Part shown: in pieces, positions 1 through 64,000 of the stretch | Layout of the letters: each line of letters begins with the position of its first letter | Numbering within the stretch: the first letter of the stretch is position 1 | From: Sulfurospirillum oryzae | GTDB lineage: Bacteria > Campylobacterota > Campylobacteria > Campylobacterales > Sulfurospirillaceae | Direction of reading: 5' to 3' | DNA length: 64,000 nt | Assembly (NCBI RefSeq): GCF_025770725.1 | Contig: NZ_JANZKZ010000001.1 | Span: 372,001-436,000, forward strand | Program-made: the position numbers and the translations under genes | The notes under the pieces: generated by a model | What the model saw: the letters and a program-made list of their open reading frames with translations, nothing else | What the model was told of the DNA's origin: nothing | The model's database searches: none

Positions 1-14
1 AAGAAATAGAGGAG

Positions 15-37
15 TTCCACCCCAAAAAGGGGTGGAA
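15..37 (-). terminator. Hairpin terminator after first porin
   Basis: A perfect 9-bp inverted repeat (TTCCACCCC / GGGGTGGAA) with a 5-base A loop lies just past the stop of the first porin. On the minus strand it is followed by a pyrimidine-rich run rather than a clean U tract. Confidence 0.7.
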
Positions 38-51
38 TAAAAAGGCAGAAA

Positions 52-1335
52 TTAGAATTTATAAGAAGCTTTTACCCAAAGATCGCTACCATCAACATCT
101 TTACCTTGTTTCTCATACTCTGCACCAAGTTTGAAGCCTTTTAAAGCGCCATCAAACTTGTATGAGCCATATACTGCTGAGTAAGAGTATTTTGCATCAA
201 GATAGTTATCATCAGCAAGAACATAACGTACACCAACATTTGCAGCTGAAGTTACATCATAGTTTACATCAGCAAGGTATGCTTGTGTATCTCTTGTATA
301 GCCTGGAGAAGAGATAACTGCATCAGTATAAAGAAGGTCAGCACCATTACCTAAACCAGATACAAGTTCACCTCTATGTAAGCCTTTAGCTGTTGAAGAT
401 CCATTCGCTACAGCTGTTGCAACATCATCATCACTTGTTTGTGAGTATGCGATTGTTCCATTAATGCCTTTATAGCTTAATCCTGCTTTAAGAGCATAAC
501 TTGTAATACTATCATCAGCATATGGTGAAACAACTAATGTATTTGCTAAATTTGTCAAAGTATTGTCAATTTTATTGTAATAGAATTGACCGCCTAAAGT
601 ATAACCAATTTCCCCTGCTTTACCTTCATAAAGAGCTTCTGCGTATGCTAATTGAGCGATATCATTAGCATAAGCATATGCAGCTGTTAAAGTAAGACCT
701 GGGACTGATTTATTGATAGCTGCAAGAGTATATGCACCATCTTCAGCATTTACAGGTAATTCTCCGTATGAAAGTGAACCTGTTGCAAATTTCTTAGTGA
801 ATTCACCAATTTTACCATTGTTATCTGTTCTATCTTGACCTTTCTGAACATAACCAGCGATCAATGTAGTATTTGGAAGATCTGTGTTAATAACAGCAGC
901 ACCTTCAAATGAATCTTTCACTACACGTGAACCTGAACTTGCAACAAGTGGAGTATCTAAGAACATACGACCAACAAGTGCAGTTGTTTTACCGATTGTA
1001 TATGAAATGTATGCTTCAGAAAGAACAGCGCCAGGTCCATACATTGTGCCAGCAAACATATCTTTTTCATTGTCACTTGCAAATGGCGATGAACTACCTT
1101 GGAATGTAAAGTTTGCACCTAAACCATAAAATGATGCTGTTTTATAGTTGAGCATAATACCTGTTGTGAAAATACTTTCACTATTTGTACCATTATCTTT
1201 ATCGAAGTAATAAGCTTTAAGCTCACCACTTACTTTACCATTTTTAAACGCGTCAGCAAGTGTATCTGCTGCAAATGAGCTAGATGCGAGTCCAGCAACA
1301 ACGATAGCCGCCAAGCTAAGTTTAGCTAATTTCAT
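52..1335 (-). CDS. Outer-membrane porin (Campylobacterota OprD/MOMP-like), copy 1
   Basis: Probably forms a beta-barrel pore in the outer membrane for small solutes. The 427-residue product opens with a Sec signal peptide (about residues 1-22, ending SSSFA) and ends in Phe after alternating polar/hydrophobic strands, as outer-membrane barrels do. The start is set at the ATG preceded by an AAGGAGA ribosome site; an upstream in-frame start would place 18 extra residues before the signal peptide and is unlikely. The next gene upstream is a paralogue with an almost identical leader. A promoter with a T9 tract in its spacer lies upstream. Solute specificity cannot be read from the sequence. Confidence 0.88.
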   Translation of the reverse strand: MKLAKLSLAAIVVAGLASSSFAADTLADAFKNGKVSGELKAYYFDKDNGTNSESIFTTGIMLNYKTASFYGLGANFTFQGSSSPFASDNEKDMFAGTMYGPGAVLSEAYISYTIGKTTALVGRMFLDTPLVASSGSRVVKDSFEGAAVINTDLPNTTLIAGYVQKGQDRTDNNGKIGEFTKKFATGSLSYGELPVNAEDGAYTLAAINKSVPGLTLTAAYAYANDIAQLAYAEALYEGKAGEIGYTLGGQFYYNKIDNTLTNLANTLVVSPYADDSITSYALKAGLSYKGINGTIAYSQTSDDDVATAVANGSSTAKGLHRGELVSGLGNGADLLYTDAVISSPGYTRDTQAYLADVNYDVTSAANVGVRYVLADDNYLDAKYSYSAVYGSYKFDGALKGFKLGAEYEKQGKDVDGSDLWVKASYKF

Positions 1336-1380
1336 ATTTTCTCCTTGAAAATGTTTGATTACCATTTGGTTACAAGCGGA

Positions 1381-1408
1381 AGTATACAAAAAAAAACACT
1401 AAAGTCAA
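1381..1408 (-). promoter_or_regulatory. Porin 1 promoter with T9 tract in spacer
   Basis: On the minus strand a -35 like TTGACT (1408-1403) and a -10 TATACT (1386-1381) are separated by 16 bases, nine of which are an uninterrupted T run (1396-1388). The expected start site is about 40 bases before the porin ATG. Slippage in the run would alter the spacer length. Confidence 0.6.
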
Positions 1409-1475
1409 ATAAAACATGTGATGAAAAAGTAAGCTTTTTATAAAAAATTGAAGTTTTTGTGAGTTTTTAAGGAAA

Positions 1476-1497
1476 GAGAGCGGCAAAAACCGCCCTC
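1476..1497 (-). terminator. Hairpin terminator after second porin
   Basis: An 8-bp stem (one G-U pair), GAGAGCGG / CCGCCCTC with a 6-base loop, lies 25 bases past the stop of the second porin. On the minus strand it is followed by TTTCCTT. Confidence 0.65.
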
Positions 1498-1521
1498 ATT
1501 AAGACTTAGTTAAGATACAAA

Positions 1522-2880
1522 TTAGAATTTGTAGTTAGCTCTAAATCTCATATCGCTTGAATCTACTGTAGCAGCCGCTGTTGCACCAAATGCTGCAGTA
1601 TCTTTTGTACAATCTTCATACTCTAAAGAAAGTGTCAAGCCTTTAACAGCTGGAATATCGTAAGAAATTTGTCCTTCCCAGTATTTATAGTCTATATTAG
1701 CACTTCTTGCATTGAATGTGTTAGTTCTAGCACCATCAGCACTAATGTCAATGTATTGACCCATTACTTTAAGTCCTGTTACGCCCACTTTTGAGAAATC
1801 ATAAGAAAGCTCAACTTTATACGCATCTGTGTTTGAAGTTGATACTTTAGAAGCACCTGCGATCAATGGAGCAGTAAAGGCTACAGCACCACCAGCGCCA
1901 TTACCCATACCAAGGATAACATCATCACTATTAGATGTTGTTGTATAACCTAGTTTAGCACCAAAACCTGCAAGGTCGATTAAAGATGCTTGAAGACCTA
2001 CCATATTACCATCTAACTGAACTTCTTTATCTGTTTTTGATTTTTGGTATGCACCATCAAAGCCAAGTTTAAAGTTGCTTACAGGAAGAATATAACCCAA
2101 TGCACCAACGTAAACATCAGCATCTCCAACAACTGTATCAGCAACATTATTTACTCTTGCATATTGACCTGTGATAGTTAAGTTTGGAACTGATTGGTTA
2201 ATAGCTAAGACTGTGTAAGCACCATCAAAAGAAGCAACACCTACACCGTAGAATACTGCATTTTTTGAGAATTCAGGAATATCACTTTGAGCACCTGTGA
2301 GTGTTGCATCAATAGCTCTTGTGGTTCTACCTTGGAATTTACCAACATAACCTGCTGCTAATGTTGTTTGTGGCACATCTGTATTAATTACTAATCCACC
2401 TTCAAATGATTCTTTAATCATACGTGAACCAGAACCACTTACCAATGGAGTAGAAATAAATTGGCGACCAACTTTTGCTGTTGTTTTACCAATTGTATAT
2501 GCTACATACGCTTCAGAAAGAACAGCGCCTGAACCGTACATATCAGCACCATACATTTGTTTTGCTGCATCGCTAGCAAATGGCGCATAGTTTGACTGGA
2601 ATGTTGTACCAAGGCTTAAACCATAAAGGGAGTCAGTTACATAACCAAGAATTACTGCTGTAGAGAAAAGACTCTCTTGTCCTTGTTTACCAACGTTTGC
2701 TGCCGTATATCGAGCTGCAGTTGGAGCTACTCCAGTATCTCTGTCAAAGTACCATGCTCTTAATTCGCCGTTTACTTTTCCGTTTTTAAATGCGTCTGCA
2801 AGATTATCACTTGCTGCAAAAGAGCTAGATGCAAGACCTGCAACTACGATAGCCGCCAAGCTAAGTTTAGCTAATTTCAT
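1522..2880 (-). CDS. Outer-membrane porin (Campylobacterota OprD/MOMP-like), copy 2
   Basis: A second 452-residue porin. Its first 22 residues are identical to those of the neighbouring porin, and it shares blocks such as SEAYV/ISYTIGKTTA and the C-terminal YKF. The middle loops differ strongly. A signal peptide is followed by a barrel-like pattern ending in Phe. The ATG has an AAGGAGA ribosome site. It has its own promoter and terminator, so the two porins can be expressed separately. It may serve a different solute or be expressed under different conditions; that is inference. Confidence 0.88.
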   Translation of the reverse strand: MKLAKLSLAAIVVAGLASSSFAASDNLADAFKNGKVNGELRAWYFDRDTGVAPTAARYTAANVGKQGQESLFSTAVILGYVTDSLYGLSLGTTFQSNYAPFASDAAKQMYGADMYGSGAVLSEAYVAYTIGKTTAKVGRQFISTPLVSGSGSRMIKESFEGGLVINTDVPQTTLAAGYVGKFQGRTTRAIDATLTGAQSDIPEFSKNAVFYGVGVASFDGAYTVLAINQSVPNLTITGQYARVNNVADTVVGDADVYVGALGYILPVSNFKLGFDGAYQKSKTDKEVQLDGNMVGLQASLIDLAGFGAKLGYTTTSNSDDVILGMGNGAGGAVAFTAPLIAGASKVSTSNTDAYKVELSYDFSKVGVTGLKVMGQYIDISADGARTNTFNARSANIDYKYWEGQISYDIPAVKGLTLSLEYEDCTKDTAAFGATAAATVDSSDMRFRANYKF

Positions 2881-2913
2881 ATTGTCTCCTTGAATTTTTT
2901 TGAAGGCGAGATA

Positions 2914-2942
2914 AGTCTATCACAAAAAACAGTAAATTACAA
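2914..2942 (-). promoter_or_regulatory. Porin 2 promoter
   Basis: On the minus strand TTGTAA (2942-2937) and TAGACT (2919-2914) are separated by 17 bases containing a T6 run. The layout resembles that of the first porin's promoter. Confidence 0.45.
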
Positions 2943-3036
2943 TAAATCTTTTAAGAAAATGTCACTTTTACAAGGTTCTGTTATCAAACGGTTATTAAAA
3001 AAATCAGAAAAGTTTTATAAGTAAATTATATTTAAC

Positions 3037-4026
3037 TTATTTCGTCGCTTGCACTTTTTTAATAAGATCTTCGCCGATAACGCTATAAAACTGTGGATAA
3101 ATGGTTTCCATAGCTTTTTGCCATGCTGCTTTTTGCTCTGGGGTTAGTGTATGAATTTTAAACGTACTTGAGGTTTTTGCATACTCTTGGAGTTTTGCCA
3201 ATGTCGCCTCTTCATCTTGTGCTGCTAGTTTTCGCTCATAAGCTGTTGCTTCTTTCATTGCTTGGAGAACCATAGGTTTGTACTCTGCAGGGAATTTTCG
3301 CCAGAAGCTTTCACTCATAATCACAAGATAACCAAGATAACCATGCGAAGAGAGCGTTAAGTCTGTTTGAACTTCATAAAACTTTTTGGTATAAAAGTTA
3401 GAGAGTGGGTTTTCTGTACCATCGACAATACTTTGCTGTAATGCAGAATAGACTTCTGAAAAGGGCAATATTTGAGGAATGGCTCCAATAGTCTTAAATT
3501 GTGCCTCAAGTACATGTGAACTCATAATTCTAAATTTTTGTGCTGTTGCATCGCTTGGCACTATAATTGCTTTTTTATTGGAAGAGAGCTGTTTAAAACC
3601 TGCATCCCAATAATCAAGTGCTACGAAACCTTTCGCTGTTACTATATCTTTGATGATCTGCCCTACTTCACCATCTAAGACCGCATGAAGGTGTTTGTCA
3701 TCTCTAAATAAAAATGGTAAATCGAAAAGTTGCATCTGCGGAACAATATGGGTAAATTTTGAAAAACTAGGCATTGCGATGTGCGCATTTCCAAGTTTCA
3801 AAGCTTTCATCTCTTCGCCATCGCCATAAAGTTGTGAGTTTGGGAAAACAACGACTTCTACTTTACCATTTGTGAGCTCACCTATTCTTTTAGCAAAAAA
3901 GTCTGCACCCATTCCTTTGGGAGTGTTGGGGCTTACAACATGTGTGAGTTTAATCGTATATTCTGCGGCGACCAATGATGATACAAGAAGCGTTACTGCG
4001 CTCATCACTTTAAAAAACTTTGTCAT
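3037..4026 (-). CDS. TRAP transporter solute-binding protein (DctP family)
   Basis: A periplasmic binding protein that would capture a carboxylate and hand it to a TRAP permease. The 329 residues start with a signal peptide (about 1-21). They carry the family signature FSEVYSALQQSIVDGTEN and an Arg in KFRIMSS, the position that normally binds the substrate carboxylate. The DctQ and DctM membrane subunits are absent on either side: downstream is a porin, upstream a response regulator gene. The gene is therefore an orphan binding protein and may serve a distant permease or act with the adjacent sensor kinase. Confidence 0.88.
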   Translation of the reverse strand: MTKFFKVMSAVTLLVSSLVAAEYTIKLTHVVSPNTPKGMGADFFAKRIGELTNGKVEVVVFPNSQLYGDGEEMKALKLGNAHIAMPSFSKFTHIVPQMQLFDLPFLFRDDKHLHAVLDGEVGQIIKDIVTAKGFVALDYWDAGFKQLSSNKKAIIVPSDATAQKFRIMSSHVLEAQFKTIGAIPQILPFSEVYSALQQSIVDGTENPLSNFYTKKFYEVQTDLTLSSHGYLGYLVIMSESFWRKFPAEYKPMVLQAMKEATAYERKLAAQDEEATLAKLQEYAKTSSTFKIHTLTPEQKAAWQKAMETIYPQFYSVIGEDLIKKVQATK

Positions 4027-4062
4027 ATTTCATTCCCCTTATCAAAATTATTTTTATTTTTG

Positions 4063-4097
4063 ATTATAGGCGAAAATCATCGATCTTTACATGTAAA
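4063..4097 (-). promoter_or_regulatory. Predicted dctP promoter overlapping a palindrome
   Basis: TATAAT (4068-4063) on the minus strand is a good -10. Seventeen bases further upstream the -35 position falls inside the palindrome at 4086-4097. No better -35 is visible. Confidence 0.5.
4086..4097. repeat. TTTACATGTAAA palindrome
   Basis: Perfect 12-mer in the gap between the dctP start and the response-regulator stop, at the predicted -35 position of dctP. Confidence 0.9.
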
Positions 4098-4164
4098 CTG
4101 CAAAAGCCTATTAAATATGTTTTAGAAAGCTTCTTTTCGTAACGCTTCAGTTTATCCTCTATTC

Positions 4165-4839
4165 CTATAATTTGTAACCTATTCCTTGGATGTTTTTCAA
4201 AGTCCCCTCAGGCAATTTCTTTCTCAAATTTTTGATCATCAGGCGAAGTGCATTAAGGCTCATATATTCACTTTCCCATAAATGTCTCTCTATCTCTTCA
4301 TACGTAATAATCGAATCTTTTTCCAATAAAAGCTCAATAAGCTTTGCCTCCTTCTTCGTCAGTTCATACATCTGAGTATTGTGAAGAACCACTTTTTGCA
4401 AGCTATCGTAGTACCAATCGGGTGCTAGTTCTTGAAGATGCGCCTTTTCTTTTGACTGCAAGAACTTCTCCAGCGCATCGAAAAGCTTTGGCTCCGTAAT
4501 GGGCTTGACAATATAACGAAGCAAGGAGAGTTCAATGGCTTCAAGCATAAAATCTACCTCGGTATACGCCGTAATAATGATAATATGTGCCTTTGCATCA
4601 CTTTCACGTATTTTCTTCGCAAGGTCAATGCCGCTGAGATGAGGCATTTTAATATCGGTAATGATAAGATCAGGCTTGTGCTGTACAAAGAGTTTGTAGG
4701 CTTCTTCTCCATCATTTGCAAGATACACTTCTTTGAAGAGCAACGAGAGAAGTTCCGATACATTTTTTCGAACGCCTACCTCATCCTCTGCGTATAAAAC
4801 CGTATAAGGAGCAAGCTTTTTTAGCATCTTTTCATCCAT
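4165..4839 (-). CDS. OmpR-family response regulator
   Basis: A DNA-binding response regulator, probable partner of the divergent histidine kinase. The receiver domain (about residues 10-125) has an acidic pair E18-D19, a phospho-acceptor D62 in LIITDIKMP and a Lys in VKPI. The C-terminal half (about 140-224) is a winged helix typical of Trans_reg_C (ALRLMIKNLRKKL, ending GIGYKL). The start is placed at ATGGATGAAAAG after an AAAGGG-type site; an earlier ATG 63 bases upstream is possible but has no clear ribosome site. It lies next to the orphan TRAP binding protein, suggesting control of uptake of a carboxylate. Confidence 0.88.
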   Translation of the reverse strand: MDEKMLKKLAPYTVLYAEDEVGVRKNVSELLSLLFKEVYLANDGEEAYKLFVQHKPDLIITDIKMPHLSGIDLAKKIRESDAKAHIIIITAYTEVDFMLEAIELSLLRYIVKPITEPKLFDALEKFLQSKEKAHLQELAPDWYYDSLQKVVLHNTQMYELTKKEAKLIELLLEKDSIITYEEIERHLWESEYMSLNALRLMIKNLRKKLPEGTLKNIQGIGYKL

Positions 4840-4916
4840 AAATAACCCTTTACATTTCTCAAAAGAAGCACTATGATTCTTTTTCATTATTATAGCAGTC
4901 AAGGTAGGAATTTTTT

Positions 4917-6515
4917 GTGAAAATTATCAAAGAGAGCAATATCTCCACTATCATTATTGTTAGTACTATTTTTATCATCAGTTCCCTGATGCTTTTTAAC
5001 GGTTACTTTTTTATCACCAAACAGTATGAAATTTTACAAGCGCAAATCGAAGATAGCAAAAAAACGTTTGTTGAGAACAAACGCAATGTCCTTAGGCGTG
5101 AAGTCGATGCTATTATAGAGTTTATCGAGTTTAAAAAAAGTCGAACCAATCTAGCGGATTCTAAAGCAGTAGAAGCGCTCAAGCTTGAAGTGTATGACTG
5201 GATTCGCCATATCCGCTATGGGGGTGAAGAGCACAATTATATCTTTGTCTATCAGGTTGAGCATATCAGTGGCGGTGATAAATTTGCCAAAATGCTCATC
5301 AACCCCAATCGCCCTGATTTGGAAGGAGAATATATCTCCGATGCGTACACCGATGAAAATGGTAAAGCCTTTCGCAAAATTTTCTTACAAGACATCCACG
5401 AGAAAGGTTTTTCGTTTGTAGATTACATCTATAAAAAACCTGAAAGTAATATCATTCGTCCAAAAGTATCTTACTTTAAACTCTACAAAGAGTGGAATCT
5501 CATCATCGCAGCAGGTGCGTATACGGATGATATAGACAAAGAGATTAGCATTGCCAAAGCTGATTTTAAAAAGAAGATGAAGCTGGAAGTCACCTCTGCT
5601 GTCATTATCTTTTTACTTTTTGCGTTTGTTGCCAACACGTTTGCGGTTATCCTTGGCAAACGCATCGAGCGCTTTTTACAAACCTATCATAAACAAGTTC
5701 AACAAAAAACGCTGGAACTTGAAAATCTTAACCGTACACTGGAAAGCCGTGTGAGTGAAGAGATTCAAAAAAATAGAGAGCAAGAACAGCTTCTCATTCA
5801 AAAATCAAAGTTTATTGCGCTTGGAGAGATGATCAGCAATATTGCGCACCAGTGGCGACAACCACTCTCTCAACTTTCAGCACTTCTGATGACGCTCAAG
5901 CTTAAATACAACATGGATAAACTTGATAAAACAGGTATGGAAATCAAATGTATTGAAGCAGAAAACATCGTAGAATATATGTCTAATACAATCGATGACT
6001 TTCGTAACTTTTTTATGCCCAATAAAGATAAAAAGGCATTTAGTATTCAAGCAAGTATCGATGAAGTTTTACGCATCATAGGTATGTCCATCGCCAATCA
6101 AGAAATTGAGGTAGAAGTAAATATTCCGCATGACGAATACATTATTGGCTATAAAAGTGAATACGAACAGGTTGTTCTTAACCTTCTCTCGAACGCTAAA
6201 GATGCCATCATTGCTTCGGGTACAGAATGTGGAAAAATTACGATTAGCCTAGAGAGCGATGAAACGACAGTGCGGTTTATTATTCAAGACAATGGTGGGG
6301 GAATTAAAATAGAACCTACCGAAAAAATCTTTGAGCCTTATGTGAGTACAAAAGAGCAAAATGAAGGTACTGGCATTGGACTTTATATGGCAAAATTGAT
6401 TATAGAAAAAAGTATGAGAGGAAAACTCGAAGCGAGAAATGAAAGTGGGGGAGCTATTTTTACGATAGAGTTAGAAAAAGGTTTCAAAGAGGCGCTTGGC
6501 GGATCGCCTCTTTGA
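4917..6515 (+). CDS. Cache-domain sensor histidine kinase
   Basis: A membrane kinase of 532 residues. An N-terminal TM helix (about 11-33) is followed by a periplasmic single Cache region (about 40-205, with HNYIFVYQ and WNLIIAAGAY), a second TM helix (about 222-245), a coiled coil, and a kinase core with H311 in NIAHQWRQP. The ATPase boxes are NLLSNAKDA, DNGGGI and GTGIGLYMAK. The start is GTG with AAGGTAGGA seven bases upstream. It is divergent from its likely partner regulator. Cache domains bind small ligands such as carboxylates, fitting the nearby TRAP binding protein; the actual signal is unknown. Confidence 0.92.
   Translation: MKIIKESNISTIIIVSTIFIISSLMLFNGYFFITKQYEILQAQIEDSKKTFVENKRNVLRREVDAIIEFIEFKKSRTNLADSKAVEALKLEVYDWIRHIRYGGEEHNYIFVYQVEHISGGDKFAKMLINPNRPDLEGEYISDAYTDENGKAFRKIFLQDIHEKGFSFVDYIYKKPESNIIRPKVSYFKLYKEWNLIIAAGAYTDDIDKEISIAKADFKKKMKLEVTSAVIIFLLFAFVANTFAVILGKRIERFLQTYHKQVQQKTLELENLNRTLESRVSEEIQKNREQEQLLIQKSKFIALGEMISNIAHQWRQPLSQLSALLMTLKLKYNMDKLDKTGMEIKCIEAENIVEYMSNTIDDFRNFFMPNKDKKAFSIQASIDEVLRIIGMSIANQEIEVEVNIPHDEYIIGYKSEYEQVVLNLLSNAKDAIIASGTECGKITISLESDETTVRFIIQDNGGGIKIEPTEKIFEPYVSTKEQNEGTGIGLYMAKLIIEKSMRGKLEARNESGGAIFTIELEKGFKEALGGSPL
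6486..6513 (+). terminator. Terminator-like hairpin inside the kinase 3' end
   Basis: A 9-bp perfect inverted repeat (AAAGAGGCG / CGCCTCTTT, 10-base loop) spans the last codons of the kinase gene. The right arm ends at the stop codon. The gene thus appears to encode its own transcription stop within the reading frame. Confidence 0.5.
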
Positions 6516-6600
6516 GTCTCCATACATTCAGAAGAAAATATGAAATTCGCTAAGAGAAGTATAGGAACTCAAAGTAAACGATCGGTTAACAAAAGTAAAC

Positions 6601-7107
6601 TTAATTTAATTTAATCGATTCTTCTTGTGGAACGCCTAATACTTGGTGAGCTTTATCGCGTTTTCCAGCACCGCCATCATCACTACTTTTACCTGCACTT
6701 TTTTTCTTCACTGGAGGTGGTGTTGTTGACGCATTTTTTCCACCTTTATAAAACCCTTCTTTAATCACAAACATTTCTGTTAAACGCATACCATCAAAAG
6801 AAGCATAAACAAGATCGCCTTCATTGGCAAGGATTGTTTTATGGTTGAAGTTTACATAAGACAATTTTCCATTGGTTGTTTCAATACCATCAATTTCATA
6901 GTTCCATGTTTGGGCAATAGGATCATGGTTGATGGTGCGAACGATACCTTTAACGTAATTTTTTCCGACAAGCTTAGAAAGCTTTGGATTGGTTTTTTCG
7001 TTATCATAGGTTTTCAATGTCGAAGCTGGAGGCGGCGATTTTGGGGCACAGCCTTGTGCAAACAAGAACAAAAGTGCTACACCAAGATACGTTAAAATTC
7101 TTTTCAA
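6601..7107 (-). CDS. Putative lipoprotein of unknown function
   Basis: A 168-residue protein with a type II signal sequence: a hydrophobic stretch then the lipobox FAQGC with the lipidated Cys at 20. The middle part (about 45-125) looks beta-rich and could be a small folded domain. The C-terminal 45 residues are low-complexity, rich in Pro, Lys, Gly and Ser (PPPVKKKSAG), like a linker or a surface-binding tail. I do not recognise the family. It stands alone, between the kinase and tmRNA. Confidence 0.72.
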   Translation of the reverse strand: MKRILTYLGVALLFLFAQGCAPKSPPPASTLKTYDNEKTNPKLSKLVGKNYVKGIVRTINHDPIAQTWNYEIDGIETTNGKLSYVNFNHKTILANEGDLVYASFDGMRLTEMFVIKEGFYKGGKNASTTPPPVKKKSAGKSSDDGGAGKRDKAHQVLGVPQEESIKLN

Positions 7108-7161
7108 AACAAATCCTTATACATTTTTGTGAATTATAGCAAATTTTCCTATTTATTATGG

Positions 7162-7167
7162 TAAAAT
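7162..7167 (+). promoter_or_regulatory. ssrA -10 element
   Basis: TAAAAT lies 13 bases before the mature tmRNA 5' end, in the right place to be the -10 box. A -35 is not obvious in the AT-rich upstream DNA. Confidence 0.45.
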
Positions 7168-7180
7168 TCGTTTCTTGAAT

Positions 7181-7558
7181 GGGGCTGACATGGCTTCGAC
7201 AGGAGTAGTTTTAGCTTATGGCTGCATGTCGGAAGTGAGGGTCTTCCGTTACACAACCTTCAAACAATAACTGCTAACAACAGTAACTATCGTCCTGCTT
7301 ACGCTCTAGCTGCGTAAGTTTAACAAATAATGGACTGCTCTCCCCTCTGATGCTATCTTAGGAGGTCTTGGAGAGTATCATAGCTTTGATAGATATACTG
7401 CATGAACGCCTTTACATGCAGCGAAGTTAAAGGCTCGTTTTGCGTAGTTTTCTGATTGTTGTACGAAGCAAAATTAAACACTATCAACAATATCTAAGCA
7501 TGTAGACGTCATAGGTGGCTATTTTTGGACTGGGGTTCAATCCCCCACAGCTCCACCA
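7181..7558 (+). ncRNA. ssrA: Transfer-messenger RNA (tmRNA)
   Basis: Rescues ribosomes stalled on broken mRNA by acting first as tRNA-Ala, then as a short message. The 5' end GGGGCTGACATGGCTTCGAC and the 3' end with the T-arm GGGTTCAATCCCC and CTCCACCA form the tRNA-like half. The two ends pair as the acceptor stem. The tag is read from the resume codon GCT at 7273: Ala-Asn-Asn-Ser-Asn-Tyr-Arg-Pro-Ala-Tyr-Ala-Leu-Ala-Ala, then TAA at 7315-7317. The tag closely resembles that of Campylobacter as I recall it. This is a one-piece tmRNA. Confidence 0.97.
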
Positions 7559-7584
7559 TTCAATTATATAAAACTCCCTCTCAA

Positions 7585-7599
7585 GGGAATTATGTTCCC
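7585..7599 (+). terminator. ssrA terminator
   Basis: The GGGAA / TTCCC stem with loop TTATG is followed by CTCACTTTTATTTATC. The short stem sits 26 bases past the CCA end of tmRNA, and also between tmRNA and the convergent unknown gene. Confidence 0.5.
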
Positions 7600-7610
7600 C
7601 TCACTTTTAT

Positions 7611-8897
7611 TTATCTGTTTGCGAGTGTTTTAGCGAGTGCACGTAAAATCCGCTCATACTGTTTATCCATAGGATGTTCCTTAGCTTCAGCGGTAGATAA
7701 AAAGTTTTGATTTTCAGCGTATTTTTTCTCCCAAATATCTATTTCTTTTTGTTTATTAGCAATCCTAATATCAATCTCTTCAAGTGTTTTAAGCAGTTTG
7801 TTCTTCTGCGTAAGGAGCGTGTCTTCTTTTTTAAAGATACGTACCATCAATGATTTTCGTTGAAAGATTTTTTCCTCTCCATCTTCGATAAACTTTACTT
7901 CAACCGTATCAGTCTCTTCAAGTTTTTGAAGTGTTTTATGGATTGAGGCAATCGCCTCTTCAACTTCTACCAACCTCTCTTTTTCAATCACACTTTGTTG
8001 CGTAAGCTGTTTTTGGTCAAGAATAAAGGCATCTAGTTTATTTTTAATCGTAATAAGTGAATTTTTTTTCTCATAAATGGCTTGTTTCGCATTTTTATGC
8101 TGAATCATCGTTGAACGTATCGTCGCAATATTCCATGCATTATTGCTCTCATCTAAAATTGGGTTTGCTTTATGGCGTTTTCCCAAAGAGTCAATGCTAT
8201 CATGCACACTAAAAAAACTTAAAAATTCAATCGCTTTTCGATCTGTATTTGAGAAATGAAATAACAGATCTTCCGCGACATAAAGCATCAAATCATCAAA
8301 AACTTCACGTAAAAGATGAAGACTCAGTGCGCGAATACTTTGCACATCATCTAACTCTGTATAGCCTATGACAATAATCTCAATCATATTGACAAACATA
8401 GGTATAAAAAGCTTTTGAAATCTAATAGGACTGATTTTTCTAAAATTGAGCGTTTGTTCAACCACATGCGGCAGTAACTTGAAAATCTTCTCTTTGTGTA
8501 AATCATTTTTAAAATATCTTTGCTTGCACTCTTCTAAAATTTCAGGAGCAATGCCACAAGCTCTTCGTTCTGCTCCCGTACCTACAACAGGAACCGATAA
8601 ATAACCTTTAGCATAAACAATTCCTTCTGCGATAAACACAAGATCTTGTGCGTTACAACCCAGTGTTAAAAAAAGCTTTTCTCGCAAAACATCTTTATAA
8701 GAGATATAGACATTTGGCAGTTTACAGCGATGCAAAGATGAAATGATCTTTTCAAATACTTCTTCTTCAAAATAATATAAAGATTCATATACGCCGTATT
8801 CCTCAAAATCAAGTTGTTCTAAAAAAGTATCAATCTCCTTTTCAACATCACTGTATTTTAAATATTCTTGTTCATCGTCATTTAATGCTTCTGCCAT
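7611..8897 (-). CDS. Unknown cytoplasmic protein with C-terminal coiled coil
   Basis: A 428-residue protein that I do not recognise. No signal peptide or TM helix is seen. The first 250 residues look mainly helical and globular, with an acidic start and a block PVVGTGAERRACGIAPE around residue 105-120. About residues 265-410 are a long charged coiled coil rich in Lys, Glu and Gln, broken near the middle by KFIEDGEEKIFQ. It sits between tmRNA and ycaO with its own upstream gap, so it is probably a single-gene unit. The length and clean frame argue for a real gene. Confidence 0.7.
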   Translation of the reverse strand: MAEALNDDEQEYLKYSDVEKEIDTFLEQLDFEEYGVYESLYYFEEEVFEKIISSLHRCKLPNVYISYKDVLREKLFLTLGCNAQDLVFIAEGIVYAKGYLSVPVVGTGAERRACGIAPEILEECKQRYFKNDLHKEKIFKLLPHVVEQTLNFRKISPIRFQKLFIPMFVNMIEIIVIGYTELDDVQSIRALSLHLLREVFDDLMLYVAEDLLFHFSNTDRKAIEFLSFFSVHDSIDSLGKRHKANPILDESNNAWNIATIRSTMIQHKNAKQAIYEKKNSLITIKNKLDAFILDQKQLTQQSVIEKERLVEVEEAIASIHKTLQKLEETDTVEVKFIEDGEEKIFQRKSLMVRIFKKEDTLLTQKNKLLKTLEEIDIRIANKQKEIDIWEKKYAENQNFLSTAEAKEHPMDKQYERILRALAKTLANR

Positions 8898-9094
8898 ACT
8901 TTTCCAATTTTCATCATTTCATTTGTCTGAAAATATACATCTCAGATATAAATTATTTTAACATCTCAATGGTCACATTTCAATCACATCTATTGCGCTT
9001 AAACAATACTCTTTTGTACCAATGAACGCTTCATTCCATTATCTCAGCACATTATGGGTACAATAAAGAATATTCAAAAGGAATCCACTACAAT

Positions 9095-10717
9095 ATGAAC
9101 ATACTCTCAAAAAATGCACCCCTCGAAGCTTCTATTTTAAAAATGCAAGCGATTTTAAGCGACCTTGGTTGCGGCATGAAATTTGCCAGCGAAAAGCATC
9201 CCCTTAAAAACTGCTACTCTATCAACCTTTCTTCCATCGAGGCACCCAATCATATCTATTCTAACGGCAAAGGCACACTTTCTCAGTCCTCAAAAGCCAG
9301 CGCACTTGGCGAGTACATCGAACGACTTCAAACCAATAACTTTTTTATCGACTTTCACCTTCCCAACCGTGCTTACTACCCAGACCAAAAAGTGTTTGAA
9401 TTTGGAGGAGAGTATCTGAGTCCATCTTTACATGTAATTTATAATCCGTCCAACGAAATGAGCGATGAAGACTTTGTCGACTTTAACAGCGATTACACAG
9501 ACAAGATCGTAGCGCTTCCTTTTCAAAGCTTTTTTGCAAACGAGCAAGTGTATATTCCTCTCAACATTCTGAGCAATCTTTACGTAAGCAATGGGTTAGC
9601 CAGTGGAAACACGCCTGATGAAGCAAAAGTGCAGGCACTGAGTGAGATTTTTGAACGTCATGCGAAGATGGAGATCATCAAAAACGGTTATGCCCTTCCA
9701 AAGTACCCAGAAGACATCATCGCATCATTCCCTAACCTTCATGCAGATTTGTGCGAGCTTAGAGATGCGGGCTTTATCGTTGAAATTTTAGATGCCTCAT
9801 TGGGTGGAAAGTTTCCCGTAACCGCCATCTCACTGATCAATCCGCGCAATGGCACGCTTTTTGTCTCGTTTGGTGCGCACCCCATCTTAGAAGTCAGCCT
9901 AGAGCGCACTATGAGTGAGCTGATGCAAGGACGAGGTGTTGAAAATCTTGACGCTTTTGAGATGCCAACCTTTGATATGAGCATCGTCGGCGATAGCTTC
10001 AACCTTGAAGCACACTTCATCGACTCTAACGGCAAAATGGGCTTTCCTTTTTTAAATGCAACCAAAAGTTTTGCGTATGCTCCGTGGAAGTATGAAGGCG
10101 TTGGAAGTGCGCAGGAGTATGCCTTTTTGTGCGACATCATCAAGGCAATGGGTAAAGAGATTTACCTACGTGAATACACCTACTTAAACTTTTACTCTTG
10201 CCATCTGATCGTACCAAGCATTTCGGAGGTTTACCCTATCGATGACATGGTTTACCAAAATCGAAACAGTGGTAAATTCATCCGACATCAGGTGCTCAAT
10301 TTTAAAGAAGAAGACCATGACGTGTTGCTTGAGACCATCGAATCTTTGGAAGATTCTCTCAATATGGAAAAATACATCGGTGTGATTTTTGAGCAAAACT
10401 TTCAGATGATTGACCTTAAAGCGCAAGTGCATCTGCTTTTGGAAAATTACGAAGAAGCGCAAATGCTCCTCTCTTTTAGCCAAAACCCCATGAGTAAACT
10501 TCTTTGCGAAATTCTCTCTTTGAGGGAACAAGAACTTGTTTGGGCTGAGTATGAGAGTGCTCTTTGGGACATTTTCGGAAAAGAAAAAGTTGAACATGCA
10601 GTGAATATCTTAGACGGAAAAGCCTACTTCATTGACGTAAGCCTGCACCAACACTATGTCAATATGCTCGACATGTACGACAGACTTGAAGTCAAAAAAA
10701 CAGCTATCGTCGCTTAA
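9095..10717 (+). CDS. ycaO: YcaO domain protein (YcaO/RimO-accessory type)
   Basis: An ATP-using YcaO-family protein of 540 residues. It follows E. coli YcaO along its length: SNGKGTLSQSSKASALGEYIERL, LYVSNGLASGNTPDEAKVQ, SEIFERHAKMEI and DASLGGKFPV are near-identical blocks (each visible in the first 260 residues). YcaO domains activate amide backbones with ATP; the E. coli protein has been linked to beta-methylthiolation of ribosomal protein S12 by RimO, and a rimO gene lies 20 kb away here. No azole-forming partner or precursor peptide is nearby, so peptide modification is less likely. AAAGGAATCC precedes the ATG. Confidence 0.9.
   Translation: MNILSKNAPLEASILKMQAILSDLGCGMKFASEKHPLKNCYSINLSSIEAPNHIYSNGKGTLSQSSKASALGEYIERLQTNNFFIDFHLPNRAYYPDQKVFEFGGEYLSPSLHVIYNPSNEMSDEDFVDFNSDYTDKIVALPFQSFFANEQVYIPLNILSNLYVSNGLASGNTPDEAKVQALSEIFERHAKMEIIKNGYALPKYPEDIIASFPNLHADLCELRDAGFIVEILDASLGGKFPVTAISLINPRNGTLFVSFGAHPILEVSLERTMSELMQGRGVENLDAFEMPTFDMSIVGDSFNLEAHFIDSNGKMGFPFLNATKSFAYAPWKYEGVGSAQEYAFLCDIIKAMGKEIYLREYTYLNFYSCHLIVPSISEVYPIDDMVYQNRNSGKFIRHQVLNFKEEDHDVLLETIESLEDSLNMEKYIGVIFEQNFQMIDLKAQVHLLLENYEEAQMLLSFSQNPMSKLLCEILSLREQELVWAEYESALWDIFGKEKVEHAVNILDGKAYFIDVSLHQHYVNMLDMYDRLEVKKTAIVA
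9427..9438. repeat. Palindrome copy in ycaO (TTTACATGTAAT)
   Basis: Exact 10-base core, 11 of 12 for the long form; read as Ser-Leu-His-Val-Ile inside ycaO. Confidence 0.85.
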
Positions 10718-10722
10718 AAACC

Positions 10723-10734
10723 TTTACATGTAAA
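10723..10734. repeat. TTTACATGTAAA palindrome
   Basis: Perfect 12-mer filling the 20-base gap between the convergent ends of ycaO and the DEAD-box gene. Confidence 0.9.
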
Positions 10735-10737
10735 AAG

Positions 10738-11970
10738 TCAGGCTTGACCAGCCTGCTCTCTTAACTTGTCTTTTTTACTCTTGCGTTTTCCCTTGATAGG
10801 CGCGCTCCCTTTCTCTTTTTTGGGGGCCTCGCCTTCTAGTTCAAAGCCTTTGATCTGCTCTTTTTCAAGTTTGATATGACAACGTTTTTGAATGAGTGCA
10901 AAATGCGCTTTATCTTCGTGATCTATAAACGAAATCGCCAAACCCTCTTTACCCGCACGTCCCGTTCGTCCGATGCGGTGGATATAGTCTTCGGTTGCAC
11001 GAGGAAGATCGTAATTAATAACACAGCTTACATCGTCGATGTCAAGCCCACGCGAAGCGATGTCGGTAGCAAACAAAACACGAATCTTGCGCTCTTTAAA
11101 CGACTTCAACGTCCAAGAACGGTCTTCTTGAAGTAAATCCCCATGGAACGATTCGCTCAAAAAACCATGCTTGCGAAACTTCACAGCAATATTATCGGCG
11201 GCACGTTTATTTGCCATAAACACCAACACCAATTCCCATTTGTTTTCACGTAACAGATGACGCAAAAGTGGCGCTCTATTTTCTTTATTGACTTCGATGG
11301 CACGTTGCTTTATAAGCTCCACCGTCGGTGCTTCTGCATCGATGCTTACTTCCACCGCACTTTGAGTGATCTTTGAAGCAATGACTTGCATCTTTTCAGG
11401 GTACGTCGCAGAGAAAAGAAGATTTTGTCGTTTGGCTGGCAACGCCTCAAGTATAGAGCCTAACTCTTGCTCAAAACCAAGGTCAAGCATCTTGTCCGCT
11501 TCATCGAGGACAAAGAACTCGACACGAGAAAGGTCGATCTGCTTTTTGCTCATGATGTCTAGCAATCGCCCCGAAGTTGCCACCACGATGTCACACCCTT
11601 GCTGGATGTCGTAAAGTTGCTCGCCGATCTTCTCACCACCGATGACACTCACCACTTTAGGCTTTACATGTAAGAATTTTCCAAAGGCGACAAACGCTTC
11701 CGCCACTTGTACGGTAAGCTCTCTTGTTGGCGTTAAAACCAATGCCTTGATCTTTGCTTTTCCATCATTTTTGCTCGCACTCCAAAGCTCCAACATCGGC
11801 AGTACAAACGAAGCACTTTTACCACTTCCTGTTTGCGCTCTTGCCATCACATCTTTTCGCTCCAACACAAGAGGAATCACTTTTTCTTGAATCGGTGTTG
11901 GCGTAGAAAAGCTCTCTTGCGCAAGCGCTTGGAGGATTTGAGGGCAGAGTTTGAGGGTAGAAAATGGCAT
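10738..11970 (-). CDS. DEAD-box ATP-dependent RNA helicase (RhlE-like)
   Basis: An RNA helicase that unwinds short duplexes in ribosome assembly or RNA decay. All motifs are present in order within 410 residues: Q motif (TPIQEKVIP, about 22-30), Walker A AQTGSGKS, PTREL, DEAD (VLDEADKM), SAT, and the C-terminal motif VI HRIGRTGRAG. A basic tail (KGKRKSKKDK) follows and may bind RNA. The length matches short RhlE types. A terminator hairpin is encoded across its stop codon. The exact subfamily is uncertain. Confidence 0.93.
   Translation of the reverse strand: MPFSTLKLCPQILQALAQESFSTPTPIQEKVIPLVLERKDVMARAQTGSGKSASFVLPMLELWSASKNDGKAKIKALVLTPTRELTVQVAEAFVAFGKFLHVKPKVVSVIGGEKIGEQLYDIQQGCDIVVATSGRLLDIMSKKQIDLSRVEFFVLDEADKMLDLGFEQELGSILEALPAKRQNLLFSATYPEKMQVIASKITQSAVEVSIDAEAPTVELIKQRAIEVNKENRAPLLRHLLRENKWELVLVFMANKRAADNIAVKFRKHGFLSESFHGDLLQEDRSWTLKSFKERKIRVLFATDIASRGLDIDDVSCVINYDLPRATEDYIHRIGRTGRAGKEGLAISFIDHEDKAHFALIQKRCHIKLEKEQIKGFELEGEAPKKEKGSAPIKGKRKSKKDKLREQAGQA
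10739..10755 (-). terminator. Terminator for the DEAD-box gene, inside its 3' end
   Basis: CAGGCT / AGCCTG with a 5-base loop, followed on the minus strand by TGACTTTTT. The stem includes the last codons and stop, and the T5 run merges into the palindrome at 10723-10734. Confidence 0.65.
11663..11674. repeat. Palindrome copy in the helicase gene (TTTACATGTAAG)
   Basis: Exact core; read on the minus strand as Phe-Leu-His-Val-Lys. Confidence 0.85.
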
Positions 11971-12037
11971 GGTTTGGCATCCTTTGAGTCTTTGTCGGCA
12001 TTGTAGAATAGTTTCACTTTAGAGGAGGTTTGAGACA

Positions 12038-12049
12038 TTTACATGTAAA
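12038..12049. repeat. TTTACATGTAAA palindrome
   Basis: Perfect 12-mer in the divergent gap between the helicase and hemJ, just upstream of the hemJ promoter. Confidence 0.9.
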
Positions 12050-12075
12050 GGCAGTTTAGGGTAAGTTTTTGGTGT

Positions 12076-12081
12076 TATAAT
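12076..12081 (+). promoter_or_regulatory. hemJ -10 element
   Basis: TATAAT lies 26 bases before the hemJ ATG. The -35 region about 17 bases upstream is AT-rich but weak. Confidence 0.5.
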
Positions 12082-12107
12082 GCGTCTGTAAAATGAACAA
12101 AGGATAG

Positions 12108-12623
12108 ATGTTGGAACACTATAAATGGTTGCTTGCCTTTCACATTATAGCGTTGATGTCGTGGATGGCGATGTTGTTTTACTTGCCACGGCTTTTTGTC
12201 TACCATGTTGAGCATGCTGAAAAAAAAGAGTTTGTGGAAGTTGTGAAGATTCAAGAGTACAAAATCTATAAGTACATCGGACTTCCTGCCTTTTGGGCAA
12301 CCCTTGCCAGTGGGCTTGGCATGATTTTTTTTGACCCACAACTGCTCTCAAGCGGTGGGTGGATTTATGCGAAGTTTACGGTACTTATTGCACTCACACT
12401 TTATTCGTTTTCATTAGAAAAATACCGTTTGGAACTTGCCAATGGCACGTGCACGAAAGATGGAAAATTTTTTAGAGCTTACAATGAAGTTCCTACCGCA
12501 CTAGCCATTTTAATTGTCGGATACGTCATCACCAAAAGTTTTTCATGGGCATTTACGCTTATTACCTTGGGCATTTTTGCCATGATTATCGACGTGATTT
12601 TGGATGGAAAAAAGAAACCCTAA
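12108..12623 (+). CDS. hemJ: Protoporphyrinogen IX oxidase, HemJ type
   Basis: A membrane enzyme oxidising protoporphyrinogen IX to protoporphyrin IX in haem synthesis. The 171 residues hold about four to five TM helices. The conserved His near the N terminus (WLLAFHIIALMSWMAMLFYLPR) and the WIYAKF and YNEVP blocks are typical of HemJ. It is somewhat longer than many HemJ proteins (about 145 residues). AAAGGATAG precedes the ATG. Its neighbour is a haem-containing cytochrome b operon, convergent with it. Confidence 0.88.
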   Translation: MLEHYKWLLAFHIIALMSWMAMLFYLPRLFVYHVEHAEKKEFVEVVKIQEYKIYKYIGLPAFWATLASGLGMIFFDPQLLSSGGWIYAKFTVLIALTLYSFSLEKYRLELANGTCTKDGKFFRAYNEVPTALAILIVGYVITKSFSWAFTLITLGIFAMIIDVILDGKKKP

Positions 12624-12625
12624 TC

Positions 12626-12637
12626 TTTACATGTAAA
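12626..12637. repeat. TTTACATGTAAA palindrome
   Basis: Perfect 12-mer three bases past the hemJ stop, in the convergent gap before the small membrane protein. Confidence 0.9.
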
Positions 12638-12645
12638 GTGTTCGT

Positions 12646-12915
12646 TTACTCGATTGGCTTGGAGCGTTGCAGAACAATTTTAATGTAGAGCAGCGCTGAG
12701 AGCAAAAGAAAATACCCCACAATGCTGTACCCGATGACATCACGTCGGCTCATCTCTTTTTCGTAAATCGCTTTTTCTTCACTCGTTGCTTTGGTGAGTG
12801 TCTGTTCTGCAACAATGTTACTCTGAGCGTCATGCTGTTTTGGTAACCACTCAAGCCCAATGACGAGTACAAAAACGCACATCACGATTGCCGCAAAAAT
12901 TTTAAGATTTGGCAT
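12646..12915 (-). CDS. Small two-TM protein at the end of the Rieske/cytochrome b operon
   Basis: An 89-residue protein with one TM helix at about 5-23, a charged middle of roughly 35 residues, and a second helix at about 62-82. There is no CXXCH, so it is not a cytochrome c. Its start overlaps the end of cytochrome b by 14 bases, indicating translational coupling. It occupies the place where the cytochrome c subunit gene of a bc complex would be expected. I do not recognise the family; an accessory subunit of the complex is the likeliest role. Confidence 0.7.
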   Translation of the reverse strand: MPNLKIFAAIVMCVFVLVIGLEWLPKQHDAQSNIVAEQTLTKATSEEKAIYEKEMSRRDVIGYSIVGYFLLLSALLYIKIVLQRSKPIE

Positions 12916-14062
12916 GAGACTCCTTCCCAGACAAAAAAGGTAAAATGAAAAAAAGTGCCATCAACACTGTGGAGAAGAATAGCCCTATCCACAACGTAAG
13001 CGTCGAACTCGGTAATTTTCCTAAAATTGTAAGCCCTATCAAAGAGAGTACCAATGCCCAAAACCATACTAAAAAATAAGGACGCTGATGAGCGGGAATG
13101 CGACGAGGGTTTCTGTCTAAGAGTGGCATGAGTAAAAGCCCAACATTGACCACCACTAAGGATGCCATACCGATGTAGGAACCTTTGATCATTCCTATAT
13201 CAAAGAAAAAGCTTTTAAGCAACTGCAACATCCATAAAAAGTACCACTCAGGGTAGATGTGTGCAGGTGTATCGCTTGGGTTGGCAGGGGTGAGATTGAG
13301 CGCATCAAACGCTATTTCATCCTGAAAAAAGACGCAATAAAAAAAGAGTGCCAAAAAGAGCGTGCATGCCAACAGTGGCTTTAAAACGGCATTGGAGAAA
13401 AACGGTTTTGGCTCTTTTGGGGTGATGTCGTGTTTGCTAAAACGCTCCTCTTTGCTTACATGTAAGCCTTTGCGACTCCATGAAAGCTTTGTGGTGGCGT
13501 ACCACTTCACAAAATCCGTATGCACAAGTATCATCAGGACAATACTCAAAGGCATCACCACAATGTGCAAGGTGTAAAAGCGCAACAACGTGATGCCACT
13601 CACGCTAAAATCACCTCGAACCCACAGCACGATGTCTTCCCCAGCGCCTGGGATATACTCCAACAAACTGGTAATCACCTGCGCCGCCCAGTAACTCATC
13701 TGCCCCATCGGAAGCACATACCCCGTAAAACCGATGACCATACAGCAAAAGTAAAGCACCATGCCACTGTACCAATACTTCGTTTTACCATGTTTGTAAA
13801 ACCCAAAATAGAGCATTCCTAAGAGGTGAATGTAGAGCAATAAAAAGAAAAATGTTGAGCCAAGTGCATGGATTTTTCGCCACAACCAACCGTAATTGAC
13901 TTCTTGCATAATCGTCGTATGGACACTTTCAAAGGCTTTCTCCGCATCAGGAATATAGTGCATCGCAAGAAAAATGCCAGAGATGAGCATTAAAAGGCAC
14001 AGAACAACCATGATAGCGCCCGTGTAAAGTAAAATATTGAAATTGTTTATTTTGAAATTCAT
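12902..14062 (-). CDS. petB: Cytochrome b subunit of a bc-type quinol oxidoreductase
   Basis: The quinol-oxidising cytochrome b subunit, 386 residues, about eight TM helices, with both the haem-binding half and the C-terminal half in one chain. Haem ligands appear as two His pairs: H-x13-H in IHALGS...YIHLLG and H-x14-H in LHIVVM...LVHTDF. The quinol-site motif PEWYF is present. The helix-D spacing of 14 is the b6/epsilon form. The start overlaps the Rieske stop. The complex is encoded without cytochrome c1 here. Confidence 0.92.
   Translation of the reverse strand: MNFKINNFNILLYTGAIMVVLCLLMLISGIFLAMHYIPDAEKAFESVHTTIMQEVNYGWLWRKIHALGSTFFFLLLYIHLLGMLYFGFYKHGKTKYWYSGMVLYFCCMVIGFTGYVLPMGQMSYWAAQVITSLLEYIPGAGEDIVLWVRGDFSVSGITLLRFYTLHIVVMPLSIVLMILVHTDFVKWYATTKLSWSRKGLHVSKEERFSKHDITPKEPKPFFSNAVLKPLLACTLFLALFFYCVFFQDEIAFDALNLTPANPSDTPAHIYPEWYFLWMLQLLKSFFFDIGMIKGSYIGMASLVVVNVGLLLMPLLDRNPRRIPAHQRPYFLVWFWALVLSLIGLTILGKLPSSTLTLWIGLFFSTVLMALFFILPFLSGKESHAKS
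13455..13466. repeat. Palindrome copy in petB (CTTACATGTAAG)
   Basis: Exact 10-base core with a symmetric C/G flank change, so still a perfect 12-base palindrome; read as Leu-His-Val-Ser. Confidence 0.85.
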
Positions 14063-14559
14063 GCTTTTGATGCCTCCATCAGTTGGAGGTACGCCTCGCC
14101 TACTTCTCCGACGATAATCATCTCATCATGCACTTTAAAAGGAGGAATGACTAAAGGCTTCGTAACAGGGCTGGCAAGTGCGTTGCCATTGTAGTCAAAC
14201 TGCCCGTTATGACACGGACAAATAAAGCGTTTAAGGGAAGCATTGTACTTTGGGACACAGCCTAAATGGGTACAAATCCCAACCATCACCGTATAATAAT
14301 AGTCGCCAATTTTAATGTCTCGTTTTTTATCGAGAGTCAACGTAGCGTCTTTTTTGAGGATAAAAAGTGGTTTTTTCTGCCACGAAAAATAAGCAATTTC
14401 ATTGAGCGGTAACGCCGTGGTATCTATGTAAGTAGCCGCATCAAGAAGTGCTTTTTTGGGTGGTTCTAAGGACTGAAACATCGTACCGACCGTGTAATAC
14501 ACACCCGTCCCCGTAAGTGCCAAGAGCGAGTAATTCACCAGTCTTCGGTTTCTATCCAT
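14059..14559 (-). CDS. petA: Rieske iron-sulfur subunit
   Basis: Carries the 2Fe-2S cluster that takes electrons from quinol in the bc-type complex. The ligand motifs are CTHLGC and CPCHNGQF. A single N-terminal TM anchor (about 10-28) follows a DRNRRLVN segment that could be a twin-arginine signal. Length 166 residues. The second ATG is chosen because GGA lies eight bases before it; the first ATG, six bases upstream, is too close to the ribosome site. The stop overlaps the petB start, so the genes are coupled. Confidence 0.92.
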   Translation of the reverse strand: MDRNRRLVNYSLLALTGTGVYYTVGTMFQSLEPPKKALLDAATYIDTTALPLNEIAYFSWQKKPLFILKKDATLTLDKKRDIKIGDYYYTVMVGICTHLGCVPKYNASLKRFICPCHNGQFDYNGNALASPVTKPLVIPPFKVHDEMIIVGEVGEAYLQLMEASKA

Positions 14560-14652
14560 CCCCATTTTCCTTTATGCCATGCTTTACGCATAGCCATTTT
14601 ACCAAAAAGTTCCCTCAATAAAATTTTACTGACTTTAGGAAGCGCGAAGAGA

Positions 14653-14664
14653 CTTACATGTAAA
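14653..14664. repeat. Palindrome copy (CTTACATGTAAA)
   Basis: Exact core in the divergent gap between petA and the S4 gene, at the -35 position of the S4 promoter. Confidence 0.88.
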
Positions 14665-14676
14665 GATAGATTGGGG

Positions 14677-14682
14677 TATTAT
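14677..14682 (+). promoter_or_regulatory. Promoter of the S4 protein gene (-10)
   Basis: TATTAT lies 23 bases before the ATG. Seventeen bases upstream the -35 position reads TTACAT, which is part of the palindrome at 14653-14664. Confidence 0.45.
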
Positions 14683-14705
14683 TGTGCATCAATAAAGGAA
14701 TAAAA

Positions 14706-14912
14706 ATGAAATTTGAACTAGAAGAAGAGTACATAGAGTTATTTAAACTTCTCAAAATTACAGGCGTTGCAGATAGCGGAGCACAGGCTAAGATGCTCAT
14801 CGAAGAGGGACACGTCAAACGAAATGGCGAAGTTGAGTTTAGAAAACGCGCTAAAATTATTTCAGGTGAGAAGATTGAAGTGGGTGATGATGTGATTGAG
14901 GTTGAAGCCTAA
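14706..14912 (+). CDS. Small S4-domain RNA-binding protein (YbcJ-like)
   Basis: A 68-residue protein that is essentially one S4 RNA-binding domain (LLKITGVADSGAQAKMLIEEG then VKRNGE and KRAKI). Family members bind structured RNA, often ribosomal. The start is the ATG with AAGGA five bases upstream; an in-frame start eight codons earlier is less likely. It is a single-gene unit with its own promoter. Confidence 0.86.
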   Translation: MKFELEEEYIELFKLLKITGVADSGAQAKMLIEEGHVKRNGEVEFRKRAKIISGEKIEVGDDVIEVEA

Positions 14913-14928
14913 AATAAGACGTTAAAAC

Positions 14929-14954
14929 GTAGCCCTCACTAACGCGAAGGCTAC
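14929..14954. terminator. Convergent hairpin after the S4 gene
   Basis: GTAGCC / GGCTAC with a 14-base loop that can add further pairs. It lies between the convergent S4 and TPM genes and overlaps the TPM stop codon. No strong U tract follows. Confidence 0.4.
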
Positions 14955-15568
14955 ACTTCTATCAAACGATCTGGTAGTTCATTTTTATCGTGCTTTTCGA
15001 TTGGAAAGTGTTGTGTCAAAATAGCTCCGACTTCGTTGATTGCCTGAAGGTAGCCCTCTTCAAACTTGTCGTTTTTGACGTTTTCAACAAAAGCATCAAT
15101 CGTCTTTTGCCAGAGTGCATTATCAATTTTTGCGCTGATGGCACTATCGGCAACAATCTCAATGTATTTTTCATACAGACTCACAAAAATCATCACCGCT
15201 TGATAATTGCTTGTTTTTTGAAGCCCTAAAATTCGAAATGTCTCATAGGCTTTGAGTTTTGCTGCCTTAACAAAAACGCTTTTTGGCAAGAGATAAAAGA
15301 GCACTTTTGGCACATTGAAAAGCAAAAGTAAGAGCATAAAGCCAAGCAGTTGCGCCTCGAAAATAGTTTTTGCCTCCATGTCCGGTGCGAAAAAAAGCAA
15401 TCCAAATGGGATGAAAAGCGAAATAAGGCTTGTAATCAGCAGGCTTATATAAAGATAATCACCGCTTTTTTGTGTCACAACCGCAACCAACTCACTTGAG
15501 GTTTTCTTCTCCATTTCAAAAATCGTTTTCTCAATTTTCTGTTGTGTTTCATTACCAATTTGATGCAT
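14951..15568 (-). CDS. TPM-domain membrane protein
   Basis: A 205-residue protein, third gene of the lemA operon. Residues about 10-35 (KTSSELVAVVTQKSGDY) match the start of a TPM (TLP18.3/Psb32/MOLO-1) domain. Two TM helices (about 37-55 and 70-90) interrupt it. The ATG overlaps the stop of the preceding gene (TAATG) and has GGAG six bases upstream. Its partner gene encodes a YgcG-type TPM protein, so both likely work in the envelope; the function is unknown. Confidence 0.8.
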   Translation of the reverse strand: MHQIGNETQQKIEKTIFEMEKKTSSELVAVVTQKSGDYLYISLLITSLISLFIPFGLLFFAPDMEAKTIFEAQLLGFMLLLLLFNVPKVLFYLLPKSVFVKAAKLKAYETFRILGLQKTSNYQAVMIFVSLYEKYIEIVADSAISAKIDNALWQKTIDAFVENVKNDKFEEGYLQAINEVGAILTQHFPIEKHDKNELPDRLIEV

Positions 15569-16416
15569 TACCAACTCCCACTCGCTCCGCCGCCGCCAAA
15601 GCTTCCGCCGCCGCCACTAAATCCTCCAAAGCCCCCACTTGATGAGCTTCCACCACTACTGCTTCCCCACGAATTAGGCAATGTGCCACCACCAAAAGCG
15701 CCGCCAACATAGCTCAATAAAAAAACGGCACAAGTGATGAGAATACTAAACACGATCATCGAAAATATAAACCAACTTATGATACCTGCAATTGCACTGA
15801 TAAACAACGAAGGGAACAACTTTCTTCGGCTCGATAAATTAAGTGAGAGCATGGCGTTGAAGACCATAAAGAAGAAAAATAAGATGGGAACAACAAACGA
15901 ATGATGTGAGCTTTTTTGTGTTGTTTCATCGGCTTTATACTCGCCCTTAATCGCACTGATAATCGCGGTTATGCCGTTATTTGCGCCTTCAAAATAGTTT
16001 TTTGCTTTAAAGGCGGGCAAAATCGTATTTTGGATGATGCTGCTTGCGGTAGCATCAGGAAGGGAGCCCTCAAGTCCATACCCGACCTCGATGCGCACTT
16101 TTCGCTCATTAGGAGCAATGATGAGCAAGACGCCATTGTTGTGCTCTTTAGTTCCAATCCCCCACGCGCGCCCGAGCTGATACCCAAAATCTGCAATATC
16201 ATACCCTTGCAATGATGTGAGCGTAACCACCACGATTTGGTTTGTTGTCGCACTCTCATGCGCAGATAGCGTACCCTCTAAGGATACTTTTTGTGACGCA
16301 CTAAAAAGCCCCGCTTCATCAACGATGTGCGAATTATTGGGCGTGGGAAATGTGATGGCACCCCAAAGCGCCGACGCACAAAGTAGTCCTAAAATGAAGC
16401 TTTTAAAAAGTTTCAT
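15568..16416 (-). CDS. YgcG-type TPM-domain membrane protein with Gly-rich tail
   Basis: A 282-residue envelope protein. A signal peptide (about 1-19) leads into a TPM domain (about 25-150, with HIVDEAGLFS, RAWGIG and GYGLEGSLPD). Two or three TM helices follow (about 170-235). The tail is Gly/Ser-rich, ending GGGGASGSW, the classic end of YgcG proteins. It sits between LemA and a second TPM protein and is co-transcribed with them. LemA/TPM pairs are widespread; their biochemical role is not settled. Confidence 0.9.
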   Translation of the reverse strand: MKLFKSFILGLLCASALWGAITFPTPNNSHIVDEAGLFSASQKVSLEGTLSAHESATTNQIVVVTLTSLQGYDIADFGYQLGRAWGIGTKEHNNGVLLIIAPNERKVRIEVGYGLEGSLPDATASSIIQNTILPAFKAKNYFEGANNGITAIISAIKGEYKADETTQKSSHHSFVVPILFFFFMVFNAMLSLNLSSRRKLFPSLFISAIAGIISWFIFSMIVFSILITCAVFLLSYVGGAFGGGTLPNSWGSSSGGSSSSGGFGGFSGGGGSFGGGGASGSW

Positions 16417-16425
16417 GGTAAAACC

Positions 16426-17016
16426 TTAAAAAGCGACTTTGGGTGCTGCACTCTCCGCTTGTGTCGCAGTAAAATTCTGTTTGACTTGTGCATCAGGGTA
16501 GAAAATAGAAGCTATCCATCTTCCCGGAATCGTTCTAAGTTCAAGATTGTAATTTTTCACCGCCTCGATGTAGTCGCGTCTAGCAACAGCAATTCTGTTT
16601 TCTGTTCCTTCTAATTGTGATTGCAGACTTAGAAAGTTTTGATTGGCTTTAAGATCGGGGTAGCGTTCTGAAACTGCCATGAGGCGAGTAAGGGCGCTAC
16701 TAAGACCATCTTGTGCCGCTTGATACGCTTTAAACGCTTGAGGGTTACTCAAAACTTCAGGCGTAAGAGTAATCTGCCCTACTTTGGCTCTGGCTTCCGT
16801 TACTTGCGTAAACACCTCTTTTTCATGAGCTGCATACCCTTGAACCGTAGCAACAAGGTTAGGGATCAAGTCGCTTCTTCGTTTGTACTGGTTATCAACA
16901 GCAGACGCCGCAGCGATAACGGTTTCATCAAGTCTAGGAACGTTGTTGATTTTCGGAACGATGACCACCGCCGCAAGAACGGCTAACACACCCAGTGCTA
17001 TCAAAAAGTTTTTCAT
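16426..17016 (-). CDS. lemA: LemA family protein
   Basis: A 196-residue protein with an N-terminal TM anchor (about 3-22) and a long helical LemA domain facing the periplasm. The signature NQYKRRSDLIPNLV and the end FTATQAE are typical. First gene of a three-gene operon with two TPM-domain proteins. A TATAAT -10 (17050-17045) precedes it. The function of LemA is not firmly established. Confidence 0.92.
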   Translation of the reverse strand: MKNFLIALGVLAVLAAVVIVPKINNVPRLDETVIAAASAVDNQYKRRSDLIPNLVATVQGYAAHEKEVFTQVTEARAKVGQITLTPEVLSNPQAFKAYQAAQDGLSSALTRLMAVSERYPDLKANQNFLSLQSQLEGTENRIAVARRDYIEAVKNYNLELRTIPGRWIASIFYPDAQVKQNFTATQAESAAPKVAF

Positions 17017-17044
17017 ACATCAGCCTTTTTTTGATTTTATATCC

Positions 17045-17050
17045 ATTATA
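17045..17050 (-). promoter_or_regulatory. lemA -10 element
   Basis: TATAAT on the minus strand, 28 bases before the lemA ATG. The -35 is unclear. Confidence 0.5.
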
Positions 17051-17122
17051 TATGCTTTGTATTTAATCTTATCTTGATAGGGTATTTTTTGAGTGTATGT
17101 GTGGTACTGAGCTTTTGAGAGG

Positions 17123-17134
17123 GTTACATGTAAA
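17123..17134. repeat. Palindrome copy (GTTACATGTAAA)
   Basis: Exact core 65 bases before the accessory module start; covers the -35 position of its predicted promoter. Confidence 0.88.
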
Positions 17135-17151
17135 TTACTTTGTAAACAAGA

Positions 17152-17157
17152 TACAAT
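17152..17157 (+). promoter_or_regulatory. Predicted promoter of the SAM-protein/RT module
   Basis: TACAAT is a plausible -10, 42 bases before the GTG start. With a 17-base spacer the -35 is TGTAAA, inside the palindrome. The DNA between lemA and the module is AT-rich, so the call is tentative. Confidence 0.35.
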
Positions 17158-17199
17158 AACACTTAAAAATTTATTTTTCCTAATTGCCAAGGCTAGATA

Positions 17200-18135
17200 G
17201 TGATAAATTCTAACGACTTACCCGAAGAATTATGGCTTCATAATGAACAAGCTGTAAAATTATGTACAGAACTAGAAACAAAATATATTGAGCATCTTCA
17301 TAAATGTAATGCATACGAGTTAGCCAAAACATCTGATGGTAAAAGTCATCCTATAGGCGGTTCAGGTGCAACTGAAGCAATAGAGCATTTTGCCTATAGG
17401 TTTGTAAATTCTAGTACCAGAGTTATTCATATTACACTAGACCCTGATAAGAAATTTTCAAATATACAAATAGATATTTTTTCAACTTTTTCAAAAGGTA
17501 ATATTTCTATTTTAGATTTAGCTTGTGGAACAGGTGGGCACATCTTATCGTTACTGACTACTCTTGTTGAATTAAGATTAAAAAAACTTCTTCCAACTCT
17601 TCCATTAAATATCCATATTTTAGCTGCTGATATTTCTCCAAAAGCATTAGAAATTTATCAAAGTCTTCTACATGATCTTGAGCCATATTTGCTGAATGCT
17701 GGCATTCGTGTTATATATTCTACTTATGAATGGGACGCATGCTCTTCAATTCAAACTAGTTCACTAATGGATACTTTTTTCGAAATAACTAGCACTATTT
17801 CGTCTAATGAGTATTATGTGATAACGTCAGCTTTTAGTGGCTTTGCAGGCAATGAAACTAATTTCACAAGAATTGAAAGATCCCTACAACATATTACAGA
17901 CAGGTTAGGAACAAAAAATAGTACATTTTTGTGGATAGAACCTGATGGTAAAGATGCAAAAAAATTTCTAGGCTTATTAAACAGAATTTTTGAGAATATA
18001 AAAGATTTTTTTGTACAAATATTTGAAGAAAGAGAATCTATTTCTCATACCTATTGCTGGTGGGAACCAATAAAAAAAGAAGTTATAAAAAAAGGTAATG
18101 TAAGTATTAAATTATATAAGAGAAATAATGAATAA
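17200..18135 (+). CDS. Predicted SAM-dependent methyltransferase-like protein paired with an RT
   Basis: A 311-residue soluble protein. Motif I, ILDLACGTGGHIL (Asp at 106, Gly-rich loop 110-113), and an acidic second-strand motif ILAADIS (D144) are those of a class I SAM-binding Rossmann fold. A later strand YYVITSAFSGF lacks the NPPY/DPPY motif of amino-DNA methylases, so the target is unknown. The first 90 residues are helical. The start is GTG with AAGG nine bases upstream. The 3' end overlaps the reverse transcriptase gene by 8 bases (ATGAATAA), implying coupled expression. Codon use is much more AT-rich (AAA, ATA, AAT, AGA) than the neighbours, a sign of transfer. I do not recognise the family. 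Confidence 0.78.
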   Translation: MINSNDLPEELWLHNEQAVKLCTELETKYIEHLHKCNAYELAKTSDGKSHPIGGSGATEAIEHFAYRFVNSSTRVIHITLDPDKKFSNIQIDIFSTFSKGNISILDLACGTGGHILSLLTTLVELRLKKLLPTLPLNIHILAADISPKALEIYQSLLHDLEPYLLNAGIRVIYSTYEWDACSSIQTSSLMDTFFEITSTISSNEYYVITSAFSGFAGNETNFTRIERSLQHITDRLGTKNSTFLWIEPDGKDAKKFLGLLNRIFENIKDFFVQIFEERESISHTYCWWEPIKKEVIKKGNVSIKLYKRNNE

Positions 18136-19858
18136 TTTTGAATTATTATTTACAAAAGCTTTGAATTCGGCAAGAAGAAGTTCACCCATTACATATGTTG
18201 CATTAAGAGCCCTTATGGACTCATGCCCCAAAGATAATCAAATAAAATTACTATCTTCAATTATGTCACGGCAACTTCAAACATCAAATAAATGGCATTA
18301 TAGAAATTTTAAAGTTTTTAAAGAAAAAGAACCACAAGGAATAGAATACCGTGAATTAACAATAGGATCGCCTCTAACTTTATTGGCAGAAGCCATGCTG
18401 ATAGACAAATTACAAGAAAACAAGATATACAATGACAATCCAAATGTTTATAGTTATAGATTGCCTTTCTATAAAAATTCGGGTCAAAATTTTGCCTTTT
18501 TTATGCATGGATACAAAAAAAGAAATGAAAAAATTGAATTAGCGCTAGCAGAAGGTAATTTTGCGTATATTTTTGATTTGAAGAAATTTTATCCAAGTGT
18601 AAATCAAAAACAATTATATGAAGTTTTTAATAACAAAATAGAAATATCACAGTGCGAGAAAAAAACAAAAAAACAACTAAATATATTTATAAATTCTTTG
18701 TTAGAAGCTACCAATCAAGGAGTAGCTGCAAATCCAGATTTTGGGCATCTTTGTGCAGATTTATATTTAGAAAATTTTGATTTTAATATGACACAACATT
18801 TTGGAACTTCTCATTATTTTAGGTATGTGGATGACCTTGTCATTATAAGTAGTCAAGAAACCCAATTAGATGAAATCAGAGCCAAAATAAAACAACTACT
18901 TCCTATTGGATTAGAATTAAATGAAAAAAAGACAGACTTAGTTAATTATGAGCAATGGAGTAAAATTTCTTTTGATGATATTGACAAAATTAATGATGAG
19001 TTTTCTGATTTTATGACTTCCCTTACTATCTATCTTGCATTAAACCCTAAAAAATTAGGTAACTTAAAACAAGAATTCAATGATAAAAATATTTTTCTTC
19101 CTTTTGATAAAATATTTGCTAATAGCCAATATAAAAGACAAGTAAAATTTTACAAAAGTTTACTTTTTGATAATTATGCATACCTATTGTATTTATTCGG
19201 TAAGTCGCATAATTTTTTAGAAATCGCTGAAACATTAAAAAATAAACTTTTTTACATTCTTGAAAAACTGCCTGACATAAAGATTTTGAATGGATTTGAG
19301 CGAAGATTATTAATTCAAAAGTACCGTTTTTGTATTAATAGGTTACTGATTTTTTCAGGGAAAGAATCAATAGAAAAAATCCTTTTTCTAATACCCGATG
19401 AAAAAGAATTTATAGAAATCAGAATTTTAATCATTGCTTTATTGAATAATGATGTGAGTGAGCTTGTGAAATTTAATGGTAATACGATTCTATCGTTTTG
19501 TGAACTATGGAAAAGTAATTTAAAAGAAAAACCTATAATTCAAATTTCAGAGGAAGCAACTCTTGAGAATTATTTTGATGCTATCCTTACTCTAGTTTTG
19601 CATGACATACTTCCAGTTGAAATTATCCCTATAGATAAATTCGATCATGAAAAACAAGCATTATTGCATTCATTGAAAATAGCCCAAAAACAAGGAAGAA
19701 TTTTTAATAATTTGAATTATTACGATGAAATTACAACTATTTTAAATAGAATATCTCATGATGAGATAGGAACTTATCTTACTACAAGATACAACGATAA
19801 TGAAGTAGTAGATTTAGAAACTTTGAAAATTGGGTCAGGTATATCTTCAGGTTTTTAA
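18128..19858 (+). CDS. Reverse transcriptase, Abi/UG (defence-associated) type
   Basis: A 576-residue protein. The RT core has an N-terminal block YRELTIGSPLTLLAEAM, motif A FDLKKFYPSV (D150), motif B-like NQGVAANPDFGHL, and motif C YFRYVDDLVI (catalytic D235, D236). No group II maturase, HNH or integrase domain follows. Instead the C-terminal half (about 300-570) is Ile/Leu/Lys-rich and helical, resembling the helical-repeat domains of Abi and UG reverse transcriptases used in phage defence. The partner gene upstream overlaps it. The gene is strongly AT-rich and sits between core genes. Retron-type function is less likely because no msr/msd repeat is visible, but a structured RNA upstream cannot be excluded. 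Confidence 0.88.
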   Translation: MNNFELLFTKALNSARRSSPITYVALRALMDSCPKDNQIKLLSSIMSRQLQTSNKWHYRNFKVFKEKEPQGIEYRELTIGSPLTLLAEAMLIDKLQENKIYNDNPNVYSYRLPFYKNSGQNFAFFMHGYKKRNEKIELALAEGNFAYIFDLKKFYPSVNQKQLYEVFNNKIEISQCEKKTKKQLNIFINSLLEATNQGVAANPDFGHLCADLYLENFDFNMTQHFGTSHYFRYVDDLVIISSQETQLDEIRAKIKQLLPIGLELNEKKTDLVNYEQWSKISFDDIDKINDEFSDFMTSLTIYLALNPKKLGNLKQEFNDKNIFLPFDKIFANSQYKRQVKFYKSLLFDNYAYLLYLFGKSHNFLEIAETLKNKLFYILEKLPDIKILNGFERRLLIQKYRFCINRLLIFSGKESIEKILFLIPDEKEFIEIRILIIALLNNDVSELVKFNGNTILSFCELWKSNLKEKPIIQISEEATLENYFDAILTLVLHDILPVEIIPIDKFDHEKQALLHSLKIAQKQGRIFNNLNYYDEITTILNRISHDEIGTYLTTRYNDNEVVDLETLKIGSGISSGF

Positions 19859-19866
19859 GACTGAGA

Positions 19867-19885
19867 AAGCCCCCTTTCGAGGCTT
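19867..19885. terminator. Weak convergent hairpin after the RT gene
   Basis: AAGCC / GGCTT with a 9-base loop containing CCC. It lies between the convergent RT and hcp genes. The 5-bp stem and lack of a strong T run make it a modest candidate. Confidence 0.3.
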
Positions 19886-19892
19886 CCCCATC

Positions 19893-19904
19893 TTTACATG
19901 TAAA
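19893..19904. repeat. TTTACATGTAAA palindrome
   Basis: Perfect 12-mer between the RT stop and the hcp stop; with the copy at 17123 it brackets the accessory module. Confidence 0.9.
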
Positions 19905-19906
19905 CC

Positions 19907-21238
19907 TTACGCAGGTTTTTTAAGCAGTAATTTTTCCACGTCACTTGCCGCATCATCGGTCAAATGCAAGTTAAAGTTCTCTTGCAAGAAAGCGAAGATG
20001 TCATCGTTGACAAATTGTGGTGGTTTTGGTCCAAGATAGATGTTTTTGATGCCAAGGCTAAAGAGTCCTAGAAGAATAAGAACTGCTTTTTGCTCCATCC
20101 AGCTAAGAACGATAGAAACTGGCAAGTCATGTACGGTTACGCCAAGTGCGCCAGCAAGAGCTAGAGCGATGTGAACTGCACCGTTACTGTCATTGCATTG
20201 ACCAAGGTCTAGGTAGCGAGGGATGCCTGTGTCTGCAACGGTACCAAAGTCGATGTCGTTAAATCTAAATTTACCGCAACTTGACGTTAAGATGACGCAG
20301 TCGTTTGGAAGACTCTCTGCCATTTTTCTATAGTATTCGCCACCTGAGCCTGGAGCGTCACAACCTGCGATAACGAAGAACTGGCTGATTTTGCCTGCTT
20401 GAACGGCTTCAAGAATTTGAGGTGCAAGACCAAGGATGGTTTTATAGTGGTGACCTGTTACGAGTGTCTCTTCACTGTCAAAGCCTGTTACATCAGGAAG
20501 TGCAAGTGTCTGAGCAATGACTTCACTGAAGTCGTTATTTTGGATTTTTTTGCCCTCTTTGATGCCTACGATGTCGTAGGTATAGAGTCTATCGACATAA
20601 GTTGATGTTGATTTTGGAGGAACGATACAGTTGGTGTTCACGATGATAGTTCCGCCCCACTCTTCAAAGAGTTTAGTTTGGTCAAACCATGATTTACCGA
20701 TGTTGCCTTTAAGGTGAGCATATTTGCGAAGTTCTGGGTAACCGTGTGCGGGAAGCATTTCGGAGTGGGTGTAGATGTTGATGCCTTTACCCTCTGTTTG
20801 GCGTAAAAGCTCTAAAAGCATGTCAAGGTTGTGACCGCTGACCAAAATGCCTTTGCCCTCAGCCTTGTTTTGAGAAATGCTAACAGGTGTTGGAACGCCA
20901 AGGTGCGAAGTGTGTGCTTCGCTTAAGATGTCCATCATTCTCACACCAGCAGAACCGATTTTCATGAGTTGAGCGATGTGATCGTCAAAGTTGAAGTTAA
21001 CGTTAGTGAGGGTGAAATAAAGTGTTTGAGCGATGACGTCATCGACTTCTTTGGTGTCTGCACCAAATTCATTGGCATGTGTTCTATACGCACTAAGACC
21101 TTTAAGACCGTAAATCATAATGTCTTGAAGTTTCGCCAAGTTGGCATCTTTGCCACACGTTCCTATATCTTGACCTTTAGAACCACAGCCATTAATGGCA
21201 CTCATAGAGCATTGATCACATAACATATTTAAAGACAT
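19907..21238 (-). CDS. hcp: Hydroxylamine reductase / hybrid cluster protein, short form
   Basis: An Fe-S enzyme of the nitrosative-stress response (hydroxylamine or NO reduction). The N-terminal cysteines CDQCSMS...GCGSKG...GTCGK bind a cubane cluster. The hybrid cluster ligands lie in NCIVPP, AGCDAPG, SSCGKFRF and LGQCNDSNGA. The 443 residues are about 100 fewer than the usual 550: one helical insert near residues 60-100 is missing, as in the short (class III) Hcp forms. ATTAGGAGAG precedes the ATG. It is a single-gene unit; no hcr reductase is adjacent. Confidence 0.93.
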   Translation of the reverse strand: MSLNMLCDQCSMSAINGCGSKGQDIGTCGKDANLAKLQDIMIYGLKGLSAYRTHANEFGADTKEVDDVIAQTLYFTLTNVNFNFDDHIAQLMKIGSAGVRMMDILSEAHTSHLGVPTPVSISQNKAEGKGILVSGHNLDMLLELLRQTEGKGINIYTHSEMLPAHGYPELRKYAHLKGNIGKSWFDQTKLFEEWGGTIIVNTNCIVPPKSTSTYVDRLYTYDIVGIKEGKKIQNNDFSEVIAQTLALPDVTGFDSEETLVTGHHYKTILGLAPQILEAVQAGKISQFFVIAGCDAPGSGGEYYRKMAESLPNDCVILTSSCGKFRFNDIDFGTVADTGIPRYLDLGQCNDSNGAVHIALALAGALGVTVHDLPVSIVLSWMEQKAVLILLGLFSLGIKNIYLGPKPPQFVNDDIFAFLQENFNLHLTDDAASDVEKLLLKKPA

Positions 21239-21330
21239 AATCTCTCCTAATTAAAATTTGACAGAATCTTAGCAAGAGGATAAATTTATGTCATTGATTG
21301 ATCTCAATCAAGAGTTTTGAGGAAAGGCAG

Positions 21331-22011
21331 TTAGATGATACCACCAAAACGTCGTTCAGTTTGAAGGTACTCGGAGACGATGGTTTCAAGCTCGCCCACC
21401 GAAAAATCAGGCCAGAGCGTTTTACTAAAGAAAAGCTCTGCGTAAGCGGCTTGCCAAAGCAAAAAGTTAGAAAGGCGACAGTCACCGCCCGTGCGAATGA
21501 GGACATCCACAGCAGGAATGCCTGCGGTGTCAAGGTTGGACTCGAGGATTTCTTTGGTGATTTCACCTTTTACATGTAAAGATTTGTTGATGGCTCGAAG
21601 GATTTCATCGTGAGCGCCATAATTGATAGCAAGGATTTGTCGAAGCCCCGTACAGTGTGCTGTCATCTCTTTGGCGTAAGCGATCTCTTTTTGAAGTGAA
21701 GCGGAGAACTTACTCACATCTCCAATGACATCAAAACGAATGTTGTTTTCAAGAAGCGTTGAGATTTCACTGTGTAAATACTTGGAAAGAAGTTTCATCA
21801 AAACAGCCACTTCAGCTTTTGGGCGGTTCCAGTTTTCAGTGCTAAAGGCATAGAGAGTAAGGTACTTTATGCCCATTTTAGCGGCATACTTTGTAATTTC
21901 ACGCACTTTTTTAGCGCCTTCTTTGTGTCCAAATGAGCGCTCTTTGCCTTGACGTTTTGCCCATCTGCCATTGCCATCCATAATAATCGCCAAATGCACT
22001 AAATCATTCAT
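21331..22011 (-). CDS. uppS: Isoprenyl transferase (undecaprenyl diphosphate synthase)
   Basis: Makes the C55 lipid carrier for peptidoglycan and glycans by adding isopentenyl units in cis. The catalytic block AIIMDGNGRWAKRQ, then GHKEGAKKVRE, LYAFSTENWNRP and the C-terminal DVLIRTGGDCRLSNFL...ELFF are all present. The start is set at the ATG 12 codons before the DGNG Asp region, giving 226 residues, the normal length. Earlier in-frame starts would add up to 24 residues. Convergent/divergent neighbours make it a single gene. Confidence 0.94.
   Translation of the reverse strand: MNDLVHLAIIMDGNGRWAKRQGKERSFGHKEGAKKVREITKYAAKMGIKYLTLYAFSTENWNRPKAEVAVLMKLLSKYLHSEISTLLENNIRFDVIGDVSKFSASLQKEIAYAKEMTAHCTGLRQILAINYGAHDEILRAINKSLHVKGEITKEILESNLDTAGIPAVDVLIRTGGDCRLSNFLLWQAAYAELFFSKTLWPDFSVGELETIVSEYLQTERRFGGII
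21569..21580. repeat. TTTACATGTAAA palindrome in uppS
   Basis: Perfect 12-mer; read as Ser-Leu-His-Val-Lys. Confidence 0.9.
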
Positions 22012-22209
22012 CGTTTCAACTTCTTTGTATCCAGTATTGTTGAGTGGCATTTTATCTTTTTTCTCTTTAGCCGACCTTGACAAATTCTCTCGCTTTGACT
22101 AAAATTACGCCATCACTACTTTTAGAATTCTCACAAAGTAGTCTCATAAAAATCGACTCAAGCAACTCTATCTTTGGGAATCTTTTCACCATCAAGAGAC
22201 TCTAGCTTC

Positions 22210-23625
22210 ATGAACGATCAAACTAACAACAAAGAAGGCACAATGAGCGGAAACACTCCTACCTCAAACAATCAACCCTGCGCGAATTCAGCCCAACCCA
22301 ACGGCAATACTAACGGTAATGGACAAGCAAAACCAACTCACTATAACAAATCACGAACCCATGTCCCCGTCGATGGCTACAAAATAGAGGGTCTTAGAAC
22401 CACTCCACTCGAAAAACTTTTAGAGATCGCAACAGAGCTTGGTATTGAAAATCCAAACGAATTAAAACGCCAAGATTTGATGTTTGAAATTTTAAAATCA
22501 CAAGTCAACCAAGGCGGATTTATTCTTTTTACGGGCATCTTAGAGATTGCAGGTGAAGGTTATGGCTTTTTACGTGCAACAGACGCCAACTTCTCAGACA
22601 GTGCCAATGACGCTTATGTCAGCAGTACCCAAGTTAAGAAATTTGCACTTCGTACCGGTGATATCGTCACAGGACAAGTTAGACCTCCAAAAGATCAAGA
22701 GCGTTACTACGCCCTTCTTAAAATCGAAGCGATCAACTATCTACCTCTTGCAGAGAGCAAAAAACGCCCTCTTTTTGAAAACTTAACACCACTTTACCCA
22801 ACCGAAAAAATCAAACTCGAATACGATCCAATGAAAATTACAGGACGTGTACTTGACCTCTTTACCCCTATCGGTAAAGGTCAACGTGGTCTTATCGTTG
22901 CACCTCCAAGAAGTGGTAAAACGGAACTTATGAAAGAACTCGCTCATGGTATCGCGCGCAACCATCCCGAATCAGAGCTTATCGTTCTCCTCGTCGATGA
23001 AAGACCAGAAGAGGTTACCGATATGCAACGCTGTGTTCAAGGTGAAGTGTATAGCTCAACCTTTGATATGCCAGCATCAAACCATGTTCGTGTCGCCAAC
23101 CTTGTCATCGAAAAAGCAAAGCGTCGTGTTGAGATGGGCAAAGATGTCATCATTCTTTTAGATTCTATCACTCGTCTTGCTCGTGCTTACAATACGGTAA
23201 CCCCATCAAGCGGTAAAGTACTCAGTGGTGGTGTGGATGCAAACGCTCTGCATAAACCAAAACGTTTCTTTGGTGCGGCGAGAAATATCGAAGATGGTGG
23301 TAGTTTGACCATCATTTCAACCGCATTGATCGAGACTGGAAGTCGAATGGACGAAGTTATCTTTGAAGAGTTTAAAGGCACTGGTAACAGCGAGATTGTA
23401 CTCGATAGAAATATCTCTGATCGTCGTATCTACCCAGCGATTAACATCATGAAATCAGGAACACGTAAAGAAGAGCTTCTACTCTCCCCTGATAAACTCC
23501 AAAAAATTTGGGCACTTAGAAGTGCTATTAGCCAGATGGATGACATTGAAGCACTTAAATTCTTGTATGCTAAAATGCTTAAAACCAAGGACAATGAAGA
23601 ACTCCTCTCTATCATGAATGACTAA
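22210..23625 (+). CDS. rho: Transcription termination factor Rho
   Basis: A hexameric RNA-dependent ATPase that ends transcription. The N-terminal 45 residues are low-complexity, rich in Asn, Gly, Thr and Gln, an insert seen in some lineages. Then come the Rho N domain ([15 protein letters not shown]), the RNA-binding fold (GFLRATD), and the ATPase with Walker [12 protein letters not shown], the [14 protein letters not shown] block, Walker [17 protein letters not shown] and the Q/R-loop [13 protein letters not shown]. The first ATG is used; a second one 11 codons later has a better AGAAGG site. dnaX follows after 18 bases. Confidence 0.95.
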
Positions 23626-23643
23626 AAACCTAAAGGTTGCGCT

Positions 23644-25323
23644 GTGTCACATCAAGTACTTGCTCTAAAATATCGTCCTTCCTCGTTTGACAAACTGATC
23701 GGCCAAGAGTCGATCACCCAAACACTTTCATTAGCACTTAACCAAGATAGGCTCTCACATGCCTATCTTTTCTCCGGACTTCGTGGTAGTGGTAAAACAT
23801 CAACTGCGCGTATCTTTGCGAAAGCCCTCGTCTGCGACCAAGGTCCAAGCTCAACGCCATGCGAAGTGTGCGAACACTGCCTGAGTGCCAATGAAAACCG
23901 TCACATCGACATTATTGAGATGGATGCCGCGTCCAATCGTGGTATTGATGATATTCGTGAACTGATCGAGAGTACCAAATACAAACCATCAAGTGCTCGC
24001 TTTAAAATCTTTATCATCGATGAAGTCCACATGCTGACTACACAAGCGTTTAATGCGCTTTTGAAGACATTGGAAGAGCCTCCAAGCTATGTAAAATTCA
24101 TCCTAGCAACGACAGACCCTTTAAAACTACCTGCAACGATTTTGTCACGTGCGCAACATTTCCGTTTTAAACAGATCAAACAAAGTGACGTGGTCAACCA
24201 CCTCTGTCATATACTCAATCTTGAAAACATTGAGTACGAAAAAGAAGCCTTAGAGATGCTCTCGCGCGCAGGCAACGGATCACTTCGCGATACTTTGACA
24301 TTGCTTGATCAAGCCATCATTTTTTCTAAAGGATACATTACACCTGAGAATGTGGCAACGATGCTTGGACTTCTTGACCCTAACCAACTTGAGACGATTT
24401 TTACGGCAATTTTGAGTGCCAATAAAAACGAGATGCTTCACCTTATCAAAGAGCTTGAGAGTTATGAGTGCGAAATCGTCATCGATGAGTTAATCGCGTA
24501 TCTTAAAAATGCTTTTTTTGCGCAAGATCGCCGTTTTTCAACTCTTTTGTATGAGCGCTTTTTCAAAATTCTGAGTGAATCCAAAAGCCTGCTTTACATC
24601 AATGCCAACAACGGTTTCGTGCTCTCTTTGATCTTCTTTAAAATGATTGAAGCGACCAATATTAAAACCATTGAAGAGATGATAGACTCACTTGAAAATG
24701 AGAAATTTAGACTTCCTGCTCATGCTAAACCTGAAGTTGCAGAAAGTACAGAAACACCTGCTCCAGCGCTAGAAGAAGTTTTACATGTAAAAGATCAAGG
24801 CGTGACATCACAAATGCTTTTTACAAGACTGTGCGACAAACTACTTGATCGTAATGCCGAGCTAGGCGAATGTTTTAAAAATCACATTCGTTTTGTAAGC
24901 TTTGAAGATGAACAACTTACTCTCACCTCGAGTGCTGAGGGCGAAGCGAGTAAAACACTCAATACGTATTACAGCATCATCAAGCATTTTGTCCAAGAAC
25001 TTTTCGGCTTAGAGACAAAAATCAAGATCAATAAAATCCAAGCGCTTCCGCCAGAACCTCAACCTGCTGAACCCGTACCCATGTTTGATCCTAACTATGA
25101 ACTGCAAATGAATGAGGCAGAATTAAGCGCTAATGAGCAAAGCTCTTCGATGATCGAAAGTTTAGAATTTGAAGATGAACCGCAAAGTGAGAGCTGTGCA
25201 ACGGGTGCTATGATGGCGGGGAAATGCGAAGTCGATGCAAAAGAGGTTTTAAACACCCCTTTTGTTCAAAGAGCAACTGAGCTTTTTGATCCTCAAAAAA
25301 TTCAAATTCGCCAAAAGGTTTAA
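23644..25323 (+). CDS. dnaX: DNA polymerase III subunit gamma/tau
   Basis: Clamp-loader ATPase of the replicase. Walker A is GLRGSGKTST, the zinc module CDQGPSSTPCEVCEHC follows, then IIDEVHML, LKTLEEPP and the sensor region LSRAQHFRFK. The C-terminal part (about 350-559) is variable and acidic, as in tau. A GTG start follows the rho stop closely. The stop TAA overlaps the next ATG. I saw no clear slippery A-run with a stop for making gamma by frameshift. Confidence 0.94.
   Translation: MSHQVLALKYRPSSFDKLIGQESITQTLSLALNQDRLSHAYLFSGLRGSGKTSTARIFAKALVCDQGPSSTPCEVCEHCLSANENRHIDIIEMDAASNRGIDDIRELIESTKYKPSSARFKIFIIDEVHMLTTQAFNALLKTLEEPPSYVKFILATTDPLKLPATILSRAQHFRFKQIKQSDVVNHLCHILNLENIEYEKEALEMLSRAGNGSLRDTLTLLDQAIIFSKGYITPENVATMLGLLDPNQLETIFTAILSANKNEMLHLIKELESYECEIVIDELIAYLKNAFFAQDRRFSTLLYERFFKILSESKSLLYINANNGFVLSLIFFKMIEATNIKTIEEMIDSLENEKFRLPAHAKPEVAESTETPAPALEEVLHVKDQGVTSQMLFTRLCDKLLDRNAELGECFKNHIRFVSFEDEQLTLTSSAEGEASKTLNTYYSIIKHFVQELFGLETKIKINKIQALPPEPQPAEPVPMFDPNYELQMNEAELSANEQSSSMIESLEFEDEPQSESCATGAMMAGKCEVDAKEVLNTPFVQRATELFDPQKIQIRQKV
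24780..24791. repeat. TTTACATGTAAA palindrome in dnaX
   Basis: Perfect 12-mer in the variable C-terminal part; read as Val-Leu-His-Val-Lys. Confidence 0.9.
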
Positions 25324-25823
25324 TGACGATGGAAAAAATCCTTATCCTCAATACAGGTGGCACATTTAACAAACGCTACAATCCTCTTAAAGGTGAGCTT
25401 GAAGTTCCAAATGATGGTATTGCATTAGAGGCAATTTTACGTTATTGTAACAACACTTCGTATGAGCTTTTAAACATTATTCACAAAGACAGTCTTGATA
25501 TGGACGAAAATGATCGAGAACTTATCGTAAAAACCATTCAAGACTCTTCGTGCCACAAAGTTTTGATTATTCATGGCACCGATACCATGGACGTTACCGC
25601 TACTTTTTTAGCTTTACATGTAAAAGACAAAATCATCACGCTAACAGGTGCCATGGTTCCTTTTAGCATCGACACCGTTGAGGCAACCAGCAATTTTATG
25701 CTGGCACTTGGTGATTTGATGTGTCGCGAAAAAAATGGAGTCAATCTTGCCATGCACGGCGCAATTGCAGGTCATGGAAGTATTTATAAAAACAGACAAA
25801 AAGGGATTTTCGAGCTTTGCTAA
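25323..25823 (+). CDS. Single-domain asparaginase-like protein
   Basis: A 166-residue protein equal to the N-terminal catalytic domain of L-asparaginases. TGGTF near residue 12 and IHGTDTMD near residue 85 carry the two catalytic Thr motifs, and LTGAMVPF follows. The C-terminal domain of full asparaginases (about 330 residues) is missing; the frame ends cleanly at IFELC rather than being broken. The ATG overlaps the dnaX stop (TAATG), so translation is coupled. The substrate is uncertain. Confidence 0.82.
   Translation: MTMEKILILNTGGTFNKRYNPLKGELEVPNDGIALEAILRYCNNTSYELLNIIHKDSLDMDENDRELIVKTIQDSSCHKVLIIHGTDTMDVTATFLALHVKDKIITLTGAMVPFSIDTVEATSNFMLALGDLMCREKNGVNLAMHGAIAGHGSIYKNRQKGIFELC
25613..25624. 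repeat. TTTACATGTAAA palindrome in the asparaginase-like gene
   Basis: Perfect 12-mer; read as Ala-Leu-His-Val-Lys. Confidence 0.9.
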
Positions 25824-26566
25824 GAAGCTCGTAACTCCTCAGTCTTACGAAAGATATAGTGACTCATAACAATCACATAATAAGGATAAATAATAACCCC
25901 TAAAAAGGGAATGATGGTAAGCGCAAAACAGACCAATGAAATGCCTCTCATCTGCCCAGCATACATCCGCTTTAACGCCTTATACTCTTCACTTGAATTC
26001 ACCATTGAAGAAACATCTAAAACCAAAAGCTTATGAAACAGGTAAAACACAGGCAGCAGTAAAGCAAAATTAAATACGGGTATAAAAACCAAAGGTGACA
26101 GTAGCAAAAACATTAGAGTCGTCCATAGGAGCGTTTTAAGGACTATCCATACATAGCTTATAAGTCCCATACCACGAAATGCAACCGTTGGATAATAGAG
26201 TGAACCAATCTCTTTAATGAAATAACCTGCAAAAAGCCCTACGATGACCGAATAAACCATCAAGAAAAGGTAGTAAACAACCATAGCAGAAGTAAAAAAG
26301 AAAAGAATCGCTACAACCGTTTTAGTGATAAAAATAAGTGAGACCATGCTCAAAAACCAACTCTGCTCTATGCTTCCTTCAAAACTCTGCAAACTCTGTG
26401 CGATCCAAGCAGAAAGTGCGCTTACACCTCCAAAGAGAAGCCAAATAGCCCCAATAAATACGATGATGGTTAAGATAAAAGAGAGCAAGGAGACAAGCAA
26501 CACTCTTGGAGAAAAGGTATCTCCAAGAGCAAGAGCAAAGATGTTAGTTTTTGAAATTGTATTCAT
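25820..26566 (-). CDS. EI24-domain membrane protein (CysZ-like)
   Basis: A 248-residue integral membrane protein with about five to six hydrophobic helices. The layout and end (PFLGVIIYPYYVIVMSHY) fit the EI24/CysZ family, in which some members move sulfate. No cysteine-synthesis gene is near, so the role is open. Its stop overlaps the end of the convergent asparaginase-like gene by 4 bases. The DUF945-like gene lies directly upstream on the same strand with a 5-base gap. Confidence 0.8.
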   Translation of the reverse strand: MNTISKTNIFALALGDTFSPRVLLVSLLSFILTIIVFIGAIWLLFGGVSALSAWIAQSLQSFEGSIEQSWFLSMVSLIFITKTVVAILFFFTSAMVVYYLFLMVYSVIVGLFAGYFIKEIGSLYYPTVAFRGMGLISYVWIVLKTLLWTTLMFLLLSPLVFIPVFNFALLLPVFYLFHKLLVLDVSSMVNSSEEYKALKRMYAGQMRGISLVCFALTIIPFLGVIIYPYYVIVMSHYIFRKTEELRAS

Positions 26567-26571
26567 TTACT

Positions 26572-27966
26572 TTACTGAATCGTTTTACCATTGACACTAA
26601 TTGCGCCTTTTTTCATAGCAATTTCATAGATGAAAAAATCGCCTTCAGGCTTACCAAGTGCAAAATCTTCCGCAGAAGTCAATCCCATAGCTTCAAGCGT
26701 TGCACGGTCATCTTTGTGAACTTTGACTTTTGATGTAATATCCAAAAGCCCAAGAAGTGCGAGAGGACTCTCTTTGTCTGTGTATTGATTTTGTACAATC
26801 TCAAGCGTTGTATCAACACTCACGTCTTTAAGATTCATCATGTCTGAATTCAGTCCTTTAAGAGCAATGCCAAGGTCGAGTTTTACACCATGATTGACAA
26901 GTGCGACAAAATCGTCGATTAAGACTTTATCATCCGGGGTCGTTGCTCCTAAAAGCAGTGTATTGTAATCCGCTTGAACTTTTTTCATTGTATCTGAGTT
27001 GATCCCTCTTAAAAAGAGTTTTGCAAAAAGTTTTTCAAGTGTAACATCTGCACTGCTATTATTGACAACGATGTTATCAAGCGTATAATCTGCTTTGATT
27101 TGAAGATCTTTTTTCACATCTTCAACGCTGCTATTAGCTTTAAGAGAACCTAGATCAAATTTGGTATTGGAGTACTCGTCATTGACTTCTAGTGTATACT
27201 TGCCAATTTTGATGTCGCCTTTATTGTTCAGATCGTCTTTATAGCTAAAGTTATAGACAAAATCTTTTAACTCACTTTTAAACACAAACATTTCACTATC
27301 AACACCGAAATTTTGCTTACCAACGCCTAGCACACCTTGTACCACCCCACCGTTTTCATTTAACGTTAGTAGTTGCTTTTCAGTGTCAATGTTCAGGGTT
27401 GAACCTTCGGTTTTAATCTGCTCTTTAATATCTTTAAAGCGTACATCTTTGAGTTTTTCATCACTTCCAAATGTCATATCAACCGCGAGTACACCACGTG
27501 CTAAAAGAGGTAAAATGGCATCACTTGCCGCTTTATCGTTAGCAAGCTCATCTTGAAGCGATTTAGGTAATTGATCAAGGCTTAAAGAGATTTTTACGTC
27601 ACTTGGCAAAAGGTTAGAGTGCGTCATTTCACCTTTAAATTTTAAACCATCAAATCCTGCATTAATGCTTCCGTCTGTTTCATCTTTCAGACTTTGGACA
27701 AAAAGCTTATATTGTGCATTTTTATCGATAAGTTTTGCGAGTAAAAAGTCACGTGCTTTTTTGGCATCAGCTACTTCAAGACTAAAAGTTCTTTGACTTG
27801 TAAAGTAACCGCTTTTGCTTAAAATGTCTTGTTTCAAACCATTTTGGGCAAGTAAAACCTTGTTTGCCTCGATGGCACTATCGACTTTTTGCGAAATGAC
27901 AAGAGGCGTTGCCGCGATGGCTGCCACAACTACGGCTGAAATAACCAGATATTTTGTTTTTGACAT
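26572..27966 (-). CDS. DUF945-family (YdgA-like) envelope protein
   Basis: A 464-residue protein with an N-terminal hydrophobic anchor (about 5-24) and a long, repetitive beta-rich periplasmic part. The opening pattern (TM, then SQKVDSAIEANK and repeated L.G..L...L strands) fits the DUF945/YdgA group and, more loosely, AsmA-like proteins. The function is unknown. It is transcribed with the small gene upstream and the EI24 gene downstream. Confidence 0.72.
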   Translation of the reverse strand: MSKTKYLVISAVVVAAIAATPLVISQKVDSAIEANKVLLAQNGLKQDILSKSGYFTSQRTFSLEVADAKKARDFLLAKLIDKNAQYKLFVQSLKDETDGSINAGFDGLKFKGEMTHSNLLPSDVKISLSLDQLPKSLQDELANDKAASDAILPLLARGVLAVDMTFGSDEKLKDVRFKDIKEQIKTEGSTLNIDTEKQLLTLNENGGVVQGVLGVGKQNFGVDSEMFVFKSELKDFVYNFSYKDDLNNKGDIKIGKYTLEVNDEYSNTKFDLGSLKANSSVEDVKKDLQIKADYTLDNIVVNNSSADVTLEKLFAKLFLRGINSDTMKKVQADYNTLLLGATTPDDKVLIDDFVALVNHGVKLDLGIALKGLNSDMMNLKDVSVDTTLEIVQNQYTDKESPLALLGLLDITSKVKVHKDDRATLEAMGLTSAEDFALGKPEGDFFIYEIAMKKGAISVNGKTIQ

Positions 27967-27978
27967 AAAAAGCCTTTA

Positions 27979-28302
27979 TTATTTGTAACCTATGACGTAA
28001 TAGGTATTTTTGTTAGGAACTTTTTCCAAAGTAATTTTATATTTTGCTGCCCATTTGGTAATCATCTCATTGACCTCATCAACCAATTCTGCACCTGCTG
28101 CTTCATTTTTGATTTTGAAGTAATCTTTGTTACTTGAGAGTGCCACAAATGAATGATGCGCTTTGAGTGCATCGTGCAAAGCGATGAGATGTTTTTCAAC
28201 ATGCTCAAAACCTACTGTGTTGTTGATGACGCGCTCAAGTTGCGCTTCCGCATTGGGAGTAACGCTGTAGCCTAGTTGTGTTAAGATCGCCTGTTTCTGC
28301 AT
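27979..28302 (-). CDS. Small conserved-looking cytosolic protein
   Basis: A 107-residue protein without signal or TM segment. It appears helical, with two or three amphipathic helices and a basic C terminus (TYYVIGYK). AAAGGAGAAA precedes the ATG. It lies 21 bases downstream of prfB and 12 before the DUF945 gene, so it belongs to that operon. The family is not recognised. Confidence 0.72.
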   Translation of the reverse strand: MQKQAILTQLGYSVTPNAEAQLERVINNTVGFEHVEKHLIALHDALKAHHSFVALSSNKDYFKIKNEAAGAELVDEVNEMITKWAAKYKITLEKVPNKNTYYVIGYK

Positions 28303-28323
28303 TATTTTTCTCCTTTAATTTCG

Positions 28324-29418
28324 TTAACGTTTTTGTGCGATAAGCACATCTTCAATCATTTTTGAAATATCACCGTCTAAAATATTATTGACCTGAGAGT
28401 AAGCAATGTTGCTTCGATTGTCTTTGACTTGCTGGTACGGAGCTAAAACATAACTGCGTATCTGATGTCCCCAGCCGATCTCACTTTTTTCAACACCGTC
28501 TTTTTCCGCTTGCTGTTTTTCAAGTTCAAACTCATACAGACGCGATTTCAACATTTTCATCGCCGAAGCTCTGTTCTTATGTTGTGATCTGTCATTTTGA
28601 CACTGCACGACAATGCCAGTTGGCATGTGTGTGATACGAATGGCACTATCGGTTTTATTGACATGCTGTCCGCCTGCTCCACCTGAACGATACGTATCGA
28701 CTTTAAGGTCACGATCTTCTATAACAATGTCTATGTCATCATCAACCTCAGGTGAAACCATCACCGAACTAAAAGAGGTATGACGTTTGGCATTGGCATC
28801 AAAAGGGCTAATGCGAACAAGGCGATGAATGCCATTTTCGACTTTGAGATAGCCATACGCATTTTCACCACTGATGATAAAACTGACATCTTTAAGCCCA
28901 GCTTCTTCACCCTCTTGGTAGTCTAAGACTTCCACTTTAAAACCAGAGCGTTCAGCCCATCTAAGGTACATTCTGTACAAAATGCTTGCCCAGTCTTGAC
29001 TCTCTGTTCCACCCGCACCTGGATGAATGGAAATAATAGCGTTTTTGTTATCATTCTCGCCACTGAGCATCATGGCGATCTCTAAGTTGCTGATGTGTTC
29101 TTCCAAATGTTCAGCATCTTTATAAAGCTCTTCAACGGTGGCTTCATCATTTTCACTGTTTGCCATTTCATACAAATCTACGGCATCCATAACAACATTT
29201 TTTGCTTTGGTGTAACGTGTAAGTAACGAGTTGAGTGCCGTTTTTTCTTTTTGCATCTCAGCCGCTTTTTTTGCATCATTCCAAAATTCGGGGTTTTGTT
29301 CGATCATTTCAATCTCTGCAAGCCTTGATGTCAGATCTTCTGGCTTGATAATCTGTGCGATGTTGTCCACTTTGGTGGTTAATTTTTTGAGAAGTTCGGT
29401 GTATTCGTAACTATCCAA
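28324..29418 (-). CDS. prfB: Peptide chain release factor 2
   Basis: Releases finished proteins at UGA and UAA. The peptidyl-hydrolysis motif is [14 protein letters not shown] (GGQ) and the stop-codon reading motif is SPF in [11 protein letters not shown]. The 364 residues are full length. The frame is continuous, so the autoregulatory +1 frameshift known from E. coli is absent. AAAGGAAACC precedes the ATG. panC is divergent. Confidence 0.95.
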
Positions 29419-29519
29419 ATGGTTTCCTTTTGCTATAATACTCGCTTCAATTTAAGAGACCTCTGTTAAAAAACGTTTCTTAGAAGTCTAGTATTATATT
29501 TTACTCAAAAGTGCCTAAA

Positions 29520-30341
29520 ATGAAAATAGTAAAAACTATTGAAGAATTATCCCAAGCAAGAAAAGAGCTTCAAGGATCCGTCGGCTTCGTGCCAACCATG
29601 GGAGCATTGCATAACGGACACCTCTCTTTAATGCAAAAATCAATCGCTGAAAATGAACATACCATTGTCTCTGTTTTTGTCAATCCTACTCAATTTTTAG
29701 AAGGGGAAGATTTTCATAAATATCCTCAGCGTACCCAAGCCGATATTAAAATATGCGAACTTGCGGGTGTGGCAATTTTATTTATGCCAAACCCTGATGT
29801 TATGTACGCTCCACTTGAACCTAGTATTCTAGCGCCTAGCTCCAAAGCTTACATTTTAGAAGGACTTGCGCGCCCAGGTCATTTTGATGGTGTTTTACGC
29901 GTGGTTTTAAAACTTTTCAATCTGACCAAACCAACAAGGGCTTATTTTGGCAAAAAAGATGCGCAACAACTTTATCTTTTGCAAAATATGGTCACCTCTT
30001 TCTTTTTGGATTTGGAAATAGTCCCTTGCGAAATTGTAAGGGAAGATGATGGACTAGCCCTCTCCAGTCGCAATGTTTACCTAAGTGCGCAAGAACGTAA
30101 AGATGCCCTACTTCTATGTGAATCACTCAAAGTTGCCACACATGCCATCATTGCAGGGGAACGCGATATAGCAACGATTAAAGCTGAAATGTTGCATACC
30201 TTGTTACCTTTACATGTAGAATACGTGGAGATTTTAAATCGTGATTTTGATACAATATCTACTATTGAAATAGGCAACTCTATCATTCTCGTCTGCGCCA
30301 AAGTTGGCACTACTCGCCTCATTGATAATTTATGGATTTAA
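29520..30341 (+). CDS. panC: Pantothenate synthetase
   Basis: Joins pantoate and beta-alanine with ATP to make pantothenate. The motifs FVPTMGALHNGHLSL, VFVNPTQF, RPGHFDGV and YFGKKDAQQ are intact, with SSRN for ATP binding. The ATG is used; a GTG three codons upstream is possible. rimO follows after 12 bases. panB is 31 kb away in this window. Confidence 0.95.
   Translation: MKIVKTIEELSQARKELQGSVGFVPTMGALHNGHLSLMQKSIAENEHTIVSVFVNPTQFLEGEDFHKYPQRTQADIKICELAGVAILFMPNPDVMYAPLEPSILAPSSKAYILEGLARPGHFDGVLRVVLKLFNLTKPTRAYFGKKDAQQLYLLQNMVTSFFLDLEIVPCEIVREDDGLALSSRNVYLSAQERKDALLLCESLKVATHAIIAGERDIATIKAEMLHTLLPLHVEYVEILNRDFDTISTIEIGNSIILVCAKVGTTRLIDNLWI
30209..30220. repeat. Diverged palindrome in panC (TTTACATGTAGA)
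   Basis: One mismatch to the 10-base core; read as Leu-His-Val-Glu. Confidence 0.6.
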
Positions 30342-30353
30342 AAAAGGAAATAT

Positions 30354-31664
30354 TTGAAAAAATTACATCTCGTTTCACTAGGATGCAATAAAAACCTCGT
30401 TGACAGTGAAGTCATGTTAGGAAAACTTCAAGCGTACGAACTGTGCGATGATCCCTCTAAGGCTGACGTACTTATCGTCAATACCTGCGGCTTTATCGGA
30501 CCTGCTAAACAAGAGAGTCTCAACACCATCTTCTCACTCCACGAAACACGCAAAAAAGGCTCTGTCCTTGTTATGGCAGGCTGTTTGACTGAACGCTATA
30601 AAGAAGATCTCACCCAAGAGCTTAAAGAGGTTGATCTTTTTACGGGTGTGGGTGATTATGACAAGATCGATGAGATCATCGCCCTTCGTCAAAACCGCTT
30701 TAGTCCCGCTACGTACTTACAAAACGAAGAGGAACGTGTGATTACAGGCTCCAATGCCCATGCATATATTAAACTCTCTGAAGGCTGCAATCAAACATGT
30801 AGCTTTTGTGCCATCCCTGGCTTTAAAGGTAAGCTTCACTCACGCACCCTTGAATCGCTTGTCAAAGAGGTAAAGGTACTCGTTTCAAAAGGCCTTTATG
30901 ACTTTAGCTTTATCTCTCAAGACAGTAGCTCATTTTTGCGTGATGTGGGTGAAAAAGAGGGACTTATTAAACTCATTGATGCGGTTGAGCAAATTGAGGG
31001 CGTTAAGAGCGCGCGCATTTTGTACCTTTACCCAACGACAACGTCTAACGCTCTGATTGAGCGCATTATCGCCTCACCTCTGTTTCATAACTACTTTGAC
31101 ATGCCGATCCAACACATCAGCGACTCGATGCTCAAGCGCATGAAGCGAGGTGCTGGACGTGAGCGCATCATTGAACAGTTAGAGCTTATGCGAAAAGCAC
31201 CCAATAGCTTTATTCGCACCAGTTTTATCGTAGGACATCCAGGAGAAAGTGAAGCAGAGTTTCAAGAGCTTCTGGACTTTACCAAATTGTTTGATTTTGA
31301 CCGTGTTAACATCTTTGCTTATTCGGATGAAGAAGACACATCTGCTTACGAGATGGAAGAGAAAATCGACACTAAAACCATTAATAAACGCATTAAACAA
31401 CTGGATAAGCTCGTCCAAGCCAAAACGAAAAAAAGCTTTGAAAAAGAGGTTGGTAAAGAGGTCATCATCTTAGTTGAAGGTGAAAGCAGTGAGCATGAGT
31501 ATTTTATGGGAGCACGTGAGCTTCTATGGGCACCGAGCATTGATGGTGAGGTCTTGGTCAATGACTCCGATGTAGAGAATATTGAGGTCGGAAAATGTTA
31601 CCGCGCAACCATCACCGAATGTGCTGGAGATCAACTCATTGCAACCATTACCACTGTTGCATGA
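30354..31664 (+). CDS. rimO: Ribosomal protein S12 methylthiotransferase RimO
   Basis: A radical-SAM enzyme adding a methylthio group to an Asp of ribosomal protein S12. The N-terminal UPF0004 domain has cysteines in SLGCNKN, NTCGF and AGCLTERY. The radical-SAM site is [16 protein letters not shown] domain ends the 436 residues. The opening [15 protein letters not shown] and [11 protein letters not shown] separate it from MiaB. The start is TTG with AAAGGAAA. tilS overlaps its 3' end. Confidence 0.95.
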
Positions 31665-32628
31665 AGCAACGCTAACTTCTTTACGTCGCACAAAAAACCT
31701 ATTGGCATTCTCAGGCGGTGGTGACTCCACCGCCCTCTTCTTTTTACTGCTTGCCCATAACATTCCTTTTGATATTGCCCATGTTAACTACCAAACAAGA
31801 GAGCAAAGCAGTGTTGAAGAGGCGTATGCTAAAAGACTTGCAGAGATGTACCATAAACACCTTTTTAGCTTTACATGTAAACTTGAAAATGCCAATTTTG
31901 AGCATTATGCACGAGAAGAGCGTTACACTTTTTTTGAAGCTGTTATTCAAGAACATGGTTACGAGAATCTTCTTACGGCGCACCATTTGGGAGATCAACT
32001 GGAATGGTTTTTAATGCAACTCACCCGTGGAGCTGGACTTGTGGAAATGCTTGGGATGCAAGAAGTGGAAAGCAGAGAGCATTACACGCTTATGAGACCT
32101 CTTTTACATGTAAGCAAAAAAAAGCTTCAGGACTACCTAGAAGAACACAATATAACCTACTTCAACGATGCAAGTAATGACTCATTCAAACACTTACGCA
32201 ACAAGTTCCGACATGATTACGCAACCCCACTCATCGATGCGTATGAAGAGGGAATTGCCAAAAGCTTTGCTTACTTAGAGGAAGATCGTAAGCGACTTTT
32301 ACCCCATCAGCCTAAACGCCTTAAAGAGCTTTTTATACTACCAAAAGACGCTGATGACCTTATTAATATTCGGCAAATCGATAAAATACTCAAGCTTTTG
32401 GGTATCTTAGTTTCCAAAGCGCAAAGAGATGAGATTTTAAAAACAGAGTCTTGTGTTATCGGTGGAAAAATTGCAGTTTGTTTTGAAAAAGAGAGAATTT
32501 TTATAGCACCTTATCTTAAACACGATATGGAAAAGCACTTTAAAGAGGTATGTCGCAAAGCGCGCATTCCTTCCAAAATACGCCCCTACCTTTACACTTC
32601 TGGTATTGATCCTAATGTGTTGCGTTAA
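31639..32628 (+). CDS. tilS: tRNA(Ile)-lysidine synthase
   Basis: Converts C34 of the AUA-reading tRNA-Ile to lysidine with ATP. The PP-loop [14 protein letters not shown] and the downstream [17 protein letters not shown] block are typical. The start is uncertain. I chose a TTG with GGAG nine bases upstream, inside the rimO end, giving 329 residues; TTG codons at 31582 and 31657 are alternatives. Coupling to rimO by overlap matches the rimO-tilS pairing in Campylobacter. Confidence 0.9.
31870..31881. repeat. TTTACATGTAAA palindrome in tilS (first)
   Basis: Perfect 12-mer; here in another frame, read as Phe-Thr-Cys-Lys. Confidence 0.9.
32103..32114. repeat. Palindrome copy in tilS (second, TTTACATGTAAG)
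   Basis: Exact core, 233 bases after the first; read as Leu-Leu-His-Val-Ser. Confidence 0.85.
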
Positions 32629-33151
32629 GATCATACACCTTAACTTTAAACGTTGAGCTAATACTTTCCTTTCCCGATTCTAAATAGATTGGAAAGTCAG
32701 CTTGAACAATGCTGCTGTAGCGATTAAGCCCTTCTAAAAAATTGTAGAAATTCGTTGGTGTTTTAAGTGTTGATGTCACGTTAAGTTCGTACTCTACAAA
32801 CTCTTTTTTATACTCAGACTTTGTTACTTCCGTAAGAGAAACTTGGGTAAAAAATTTCCCAGCATAACGAATAAACTCTTCTTGCGTAAAGGGGTGCTTA
32901 AAAGCTCCAATGATGTGTACATTCTCTGCTTTGAGTTTTGAAAGCTCTGCTTCACGTTCCAAAAAGAGATTTTCAACTCTGGTTTTATGCACCAAAACAC
33001 GTTTATGTTCTGCTTGCAAAATACGATGTTCTTTGACATTGGGGATAATAAGTAAAAAAACAAAAGCGAATGTGATGACGATGAAGACCATTAAAAAAAT
33101 GAGCAACTTCATCATATCGATTTTTTCTAAGCTTCTATCAAGGCTATTCAC
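32612..33151 (-). CDS. PilO-like inner-membrane protein
   Basis: About 179 residues: one TM helix (about 15-38), a coiled-coil stretch, and an alpha/beta periplasmic domain. This is the layout of PilO/GspM-type proteins, which with PilM and PilN link the motor to the pilus or secretin. The GTG start has GAGG nine bases upstream; an ATG at 33160 and a TTG at 33169 are alternatives. It overlaps the PilN-like gene and ends against tilS. The assignment rests on layout and neighbours rather than clear motifs. Confidence 0.6.
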   Translation of the reverse strand: MNSLDRSLEKIDMMKLLIFLMVFIVITFAFVFLLIIPNVKEHRILQAEHKRVLVHKTRVENLFLEREAELSKLKAENVHIIGAFKHPFTQEEFIRYAGKFFTQVSLTEVTKSEYKKEFVEYELNVTSTLKTPTNFYNFLEGLNRYSSIVQADFPIYLESGKESISSTFKVKVYDLNATH

Positions 33152-33665
33152 GGAAACCATCCTCGCCAAGAATTTTATTGATGCTCACAAAATTATACCA
33201 TCCCTCTTTTGTAAGGTAAAACGTCGTATTGCTCGTATGAAAAATGGATTTTAGAGGGGCTGCTAACAAGAAATTAAATGTATCTTGTGTCGGCGAAACA
33301 CCATATAAAACGAGCGAATTTCGCTCCATCTGAACTTTTTTGAGCGTAATTTGATCGGGCACTAAATCAAAAAGATTTTTCATACTCTCTTTAAGAAGTG
33401 TATTGTTTGAGAAAATTTCTTCTGAGAGTGCTTTTTGACGTAAAATAAGACCAATGGCTTCATCATCTTCATCAATTTTTGTCTCAAGCATCTCGCGTTC
33501 TTTGGCCAAATCAACAATACCATGTTTAAATGAACTCATTTCAATCACAATATAGAAGTTAAAGATAATCATAAAGAGCGACATCAAACTAATGAAAATC
33601 AGCCACATCTTACTAAAGAGTGATATGAATGGTTTTGGGCGAGGTGCAATAAAACTTAGTTTCAT
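33144..33665 (-). CDS. PilN-like inner-membrane protein
   Basis: 173 residues with a short cytoplasmic N terminus containing FIAPRPKPFI, a TM helix (about 17-40), a coiled coil and a small periplasmic domain. PilN proteins have this layout, and the N-terminal segment contacts PilM. The ATG overlaps the stop of the gene before it, so all three genes form one coupled unit. In Campylobacter similar proteins serve type II-like DNA uptake; that role here is inference. Confidence 0.62.
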   Translation of the reverse strand: MKLSFIAPRPKPFISLFSKMWLIFISLMSLFMIIFNFYIVIEMSSFKHGIVDLAKEREMLETKIDEDDEAIGLILRQKALSEEIFSNNTLLKESMKNLFDLVPDQITLKKVQMERNSLVLYGVSPTQDTFNFLLAAPLKSIFHTSNTTFYLTKEGWYNFVSINKILGEDGFRE

Positions 33666-34732
33666 TTAAAAACCTCAGCAATAGCGATGTCACACATGCG
33701 GTCGCCTACATCCACTTTATGTATCTCTACATCCATCATCAATTCATCTTCAAGTTGGTGAATCAGCTCTGAACTAATTTCATACCCGTCAAAAATAATA
33801 ATCTCGTCGATAAATTCACTCTGATATAAAGGATTGTGATAGTACTCTTCAAGAGAAGATCGGAGGTATTTATAGACCAAAAGATCACGCCCATATAGCT
33901 CTAAATTCATATCTTCTTCTTTAATGTCTTCCATTCCTTTAAAATGAACAATGGCTTTATCTTCGATATCAGAAAATGAGTCAGTGGAACGCAAATCATC
34001 AATATCTTCTAACTCACCTAATTCCTCAAGCTCACTTAGCTCCTCGATTCCTTCACGTTCTTCCTCTTCTTTAACCATTTCAGGCATCGAATCGGATGAA
34101 ACAATATCTTCTTCTGCTTGTTCATTTTCCCAATCATTGACATCATCGCTACGCGTAAAAGAGGTATCGCTCTGAGTTTTGAAAAAGGCACCAAAATGAA
34201 GGTGCTTCTCTTCAAAAATAGCCAAAATAAAAAAATCTTGGCAATTAAGAATATAACATGTAGGTTTGCTCTTGAGTTTTTGAGAAACGACAAAGTCACT
34301 TAAAAGAATAAATGGAGAATAGATCAGATCAAGACCTACCTCTGAGAAAAGATTCTTTGCCCATTTAATTTCAATGTAGGAAGCATACGCGGACCATTGA
34401 TTGAACAAAGAGACATGATGAACATTTTGCATATCGACATGATGCTTACTAAAACTTGCATTCCCTGTACCGGAAATGGCTCCTTGTCCTAAAGAGCTTA
34501 GCAAAAAAGAGATATAGACAAAAGTGTACTCATCTTGCAATGATAAAAGGTAATTTTCAAGAGCTTTATCAAGTGCTTCAAGAGGTGATGAAAGCGGAAA
34601 AGTTTTTGTAAAAGTTTTTTGAATGGAGCCATCTTTTATAACTTTACAACGTAGCACACATTCTGTTTCATTTAACACAACAGCCACAAAAAGGTTCTGA
34701 AATTTTTTCTGAAGAACAGTTCTTATGCCCAT
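33662..34732 (-). CDS. PilM-like cytoplasmic protein with acidic insert
   Basis: 356 residues. No signal or TM is seen. The first 200 residues could be an actin-like fold of the PilM type. About residues 205-275 are a low-complexity acidic insert, with many Glu and Asp (EELSELEELGELED). The end returns to a structured alpha/beta segment (FIDEIIIFDGYEISSEL). It is first in a unit with PilN- and PilO-like genes, which is the main support. No clear ATP-binding motif was identified. Confidence 0.5.
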   Translation of the reverse strand: MGIRTVLQKKFQNLFVAVVLNETECVLRCKVIKDGSIQKTFTKTFPLSSPLEALDKALENYLLSLQDEYTFVYISFLLSSLGQGAISGTGNASFSKHHVDMQNVHHVSLFNQWSAYASYIEIKWAKNLFSEVGLDLIYSPFILLSDFVVSQKLKSKPTCYILNCQDFFILAIFEEKHLHFGAFFKTQSDTSFTRSDDVNDWENEQAEEDIVSSDSMPEMVKEEEEREGIEELSELEELGELEDIDDLRSTDSFSDIEDKAIVHFKGMEDIKEEDMNLELYGRDLLVYKYLRSSLEEYYHNPLYQSEFIDEIIIFDGYEISSELIHQLEDELMMDVEIHKVDVGDRMCDIAIAEVFK

Positions 34733-34856
34733 ATTTCTGACTCTTTGTTCACGTCATTACTCTTGTGTTAATTTGAATTTGTACTATATATTAGACTAAT
34801 CTTGCTTAAGTTTTGTAAAATATCAAGCAAAAGTAATACCATTTGTCCCAAAGAAG

Positions 34857-35492
34857 CTAGACTGCATGCTCTAGAAGACGCTTTTGGATCAATGCTTTTG
34901 CCGCTTCGAGTGTTAAATCATCCACATAAAACGCATCGCCAAAATAAAACTCTAATGTACAAAAGGGTTTGGGAATACAAAATTGATCCCAACTCTTCAT
35001 CTTCCAAAAAGACGTTGGATTACAGTTTATGGTAACAATAGGTACTTTTTTCATCTGTGCAAGTACGACAATACCATCGGCAACGCTATGCCTCGGTCCT
35101 CTAGGACCATCGGGCGTAATACCAATATCACGACCTTTTTGCAGTGATTTTAAAGCACTTCTTAAAACAGAAGCCCCACCTTTGGACGAGCTTCCACGAA
35201 TCGTACCACCTCCAAAAAGTTGCATCAGCCGCGCGACGAGCTCTCCATCAAAATGATTACTCACGATGGTATCAATAGCTCTTCGCTTGGTATAATAGGT
35301 GTAAGCAGCAGCAGCCATTAATATTTCGCCATGCCAAAGAGCGTAAATACACGGTGTTGCAGAACTGTTATTTCCAACGTAAAATTTCTTTTTACATGTA
35401 AAGAATAAAAGTTTGATGAGAGCGTAAACAAGGGGTGGAACAATCCACACCAAAAGCTTACGTTTAAGCTCTTTAGAGAACAATTTCGCCAT
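34857..35492 (-). CDS. DUF374 lysophospholipid acyltransferase-like protein
   Basis: A 211-residue membrane-associated protein. The DUF374 signatures are [35 protein letters not shown] and [11 protein letters not shown], which correspond to an acyltransferase fold. The WHGE His is the likely catalytic position. The N-terminal 30 residues form a hydrophobic anchor. It overlaps the end of miaB by 20 bases, part of the HP0268-miaB-DUF374 order known in Helicobacter and Campylobacter. The acyl acceptor is unknown. Confidence 0.85.
35391..35402. repeat. TTTACATGTAAA palindrome in the DUF374 gene
   Basis: Perfect 12-mer; read as Phe-Thr-Cys-Lys, only the second case of this frame. Confidence 0.9.
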
Positions 35493-36789
35493 AAAGAGAG
35501 AGACGTTTAGGGTTAGTAATTTTAATGTTCACAGTCTGTCCTAGTAAACTTTCATCACCCTTGATCTGAACAAGCGCATTATTGTCACTTCTTCCTGCTA
35601 AAAAGCCACTGTTACGAAGTTCATCAATATAAACGGGATAAATTTTATTAAGGTGCGCTTCTGCAATCTCATCTAAAATTTCATCTTGAAGAAGTTGTAA
35701 CCGCTCCAGTCTAGCGGACCCTATTTCGGAGTCAATTTGGTTGGTAAACTCAGCTGCTTTTGTTAGAGGTCTTGGCGAATATTTAAACGCAAAAATTTGC
35801 TCAAATTTCACTTGTCTCATTACATCAAGCGTATCTTCAAAATCTGCTTCACTTTCCCCTGGAAAAGCCACAATGATATCGGTACTGATTGAAACATCAG
35901 GAATCATTTCACGTAATTTCAACGCTCTGTTTAAAAACCACTCTTTGCTATAACCTCTTCGCATCTGCTCTAAAATATGCGTCGAACCACTTTGCAATGG
36001 CATGTGCATCGATTTGCACACTTTTGGATTATTAGCAAATGTTTCTAGAAATTTATCGTCCATGTGCAATGGATGAGGAGAGGTAAAACGAATACGCTCT
36101 ACTTCTGGGATTTCGCTAATTTGATTAAGTAAATCTGAAAAATCCATATTATATTGAACATTTCCACTAAAGCGTTTGCCATAATTATTAACATTTTGCC
36201 CGAGTAAAAAGATCTCTTTAGCTCCATTTTGAGCTGCTTTTCGTGCTTCGTTGATAATGAGTTCAGCAGGAATAGAAATCTCATCACCTCTTGTTTGAGG
36301 AACGATGCAGTAGGTACATTTTTTATCACAACCAATCGAGATGTTGACGAATGCTTTATAAAGACTGTTACGGTACTCGCCAAAGGCATAGGTACTTTCG
36401 TCATAGTCAGTGTCGACACTTAAAAATTTTTCGGTATTGACGGCGGTAGAAATTTTGGAAACATTGCGCGCACCGATGACAAAACTGACATAAGGAGCAC
36501 GTCTAAAAATCTCTTTACCCAAATGGCTTGCGGTGCATCCGCACACACCAATTTTGGCGCCCTCTTTTTTTTGAAGATTGTACTTGCCGATCTCTGAAAA
36601 AAGTTTACTGACAGGTTTTTCGCGCACACTACACGTATTGATCAAAATCAGATCCGCTTCTTGTACACTACTCGTTAAAACATAATTTTCTCTATCCCCA
36701 AGTTCTGCGATGATGTGCTCAGAGTCCCGCACATTCATCGCGCAACCGAGGGTCTCTATATAAAGCTTTTTTTCCTCTAAAATACCCAA
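35473..36789 (-). CDS. miaB: tRNA-2-methylthio-N6-dimethylallyladenosine synthase MiaB
   Basis: A radical-SAM methylthiotransferase acting on A37 of tRNAs. The N-terminal domain begins [18 protein letters not shown] with the cluster cysteines in GCAMN, NTCSVRE and [10 protein letters not shown]. The radical-SAM motif is [13 protein letters not shown]-terminal TRAM domain completes 438 residues. The start is TTG. The end overlaps the DUF374 gene, and the HP0268 homologue is 9 bases upstream. Confidence 0.95.
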
Positions 36790-36798
36790 AATCCAGCC

Positions 36799-37041
36799 TT
36801 AGAGAATATGTACTTCGTACATGTAATCGCTTTCGCCTAAACCGTAACGGATGTCTCTTAAATAGACGCTAAAACCTTGCGCTTCAAAGTGTTCCACTAA
36901 ACTTACAAGGTCTTTGTGAGAGTTCTCTTTATCAAAATAAAAAATCTTTTGTCCCTCTTTTTCGATAATCTCAGTTACTTTCTCCAATGTAATTGTCTTT
37001 GGTTTTCCATTAATTTCATTTCTTGCTAATTTGATTTCCAT
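36799..37041 (-). CDS. HP0268-family protein (putative nuclease)
   Basis: 80 residues, the length of Helicobacter HP0268, which has been reported as a small nuclease. Shared traits are MEIKLARN at the start, IFYFDKENSHKD in the middle, and the ending DYMYEVHIL. The second of two adjacent ATGs is chosen, six bases after GAGG. A longer frame upstream (to 37161) has no ribosome site and no similarity. It is first in the operon with miaB. Confidence 0.82.
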   Translation of the reverse strand: MEIKLARNEINGKPKTITLEKVTEIIEKEGQKIFYFDKENSHKDLVSLVEHFEAQGFSVYLRDIRYGLGESDYMYEVHIL

Positions 37042-37294
37042 CATAAACCTCTTTTCTATCGAGAAAATTATCGTATGTGTCCAATATGCACAAAGATATA
37101 TCGCGAAGTATACTTTATTTTCGATAAATTCCTCATTAAAAGCAAACAAGTGTGTTGGCATAAAGAAAAATAAAAGAAGATTTTAGCTATAATCCTTATT
37201 CTTCACCGCAATCGTTTAAATTTCCATTTTTGATTTTTCATCATTGCGATTATCACACCATGATATAAAAATATGTATCTTTTTAAGGAAGCTT

Positions 37295-38416
37295 ATGGAA
37301 AAAATTGTAGACATTATAGAATCTATTGCCCATGAAAAAGGGCTGGACATTAACGAAGTTAAAAATACCGTCACCTTGGCATTGGTCAAGACTGCAAAAC
37401 GAATTTATGGCGCAGAATACGAATACGGCGCGGAAATTGATCCCGCGACAAAAACACTTAAACTTTATCAAAAAGTCATCGTTGTTGCCCCTGATGATGA
37501 AAGACTTTTAGATGGAAATGAAAATTTTATTGCCATTAAAGAAGCCAAAGAAGTTGATCCTGACATCGAAATTGGCGATGAACTCACCTATGAGTTGCCA
37601 CTCGATAATTTAGGAAGAACAGCAGCCGCAACCCTTCAAAAAGAACTTGAATACCACATTCAACGCTTGCTTGAAAATAATATTTTTGAAAAATACCAAA
37701 AACTTGTGGGTAAAACTGTTTTTGGAACCGTAGTGCGTGTGGATAATGATGAAAACACCTATATTGAAATCGAAGAAATCAGAGCCGTACTACCACGCAA
37801 AAACCGTATTAAGGGTGAGAAATTTAAAGTCGGTAATGTTGTTAAAAGCGTTATTCGTAAAGTTTTAATTGATAAATCTCAAGGCATGTATGTTGAGCTT
37901 TCACGTACAAGCCCAAAATTCTTAGAATCATTATTGGAGCTTGAAGTTCCTGAGATTAAAGATGAACTTATCAAAATTATCGGTAGTGCTAGAATTCCAG
38001 GAGAGCGTGCGAAGATAGCACTTAGTTCATTACATCCTAACATTGACGCTGTTGGTGCTACGGTTGGAACAAAAGGTGTGAGAATTAATGCGGTCAGTAA
38101 AGAGTTACACAATGAAAATATCGACTGTATTGAATACTCAAATATCCCTGAGATTTTTATTGCACGTGCTCTTTCACCTGCCATTATTTCTAATGTTAAA
38201 ATTCAAAATGGCAAAGCGATTGTTACACTTCCAAGTGATCAAAAGTCAAAAGCGATTGGTAAGAATGGTATTAACATCCGTTTGACGTCAATGCTGACTG
38301 GATTTGAGATTGAATTGGTTGAATCAGGCTCTTCCACAACTTCAAGTGAATCTGCCAATGATGAGCAACCAGAACGCGATCCAAATGCACTTAAAAACCT
38401 TTTCGGTGGACTATAA
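37295..38416 (+). CDS. nusA: Transcription termination/antitermination factor NusA
   Basis: Binds RNA polymerase and nascent RNA. The order is an N-terminal polymerase-binding domain (about 1-125), S1 (GKTVFGTVVRV), and two KH domains (ISNVKIQNGKAIV and SKAIGKNGINIRL). 373 residues, without the C-terminal acidic repeats of E. coli NusA, which is usual outside gammaproteobacteria. The ATG follows AAGGAAGCTT. Palindrome copies follow the stop. Confidence 0.95.
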   Translation: MEKIVDIIESIAHEKGLDINEVKNTVTLALVKTAKRIYGAEYEYGAEIDPATKTLKLYQKVIVVAPDDERLLDGNENFIAIKEAKEVDPDIEIGDELTYELPLDNLGRTAAATLQKELEYHIQRLLENNIFEKYQKLVGKTVFGTVVRVDNDENTYIEIEEIRAVLPRKNRIKGEKFKVGNVVKSVIRKVLIDKSQGMYVELSRTSPKFLESLLELEVPEIKDELIKIIGSARIPGERAKIALSSLHPNIDAVGATVGTKGVRINAVSKELHNENIDCIEYSNIPEIFIARALSPAIISNVKIQNGKAIVTLPSDQKSKAIGKNGINIRLTSMLTGFEIELVESGSSTTSSESANDEQPERDPNALKNLFGGL

Positions 38417-38421
38417 TCATC

Positions 38422-38433
38422 TTTACATGTAAA
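38422..38433. repeat. TTTACATGTAAA palindrome (first of a tandem pair)
   Basis: Perfect 12-mer 6 bases past the nusA stop. Confidence 0.9.
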
Positions 38434-38442
38434 GCGTAATGC

Positions 38443-38454
38443 TTTACATGTAAA
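38443..38454. repeat. TTTACATGTAAA palindrome (second of a tandem pair)
   Basis: Perfect 12-mer, 21 bases after the first start; the closest spacing in the window. Confidence 0.9.
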
Positions 38455-38468
38455 CCTTGTTTACCTCT

Positions 38469-38621
38469 TTACTCAGTCTTTTCTTTCACGTATTCAGCAC
38501 CATGGTTGATCTTCTCTTTCGTCCATTCTGCACTGTCTTTAGCATCTTTTTTAATGCCACCCCATGTTGCACAGCCACTCATCAATACAACTGCTACTAA
38601 AGCTAAAATAATGTTTCTCAT
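38469..38621 (-). CDS. Entericidin-like small lipoprotein
   Basis: A 50-residue reading frame: MRNIILALVAVVLMSGC, a lipobox with Cys at 17, then a short charged mature part (WGGIKKDAKDSAEW). The size, the lipobox and the Lys/Asp-rich amphipathic helix resemble entericidin A/B antidote or toxin lipoproteins. AAGGAT lies eight bases before the ATG. It is located 23 bases downstream of the ABC permease and may be co-transcribed. Only its size and form support the family call. Confidence 0.72.
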   Translation of the reverse strand: MRNIILALVAVVLMSGCATWGGIKKDAKDSAEWTKEKINHGAEYVKEKTE

Positions 38622-38644
38622 AATATTATCCTTTTCAAAGTGAT

Positions 38645-39610
38645 TTATCCTCGTCGTTTAAAGTGAGGATTGAGTTTTGTCAATACCAAATCGGCAATCA
38701 TATTGCCAATTAAAGTTAAAAATGAAGAAATAATGAGTATACCCATGATAACAGGATAATCCCTGCTTAATGCGCTTTGATAAAAAAGCAAGCCCATACC
38801 ATTTATGGCAAAGATAGACTCTAAAATCACACTGCCACCAATAAGTCCTGGAAGCGAAAGTCCTAGTATTGTCACAATCGGAGGCGAGAGATTTGGCAAA
38901 ATAAAACGCATCAAAAGAGCACGTCCTTCAACGCCTCTGCTTTTGGCGAAGAAGATATAGTCACTCTTTAAAATATTGATCGTCAGGCTTCGTACATACA
39001 AGATCAAACTTCCAAGCCCGCCAAAGACCATGACAAAGATGGGTAAGACTAAATGCCATGCCATATCCGCCAGATAGCCAATGCCATTTCCGCCAACGCC
39101 TTGCGAGTGCAATCCCGAAATAGGAAAAATTTTCCAGTAGACCGAGAAAAGGATGACCAACAGCAAAGAGAGATAAAACGAAGGCATCGCATAACTCATT
39201 AGGGCTAATTGCTTGATGCTTTTATCGTAAAAACTTGATTGTTTCATAGCTGATTTTATGCCCCAATAAAGAGCCAAGACAAAGACTAAAATCATACTGA
39301 TGACATTCATAAACAGTGTGATAGGAAGGCGTTCTAAGATCTCATCTCGTACCGCTTTACCGCTGGCGAACGAAATACCAAAGTCGAGTTGAAGCATCGC
39401 TTTAAACCATGCAAAAAACTGTGCAGTGAGTGATTTATCGAGTCCATAAACACGTTTGAGTTGATCTAGTGCTTCGGGGGTAATGTTGGGATTAAGTTCA
39501 CCGCTAGCAAAGAAAGAGTTGGGAGCAAGATGAATTGCCCCAAAAGAGATCAAAGAGATAATGCAGAGCATTAGTACTACATATCCAAGTTTTTGCAGTA
39601 CTAATTTCAT
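38645..39610 (-). CDS. DppB/OppB-type ABC transporter permease, solitary
   Basis: A 321-residue inner-membrane permease with about six TM helices. The N-terminal OppB region (LAPNSFFASGELNPN, LDQLKRVYGLDKSL) and the EAA-like loop near FAKSRGVEGRALLMRFILPN identify a peptide or nickel-type importer. No second permease, ATPase or binding protein is nearby: fabI precedes it and the tiny lipoprotein follows. In Campylobacterota such subunits are sometimes scattered; the substrate is unknown. Confidence 0.88.
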   Translation of the reverse strand: MKLVLQKLGYVVLMLCIISLISFGAIHLAPNSFFASGELNPNITPEALDQLKRVYGLDKSLTAQFFAWFKAMLQLDFGISFASGKAVRDEILERLPITLFMNVISMILVFVLALYWGIKSAMKQSSFYDKSIKQLALMSYAMPSFYLSLLLVILFSVYWKIFPISGLHSQGVGGNGIGYLADMAWHLVLPIFVMVFGGLGSLILYVRSLTINILKSDYIFFAKSRGVEGRALLMRFILPNLSPPIVTILGLSLPGLIGGSVILESIFAINGMGLLFYQSALSRDYPVIMGILIISSFLTLIGNMIADLVLTKLNPHFKRRG

Positions 39611-39619
39611 GCTTTTTCC

Positions 39620-41166
<1,547 letters not shown>

Positions 41167-41168
41167 GC

Positions 41169-42368
41169 TTATGCAATCTCACTTTTTCCAAGGACTTTAA
41201 CGCCAGGAAGCTCTTTACCTTCGATAAGCTCTAAGCTAGCCCCTCCACCTGTAGAGATGAACGTCATCTCATCAGCATCACCTGCACGCGCAACCACGTC
41301 AGCCGTATCTCCACCACCTACAACGGTTGTTGCATGCGCTTGTGCGATGTCATGTGACATTTTAAAACTACCTTTTGAGAATTTTTCAAGCTCAAATACA
41401 CCCATTGGTCCATTCCAAAGAATCGTTTGAGCATCTGTTAATGCTTCTCTAAACAACCTCGATGTTGCAGGTCCAATATCAAGTCCCATCCATCCTTTAG
41501 GAATCTCTTGAACGGTAACAAATTTAATCGTTGCATCTTGAGAACATGTTTGTGCAGCAACAACATCGACAGGAAGATAGAGTTTAACACCCAGTCGTTT
41601 TGCCTCTTCCATAACACGGTTAGCTTCATCAATCAACTCATCTTCAACCAAAGAGTTACCAATGTCAAGACCTTGCGCTTTTAAGAAGGTAAATGCCATA
41701 CCACCACCGATGACCAGTTTGTCAACGCGAGGAAGAAGATTGACCAGCGCTTGGAGTTTTCCACTCACTTTGCTACCACCCACAACGGCTACAAATGGGC
41801 GTGTAGGGCGACGAAGAAGGTTTTTAGAAAACTCAACCTCTTTTTGGAGTAAAAATCCAGCGGCTGAACTTTTTTCATTGAAATAGTGTGTAATCGCCTC
41901 AACCGAAGCGTGGGCTCTGTGGCAAACACCAAATGCGTCGTTAATATACACTTCCGCCATATCGGCTAACGCTTTTGCAAACTCTTCATCATTGGCTGTT
42001 TCACCCTTGCAGAAACGAAGGTTTTCTAAGAGTAAAATCTCTCCTTGTTGCAAAGCCGCCGCTTTTTCGTTGGCATCTTTTCCGATGACATCTGTGCTCA
42101 AAATAACCTCTTTATCTAAAAGACGTTTGAGTCTCATCTGTACGGGTGCAAGAGAGTACTTCTCATCAACTGCCCCTTTTGGACGACCCAAATGGCTTGC
42201 TAAAATAACAGCGCAACCATGATCTAAACAGTAACGAATGGTAGGAATGGCTGAACGCACACGTCTGTCATCTGTGATATTGGCAAACTCATCCAAAGGC
42301 ACATTAAAATCACAACGAATAAAAACTTTTTTACCAGCAATATCCAAATCTCTAATAGAGCGAATCAT
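41169..42368 (-). CDS. pgk: Phosphoglycerate kinase
   Basis: Transfers phosphate between 1,3-bisphosphoglycerate and ADP. The conserved [29 protein letters not shown] and C-terminal GGGDTADVV (nucleotide binding) are intact in 399 residues. It lies between gapA (12-base gap) and tpiA, so the three glycolytic genes are one operon. Confidence 0.96.
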
Positions 42369-42380
42369 TCTCTGTCCTTT

Positions 42381-43379
42381 TTATTTACTTACATGTAAAG
42401 CCATGTCAACCAAACGAGTTGAGTAACCCCACTCATTGTCATACCATGCCATTACTTTAATCATATCTCCACCAATCACTTGTGTGAGGTCTAATGCCAC
42501 AATAGAACTCCAAGAGCTGGTTACGAAATCTTGTGAAACTCTTTGTTCAACATCAACCTCTAAAATCCCTTTTAAAGCCCCTGTTGCATTTTGAGCAAAA
42601 AGAGCATTGACCTCTTCTTTGGTTGTCGCTTTTTTAACAACAACATTAAGGTCAACCATAGAGACGTTAGGTGTTGGGACACGTATACTTTGTCCATGTA
42701 GACGTCCTTTAAGGTGTGGAAGAACTAAACCAATGGCTTTTGCAGCCCCTGTGGTGGTTGGGATCATATTGATCGCAGCAGCACGAGCACGGCGTAAATC
42801 TTTACTGTGTTTAACATCTAAAATATTTTGATCGTTTGTATAGGAGTGAACGGTTGTCATCAAACCTTTGTCAATGCCAAAGGCATCATCCAAAATTTTA
42901 GCGACAGGTCCTAAACAGTTTGTCGTACAACTAGCGTTGGAAACAATCGCCTCTCCAGCGTAGGTATGCTCATTCACACCGATAACAAAAGTTGGTGTAT
43001 CGTCTTTTGCAGGAGCTGACATGACAACTCTTTTAATACCATTGTCAATAAAAACTTGTGTATCTTTTTGTGTTAAAAGAGCGCCTGTACATTCAAGGAC
43101 AACATCAACACCATAGTCTGCAAAATTTAAAGCTTTGGGATCACGGGTTGAAAACATTTTAACTTTTGCTTTTCCCATTTGCATATAATCATTTTCTAAT
43201 AACTCAACTGTTCCAGGGAAAATACCATGTACGCTATCGTATTTGAGTAATTGTTTTGTCATAGAACGATCTGCCGTATCGTTGACACAAACCAACTCAA
43301 CATCATCTCGTGAATCAATAATTCTTGCAACGCATCTTCCAATGCGACCAAATCCATTTATAGCAATTTTGAGTGCCAT
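42381..43379 (-). CDS. gapA: Glyceraldehyde-3-phosphate dehydrogenase
   Basis: NAD-dependent oxidation of glyceraldehyde 3-phosphate. NGFGRIGR binds NAD; SNASCTTNCLGP holds the catalytic Cys. 332 residues. A -10 like TATTAT lies about 20 bases before the ATG on the minus strand. It is first in the gapA-pgk-tpiA-fabI operon; nadD-rsfS is divergent. The palindrome at its extreme 3' end encodes the final Leu-His-Val-Ser-Lys. Confidence 0.96.
   Translation of the reverse strand: MALKIAINGFGRIGRCVARIIDSRDDVELVCVNDTADRSMTKQLLKYDSVHGIFPGTVELLENDYMQMGKAKVKMFSTRDPKALNFADYGVDVVLECTGALLTQKDTQVFIDNGIKRVVMSAPAKDDTPTFVIGVNEHTYAGEAIVSNASCTTNCLGPVAKILDDAFGIDKGLMTTVHSYTNDQNILDVKHSKDLRRARAAAINMIPTTTGAAKAIGLVLPHLKGRLHGQSIRVPTPNVSMVDLNVVVKKATTKEEVNALFAQNATGALKGILEVDVEQRVSQDFVTSSWSSIVALDLTQVIGGDMIKVMAWYDNEWGYSTRLVDMALHVSK
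42388..42399. repeat. Palindrome copy at the gapA 3' end (CTTACATGTAAA)
   Basis: Exact core within the last six codons. Confidence 0.88.
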
Positions 43380-43492
43380 AGGTATTCCTTTTGATATAAT
43401 AGTCGTTTTAGTCCATTTGCTTTTTATAGAAAAGCGAATTATTTTAGCAAAAATGATGTATAAAAAAGTTTAAAGTCCACGGAGTCCTAAAG

Positions 43493-44374
43493 TTGAACAT
43501 AGCTATCTTTGGAGGATCTTTTGATCCTCCACACACTGGGCATGAGCTCATTGTCAAAAAAGCCCTTGAAATTCTAGACATCGACAAGCTTTTAGTCGTA
43601 ACTACTTACCTTAGCCCTTTTAAAGAGAGCTTTTGTGCTCCAGCACCTATGCGACAAGCATGGCTTGCAAAAATGTTTCAAAATATGGAAAAGGTCGAAA
43701 TTTTTTCGTATGAATGTGATCAAAAAAGACAAGTTCCAACCATTGAAACTATTTTACATGTAAAGAGTCTCTATCCAGAGGCAAAACTCTTTTTGATTGT
43801 TGGAAGTGACAGTTTTTCAGCACTTCCTAAATGGAACCGTTATGATGAGCTTTGTAAACTTGTTGAATTTGTCGTCGCACCAAGAGGAGAGTTTACACCT
43901 CCAAAAGACTTGAAAATTTTACCAATTAATGTTAATATCAGTTCTTCAAAGCTTCGCTCATTTTTGGATAGAAGATTTATCCCAAAAGCCATAGAAAATG
44001 AAGTGATAGCGTTTTACACAAGGAATCCAATGGATAATAGAATTGAAAGAATCGTAACTGCTCTAAGCGACAAAAAAGCAGAAGATATACAAGTATTTGA
44101 TATGACAGGCAAAGACTATTTTGTAAACACGGTTGTTATTGCAACCACAATGGGTGAGAGACACGGGCTTTCGCTTTTAGATCATCTTAAAACCGAACTT
44201 AAAGGTGCGGGTGAAAGCTTTTTACATGTAGATGCTGATGAGAACTGGACGGTCATTGACATGGGGGATATTCTTATTCACCTTATGACGCCTGCCTATC
44301 GTGTCAAATATAATTTAGAACTCTTCCTCAAAGAGAGAGAAGATGAGATGAAAAGAGTAAGAGGCGTAGAATAA
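43493..44374 (+). CDS. nadD: Fused NadD (NaMN adenylyltransferase) and RsfS (ribosome silencing factor)
   Basis: 293 residues joining two proteins that are separate neighbours in Campylobacter. Residues about 1-175 are NadD: FGGSFDPPHTGHE (nucleotidyltransferase HxGH) and ISSSKLR. Residues about 180-293 are RsfS, which keeps the large ribosomal subunit from joining: DMTGKDYFVNTVVIATTMGERH and WTVIDMGDILIHLM. No stop lies between them. An in-frame ATG at 44030 has AAGGA five bases upstream, so free RsfS may also be made. The start is TTG after GGAG. Confidence 0.92.
   Translation: MNIAIFGGSFDPPHTGHELIVKKALEILDIDKLLVVTTYLSPFKESFCAPAPMRQAWLAKMFQNMEKVEIFSYECDQKRQVPTIETILHVKSLYPEAKLFLIVGSDSFSALPKWNRYDELCKLVEFVVAPRGEFTPPKDLKILPINVNISSSKLRSFLDRRFIPKAIENEVIAFYTRNPMDNRIERIVTALSDKKAEDIQVFDMTGKDYFVNTVVIATTMGERHGLSLLDHLKTELKGAGESFLHVDADENWTVIDMGDILIHLMTPAYRVKYNLELFLKEREDEMKRVRGVE
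43753..43764. repeat. TTTACATGTAAA palindrome in nadD
   Basis: Perfect 12-mer; read as Ile-Leu-His-Val-Lys. Confidence 0.9.
44020..44032 (+). promoter_or_regulatory. Internal ribosome binding site and start of RsfS
   Basis: AAGGA (44020-44024), five spacer bases, then ATG (44030-44032) in frame with nadD at codon 180. The 114 residues from this ATG match a full RsfS protein. Confidence 0.6.
44221..44232. repeat. Diverged palindrome in the RsfS part (TTTACATGTAGA)
   Basis: One mismatch to the core, same change as in panC; read as Leu-His-Val-Asp. Confidence 0.6.
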
Positions 44375-44384
44375 ATTTATCAAT

Positions 44385-44413
44385 ACGCCTTCCTAGTTTG
44401 ACTAAGAAGGCGT
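44385..44413. terminator. Bidirectional terminator between nadD-rsfS and the peroxidase gene
   Basis: ACGCCTTC / GAAGGCGT is an 8-bp stem that continues with TAGT / ACTA after a one-base mismatch. It lies in the convergent gap; on the plus strand GACTTTATT follows, and on the minus strand TTGATAAATTTATT. Confidence 0.65.
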
Positions 44414-44420
44414 GACTTTA

Positions 44421-45449
44421 TTAAAGCTTCGCGTCTGGTTTAGGTGTTTTTTCACTGCTTTCTGGGAGCTGTGGATAAACAATCTCAGGCTTTCGACCCT
44501 TCAACGCTTTCAAGAATGTTTCAATTTTTGTACTATCCGCATCACTAATATTAATTCCTAGCTGCGTACTTCCCATCTCTTTAACCGCATCTTTAAGTGT
44601 CCAAATAGCACCGTTGTGGAAATATGGTGCCGTCTCAGTGATATTTCGGAGTGTTGGCGTTTTGACCATACCATTTTTATCACCTTTAAAATCACCTACT
44701 TGAGCAAATTTGTATTTACCCGCTACTTGGAATGGTTGCATTGTACCGCCTAAAGCAATACCATTATGGCAACTTGCACATCCTTTGTCTATAAATACTT
44801 CAAGTCCCTCTTTTTCTGCTTTTGAAAGCGCATTATCATTGCCGTTGATAAAATCATCAAATCGCGATGGCGTAACCAATGTTTTTTCAAAAATCGCAAT
44901 TGTAGAAGTGATTTTCTCAAAACTGATTTTTACAGTATCGCCATATGCTCCTTTAAAGAGTTCCACATACTCAGGAATAGAGTTAATGCGCTCTTCAACC
45001 AATTTTGGAGGTGCTGCCATCTCTGGACCTGCTTGCACAGGACCTTGTGCTTGGTCTGCTAAATGTGGGCTTCTACCATCCCAAAATTGTGCTTTAAAAA
45101 AGGCGGAGTTATACACTGTTGGAGAGTTTAGATGATGAGGGTTTGCAGTCCAGCCATGACCAATAGCTGCGCTAATGCCATCTGTTCCACCTGTTGCTAG
45201 ATTGTGACACGTATTACAACTAATAATTGAGCTTTTTGACATACGCGGATCAAAATAGAGTTTTTTGCCCAGTTCTACTTTAGCTTCTGTGATTGGATCC
45301 TTAGGATCATCAATTAATTTTAAAATTTCCAACTGACTTGCAGGAATCGCCTCAATACCATTTTGCTTGACCTTGTCAATCAAACCGTTTGCCCCAAATA
45401 ACACGGTTGTACTTAATGCACAAAGACTTAATGCCTTAGAAATTTGCAT
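44421..45449 (-). CDS. ccp: Di-haem cytochrome c peroxidase
   Basis: A periplasmic enzyme that reduces hydrogen peroxide with electrons from cytochrome c. The signal peptide (about 1-20) ends near VLFGA. Two haem c motifs are CNTCH and CASCH. Conserved blocks GKKLYFDPRMS, AQFWDGRSPHLADQAQGP and PTLRNI fit the MauG/CcpA family. Start: ATG after AAAGGAG; a GTG two codons earlier is possible. It is divergent from a Fur-family regulator, as expected for a peroxide-stress gene. Confidence 0.94.
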   Translation of the reverse strand: MQISKALSLCALSTTVLFGANGLIDKVKQNGIEAIPASQLEILKLIDDPKDPITEAKVELGKKLYFDPRMSKSSIISCNTCHNLATGGTDGISAAIGHGWTANPHHLNSPTVYNSAFFKAQFWDGRSPHLADQAQGPVQAGPEMAAPPKLVEERINSIPEYVELFKGAYGDTVKISFEKITSTIAIFEKTLVTPSRFDDFINGNDNALSKAEKEGLEVFIDKGCASCHNGIALGGTMQPFQVAGKYKFAQVGDFKGDKNGMVKTPTLRNITETAPYFHNGAIWTLKDAVKEMGSTQLGINISDADSTKIETFLKALKGRKPEIVYPQLPESSEKTPKPDAKL

Positions 45450-45595
45450 TTCCACTCCTTTTTTAGATGTGAAGAAATTATATGGATATTTATCTTAAAT
45501 AGTAATTAATCTTATTTGGAATTATTTATCATTATTTTTTATAAATAAATAGGATAGTTAATATCTTATTAAGTTCTGCTCCTATAAAATTTTAT

Positions 45596-45607
45596 ATTAC
45601 ATGTAAA
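45596..45607. repeat. Palindrome copy (ATTACATGTAAA)
   Basis: Exact core just before the ribosome site of the Fur-family gene, in the divergent gap. Confidence 0.88.
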
Positions 45608-45618
45608 GGTAGTATTTA

Positions 45619-46041
45619 ATGGATCGCTTCAAAGATGTTTTAAAAGCAAGCAACCTCAAATCAACACACCAAAGGCTTGCTATTTTAGATTCAATCGACC
45701 ATTTTGGGCATATTGACATCGATTCACTTTACGATGCCATTTTCAAAAAATACCCTACGATGTCCAAAGCAACACTTTACCGCAACATTAATGACCTTAT
45801 CTCTTTCCACATTTTAGAAGAGGTAAAGCTTCCTCATCAAAAACAACAATACGAAATCAAAAAAGTTCCGCATATTCACCTTTTATGCTCAGCTTGCGGT
45901 AGCGTGGAAGATATGTTTGTAGAAACGAAACCACTTTTAGAGACTATCTCTTCTCAAAGTGGTTTTCATATTAGCAATAGCTTTATTGTCATTAATGGTA
46001 TATGTAAAACATGTTCTGCACAAATTGTTACCACATTGTAA
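45619..46041 (+). CDS. Fur/PerR-family regulator
   Basis: A 140-residue metal-dependent repressor. The winged helix contains STHQRLAILDSI and SKATLYRNINDLI. The metal site shows HIHLLC and paired cysteines CSAC and CKTC for structural zinc. A divergent peroxidase gene suggests a PerR-like peroxide role; the downstream TonB receptor would also fit iron control. AAAGG lies 11 bases before the ATG. Which metal or signal it senses cannot be told from the sequence. Confidence 0.9.
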   Translation: MDRFKDVLKASNLKSTHQRLAILDSIDHFGHIDIDSLYDAIFKKYPTMSKATLYRNINDLISFHILEEVKLPHQKQQYEIKKVPHIHLLCSACGSVEDMFVETKPLLETISSQSGFHISNSFIVINGICKTCSAQIVTTL

Positions 46042-46154
46042 TTTTATTAGTATTATAAGTTCTCACTTTTAATTATAAAAATATATTATTAAGCTCTTCT
46101 TTTCTATACTATTATGTGTCTATATAAAAAACATAAGGCTTACTAAATAAACAA

Positions 46155-48056
46155 ATGAAGATTATTTTATTGATTGCATGTTGCGCCAGTCTGCTTTTAT
46201 CTGACACACTCGATTCTTTACTTCAAGAATATAAAACAACTTCCGATAACTCATTGCAAACTGTCAATGAAAAAATTGGACATGTGGTTATTTATTCACA
46301 AAAAGAAATTCGATTGATGCAATACACCAAGCTCAACGATATTTTAAAAGAACTTCCTCTCTTTAACATTAATACAAACCAATTTGGACTTACAAACTAC
46401 TCATTAACAGGCTCCAAAACAACTACGAGTGGTTTTTTTAGATTTTTCATTAATGACCATGAAATTAGCTCAGGCTACGATCAATCCACATCGTTATCAT
46501 GGGGTGACTTGCCTCTTGATTTTGTCGATCACGTCGAAATCTATTACGGCGAGAGCTCTTTTTCGTTTGGCAATGAAACGGGTATCTATTTTGTGCGCAT
46601 TTACACTAAATCCGCACTCAAAGAGAATAGCTCTGAAATCAATAGCTGGATTACATCCAAAGGCTCCAACTCTCAAAGTTTCACAAATTCTACTAGCTTT
46701 GAGAATGGCTGGTCCTACTTAATGTTTCTCAATCAAGAGAAAATCAAACAAACAACCATTTACAATAACCAAAAACTTAATAGTAATGGCACGAAGCACT
46801 ATGGATACATAGATGTTAGCAATGAGACAACCAAAATCAATATGGGCTACACCGATGTTTCTAAAAATAATTACGCAGGTCTTGCCTTTGATGCTACTCC
46901 CGAGGGTGGGAAAAGTCTCTCCAAAGATTTTTTTATCAACTACACCCACTATTTTTTAGAAGACAAGTCACTTAAAGCCAACCTTTCAGTTGATGTCAAT
47001 GATCGAAGTTATGATGAAACTGAAACCAATGCGCGAGGTATTGCCATTGTTCCATTAATCACTTTTCCCTTTGGTATTCCTAGTGGTCCTAAAAGTTATA
47101 GTGAAGATTTGCGCTTCATCAAAACGAATGCTTATCTTTCAAAATCAGTTGATATCGAAGATAATTCTTTTATCACAGCAATAAATGTTAAAAATAAAAC
47201 CTATGATGTCCAAAACAGACAGAGCAATACCAATAGTGCTATAGGGCGCTTTAGCGCTTTTGATGAAGAGACTATCTCTTCATTACTTTTTCAAGACAGT
47301 TATAAACTTAGAAATGATCTTATTTTAGTGGCTAACACTAAACTTGATTATTATGACCGAAATGCGTATTTGAAGGACAGTTCAGAAACCTTACTACGCG
47401 TTGGTGCTATCTATACACCCACTGAAAATTGGGGATTTAAAAGTTTTTACACTCAAACCGCACTTACCCCTTCTTTCTATAACGTTGATTACGCTGATAA
47501 GAGCAAGCCAAAACTTAAATCGCAACAGTACCGCTTTTACACACTTGAAGGCGTTTATACAGAAGGAGATTCTAAGTTCGGCATCACGTATGATCATGTT
47601 AATATTGATGATTTCATCTATCTTACGCCAGTTGGGTTTATCAATATTGATCATACTATTACAACGAATGGCATTCTTTTTGACTACGAATACAGCTTTA
47701 CGGATAGAGACAAAATCCATCTAAATTACTATACGTCAAGCCTCAGTGAGACCATCAATAACTCCACAAAAGGTGGCTATATTAAATACATGGGTGGGTA
47801 TCAAAAGTTTGATTACTTTACCTCTGTTATTTATCGTAATGGCTATGACTACAAGGGCCTTAATATCCCTGATAGCTTTGATATGAGCCTTGGTGTGACG
47901 TATCATGCGACGAAAGATTTGAGTTACAGCATTAAAGCAAATAATATTCTAGATCGCTCTACACAGTCTCTTTACTTTACCAATTTAGGAACTAGTTTTT
48001 TTGCTTTAGACGATAATGATAGAAGCGTCACCTTTTCATTTAGGTGGGTATTCTGA
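46155..48056 (+). CDS. TonB-dependent outer-membrane receptor
   Basis: 633 residues: signal peptide (about 1-16), a plug domain (about 35-155, with ILKELPLFNIN and VDHVEIYYGESSF), and a long beta barrel ending with Phe (FSFRWVF). It would import a metal chelate or other large nutrient using TonB. The TonB-box is not obvious. It heads a three-gene unit with overlapping starts, including a GGDEF/EAL protein. The Fur-family gene is 113 bases upstream. The ligand is unknown. Confidence 0.85.
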   Translation: MKIILLIACCASLLLSDTLDSLLQEYKTTSDNSLQTVNEKIGHVVIYSQKEIRLMQYTKLNDILKELPLFNINTNQFGLTNYSLTGSKTTTSGFFRFFINDHEISSGYDQSTSLSWGDLPLDFVDHVEIYYGESSFSFGNETGIYFVRIYTKSALKENSSEINSWITSKGSNSQSFTNSTSFENGWSYLMFLNQEKIKQTTIYNNQKLNSNGTKHYGYIDVSNETTKINMGYTDVSKNNYAGLAFDATPEGGKSLSKDFFINYTHYFLEDKSLKANLSVDVNDRSYDETETNARGIAIVPLITFPFGIPSGPKSYSEDLRFIKTNAYLSKSVDIEDNSFITAINVKNKTYDVQNRQSNTNSAIGRFSAFDEETISSLLFQDSYKLRNDLILVANTKLDYYDRNAYLKDSSETLLRVGAIYTPTENWGFKSFYTQTALTPSFYNVDYADKSKPKLKSQQYRFYTLEGVYTEGDSKFGITYDHVNIDDFIYLTPVGFINIDHTITTNGILFDYEYSFTDRDKIHLNYYTSSLSETINNSTKGGYIKYMGGYQKFDYFTSVIYRNGYDYKGLNIPDSFDMSLGVTYHATKDLSYSIKANNILDRSTQSLYFTNLGTSFFALDDNDRSVTFSFRWVF

Positions 48057-48514
48057 TGAAAAAAATACTCTTTCTCCTTACTTTCATCCTATCTTTTGCT
48101 GTGGCAGAACAATACACTTTTCTTGTTCAGCCTTATAACAAAGAGATTGAACTTGAAGCAAAAATTATCTCCGAGATCGCAACTTCTTCCGTGCATGAAA
48201 AAGTAACCCTTTTCATACCTCATATTTCTGATATGGAAGCTAAAATTTACTCTCAATACTTTACGCTAAGTCCAAAATGTGAAACAGCCAACTTTGTTTT
48301 TGTCAATAAAACTATTGACAATGAAACATTATGCGATAACACAAATAGACTCTTTTTTACAAATAACTATCGAAAACTTCTTGCTGATGATAAGTATTAC
48401 GGAGCCCTTTTCTGGAATAAAAGTAGACCTAATATTGTCTTTATCAAAAAACGACTTGAAAAAAGAGCCATTGTTTTACCGAGAACATTTGATCAATTTG
48501 TAGAGAATTTTTAA
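48056..48514 (+). CDS. Small periplasmic protein between receptor and c-di-GMP enzyme
   Basis: 152 residues with a signal peptide (about 1-17, ending AVAE). The mature part looks alpha/beta, with two cysteines (PKCET and ETLCD) that could form a disulfide. The start is the ATG overlapping the receptor stop; the end overlaps the GGDEF/EAL start (TAATG). Such coupling suggests it works with both, perhaps as a periplasmic signal-binding protein. The family is not recognised. Confidence 0.78.
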   Translation: MKKILFLLTFILSFAVAEQYTFLVQPYNKEIELEAKIISEIATSSVHEKVTLFIPHISDMEAKIYSQYFTLSPKCETANFVFVNKTIDNETLCDNTNRLFFTNNYRKLLADDKYYGALFWNKSRPNIVFIKKRLEKRAIVLPRTFDQFVENF

Positions 48515-50430
48515 TGAGTAAAAAAAATTTTTTTAAAAATCCTTTTTATTTTATTATCCCTATTATTGCTATCACTTCGATTTTAGCATTTCTCTTAATT
48601 TCCACCATCAAGCTCGAAGAGAGTATCGAAAAAAAAATATTTGAAATTTCAACTTCAGATGTCTTTGCAATTATGCATAATAGTGCATCATCTATTCAAA
48701 TGCTTTTGAAAGAGAGTAAAAATTACGAAGAGAATATCAAAAGCAATACTTTCTTACAACAGAAAATTGAAGAGAATTTAAAACTATTAATTACCCCAAA
48801 TATAAAGTACGCCTACCTTTTATACAGAGATGATAGAGGTGTATTTCGATTTTTGGCAGATGCTTCCAGATATGATGAAAAAGCACTGGTTGACCAGAAA
48901 TTTGATGTTGATAGCCCTGAGTGGCTGCAAATCTATACAAAAAAAGAAGCCTTGTTTATACGTCACACTATGTTACATCAACTCTCCATCAGTTATCTGA
49001 TTCCCATTATGCATCAAGACGAAGTTAAGTTGGTTTTAGCGATTGACTTTTCCATACAAAAAATTGAAGAAATTAACAAAATCATCCATGTCATGCAAAA
49101 TGGCATCTTGGCCGTGATGATTGTTGTTCTTATTATTTTGCTCTTCACCATTATTCAAGCTATACGTTTTCGCGCTGTCAAAAAAACAGCTTTTATCGAT
49201 AAACTTACCAATGTCTATAACCGAAATTACCTTCAAAAACATGAAGATTTCATCAATCTCAATGACTATATTTTAGCAACGCTAGACATTGATTATTTTA
49301 AAAAGGTTAATGACACTTATGGACATGATGTCGGCGATAAAATCTTAAAGCAAGTTGCCAATGTTATTTTACTGACGATCAGGCATCAAGATGATATTGT
49401 GATCCGCTATGGAGGAGAAGAGTTTCTCATCTTGGCTAAAACTCGTAGAGATGACCACATTAGTGCGCTTAATGTCATTGAGAGAATTTTTCACACCATT
49501 CAAGAAAATAGATTTTACATTTCCGCTGAGGAATCTATCAAAATTACTGTCTCCATTGGCATTAACTTAGTGCCTTACAAATCAAGAACATTTTCTGAAG
49601 CCTTTAAGCTAGCAGATATCGCGCTTTACAATGCTAAGAACAAAGGCAGAGATACCATAGAGCTATATGACGAGAACGAAAATACTCAAAATGCATGTAT
49701 GTCGCTCAACGAAATTAAAGAAGCCATTGAAGAGAAACGAATCCTCTGCTACTATCAGAGCATTGTTCATACTAAAACGCAAAAGATCTCGCATTATGAA
49801 GCCTTGCTTCGCATTGTGGACAAGCATGGTTCTATTATTTCACCAGACAAAATACTTCCTACCATCAAAGGTACTTTTATTTTACGAAATATCACAAAAG
49901 AAGTGTTAAAAATTTGTTATGAACAGTTGATAAATGAGCCAACTATTGCCATTAATCTCAACCTTAATCCTCATGACATTATCGATGAGTCTATTCTAAC
50001 TATTTTAAAAAATTATGCACTTAATGAGAATATAGCTAACCGAATGGGGTTAGAAATTATTGAGAGTGAAGAGATAACCCATAGAGATGATGCTAAAAAC
50101 AATCTTTTAATGCTCAAAAGCTTAGGCTACAAAATTTCTATCGATGACTTTGGCAGCGGGTACTCTAATTTTATCTATCTTACGGAGATTAAAACAGACT
50201 ACATTAAAATTGATGGTGCCATCATTCAAAAGATATTAGATGATAAAATTTCATTTCTTCTTGTAAAAAATATTGTTGCTTTTGCAAAAGAAGCGCACAT
50301 AAAAGTTATTGCAGAATATGTCAGTAATGAGATGGTTTATGAAAAGATCAAATCTTTGGGAATTGAGTACTCACAAGGATCACTTTTTTCTCTACCGATA
50401 CCTTGGTCAGACAATCGAAAAATGCTCTAA
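48514..50430 (+). CDS. Membrane GGDEF-EAL c-di-GMP enzyme
   Basis: 638 residues. TM helices at about 12-31 and 195-218 enclose a periplasmic sensing domain. A GGDEF domain follows (LDIDYFKKVNDTYGHDVG; active site GGEEF at 300-304). The EAL domain starts at YEALLR (429-431) and retains NLNPHD, IDDFGSGYSN, IKIDGA, VIAEYV and YSQGS, so both activities may be intact. No exact RxxD inhibitory site precedes GGEEF. Coupled translation with the periplasmic protein and TonB receptor points to nutrient-linked signalling. Confidence 0.93.
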   Translation: MSKKNFFKNPFYFIIPIIAITSILAFLLISTIKLEESIEKKIFEISTSDVFAIMHNSASSIQMLLKESKNYEENIKSNTFLQQKIEENLKLLITPNIKYAYLLYRDDRGVFRFLADASRYDEKALVDQKFDVDSPEWLQIYTKKEALFIRHTMLHQLSISYLIPIMHQDEVKLVLAIDFSIQKIEEINKIIHVMQNGILAVMIVVLIILLFTIIQAIRFRAVKKTAFIDKLTNVYNRNYLQKHEDFINLNDYILATLDIDYFKKVNDTYGHDVGDKILKQVANVILLTIRHQDDIVIRYGGEEFLILAKTRRDDHISALNVIERIFHTIQENRFYISAEESIKITVSIGINLVPYKSRTFSEAFKLADIALYNAKNKGRDTIELYDENENTQNACMSLNEIKEAIEEKRILCYYQSIVHTKTQKISHYEALLRIVDKHGSIISPDKILPTIKGTFILRNITKEVLKICYEQLINEPTIAINLNLNPHDIIDESILTILKNYALNENIANRMGLEIIESEEITHRDDAKNNLLMLKSLGYKISIDDFGSGYSNFIYLTEIKTDYIKIDGAIIQKILDDKISFLLVKNIVAFAKEAHIKVIAEYVSNEMVYEKIKSLGIEYSQGSLFSLPIPWSDNRKML

Positions 50431-50434
50431 CATC

Positions 50435-50446
50435 TTTACATGTAAA
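50435..50446. repeat. TTTACATGTAAA palindrome
   Basis: Perfect 12-mer four bases past the GGDEF/EAL stop, before the convergent nuclease gene end. Confidence 0.9.
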
Positions 50447-50450
50447 GAAT

Positions 50451-51293
50451 TTAAAACCAAGATGTTGTATCGATCTTTTTTTCAAGCTTATTTTCAAGTT
50501 CGTCGTCTAATTCATGTAAAAAATCAAACCCGCTTTTTTGCTCAACTTCATTAATTTGCACTACGTATTTTTCAAGTTGGTCATTCGCTTTTGCATTTTG
50601 AGGAACAATGAGTGCTAAAGTTTTGATCTCACCACCTTCATCAATACCGACATAAATTTTATAGAACGCATCAGGAATTTCTACAAAATAAGAGTTATTA
50701 AGTCGTTTTACTTTAGCATCAAACAGTGGTCCCGTATAAACCCAAAGCTCTTTAAATTTTGGTGCAAAAGATTCAAGTTCTAGCGTTTCAAGATGTTGCC
50801 ATAGCTTTTGATTTAAAGAAGGTTTCTGAGGTGTTATATTTGTCATCAAAAAAGTCTCTTGTTGAGCCTCTTTGCCGTATTGAAGAGCAATCGCATGGTT
50901 AGGTGCCATGTGACCTCTATCATAGCCGCTATTGGTGTAATCGCTTGATGTAATCAAGCCTGCATTACGCCAGTCTGTACTAAAGTTATCAGGTCTTTTC
51001 AGATGCGGTGCATTGCTGCTTGGAGGTGTCAGTTTATAGACAACCCACAAAGGGTTACCTTTTAGATCAGAATAACCGACCATATAAGCACGATTGCGAA
51101 AAACCCTAGTAAATGTGTCAGAAGAGCTTTCTATTGCCCTTGGAACACCTTTAAACACCATTGTATCGCGTGCAATAAAATATTCATACGAGTAAGATAG
51201 CCCTCCTAAAAGAAGAGCTACCAAAAATAATTTGGGATTTTTAAATAGAAATGTTAGAAAAGAGACCATAAAGCGTGATTTATTCACAATCAC
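50451..51293 (-). CDS. Membrane-anchored DNA/RNA non-specific endonuclease
   Basis: 280 residues with an N-terminal TM anchor (about 17-35) and a nuclease domain of the NUC1/EndA/EndoG family. The active-site motif is SGYDRGHMAPNHA (His of DRGH). The Asn metal ligand is in MTNITPQ. The domain faces the periplasm. Possible roles are nucleic-acid feeding or DNA uptake. It is upstream of nothing on its strand except by a 3-base gap from argS, so it shares that operon. Confidence 0.9.
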   Translation of the reverse strand: MIVNKSRFMVSFLTFLFKNPKLFLVALLLGGLSYSYEYFIARDTMVFKGVPRAIESSSDTFTRVFRNRAYMVGYSDLKGNPLWVVYKLTPPSSNAPHLKRPDNFSTDWRNAGLITSSDYTNSGYDRGHMAPNHAIALQYGKEAQQETFLMTNITPQKPSLNQKLWQHLETLELESFAPKFKELWVYTGPLFDAKVKRLNNSYFVEIPDAFYKIYVGIDEGGEIKTLALIVPQNAKANDQLEKYVVQINEVEQKSGFDFLHELDDELENKLEKKIDTTSWF

Positions 51294-51296
51294 ACT

Positions 51297-52883
51297 TTAC
51301 ATTTTTTCTTTTGCATGAATGCCTATAAGTTTAAGTCCGACACGAAGTGAAAGTGCAACAACAGCAAAAAGTTTGAGGAATTTTTCCTCATCAGCACTTC
51401 CAACAACACGGTTTTCATTGTAAAATTTATGCAAGCTTGCAGCAAGATTTTTGAGGTATTCTGTCACTTTCTGTACTTGCCTAGAATGAAATGCATCTTC
51501 TAAAACTTCAGGCAATAAAAGCGCACTAAAGAGAAGATTTTGCGCTTCTTCGCTGAGATTTTCCAATTTAACATTTTGTACATCACTCAGTGTTTTTTCT
51601 GCTTTTGCAAAAATTTGATTAATTCTAGCATGCGCGTAATTAATGTAAAAAATTGGGTTGTTACTGTCTTCTTGTTTAAAGACATCAACATCAAATTCAA
51701 GATGTGTGTCTGATTTTTTACTGAGGAAAACAAAACGTAATGCATCGCTTCCCACTTCACTAACGACATCACTCATCAAAATAAAATTACCAGCCCGCTT
51801 GCTCATTTTATAAGGTTCACCACCTTTTAAAAGTGAAACCATTTGCGCCAAGATAACTTCAAGTTTTTGCTCATCATAGCCTAAGAAATTAATGGCTGCT
51901 TTAACACGAGAGATGTATCCGTGGTGATCGGCACCCCAGATATTGATGTATTTATCGTAGTTTCTTTGAAATTTATAATCATGATAGATGATGTCGCCTG
52001 CAAGGTACGTTGGTCTGCCATCTTCTCTTACAACAACACGGTCTTTTTCATCGCCAAGTTCAGTAGAACGAATCCAAACTTTGCCACCCTCTGTATACGT
52101 TTTATCATGTTTTTGAAGTTTAACAAAGCTCTCATCCCATTTGTCATAAAGCGATTTCTCACTTACAAATTGCGCAAACTCAATGCCAACGTCAGCAAGG
52201 TTAGACTTGATAAGCTCTAACATCTTATCTTTGCCCCAAACAGAGAGTACTTTGATGTTTTCCTCATTTTCAAAAATGGCACCACCGAGTTCTGCTTTTG
52301 CAACGTGGGCTAAATCAACAATATATTCGCCTCGGTAAAACTCCTCTGGCCAGTTTACATCTAAACCTAAAACTTGCTCACGTCCAGCAAGGTAAATCGA
52401 AAGTCCTAAAAGATCAACTTGATTTCCCGCATCATTGACATAGTATTCACTGGTAATTTTATAGCCTAAATGTGTACCAATGCGATACAGTGCATCGCCA
52501 ATGACAGCACCTCTCGCATGCCCAATGTGCAAAGGTCCTGTTGGATTTGCACTCACATACTCAAGAAGTATAGACTCATTTTGCTCATCAGCTCCAAAAA
52601 GAGCTTCATTTTGAATTGCCCAAGTAGCATATTGATCCAAAAAGTTTTCACTGAGTTTAAAGTTGATATACCCTTTGATAGGTGTGACTTCTTGAAAAAT
52701 CTCACCCGTTTCAAACTGCGTGACAATCTCTTCTGCAATGGCAATAGGGGATTTTTTCAACTCTTTTGCAAGAGAAAAAGCAATAGGGGTTGCATAATGA
52801 CCAAAAGAGAGATTGGTAGGTTTTTCTAAAACAAACTCTCTTTGTAATTTTTCTTTAATAGCACGAATAACCGATTTTTTCAA
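51297..52883 (-). CDS. argS: Arginyl-tRNA synthetase
   Basis: Charges tRNA-Arg. Class I motifs HIGH (GPLHIGHARG) and KMSKS-like (YKMSKRAGN) are visible. The C-terminal anticodon-binding helical domain has HKFYNENRV. 528 residues, normal for this phylum. The gene is preceded by tatA (9-base gap) in the order known from Campylobacter. Confidence 0.96.
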   Translation of the reverse strand: MKKSVIRAIKEKLQREFVLEKPTNLSFGHYATPIAFSLAKELKKSPIAIAEEIVTQFETGEIFQEVTPIKGYINFKLSENFLDQYATWAIQNEALFGADEQNESILLEYVSANPTGPLHIGHARGAVIGDALYRIGTHLGYKITSEYYVNDAGNQVDLLGLSIYLAGREQVLGLDVNWPEEFYRGEYIVDLAHVAKAELGGAIFENEENIKVLSVWGKDKMLELIKSNLADVGIEFAQFVSEKSLYDKWDESFVKLQKHDKTYTEGGKVWIRSTELGDEKDRVVVREDGRPTYLAGDIIYHDYKFQRNYDKYINIWGADHHGYISRVKAAINFLGYDEQKLEVILAQMVSLLKGGEPYKMSKRAGNFILMSDVVSEVGSDALRFVFLSKKSDTHLEFDVDVFKQEDSNNPIFYINYAHARINQIFAKAEKTLSDVQNVKLENLSEEAQNLLFSALLLPEVLEDAFHSRQVQKVTEYLKNLAASLHKFYNENRVVGSADEEKFLKLFAVVALSLRVGLKLIGIHAKEKM

Positions 52884-52892
52884 TACGTAACC

Positions 52893-53135
52893 TTATACAG
52901 ACTTTTTTTCATCTGCGGGTGTTGATGGTGTAGCCGTAGGCGCAGCAGCTGATTCAGATTTTACTTCTACTTGATCTACTGTAGTTTTGACTTGCTCATC
53001 TTCTTTGATAGCTTTTTTAAAATCTTTGATACCTTGACCTACCCCTTTAGCAAGTTCTGGTATTTTTTTAGCACCAAACAATAAAACAACAACTGCTAAA
53101 ATGACTAACCAATGCGATATACTAAATGAACCCAT
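52893..53135 (-). CDS. tatA: Twin-arginine translocase subunit TatA
   Basis: 80 residues: a short TM helix (about 5-20), the [20 protein letters not shown] amphipathic helix, and an acidic, Ala/Thr/Pro-rich tail. It forms the pore for folded proteins with TatBC, which are not here. AAAGGAGAGA precedes the ATG. Confidence 0.95.
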
Positions 53136-53219
53136 ACTCTCTCCTTTGTCTTGATGACTCTATACTTAATGTTATGTTATTGTATCATTTTTTTATAAAC
53201 AAAAAATGAAGCAGATTTT

Positions 53220-53837
53220 TTATTCGATATTTGCCCATGCGCTAATAAATTCACCTAAATCCATCAGTTCCATTTTTCTGCGCGAAGCATAGGCAATTGC
53301 CAATAAATCATGTAGTGCCGTTTTAAAGTCATCGTTTATTAACACGTAATCATACTCCCTAATACGTGTCATTTCAGAAACAGCATTGGCTAAACGTTTT
53401 TCAATAACCTCATGGCTATCGGTACCTCGATGAATCAATCTCTCTTTAAGGCTTTTTTGATCAGGTGTCGTTATAAAAACAGAAGTAATTAAATTACCAA
53501 ATTTTTCACGTGCGATTTTATGCCCTTGCACATCAATGTCGCAAATGACAAGTTTTCCCTCGTGTAGCTCTTTTAAAATAGGTTTAAGTGATGTGCCATA
53601 ATAGTTGTCATGCACCTTTGCCCATTCTAAGAAAAATCCAGCATCGATGTCTTTTTCAAACTCTTCTTTGGAGATAAAATGGTAATTAATGCCATCAATC
53701 TCACCTTCTCGCATAGGGCGTGTTGTACTTGAAATTGAGAAATAAGAATCGGCAATCTCTTTAAGCACTTCTTGCATCAAAGAGCTTTTGCCCGAACCGC
53801 TAGGGCCGGAAATGACTAAAAAGTTTCCTTTCACCAT
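53220..53837 (-). CDS. gmk: Guanylate kinase
   Basis: Phosphorylates GMP to GDP. Walker A is SGPSGSGKSS; the GMP-binding region contains SSTTRPMREGE and INYHFIS. 205 residues. It overlaps the stop of the acidic protein gene by one base. Confidence 0.96.
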   Translation of the reverse strand: MVKGNFLVISGPSGSGKSSLMQEVLKEIADSYFSISSTTRPMREGEIDGINYHFISKEEFEKDIDAGFFLEWAKVHDNYYGTSLKPILKELHEGKLVICDIDVQGHKIAREKFGNLITSVFITTPDQKSLKERLIHRGTDSHEVIEKRLANAVSEMTRIREYDYVLINDDFKTALHDLLAIAYASRRKMELMDLGEFISAWANIE

Positions 53838-55279
53838 TACTCTTTTTCATCAAAAGTAATAGAAATATTAAGACGCATTCCTTTTAGTGCTTCACGTAAA
53901 ATATCACTTTGTGCTAAACTTGAGATACTTCTGGCAATGCTGCTTTCAATTTCATCACGAATTACTTCAATTTCTTGACTTTTTTGAACAGGAGCGACCA
54001 CTGGAGTTGGAGAAGCTATTTCATCAACTTCTTCGCCAAATGCTTGTTTAAGCATGTTTTCATTAAGGTCATCTAGGGAATCAACATCACCAAGTTCTTC
54101 TAAAGCGCCAATCGCAACGTCCACTTGTGGGATGAGAGCATCGTCATCAAGTGCCATCTCTTTTTCTTCTTCAATCTTCTCTTCAATGACTTCTGTAAAA
54201 TCATCGATAATGTCTTCTTGATCTTCTTGTATTTGAGAAATAGGTTGCTCGTTATCTTCTTCTTCAGAAAGAGATGCGACTTCTTCAAAATCTAATGCAG
54301 AAGCATCGTCTAGTTCAAGGTTATTGAGCGAATCATCTTCCTCGGCACTCTCTTCTTTTTCAACATCATCAAAAAAGAACTGACCAGCTTCATCATCTTC
54401 TTTATCTAAGGCAAGTGAATCCAATGATAAGTCAGAAATTTCTTTCTCCTCTTCCTCATCTTCACTTTCATCTAAAAGCTGTTTCACTTCATCAATATCA
54501 TCTTTGTCAAGAACCGATGGATTCGAAGACTCTTCAACCTCTTCTTCCTCATCAGTCTCAAGAGATGCTACGGAAGAAGTATCATTTTCTTCTTCAAAAT
54601 CAAAGTCTTCAAATGAAGTTATAGAATCTTTTTCTAAAGGTTCCACATCGTCTAAATCTAATGAAAATTGATCGTCTAGTTTTAGCTCTTTTTCCTCATT
54701 GTTATCATCAATGTCCTCTAAAGAGAGACCTTGTTCGAGGCTCAAATCGTCATCCGTTTCTAAATCATCAAAAGTCAGTTTTTCACTTTTTTCATTGAAA
54801 TCATCTTCATCTTCTAAAAGATTGATCGGCAGTACGTCATCTTCATCTTCAATTTCCAAAGTATCAATCTTATCAATATCAAAGGCACTAGCATCGTCAG
54901 TATCATCAGACTCCTGCAATACTTTGGATGCCTCCTCTGTTGCTTCAGCTTTGTGACTCATGACAACGTTTTTGATTTTATCAAGAAGAATTAAAAAATC
55001 TGTTGGTAAAAATGGCTTTTCAAGAGACACATTCACAGAATCAGGTTTTTTGGCACCACGTTGACAAATATAAACAATATAGTCACATCCAGTATGCTCG
55101 CTAAGACCAGCTAATGCAGTCTCATCATAGAGTTCATTGTCCACTAAAATAACATCATAAGTAGCTAGTGGAACCAAGCCATAATCTTCAAACTCATCTA
55201 ACTCATACCCTGCTTTTTCGGCACTAAGTTTGATCAATCTTGAAACAGCGGGATTATTATTGAGTAGTAACAGGCGCAT
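53837..55279 (-). CDS. Highly acidic protein with receiver-like N domain
   Basis: 480 residues. The first 110 resemble a CheY-like receiver: MRLLLLNNNPAVSRLI, then VILVDNELYDE (possible phospho-Asp) and SLEKPFLP (KPF). The acidic pair that binds magnesium in real receivers is replaced by Asn residues. About residues 130-400 are an extremely Asp/Glu-rich, low-complexity stretch. The last 60 form a helix-rich end. Campylobacter has a highly acidic protein at the same position between fliR and gmk. The start is the ATG before RLLLL; an in-frame start 11 codons upstream is less likely. Confidence 0.85.
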   Translation of the reverse strand: MRLLLLNNNPAVSRLIKLSAEKAGYELDEFEDYGLVPLATYDVILVDNELYDETALAGLSEHTGCDYIVYICQRGAKKPDSVNVSLEKPFLPTDFLILLDKIKNVVMSHKAEATEEASKVLQESDDTDDASAFDIDKIDTLEIEDEDDVLPINLLEDEDDFNEKSEKLTFDDLETDDDLSLEQGLSLEDIDDNNEEKELKLDDQFSLDLDDVEPLEKDSITSFEDFDFEEENDTSSVASLETDEEEEVEESSNPSVLDKDDIDEVKQLLDESEDEEEEKEISDLSLDSLALDKEDDEAGQFFFDDVEKEESAEEDDSLNNLELDDASALDFEEVASLSEEEDNEQPISQIQEDQEDIIDDFTEVIEEKIEEEKEMALDDDALIPQVDVAIGALEELGDVDSLDDLNENMLKQAFGEEVDEIASPTPVVAPVQKSQEIEVIRDEIESSIARSISSLAQSDILREALKGMRLNISITFDEKE

Positions 55280-55339
55280 GCTCACTCCTGAATGAGAATT
55301 ATTAGCTCTCATTGTAGTATAAAAAAATTTATGATTGCT

Positions 55340-56113
55340 TTAACGCACGAAAAGAATGGTTAAATGATTGAGTGCTTCAATGAACTCTTTCTTAAAGAGC
55401 AGCATAATTGAGCTCAATGTTGCAATAATAACAACTAAAGAAACTGCAATTTTAATAGGATAGCCTATGACCAAAAGGTTAAATTGAGGCATGGTTTTCA
55501 TAAGCATGCCAAACACAGCATCTAAGAGGAGTGAAAAAGCAACAACAGGAAAGGAAAGAATAAAACCATACACAAACATCCCTGTCATAGCTTTGAGCAG
55601 ATAGGTCAGCATATTGGTCTGGGGATAGAAACTACCAAGAGGCAAAAGATTGAGTGAATCGGCAATAAAAAGCAGCATTTGATGATGCCCATTAAAGGCT
55701 AACACAACCATTAATCCTATAAGGGAAAGAAGCTGTGACAATACGGGAATAGAAGTACTGGTTTGTGGGTCAATAACACTTGCCATTGTAAAGCCCATAA
55801 CAAAGGAAATTTGCATTCCAGCCATTTGCAAAATAGAAATAGTAATGGTTAAAAAGAGCCCCGCTACAAAACCAATGAGTAATTCTCCAACAATAGCCAA
55901 TGATAAATTAAGCAATGTAGGTGTTACATGTAAAGCGGGTAAGAGCGGAAATAAGAAAATGACCATGAAAAGAGTAATAGCCGATTTGATAGTGAGTGGA
56001 ATACTCGCATGAGAGAAAAAAGGGAAAAATGCAAAAAGACCACTGATCCTTGCAAACAAAAGGAAAAAAAGAACCACTTGATGTTCACCAAAAAGCTGTA
56101 CCAGTGATTCCAT
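55340..56113 (-). CDS. fliR: Flagellar export protein FliR
   Basis: An inner-membrane part of the flagellar type III export gate. 257 residues with about six TM helices. The pattern ARISGLFAFFPFFSH, GELLIGFVAG and GMQISFVMGF is typical. The rest of the export apparatus is not in the window. It overlaps neighbours closely in the fliR-acidic-gmk-tatA-argS run. Confidence 0.93.
   Translation of the reverse strand: MESLVQLFGEHQVVLFFLLFARISGLFAFFPFFSHASIPLTIKSAITLFMVIFLFPLLPALHVTPTLLNLSLAIVGELLIGFVAGLFLTITISILQMAGMQISFVMGFTMASVIDPQTSTSIPVLSQLLSLIGLMVVLAFNGHHQMLLFIADSLNLLPLGSFYPQTNMLTYLLKAMTGMFVYGFILSFPVVAFSLLLDAVFGMLMKTMPQFNLLVIGYPIKIAVSLVVIIATLSSIMLLFKKEFIEALNHLTILFVR
55923..55934. repeat. Palindrome copy in fliR (GTTACATGTAAA)
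   Basis: Exact core; read as Ala-Leu-His-Val-Thr. Confidence 0.85.
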
Positions 56114-56114
56114 T

Positions 56115-56756
56115 TTATTCCTCTTTTAATCCATCCACATGAAGATGTCTCGTATAAGTACATTGTTTGGCTAATTGGTGATTATGAGTTACCAATAGTA
56201 ATGCTGCATTTTCTTTTTCAATATATTCGAACAAAACATTCATCACTTCTTGAGCTGTTTTGTCATCGAGATTACCTGTTGGCTCATCCGCAAAAATTAT
56301 TTTTGGCTTTTTCGCTAAGACGCGTGCTATTGAAACACGTTGCTGCTGACCGCCGGAGAGATCACCCACGCGGTAGTTCATAAAATCAGCTATGCCTAGA
56401 CGCTCTAAAATGCCATTATCAATTTTTTTGTCACTGATAAATGAAGCAAGTTCAATATTTTCATTGGCAAAAAAGCCTTTAAATAAATAATGTGATTGAA
56501 AAATAATACCCACATCATAGCGTCTGAGTTTTAACCTTGCATCATCATTATCATTGTAAATATTATGATCACACAAAATCACTTCACCATAATTAGGTTG
56601 AAGTAACGTAGAGCAGATATGTAAAAGCGTTGATTTCCCACTACCACTTACGCCTAAAATTGCCATTGATTCTTTGGGGGCAAGACTAAAATTAACATTT
56701 TCAAAAAGAGGGTAATCAAAAGCATGGGAGATATTTTGTGCATGGAGTAAAGACAT
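56115..56756 (-). CDS. LolD-like ABC transporter ATPase
   Basis: 213-residue ATPase with Walker A GVSGSGKSTLLH, signature LSGGQQQRVSIARVL and Walker B IIFADEPTGNLD. The sequence falls in the LolD/MacB/FtsE group. No permease is adjacent. Campylobacter also has an ABC ATPase here between tsf and fliR. It may act with a lipoprotein-release permease encoded elsewhere. Confidence 0.9.
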   Translation of the reverse strand: MSLLHAQNISHAFDYPLFENVNFSLAPKESMAILGVSGSGKSTLLHICSTLLQPNYGEVILCDHNIYNDNDDARLKLRRYDVGIIFQSHYLFKGFFANENIELASFISDKKIDNGILERLGIADFMNYRVGDLSGGQQQRVSIARVLAKKPKIIFADEPTGNLDDKTAQEVMNVLFEYIEKENAALLLVTHNHQLAKQCTYTRHLHVDGLKEE

Positions 56757-56776
56757 CAGTGTCCTTCAAAAGAAGG

Positions 56777-56798
56777 GGTGAAGAGTCTCCTCTTCACC
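56777..56798 (-). terminator. Terminator after tsf
   Basis: A 9-bp perfect stem GGTGAAGAG / CTCTTCACC with loop TCTC, followed on the minus strand by CCTTCTTTT. Lies 17 bases past the tsf stop, so partial read-through into the ABC gene is likely. Confidence 0.75.
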
Positions 56799-56814
56799 AC
56801 AAAAAATTTTATAT

Positions 56815-57882
56815 TTATTTGAGTTGCTCTGCAACTTCGCTAGCGAAGTCACATGCTTTTTTCTCTAAGCCTTCACCAAGTTCGAAACGAACATAGCCAA
56901 CAAGCTCAATTTTACCACCAAGCTCTTTCGCTTTTTCTTCAACAACTTGTGCAATGGTTTTTTTATCATCCATAACATAGAATTGACTTAAAAGTGTGTA
57001 CTGTTGATCAAGCTGAGTGTTATCAGCGATAAAACGCTCAAGTTGTCCAGGAATGATTTTATCCCAGATTTGCTCAGGTTTACCTTGTGCTTTAAGTTCC
57101 GCTTGCATCTCAGCTTTAGCATTCTCTAAAACAGTATCCGTCAATTGTACGCGTGAAACAAAAAGAGGCATACGTTTAAGAGGTTTTTTAAGACGACTTA
57201 ATTCTTCGTTCTCTTTTTCAATATCAGCTTTAATACCAATAGTCTCTTTTTCGACAAACTCAGGATCAAGTTCTGTATAGCTTAAGAAACTTGGTTTCAT
57301 CGCTGCTGCATGCATACAAAGGTTACGGATGAATTCACCAGCACCTGCTGCTGTTTTTTCACTGTCACAATTTGCAGCGATAAGAACACCGACACGACCA
57401 TTTGAGTGAACATAACCATTGACAACACCATTAGCACCCGCTTTAAGTGTCGCAAAACGTCTAACAACTAAGTTCTCACCAATAGTAGCAACTTTAGTTG
57501 CAAAGTACTCTTCAAATACAGTGCCATTAATAGTTGTTTTCATCAACTCTTCTGTACTTTGTACATTGGTTGCTTGAATATGTGCCGTTGTATCTTTCGT
57601 TAAGTTAATAAACCCTTCATTTTTTGCAACGAAGTCAGTTTCAGCATTAATTTCACTTACAGTTGCCATTTTGAGGCTTGCATCAACGTGAACATTGACC
57701 AACCCTTCACTTGCTAATCTGTCAGCTTTTTTAGCCGCTTTGCCAAGACCTTTTTCTCTTAAAAGATCTTTTGCTGCTTCAAAATCACCATCGGTATCGA
57801 CTAGTGCTTTTTTGCAGTCCATCATACCAGCCCCAGTGGACTCACGTAGTTCTTTTACTAAAGCAGCAGTGATCTCAGCCAT
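56815..57882 (-). CDS. tsf: Elongation factor Ts
   Basis: Nucleotide exchange factor for EF-Tu. The N-terminal UBA-like part (KELRESTGAGMMDCKKAL) and the INAETDFVAKNEGF block are typical. 355 residues. The stop of rpsB overlaps its ATG by one codon (57882-57884), so translation is coupled. Confidence 0.96.
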   Translation of the reverse strand: MAEITAALVKELRESTGAGMMDCKKALVDTDGDFEAAKDLLREKGLGKAAKKADRLASEGLVNVHVDASLKMATVSEINAETDFVAKNEGFINLTKDTTAHIQATNVQSTEELMKTTINGTVFEEYFATKVATIGENLVVRRFATLKAGANGVVNGYVHSNGRVGVLIAANCDSEKTAAGAGEFIRNLCMHAAAMKPSFLSYTELDPEFVEKETIGIKADIEKENEELSRLKKPLKRMPLFVSRVQLTDTVLENAKAEMQAELKAQGKPEQIWDKIIPGQLERFIADNTQLDQQYTLLSQFYVMDDKKTIAQVVEEKAKELGGKIELVGYVRFELGEGLEKKACDFASEVAEQLK

Positions 57883-58673
57883 TATTCGCCTTCCTCTACT
57901 GCAAATTCTTCTTCGCTGACCACTTCATTGATCAACTCTTTTTTCTCATCTTCGCTAATTTCCGCTGCTTCGTCAGCTGCTGGAGCATCTTTTGAACGGA
58001 TTTCATAACCCTCAGTCATCGCTTCACACATCTCTTTACAGAAAAGTTGAATTGAACGAATCGCATCATCGTTTCCTGGGATTGGAAGATCAACAACATC
58101 TGGATCACAGTTTGTATCAAGTGGAGCTACAACAGTGATTCCAAGTCTTCTTGCTTCTTGAACCGCAATTTTCTCTTTTACAGTATCAATAACAAAGATC
58201 ATATCTGGTAAGTTTTTCATGTTTCTGATACCGCCAAGGTAATCAAGAAGTTTCTCTTTTTTTCTTCTAAGCATTAACGCTTCTTTTTTAGTAAGAAGGT
58301 CAATTTGTCCATCTTCTTCCATTTTCTCGATAATGTCAAGTTTACGGATTGATTGTCTGATTGTTTGGTAGTTTGTAAGCATTCCGCCTAACCATCTGTG
58401 GTTAACGTATGGCATACCGCATTTTTCTGCGTACTCTTTGATCGCTTGGCTTGCTTGTTTTTTTGTACCAACAAAAAGCATTGTTTTGCCCTCTGCTGCT
58501 GCATCTTTAACAACATTGTATGTATATCTGAAATAACGTAGAGTTTTTTGTAAATCTACGATATAGATATTTTTTCTCTCGCCGAAGATGAATTTTTTCA
58601 TCTTTGGATTCCAACGTCTTGTTTGGTGTCCGAAGTGTACACCACACTCTAATAGGTCTTTCATGGTTACCAT
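57882..58673 (-). CDS. rpsB: Ribosomal protein S2
   Basis: A small-subunit protein. [25 protein letters not shown] starts it (only the first part is needed for recognition), and [16 protein letters not shown] and DTNCDPD are conserved. 263 residues. The start is the ATG after AAGGAG; an upstream in-frame start is ruled out by the family N terminus. The C-terminal 30 residues are acidic. It leads the operon with tsf. Confidence 0.95.
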
Positions 58674-58771
58674 GAAGCTCTCCTTATGTTTTTTTTGGTT
58701 TAGCCTCCACACCCATCAACAGCGATTAACTGCAACCGTAAAGGATTGGTGTGTGTGAGATTTGGACGGTG

Positions 58772-58777
58772 ATTATA
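58772..58777 (-). promoter_or_regulatory. rpsB-tsf -10 element
   Basis: TATAAT on the minus strand 99 bases before the rpsB ATG. The leader of about 90 bases could hold autoregulatory structure, known for rpsB in other bacteria, but I see no specific match. Confidence 0.55.
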
Positions 58778-58863
58778 GTTAAAATAAGATTAAATTTTGC
58801 TTGTTTTGATCTCAAAATACATTCTATTTAAATACTTTAATTTACTTTAAATCAAAAAAATCC

Positions 58864-58869
58864 TATAAT
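58864..58869 (+). promoter_or_regulatory. mlaA -10 element
   Basis: TATAAT, 32 bases before the mlaA start, with TTTACT about 17 bases further upstream as a weak -35. Confidence 0.55.
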
Positions 58870-58900
58870 TGCGCAAATTTAAAAAGAACGAGGTGATATT

Positions 58901-59647
58901 TTGCGTTTTATTTTAGCCTGTTTATTAAGCTTTTCGTTACTTTCTGCTTCAGAGTATCTTGGTGCAAATTCGCAGAGCAACGAAGATTTCGAGGCTGAAT
59001 TTAACACACAAAACAACAACGATCTTTTTGATCCACTCAGTGGATATAACGAATTTATGACCAGTTTTAATGATAAATTTTACGAGTATATCCTTCGTCC
59101 AACAGCACAAGGTTACGCCTATGTGGTGCCTCAAATGGGACGTCATGGAATTTCAAACTTTTTTGAAAATCTTTTCTTTCCTATCCGTTTTGTTAACAAC
59201 CTTTTACAGTTCAAATTTACCAATACTTTAGAAGAAACAGAACGTTTTATACTAAACTCAACAATGGGTATTTTAGGCTTCCGCGATGTTGCAGGCGAAG
59301 AACTTGGCATTAAAGCACACGATGAAGATTTAGGACAAACACTTGGATATTACGGCGTTGGCAATGGCTTCCATGTTGTCTTGCCATTTTTTGGACCATC
59401 CAATGTACGTGATATTGCAGGACTTGTGGGCGACGCATGGCTTAATCCTCTTAATTACATTGAAGCTCGTGACGCAAATTTACTTGATAGTACAGAAGAA
59501 GCAGTTGCTGCCACAGCATTCTATACAATCAATAGAACTTCTTTACATGTAAAAGAGTATGACAACTTTAAAAAAGATGCTATTGAACTTTACCCTTTCT
59601 TGCGCAATTTCTACGAATCAAGAAGAAATAAACTTATAAGCGAATAA
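58901..59647 (+). CDS. mlaA: MlaA (VacJ) family outer-membrane lipid-asymmetry protein
   Basis: Extracts misplaced phospholipids from the outer leaflet. 248 residues with a signal peptide (about 1-17, ending LLSA). The signature DPLSGYNEFMTSFNDKFYEY and GFRDVAGEELG are clear. A lipobox Cys, normal for VacJ, is absent, so it appears cut by signal peptidase I. The start is TTG with AGGTGA upstream. mlaC follows after 6 bases. Confidence 0.94.
   Translation: MRFILACLLSFSLLSASEYLGANSQSNEDFEAEFNTQNNNDLFDPLSGYNEFMTSFNDKFYEYILRPTAQGYAYVVPQMGRHGISNFFENLFFPIRFVNNLLQFKFTNTLEETERFILNSTMGILGFRDVAGEELGIKAHDEDLGQTLGYYGVGNGFHVVLPFFGPSNVRDIAGLVGDAWLNPLNYIEARDANLLDSTEEAVAATAFYTINRTSLHVKEYDNFKKDAIELYPFLRNFYESRRNKLISE
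59542..59553. repeat. TTTACATGTAAA palindrome in mlaA
   Basis: Perfect 12-mer; read as Ser-Leu-His-Val-Lys. Confidence 0.9.
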
Positions 59648-59653
59648 ATAACT

Positions 59654-60256
59654 ATGAAACGAATCTTTGCCTTATTAATGCTATCACTTTTATGCTCGTA
59701 CCCTGCTATGGCACTTGAAGAGCGTGACATTTCTTCTTTTATGCAAACAAATATTGATCTTGCAACCACTATTTTACGTGATAAAAAACTCCCAAAAGCA
59801 GAAAAATCCGAAAAGATTTTTGTCATTTTTGATTCAATTTTTGACTATAATTTAATGGCTCAACTTGCTATTGGTGGCAAGCAGTGGTCATCACTTTCGT
59901 CGGCAAAACAAACAGAATTCGCTAAACTTTTTGAGCAAAAACTTAAAACATCTTATATGGAGAAGCTAGATCTTTATACGGATGAGAAACTTGTCATTAA
60001 AAATCTAGAGAAAATTAAAGATACTCGTATTCATTTAACAACACATTTGATGAAAAATAGTGAAGTCTATGAGATCATTTATAAATTTTACAAAGATAAA
60101 AATGGTAGCTGGATGATTTATGATGTTGATATTTTAGGCGTGAGTATCATTCAAGCGTACCGTACGCAGTTCGCTGATATTTTGGCTAAAGAGCCCTTTG
60201 AGAAGTTACTTGAAAAGCTCAAGCAACCCGATGAGCCAGCACCAAAGAAACAGTAA
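59654..60256 (+). CDS. mlaC: MlaC periplasmic phospholipid carrier
   Basis: 200 residues with a signal peptide (about 1-20, ending AMA). The Ttg2D/MlaC pattern is FDSIFDYNLMAQLAIG, then FAKLFEQKLKTSYMEKL and YKFYKDKNGSWMIYDVDILGVSI. It shuttles lipid between MlaA and an inner-membrane complex. The inner-membrane partner is not in the window; trpA is convergent. Confidence 0.92.
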   Translation: MKRIFALLMLSLLCSYPAMALEERDISSFMQTNIDLATTILRDKKLPKAEKSEKIFVIFDSIFDYNLMAQLAIGGKQWSSLSSAKQTEFAKLFEQKLKTSYMEKLDLYTDEKLVIKNLEKIKDTRIHLTTHLMKNSEVYEIIYKFYKDKNGSWMIYDVDILGVSIIQAYRTQFADILAKEPFEKLLEKLKQPDEPAPKKQ

Positions 60257-60291
60257 CATTTAAGAATATCACTGCTTCTTTATTTGGTTTT

Positions 60292-61032
60292 TTATGCGTT
60301 AATTTTATCTTTGATAATTTTTGCTTTTTGTGCAATCGTTGTAATTTTCTCAGTTGCACTTAGATTTTCATTGAGCAAGACCTCTACAAAAGCACTTCCT
60401 ACAATAACGCCATCAACACCACGAGCACGCTCTTTTGCTGTCTTTTCATTCACACCAAAGCCCACAAATAAAGGTGTATTACTCTGTTCTTTAATCATTT
60501 GAATGGTCTTGGTAAGATCTTCACTTGCATGAGCACCCGTAATGCCAGCATACGCTACAAGATAAATAAATCCTTTAGCATCCTTGACAACCGTTGCTAT
60601 GCGCTCTTTACTATCCGTTGGTGCAACAAAACTGATAAGTGAAAGGTTATATTGATCCATTAAAGGCACATACGGCATTGCTTCTTCATGCGGAAGATCT
60701 GGAATAATAAACCCTTTGACACCAAATTCGACTGCTTTTTGTGCAAAAGTTTCCACGCCTTTATGGTAGAAAGGATTGAAATAGCCCATCCAATACGTCT
60801 CAATTTTAGGGGCGACGATGGAAGATATTTCAAAAAGTGTCTCCATTTTAAAACCGTTTTGTAACGCGTGCAAGTTAGCAACTTCGATAATAGGACCATC
60901 CGCAACAGGATCGGAAAAAGGAATGCCCAACTCCAACTTATCGACACCCGCATCTTTTAAAGCTGATACTAAATCTAATGAAAAATTTTTATCGGGAAAT
61001 CCCGCTGTTATATAGGCAACTAATTGCTTCAC
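60292..61032 (-). CDS. trpA: Tryptophan synthase alpha chain
   Basis: Splits indole-3-glycerol phosphate into indole and glyceraldehyde 3-phosphate. LELGIPFSDPVADGP carries the catalytic Glu and Asp, and VGFGVNEK and GVIVGSAFV bind phosphate. 246 residues. It is separate from trpB and other trp genes, and its start overlaps the end of the Hpt gene by four bases. Confidence 0.95.
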   Translation of the reverse strand: MKQLVAYITAGFPDKNFSLDLVSALKDAGVDKLELGIPFSDPVADGPIIEVANLHALQNGFKMETLFEISSIVAPKIETYWMGYFNPFYHKGVETFAQKAVEFGVKGFIIPDLPHEEAMPYVPLMDQYNLSLISFVAPTDSKERIATVVKDAKGFIYLVAYAGITGAHASEDLTKTIQMIKEQSNTPLFVGFGVNEKTAKERARGVDGVIVGSAFVEVLLNENLSATEKITTIAQKAKIIKDKINA

Positions 61033-61439
61033 TCTTTCTCCAACGTATGAGGTACTTTAATAATTAAAGGATTTAAAACCGTAAAGAAAGCGGCATCATT
61101 TTCCACATCTTTTCGGTACTTTTCAAACTGATCACTGACAAGAAGTAACCAATCAATGAATTCTTCGCTTGCAGGACCTTGCAATGTACGTGCTTCTTCT
61201 ACAATATCTTCACACAACACCGCTAGTTTAATAATTGGATCTAGTTTTAAAAATCCTGCGGCTGATTTCATATTGTGAAAAATGCGAAAAAGATCTCCAA
61301 TATTGTCAGAATAGCGCTCTTTCTTACTAAGCCCAATAATCAGAGGCTCCATGTTTTCACACATAATGGCATAGTGAGAGATAAAATCTCCTACAATTTC
61401 GATGTCAAAATCAACTTCCAATTGTGCCAAAAGACCCAT
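61029..61439 (-). CDS. Single-domain Hpt-like phosphotransfer protein
   Basis: 136 residues, helical. The block IFHNMKSAAGFLKLD has the phospho-accepting His followed by the KSAA pattern of Hpt domains. No kinase or receiver domain is attached. It could relay phosphate between a kinase and regulator encoded elsewhere. The gene overlaps trpA by four bases, an odd pairing with a biosynthetic gene. panB is divergent. Confidence 0.78.
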   Translation of the reverse strand: MGLLAQLEVDFDIEIVGDFISHYAIMCENMEPLIIGLSKKERYSDNIGDLFRIFHNMKSAAGFLKLDPIIKLAVLCEDIVEEARTLQGPASEEFIDWLLLVSDQFEKYRKDVENDAAFFTVLNPLIIKVPHTLEKE

Positions 61440-61518
61440 GTTTTTACCCTCCGAAGTTGCTCATTGTATCATGTTTTTTATAAAATTTTCTTGTCATAAA
61501 ATAGGGTATAATTCCTCC

Positions 61519-62307
61519 ATGAAAACAATTACATCCATTAAACAACAAAAAGGGCAAACACCCCTTACCGTCATTACCGCCTATGATGCACTTTTTGCTT
61601 CATTGTTTGATCAAAGAGTTGACATCATTCTCGTTGGCGATAGCCTCAACATGAGTTTCAACGCCAAGCCAGACACGCTCTCAGCCAGTATGGAAGTCAT
61701 GCTCTACCACACAAAAGCTGTATGTGCTGGTGCTAAAGAGACTTTCATAGTGTGTGATATGCCTTTTGGAACTTATACTGATGAGAAGATGGCACTGCAT
61801 AATGCTTCCTTAGTTTACAGCCAAACCAATGCGCATGCAGTTAAAATCGAAGGTGGTGTGAGTCGTGCTCACATTATCAAAGCATTGACACAAAATTCTA
61901 TCGCGGTCATGGGACACATCGGTCTTATGCCCCAGTATGTGCGCTCAGAAGGTGGGTACAAAGTACGTGGACGCAGTGAAGAAGATATACTCGCATTGAT
62001 CGAAGATGCCAAAGCCGTCGAAGAAGCGGGAGCGTTTAGCTTAGTGATCGAAGGCGTTGTTGAAGAAGCGGCACGTCGTATTTCTGAAGCGATCTCTATT
62101 CCAACGATTGGTATAGGTGCTGGAAAATACACTGACGGTCAAGTTTTGGTTTGGAGCGATATGTTAGGCTTTTTCCAAGCATTTCAACCTAAATTTGTCA
62201 AACGCTATTTAGAAGGTGCTACACTGATTCAAGATGCCGTTGATGCTTATGTTAAAGAAGTTAAAGAGCGCAGCTTTCCAGAAGCTCCGTACACCTACAC
62301 AAAGTGA
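61519..62307 (+). CDS. panB: 3-methyl-2-oxobutanoate hydroxymethyltransferase
   Basis: First step of pantothenate synthesis. VGDSLNM and the metal-binding GD/D residues, GHIGLMPQY, and the Glu in VIEGV are present in 262 residues. The ATG is chosen because the TSIKQQKG start matches the family; an open frame 39 codons further upstream is not conserved-looking and lies over the Hpt gene. ruvB follows almost without a gap. Confidence 0.95.
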
Positions 62308-62312
62308 GTGAG

Positions 62313-63335
62313 ATGGAACGCATCGTCGAAATCGAAAAAATCTCCTTTGAAAATGAGTATGAAAAAAGCTTACGTCCGACTTCATTTGAGAACTACATTG
62401 GACAAGAGAAGATCAAAAAGAACTTGCAAGTTTTTATTCAAGCGGCGCAAAAACGCTCTGAGTGTTTAGATCACATTCTCTTTTTTGGACCTCCTGGTCT
62501 TGGTAAGACAACATTGGCGCATATCATCTCCAACGAAATGCGTACCAATATGAAAATAACCGCCGCTCCGATGATCGAAAAAAGTGGCGATTTAGCCGCG
62601 ATTTTAACGAATCTTCAAGAGGGAGACATCCTTTTTATTGATGAAATTCACCGTCTTTCACCTGCGATTGAAGAGATTCTCTACCCCGCTATGGAAGATT
62701 TTCGTCTTGACATTATCATCGGCTCTGGCCCTGCGGCACAAACGATCAAAATCGACTTACCTCGTTTTACACTCATTGGCGCTACGACACGTGCGGGTAT
62801 GATTAGCTCGCCATTGCGTGATCGATTTGGTATGCACTTTCGCCTACAGTTTTACACCAAAGATGAACTCTCACTTATCATCACCAAAGCATCGCATAAA
62901 CTGGAGAAAATCTGTCTTCAAGATGCGGCAAGCGAAATGGCAAGACGCTCACGTGGAACACCTAGAATTGCGCTTCGTCTTTTAAAACGTATTCGTGATT
63001 ATGCCGATGTGGTGGATGAAGAGAGCATTAGCATTGAGCGAGCGCAGTATGGTTTGAATGAACTGGGTGTCAATGACCTTGGCTTTGATGAGCTTGACAT
63101 CAAATACCTTGAACTTCTATTGCAAACCAAAGGCAGACCACTAGGTCTTAGCACCATTGCAGCTGCACTTAGTGAAGATGAGGGAACCATCGAAGATGTG
63201 ATTGAGCCTTATTTGCTTGCCAACAGTTACATTGAGCGAACAGCGCGTGGAAGAGTTGCGACCGCCAAAACGTATGAGCTTTTCCGCCTCACACCCCCAG
63301 CGTTACAAAGCGCACTTTTTGAGGATAATGTATGA
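62313..63335 (+). CDS. ruvB: Holliday junction branch-migration ATPase RuvB
   Basis: AAA+ motor working with RuvA and RuvC. Walker [15 protein letters not shown], Walker [11 protein letters not shown], sensor GATTRAG and Arg finger LRDRFG are present, with a C-terminal winged helix. 340 residues. The ATG matching MERIVEIEK, the family start, is preferred over a GTG three codons upstream that overlaps the panB stop. Confidence 0.96.
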
Positions 63336-64000
63336 ATGAACATCGCTTCTTTTTAACCGCTATTTTTTTAGCCGTTTTATTTTCTATTGTTAAGCTTTAT
63401 CAGCCTTTTTTGATGATTATTACCATAGCTTCACTCTTAGCCATGGCAACCTATACGATCAATCTTCAATTGTATAAATTGACAAAAAGTAAACATTTAT
63501 CTGCGCTTTTGTCAACAGTTTTTCTATCAGTCCTCCTGTTTGGACCTATTGTTTATACGATAACATCCATTGGTGGAATCGTCAATAATTTTGATTTTTC
63601 CATGATTGAAAAAGTGCAAACATATCTGCGAACACTTGATTATCACCTTCCTGCGCCACTGGCTTTTATGCAGTCAACTTTGGATGATTTTATCAGCAAT
63701 CTAAACATTGCTCAAATTTCTAGCACCGCCCTCTCTTATCTTGGCTCCATTGGTAAGAACAGTGCTGGATTTTTAAAAGATATGCTTCTCATCGTTGTCT
63801 TTTTCTTCTTTGCACTTCTGAATGGTAAAGACCTTATTGACTATTTCAAGAGCGTTATGCCTATTGATGCGAAAGAGGTCAATTTTGTCTTTTCTGAAGT
63901 CACCAATGTGATGAGTGTCGTTTTTTACTCTATTTTATTTAGTGCAATCTTTCAAGGAGCACTCTTTGCGATTATTGGTATGTATTTTGGTTATGATGGA
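63332..64000 (+). CDS. AI-2E family transporter, truncated by window end
   Basis: A membrane protein starting at an ATG that overlaps the ruvB stop (ATGA) and running open to the window edge (223 codons). Two hydrophobic hairpins (about residues 8-50 and 58-85) are followed by an extra-membrane stretch, then further TM helices. The pattern [16 protein letters not shown] and the later [20 protein letters not shown] fit the AI-2E/PerM family, some of which export ions or quorum signals. The 3' part is outside the window. Confidence 0.82.

Follow-up and report, generated by a model that had tools for sequence, protein, structure and literature searches.

The window analyzed here spans 64,000 nucleotides of the Sulfurospirillum oryzae genome and harbors, between a lemA-like gene and hcp, two overlapping genes on the same strand, encoding a SAM-methyltransferase-like protein (hereafter, the partner) and a reverse transcriptase (RT). 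The features of the locus, in window coordinates, are as follows.

16426-17016, minus strand: lemA-like gene flanking the pair (ORF list)
17092-19858, plus strand: whole mobile module, the block common to the window and to sequence L002, apparently part of genome G400 (blastn and genus search)
17152-17157, plus strand: TACAAT, probably the -10 box of a promoter belonging to the module, judged from its sequence and conserved between the window and L002 despite different flanks
17189-17192, plus strand: AAGG ribosome-binding site of the partner gene, 7 nt before the GTG, conserved in L002
17200-18135, plus strand: SAM-methyltransferase-like partner, 311 aa, GTG start (ORF list)
17515-17538, plus strand: partner motif I, DLACGTGG, residues 106-113, with G-[TS]-G invariant in 9/9
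17629-17631, plus strand: partner D144, the acid that closes beta-2, within A/G-A/G-D-x-S; unchanged in 9/9 (alignment)
17731-17739, plus strand: partner W-[DN]-A motif, residues 178-180, conserved in 9/9 (alignment)
17827-17841, plus strand: partner S-[AN]-F-S-G motif, residues 210-214, in 9/9, occupying the place of [DNS]PP[YFW]
17932-17943, plus strand: partner [WYF]IEP motif at the predicted beta-5, residues 245-248 (alignment)
18128-19858, plus strand: UG36 RT, 576 aa, ATG start (ORF list), with an RT domain at about residues 75-285, a helical domain at about 285-555 and a conserved tail to 576
18824-18835, plus strand: RT catalytic motif YVDD, residues 233-236, invariant (alignment)
19844-19846, plus strand: RT Ser573 in the C-terminal tail, candidate priming residue; a Ser lies at most about 4 residues from the C-terminus in 9/9 homologues
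19907-21238, minus strand: hcp, the other flank of the pair (ORF list)

The original prediction had singled out this pair for its AT richness, for a DLACGTGG motif in the upstream product, for an 8-base overlap between the two open reading frames and for a YVDD motif with D235 and D236 in the RT. All of these were recovered, the overlap at its exact coordinates, and GC content is 0.25-0.32 over the pair vs about 0.40-0.46 in the flanking genes. The RT has a single match in its own genome. Both genes are under purifying selection, and their dN/dS ratios of 0.14-0.27 among close pairs, combined with conservation in nine loci, place the pair far beyond chance.

When scanned against PADLOC with hmmscan, the RT matched RT_UG36 across residues 6-570 of 576 (E 3.8e-124, 413.6 bits), with Drt3a as the next-best family (1.6e-23, 81.6 bits), followed by UG25, UG17 and UG9; it also reached Pfam RVT_1 (2.7e-8). 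The RT is a full-length member of UG36, a catalogued candidate DRT family in PADLOC, and hence not a new RT type. On an RT-domain tree without class 1, class 3 and retron RT sequences, the nine UG36 RTs are monophyletic (support 95) and form with DRT3a and DRT10 a clade (support 100) in which the RT domain clusters with the class 2 DRTs, apart from RT-Cas1 and group II-like RTs. Similarly, a profile of five homologues matched the solved structures of DRT3a (9z6y; DRT3a, or UG3, is the best match outside UG36 by both HMM and structure), DRT9 (9ioa; UG28, the second structural match) and DRT2 (9c0i) ahead of any named intron RT, the third-ranked structure (8bgj) being labelled only as an RNA-directed DNA polymerase. 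The nearest solved relatives are not the Abi RTs mentioned in the original prediction but DRT3a, DRT9 and DRT2, which with DRT10 constitute RNA-templated class 2 systems (PMC13174585, PMC12632851, PMC12483538); neither Abi, DRT1, class 1 nor class 3 structures appeared among the matches of the profile to solved structures, and no Abi models were found among the best PADLOC matches of the RT.

The RT was also evaluated against the two families whose membership would have spoken against a defence system, and it falls outside both. A group II intron RT was rejected on the basis of its TIGR04416 score (49 bits vs a cut-off of 300), its separate position in the tree and the absence of intron RNA in Rfam searches, and a retron on the basis of its best retron model (41.5 bits vs a cut-off of 235) and the lack of an Rfam RNA, on a tree that held no retron RT. 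Membership of DRT10 was likewise discarded: RT_UG17 yields only a partial match of 54.5 bits, and the partner is not SLATT. No close relatives of the RT were found in phages.

The C-terminal half of the RT had been described as helical, and it is all-helical in an AlphaFold model of low confidence (pLDDT 37) that was used for the helix count alone; class 1 RTs of the Abi kind carry an alpha-solenoid in this position. The RT is about 130 aa longer than the DRT10 RT and differs from it in this helical C-terminal domain. The tails of UG36 RTs are conserved in 9/9 homologues, with ends such as GISSGF, SYS, GYSL and DYFSL, and DRT10 RTs end in Ser or Tyr. For one of the latter, Ser456 has been reported as the primer (PMC12632851). 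By analogy, protein priming from the C-terminal Ser is the natural expectation for UG36, and is probably the mode of priming.

The partner is a class I SAM-methyltransferase-like protein, by its sequence motifs, that belongs to no registered family. The components of a SAM pocket (a G-x-G motif I, the beta-2 acid and a beta-3 motif) are present in 9/9 partners, although in the Aliarcobacter group motif I reads YLPCGSG, starting with Y and missing the acidic residue. After D144 the partner reads S-x-x-A-L, a feature of PrmC-like enzymes, and the W-[DN]-A motif is placed where we would expect, from class I methyltransferase anatomy, the adenine side of the pocket. Nucleic-acid amino-methyltransferases carry [DNS]PP[YFW] as catalytic motif IV. 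This NPPY-type motif is absent from the alignment of nine partners, which have S-[AN]-F-S-G in its place.

Profile matches of the window partner are weak but mutually consistent, the best being met_A_Alw26 (an Alw26-type adenine methyltransferase, 1e-4) and PrmC (0.006; 4e-4 to 0.07 across partners, with the lowest value in G568), and further weak matches to Methyltransf_31/25, CheR and, at 0.035, a phage tRNA methyltransferase family were observed. All SAM-fold matches lie below curated cut-offs, the best Pfam score being 15.9 bits vs 27, with NCBIfam behaving likewise. The partner thus resembles PrmC/HemK-like and adenine-specific class I methyltransferases in its SAM-binding half, through motif I and the D-x-S-x-x-A-L that follows beta-2, but scores far below their curated cut-offs and has no NPPY-type motif IV. 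Sequence searches found no solved relative, and the AlphaFold model of the partner (pLDDT 42) was set aside as a guide to its fold: its top Foldseek matches were P-loop NTPases at a TM of about 0.2, which we treated as meaningless.

The proposal that the upstream gene accompanies this RT in other genomes was upheld in every case found by searches centred on Campylobacterota: the pair occurs in 9/9 loci, in the same order, across four families, and the two genes either overlap by up to 14 nt or lie at most 4 nt apart. When 397 genomes of the phylum were scanned for UG36, four strong matches (393-536 bits) emerged, each with a partner upstream, and separate RT and partner profile searches on 104 Arcobacteraceae genomes identified the same five genomes. 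Two further families, of 228 and 175 genomes, were searched with the partner and contributed one locus each, with the RT adjacent in both. Within the genus (24 genomes), only the window genome and G400 carry the module, a scan of genome contigs returned only the close copy, and the sole other partner match was a 70-residue fragment (1e-4); full-length relatives of the partner all sit beside UG36 RTs. Outside chromosomes, searches of viral contigs, phages and plasmids for partner relatives identified only an A. faecis plasmid.

This distribution is patchy (about 1% of Campylobacterota genomes). The RT and partner gene trees resolve the same three groups and are strongly congruent (Mantel r 0.973, p 0.00025); these groups cut across host families, which indicates that the pair has been transferred as a unit. 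In the genus, window positions 17092-19858 correspond to L002 4964-7731 with 90% identity (blastn) at different and unrelated chromosomal sites, flanked by lemA and hcp in the window and by a PIN toxin gene and a HipA-like gene in G400. Downstream, the similarity stops at the RT stop codon. A search for direct-repeat borders of the inserted block found none, and a short inverted pair considered as a border was rejected as part of a palindrome present genome-wide. An IS110-family transposase-like gene (identified by eye; L098 13221-14192) lies about 0.8 kb upstream of the UG36 module of G376 and may be a mobility partner.

A further link between the two proteins came from a second PADLOC family. 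The partner matches the N-terminal third of the RT_UG35 model (positions 22-184 of 938) in 5/5 members scanned, with a best E of 2.8e-12 and a matching region that takes in the SAM motif, while the RT domains of UG36 match the same model at about 320-670. Because both parts match and the 938 positions of the model come close to the length of partner plus RT (311+576 = 887), UG35 is most simply explained as a natural fusion of the two, and on the PADLOC model it looks like one: a single protein there, two overlapping genes here. Among the Campylobacterota genomes sampled, none yielded a full-length UG35 protein.

The genomic neighborhood of the module points to a role in defence. RM, CBASS, Olokun or Lamassu genes surround four of the nine loci, and the other five are outside visible defence islands. 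In G443 the module has type I RM/OloB on one side and, on the other, a CD-NTase accompanied by a 2TM effector (CBASS); elsewhere it adjoins LmuB and type I RM on plasmid pAFAEC in G317, type I RM in G333 and type IIG RM in G568. In the window, the pair had been described as isolated between core genes, which is locally true; its hcp side, however, is variable across the genus. The hcp 3' flank (window 19859-19907; L092-L097) presents different genes in every species examined, NERD proteins included, and in sister species it carries a TIR/Pycsar-like effector (G398), PDC-S31 (G146), a PD-Lambda-4_A-like protein (G247) or others, so that the window module sits in a small defence hot spot. The association with defence put forward in the original prediction is, on the strength of these islands and of the hot spot, well supported.

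Several observations were made on these neighborhoods. In G209, a 108-bp sequence of the hcp 3' end flanks a small cargo gene as two copies with 95% identity (L097 4538-4645 and 5337-5444), as if cargo entered via recombination at the hcp terminator. Two genes beside UG36 modules in defence islands (L117 9399-10277 and L120 4875-7289) match nothing in Pfam or PADLOC and may be further defence genes, and a third in the same setting (L033 8226-9293) is annotated as DUF4297.

Together, these results suggest that the two genes form a DRT-type anti-phage module that spreads horizontally and in which the partner most plausibly acts as an effector, a combined statement to which we assign a probability of about 0.5. 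That the module serves defence is, taken by itself, very probable; that the partner is an effector gated by the RT is plausible, at somewhat worse than even odds. Under this leading reading, the UG36 RT would synthesize DNA, probably using its own C-terminal serine as the primer, and the partner, bound to the RT in a fixed ratio, would serve as effector or switch. The RT-DNA complex would hold the partner in check until infection disturbs the DNA, whereupon the released partner would methylate an essential host component, or sequester SAM for it, and growth would stop, the outcome probably being abortive. The data establish which RT this is, that the two genes are strictly paired and inherited together, the signal of a natural fusion, the SAM-pocket motifs, the purifying selection and the setting in defence islands, whereas we infer the protein priming, the physical complex, the effector role, the abortive outcome and the substrate.

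The effector reading is consistent with the full-length RT_UG36 match, with the DRT3a/DRT10 clade and the nearest named solved relatives, with the strict pairing, congruent trees and UG35 match, and with the defence islands and hcp-side spot. DRT10 (UG17 RT, SLATT and ncRNA; L101-L103) provides a template: like the module, it places an accessory gene upstream of an RT of the same clade, and the conserved C-terminal Ser has its counterpart there. The partner gene stands where SLATT, which is required for DRT10 defence (PMC12632851), is found, and would fill the effector slot that SLATT holds; the partner itself is methyltransferase-like rather than SLATT. Conversely, the SAM-fold matches of the partner fall below curated cut-offs, and its motif I lacks the acidic residue in Aliarcobacter; both AlphaFold models are of low confidence, five loci lie outside visible islands, and no ncRNA was found, unlike in studied class 2 DRTs.

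The ncRNA lies upstream of the RT in DRT9 and DRT10 and downstream in DRT3. No intergenic space is shared across the nine UG36 loci that could hold a conserved ncRNA, and the class 2 hallmark of an ncRNA encoded next to the RT is not found in any of them. In G443 the neighboring genes leave no space on either side, with a 4-nt overlap upstream and 16 nt downstream to a convergent gene, and an intergenic ncRNA therefore does not fit the module as a whole and was rejected; the upstream gap is also only 0-17 nt in G568, G317 and G718. Fold z-scores revealed no signal shared across modules, Rfam yielded nothing above threshold at the module, and a hidden RNA detectable by synonymous constraint was unsupported, the low windows falling at differing places in different pairs. 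The module differs in this from DRT10, for whose upstream ncRNA it has no space, and both from DRT3, which has a second RT (UG8) and an ncRNA, and from DRT9, which has an ncRNA, it is further set apart by its partner.

An RNA inside the two genes or supplied in trans is possible, and the RT would then be templated by it, making the module an ordinary ncRNA-dependent class 2 DRT with an extra gene. This alternative, which can hold alongside the other interpretations of the partner, draws on the fact that the nearest relatives of the RT (DRT3a, DRT9, DRT2 and DRT10) are all ncRNA-templated (PMC12632851, PMC12483538, PMC13174585), but the missing room and the lack of a conserved fold, of synonymous constraint at a shared position and of an Rfam match all weigh on it, and we consider it tentative, distinctly below even odds.

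The partner could also be a modifier rather than a toxin, methylating the RT itself, the DNA that it makes or the RNA template such that the product becomes stable or recognized. RT-made DNA would then be the effector, as poly-dA is in DRT9. The UG35 fusion, which implies 1:1 stoichiometry and action in cis, agrees with such a role, as do the SAM-pocket residues conserved in 9/9 partners and the weak matches to adenine-specific DNA methyltransferases and PrmC/HemK. The replacement of [DNS]PP[YFW] by S-x-F-S-G and the use of separate effectors or bare DNA by studied DRTs speak against it, however, and render it unlikely. Less likely still, and in our view improbable, is that the partner is a SAM sensor or guard whose binding of SAM licenses or silences the RT, with phage SAM-degrading enzymes, or methylation-based anti-restriction, as the trigger: the motifs for binding (motif I, D144 and W-[DN]-A) are conserved and a recognizable catalytic motif is not, and pairing and fusion with the RT are fixed, but S-x-F-S-G and IEP are conserved too, which suggests an active site. 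The present data do not separate the effector, the cDNA/RT modifier and the SAM sensor readings. Finally, the two genes might have no part in defence and instead be selfish or domesticated, serving in housekeeping or DNA repair. Five of the nine loci, the window among them, might suggest as much by their setting among ordinary genes, but this reading is very improbable given the patchy distribution in about 1% of Campylobacterota genomes, the transfer as a unit between families, the low GC, the repeated residence in defence islands and the hot spot at the window site.

Class 2 DRTs in the literature searched rely on a dedicated ncRNA template and none has a methyltransferase-like partner. It is conceivable, if on the unlikely side, that UG36 and UG35 constitute a new mechanistic class of RT immunity, in which a class 2-related RT without a dedicated ncRNA would switch a SAM-binding partner through its DNA product. 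If true, this would represent an RT-methyltransferase immune circuit, based on methyltransferase or SAM-sensing activity, of a kind not found in the sources searched. The module is compact (2.8 kb, two genes) and comes with a putative fused counterpart in UG35 and nine natural variants, which makes two questions directly testable: what the template of UG36 RTs is, and how RT-made DNA could control a SAM enzyme. The initial impression of an unfamiliar DRT type thus fails for the RT, which is catalogued as RT_UG36 in PADLOC-DB in an entry without a partner model, and stands for the partner and the UG35 link. Relative to PADLOC, which has no model for the partner, and to the open literature searched, where no paper on UG36 was found, we found no precedent for the partner or its obligate pairing with the RT, nor for the link to a UG35 fusion or the missing room for an ncRNA; an earlier mention is possible in the main UG/Abi survey (Mestre et al. 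2022, 10.1093/nar/gkac467), which may refer to the neighbor.

The palindrome encountered at the borders of the block was examined as a separate matter. This 12-bp sequence, TTTACATGTAAA, occurs 16 times in the window, where 0.02 instances are expected (at 4086, 10723, 12038, 12626, 19893, 21569 and ten more positions), and 549 times in the genome, within and between genes, compared with 0 for the reversed control. Copy number ranges from 14 to 792 in the genus and from 0 to 346 in the rest of the family, and the sequence is nearly absent in other families. No description of it was found in the literature searched; in its genic and intergenic spread it resembles HIP1 of cyanobacteria.
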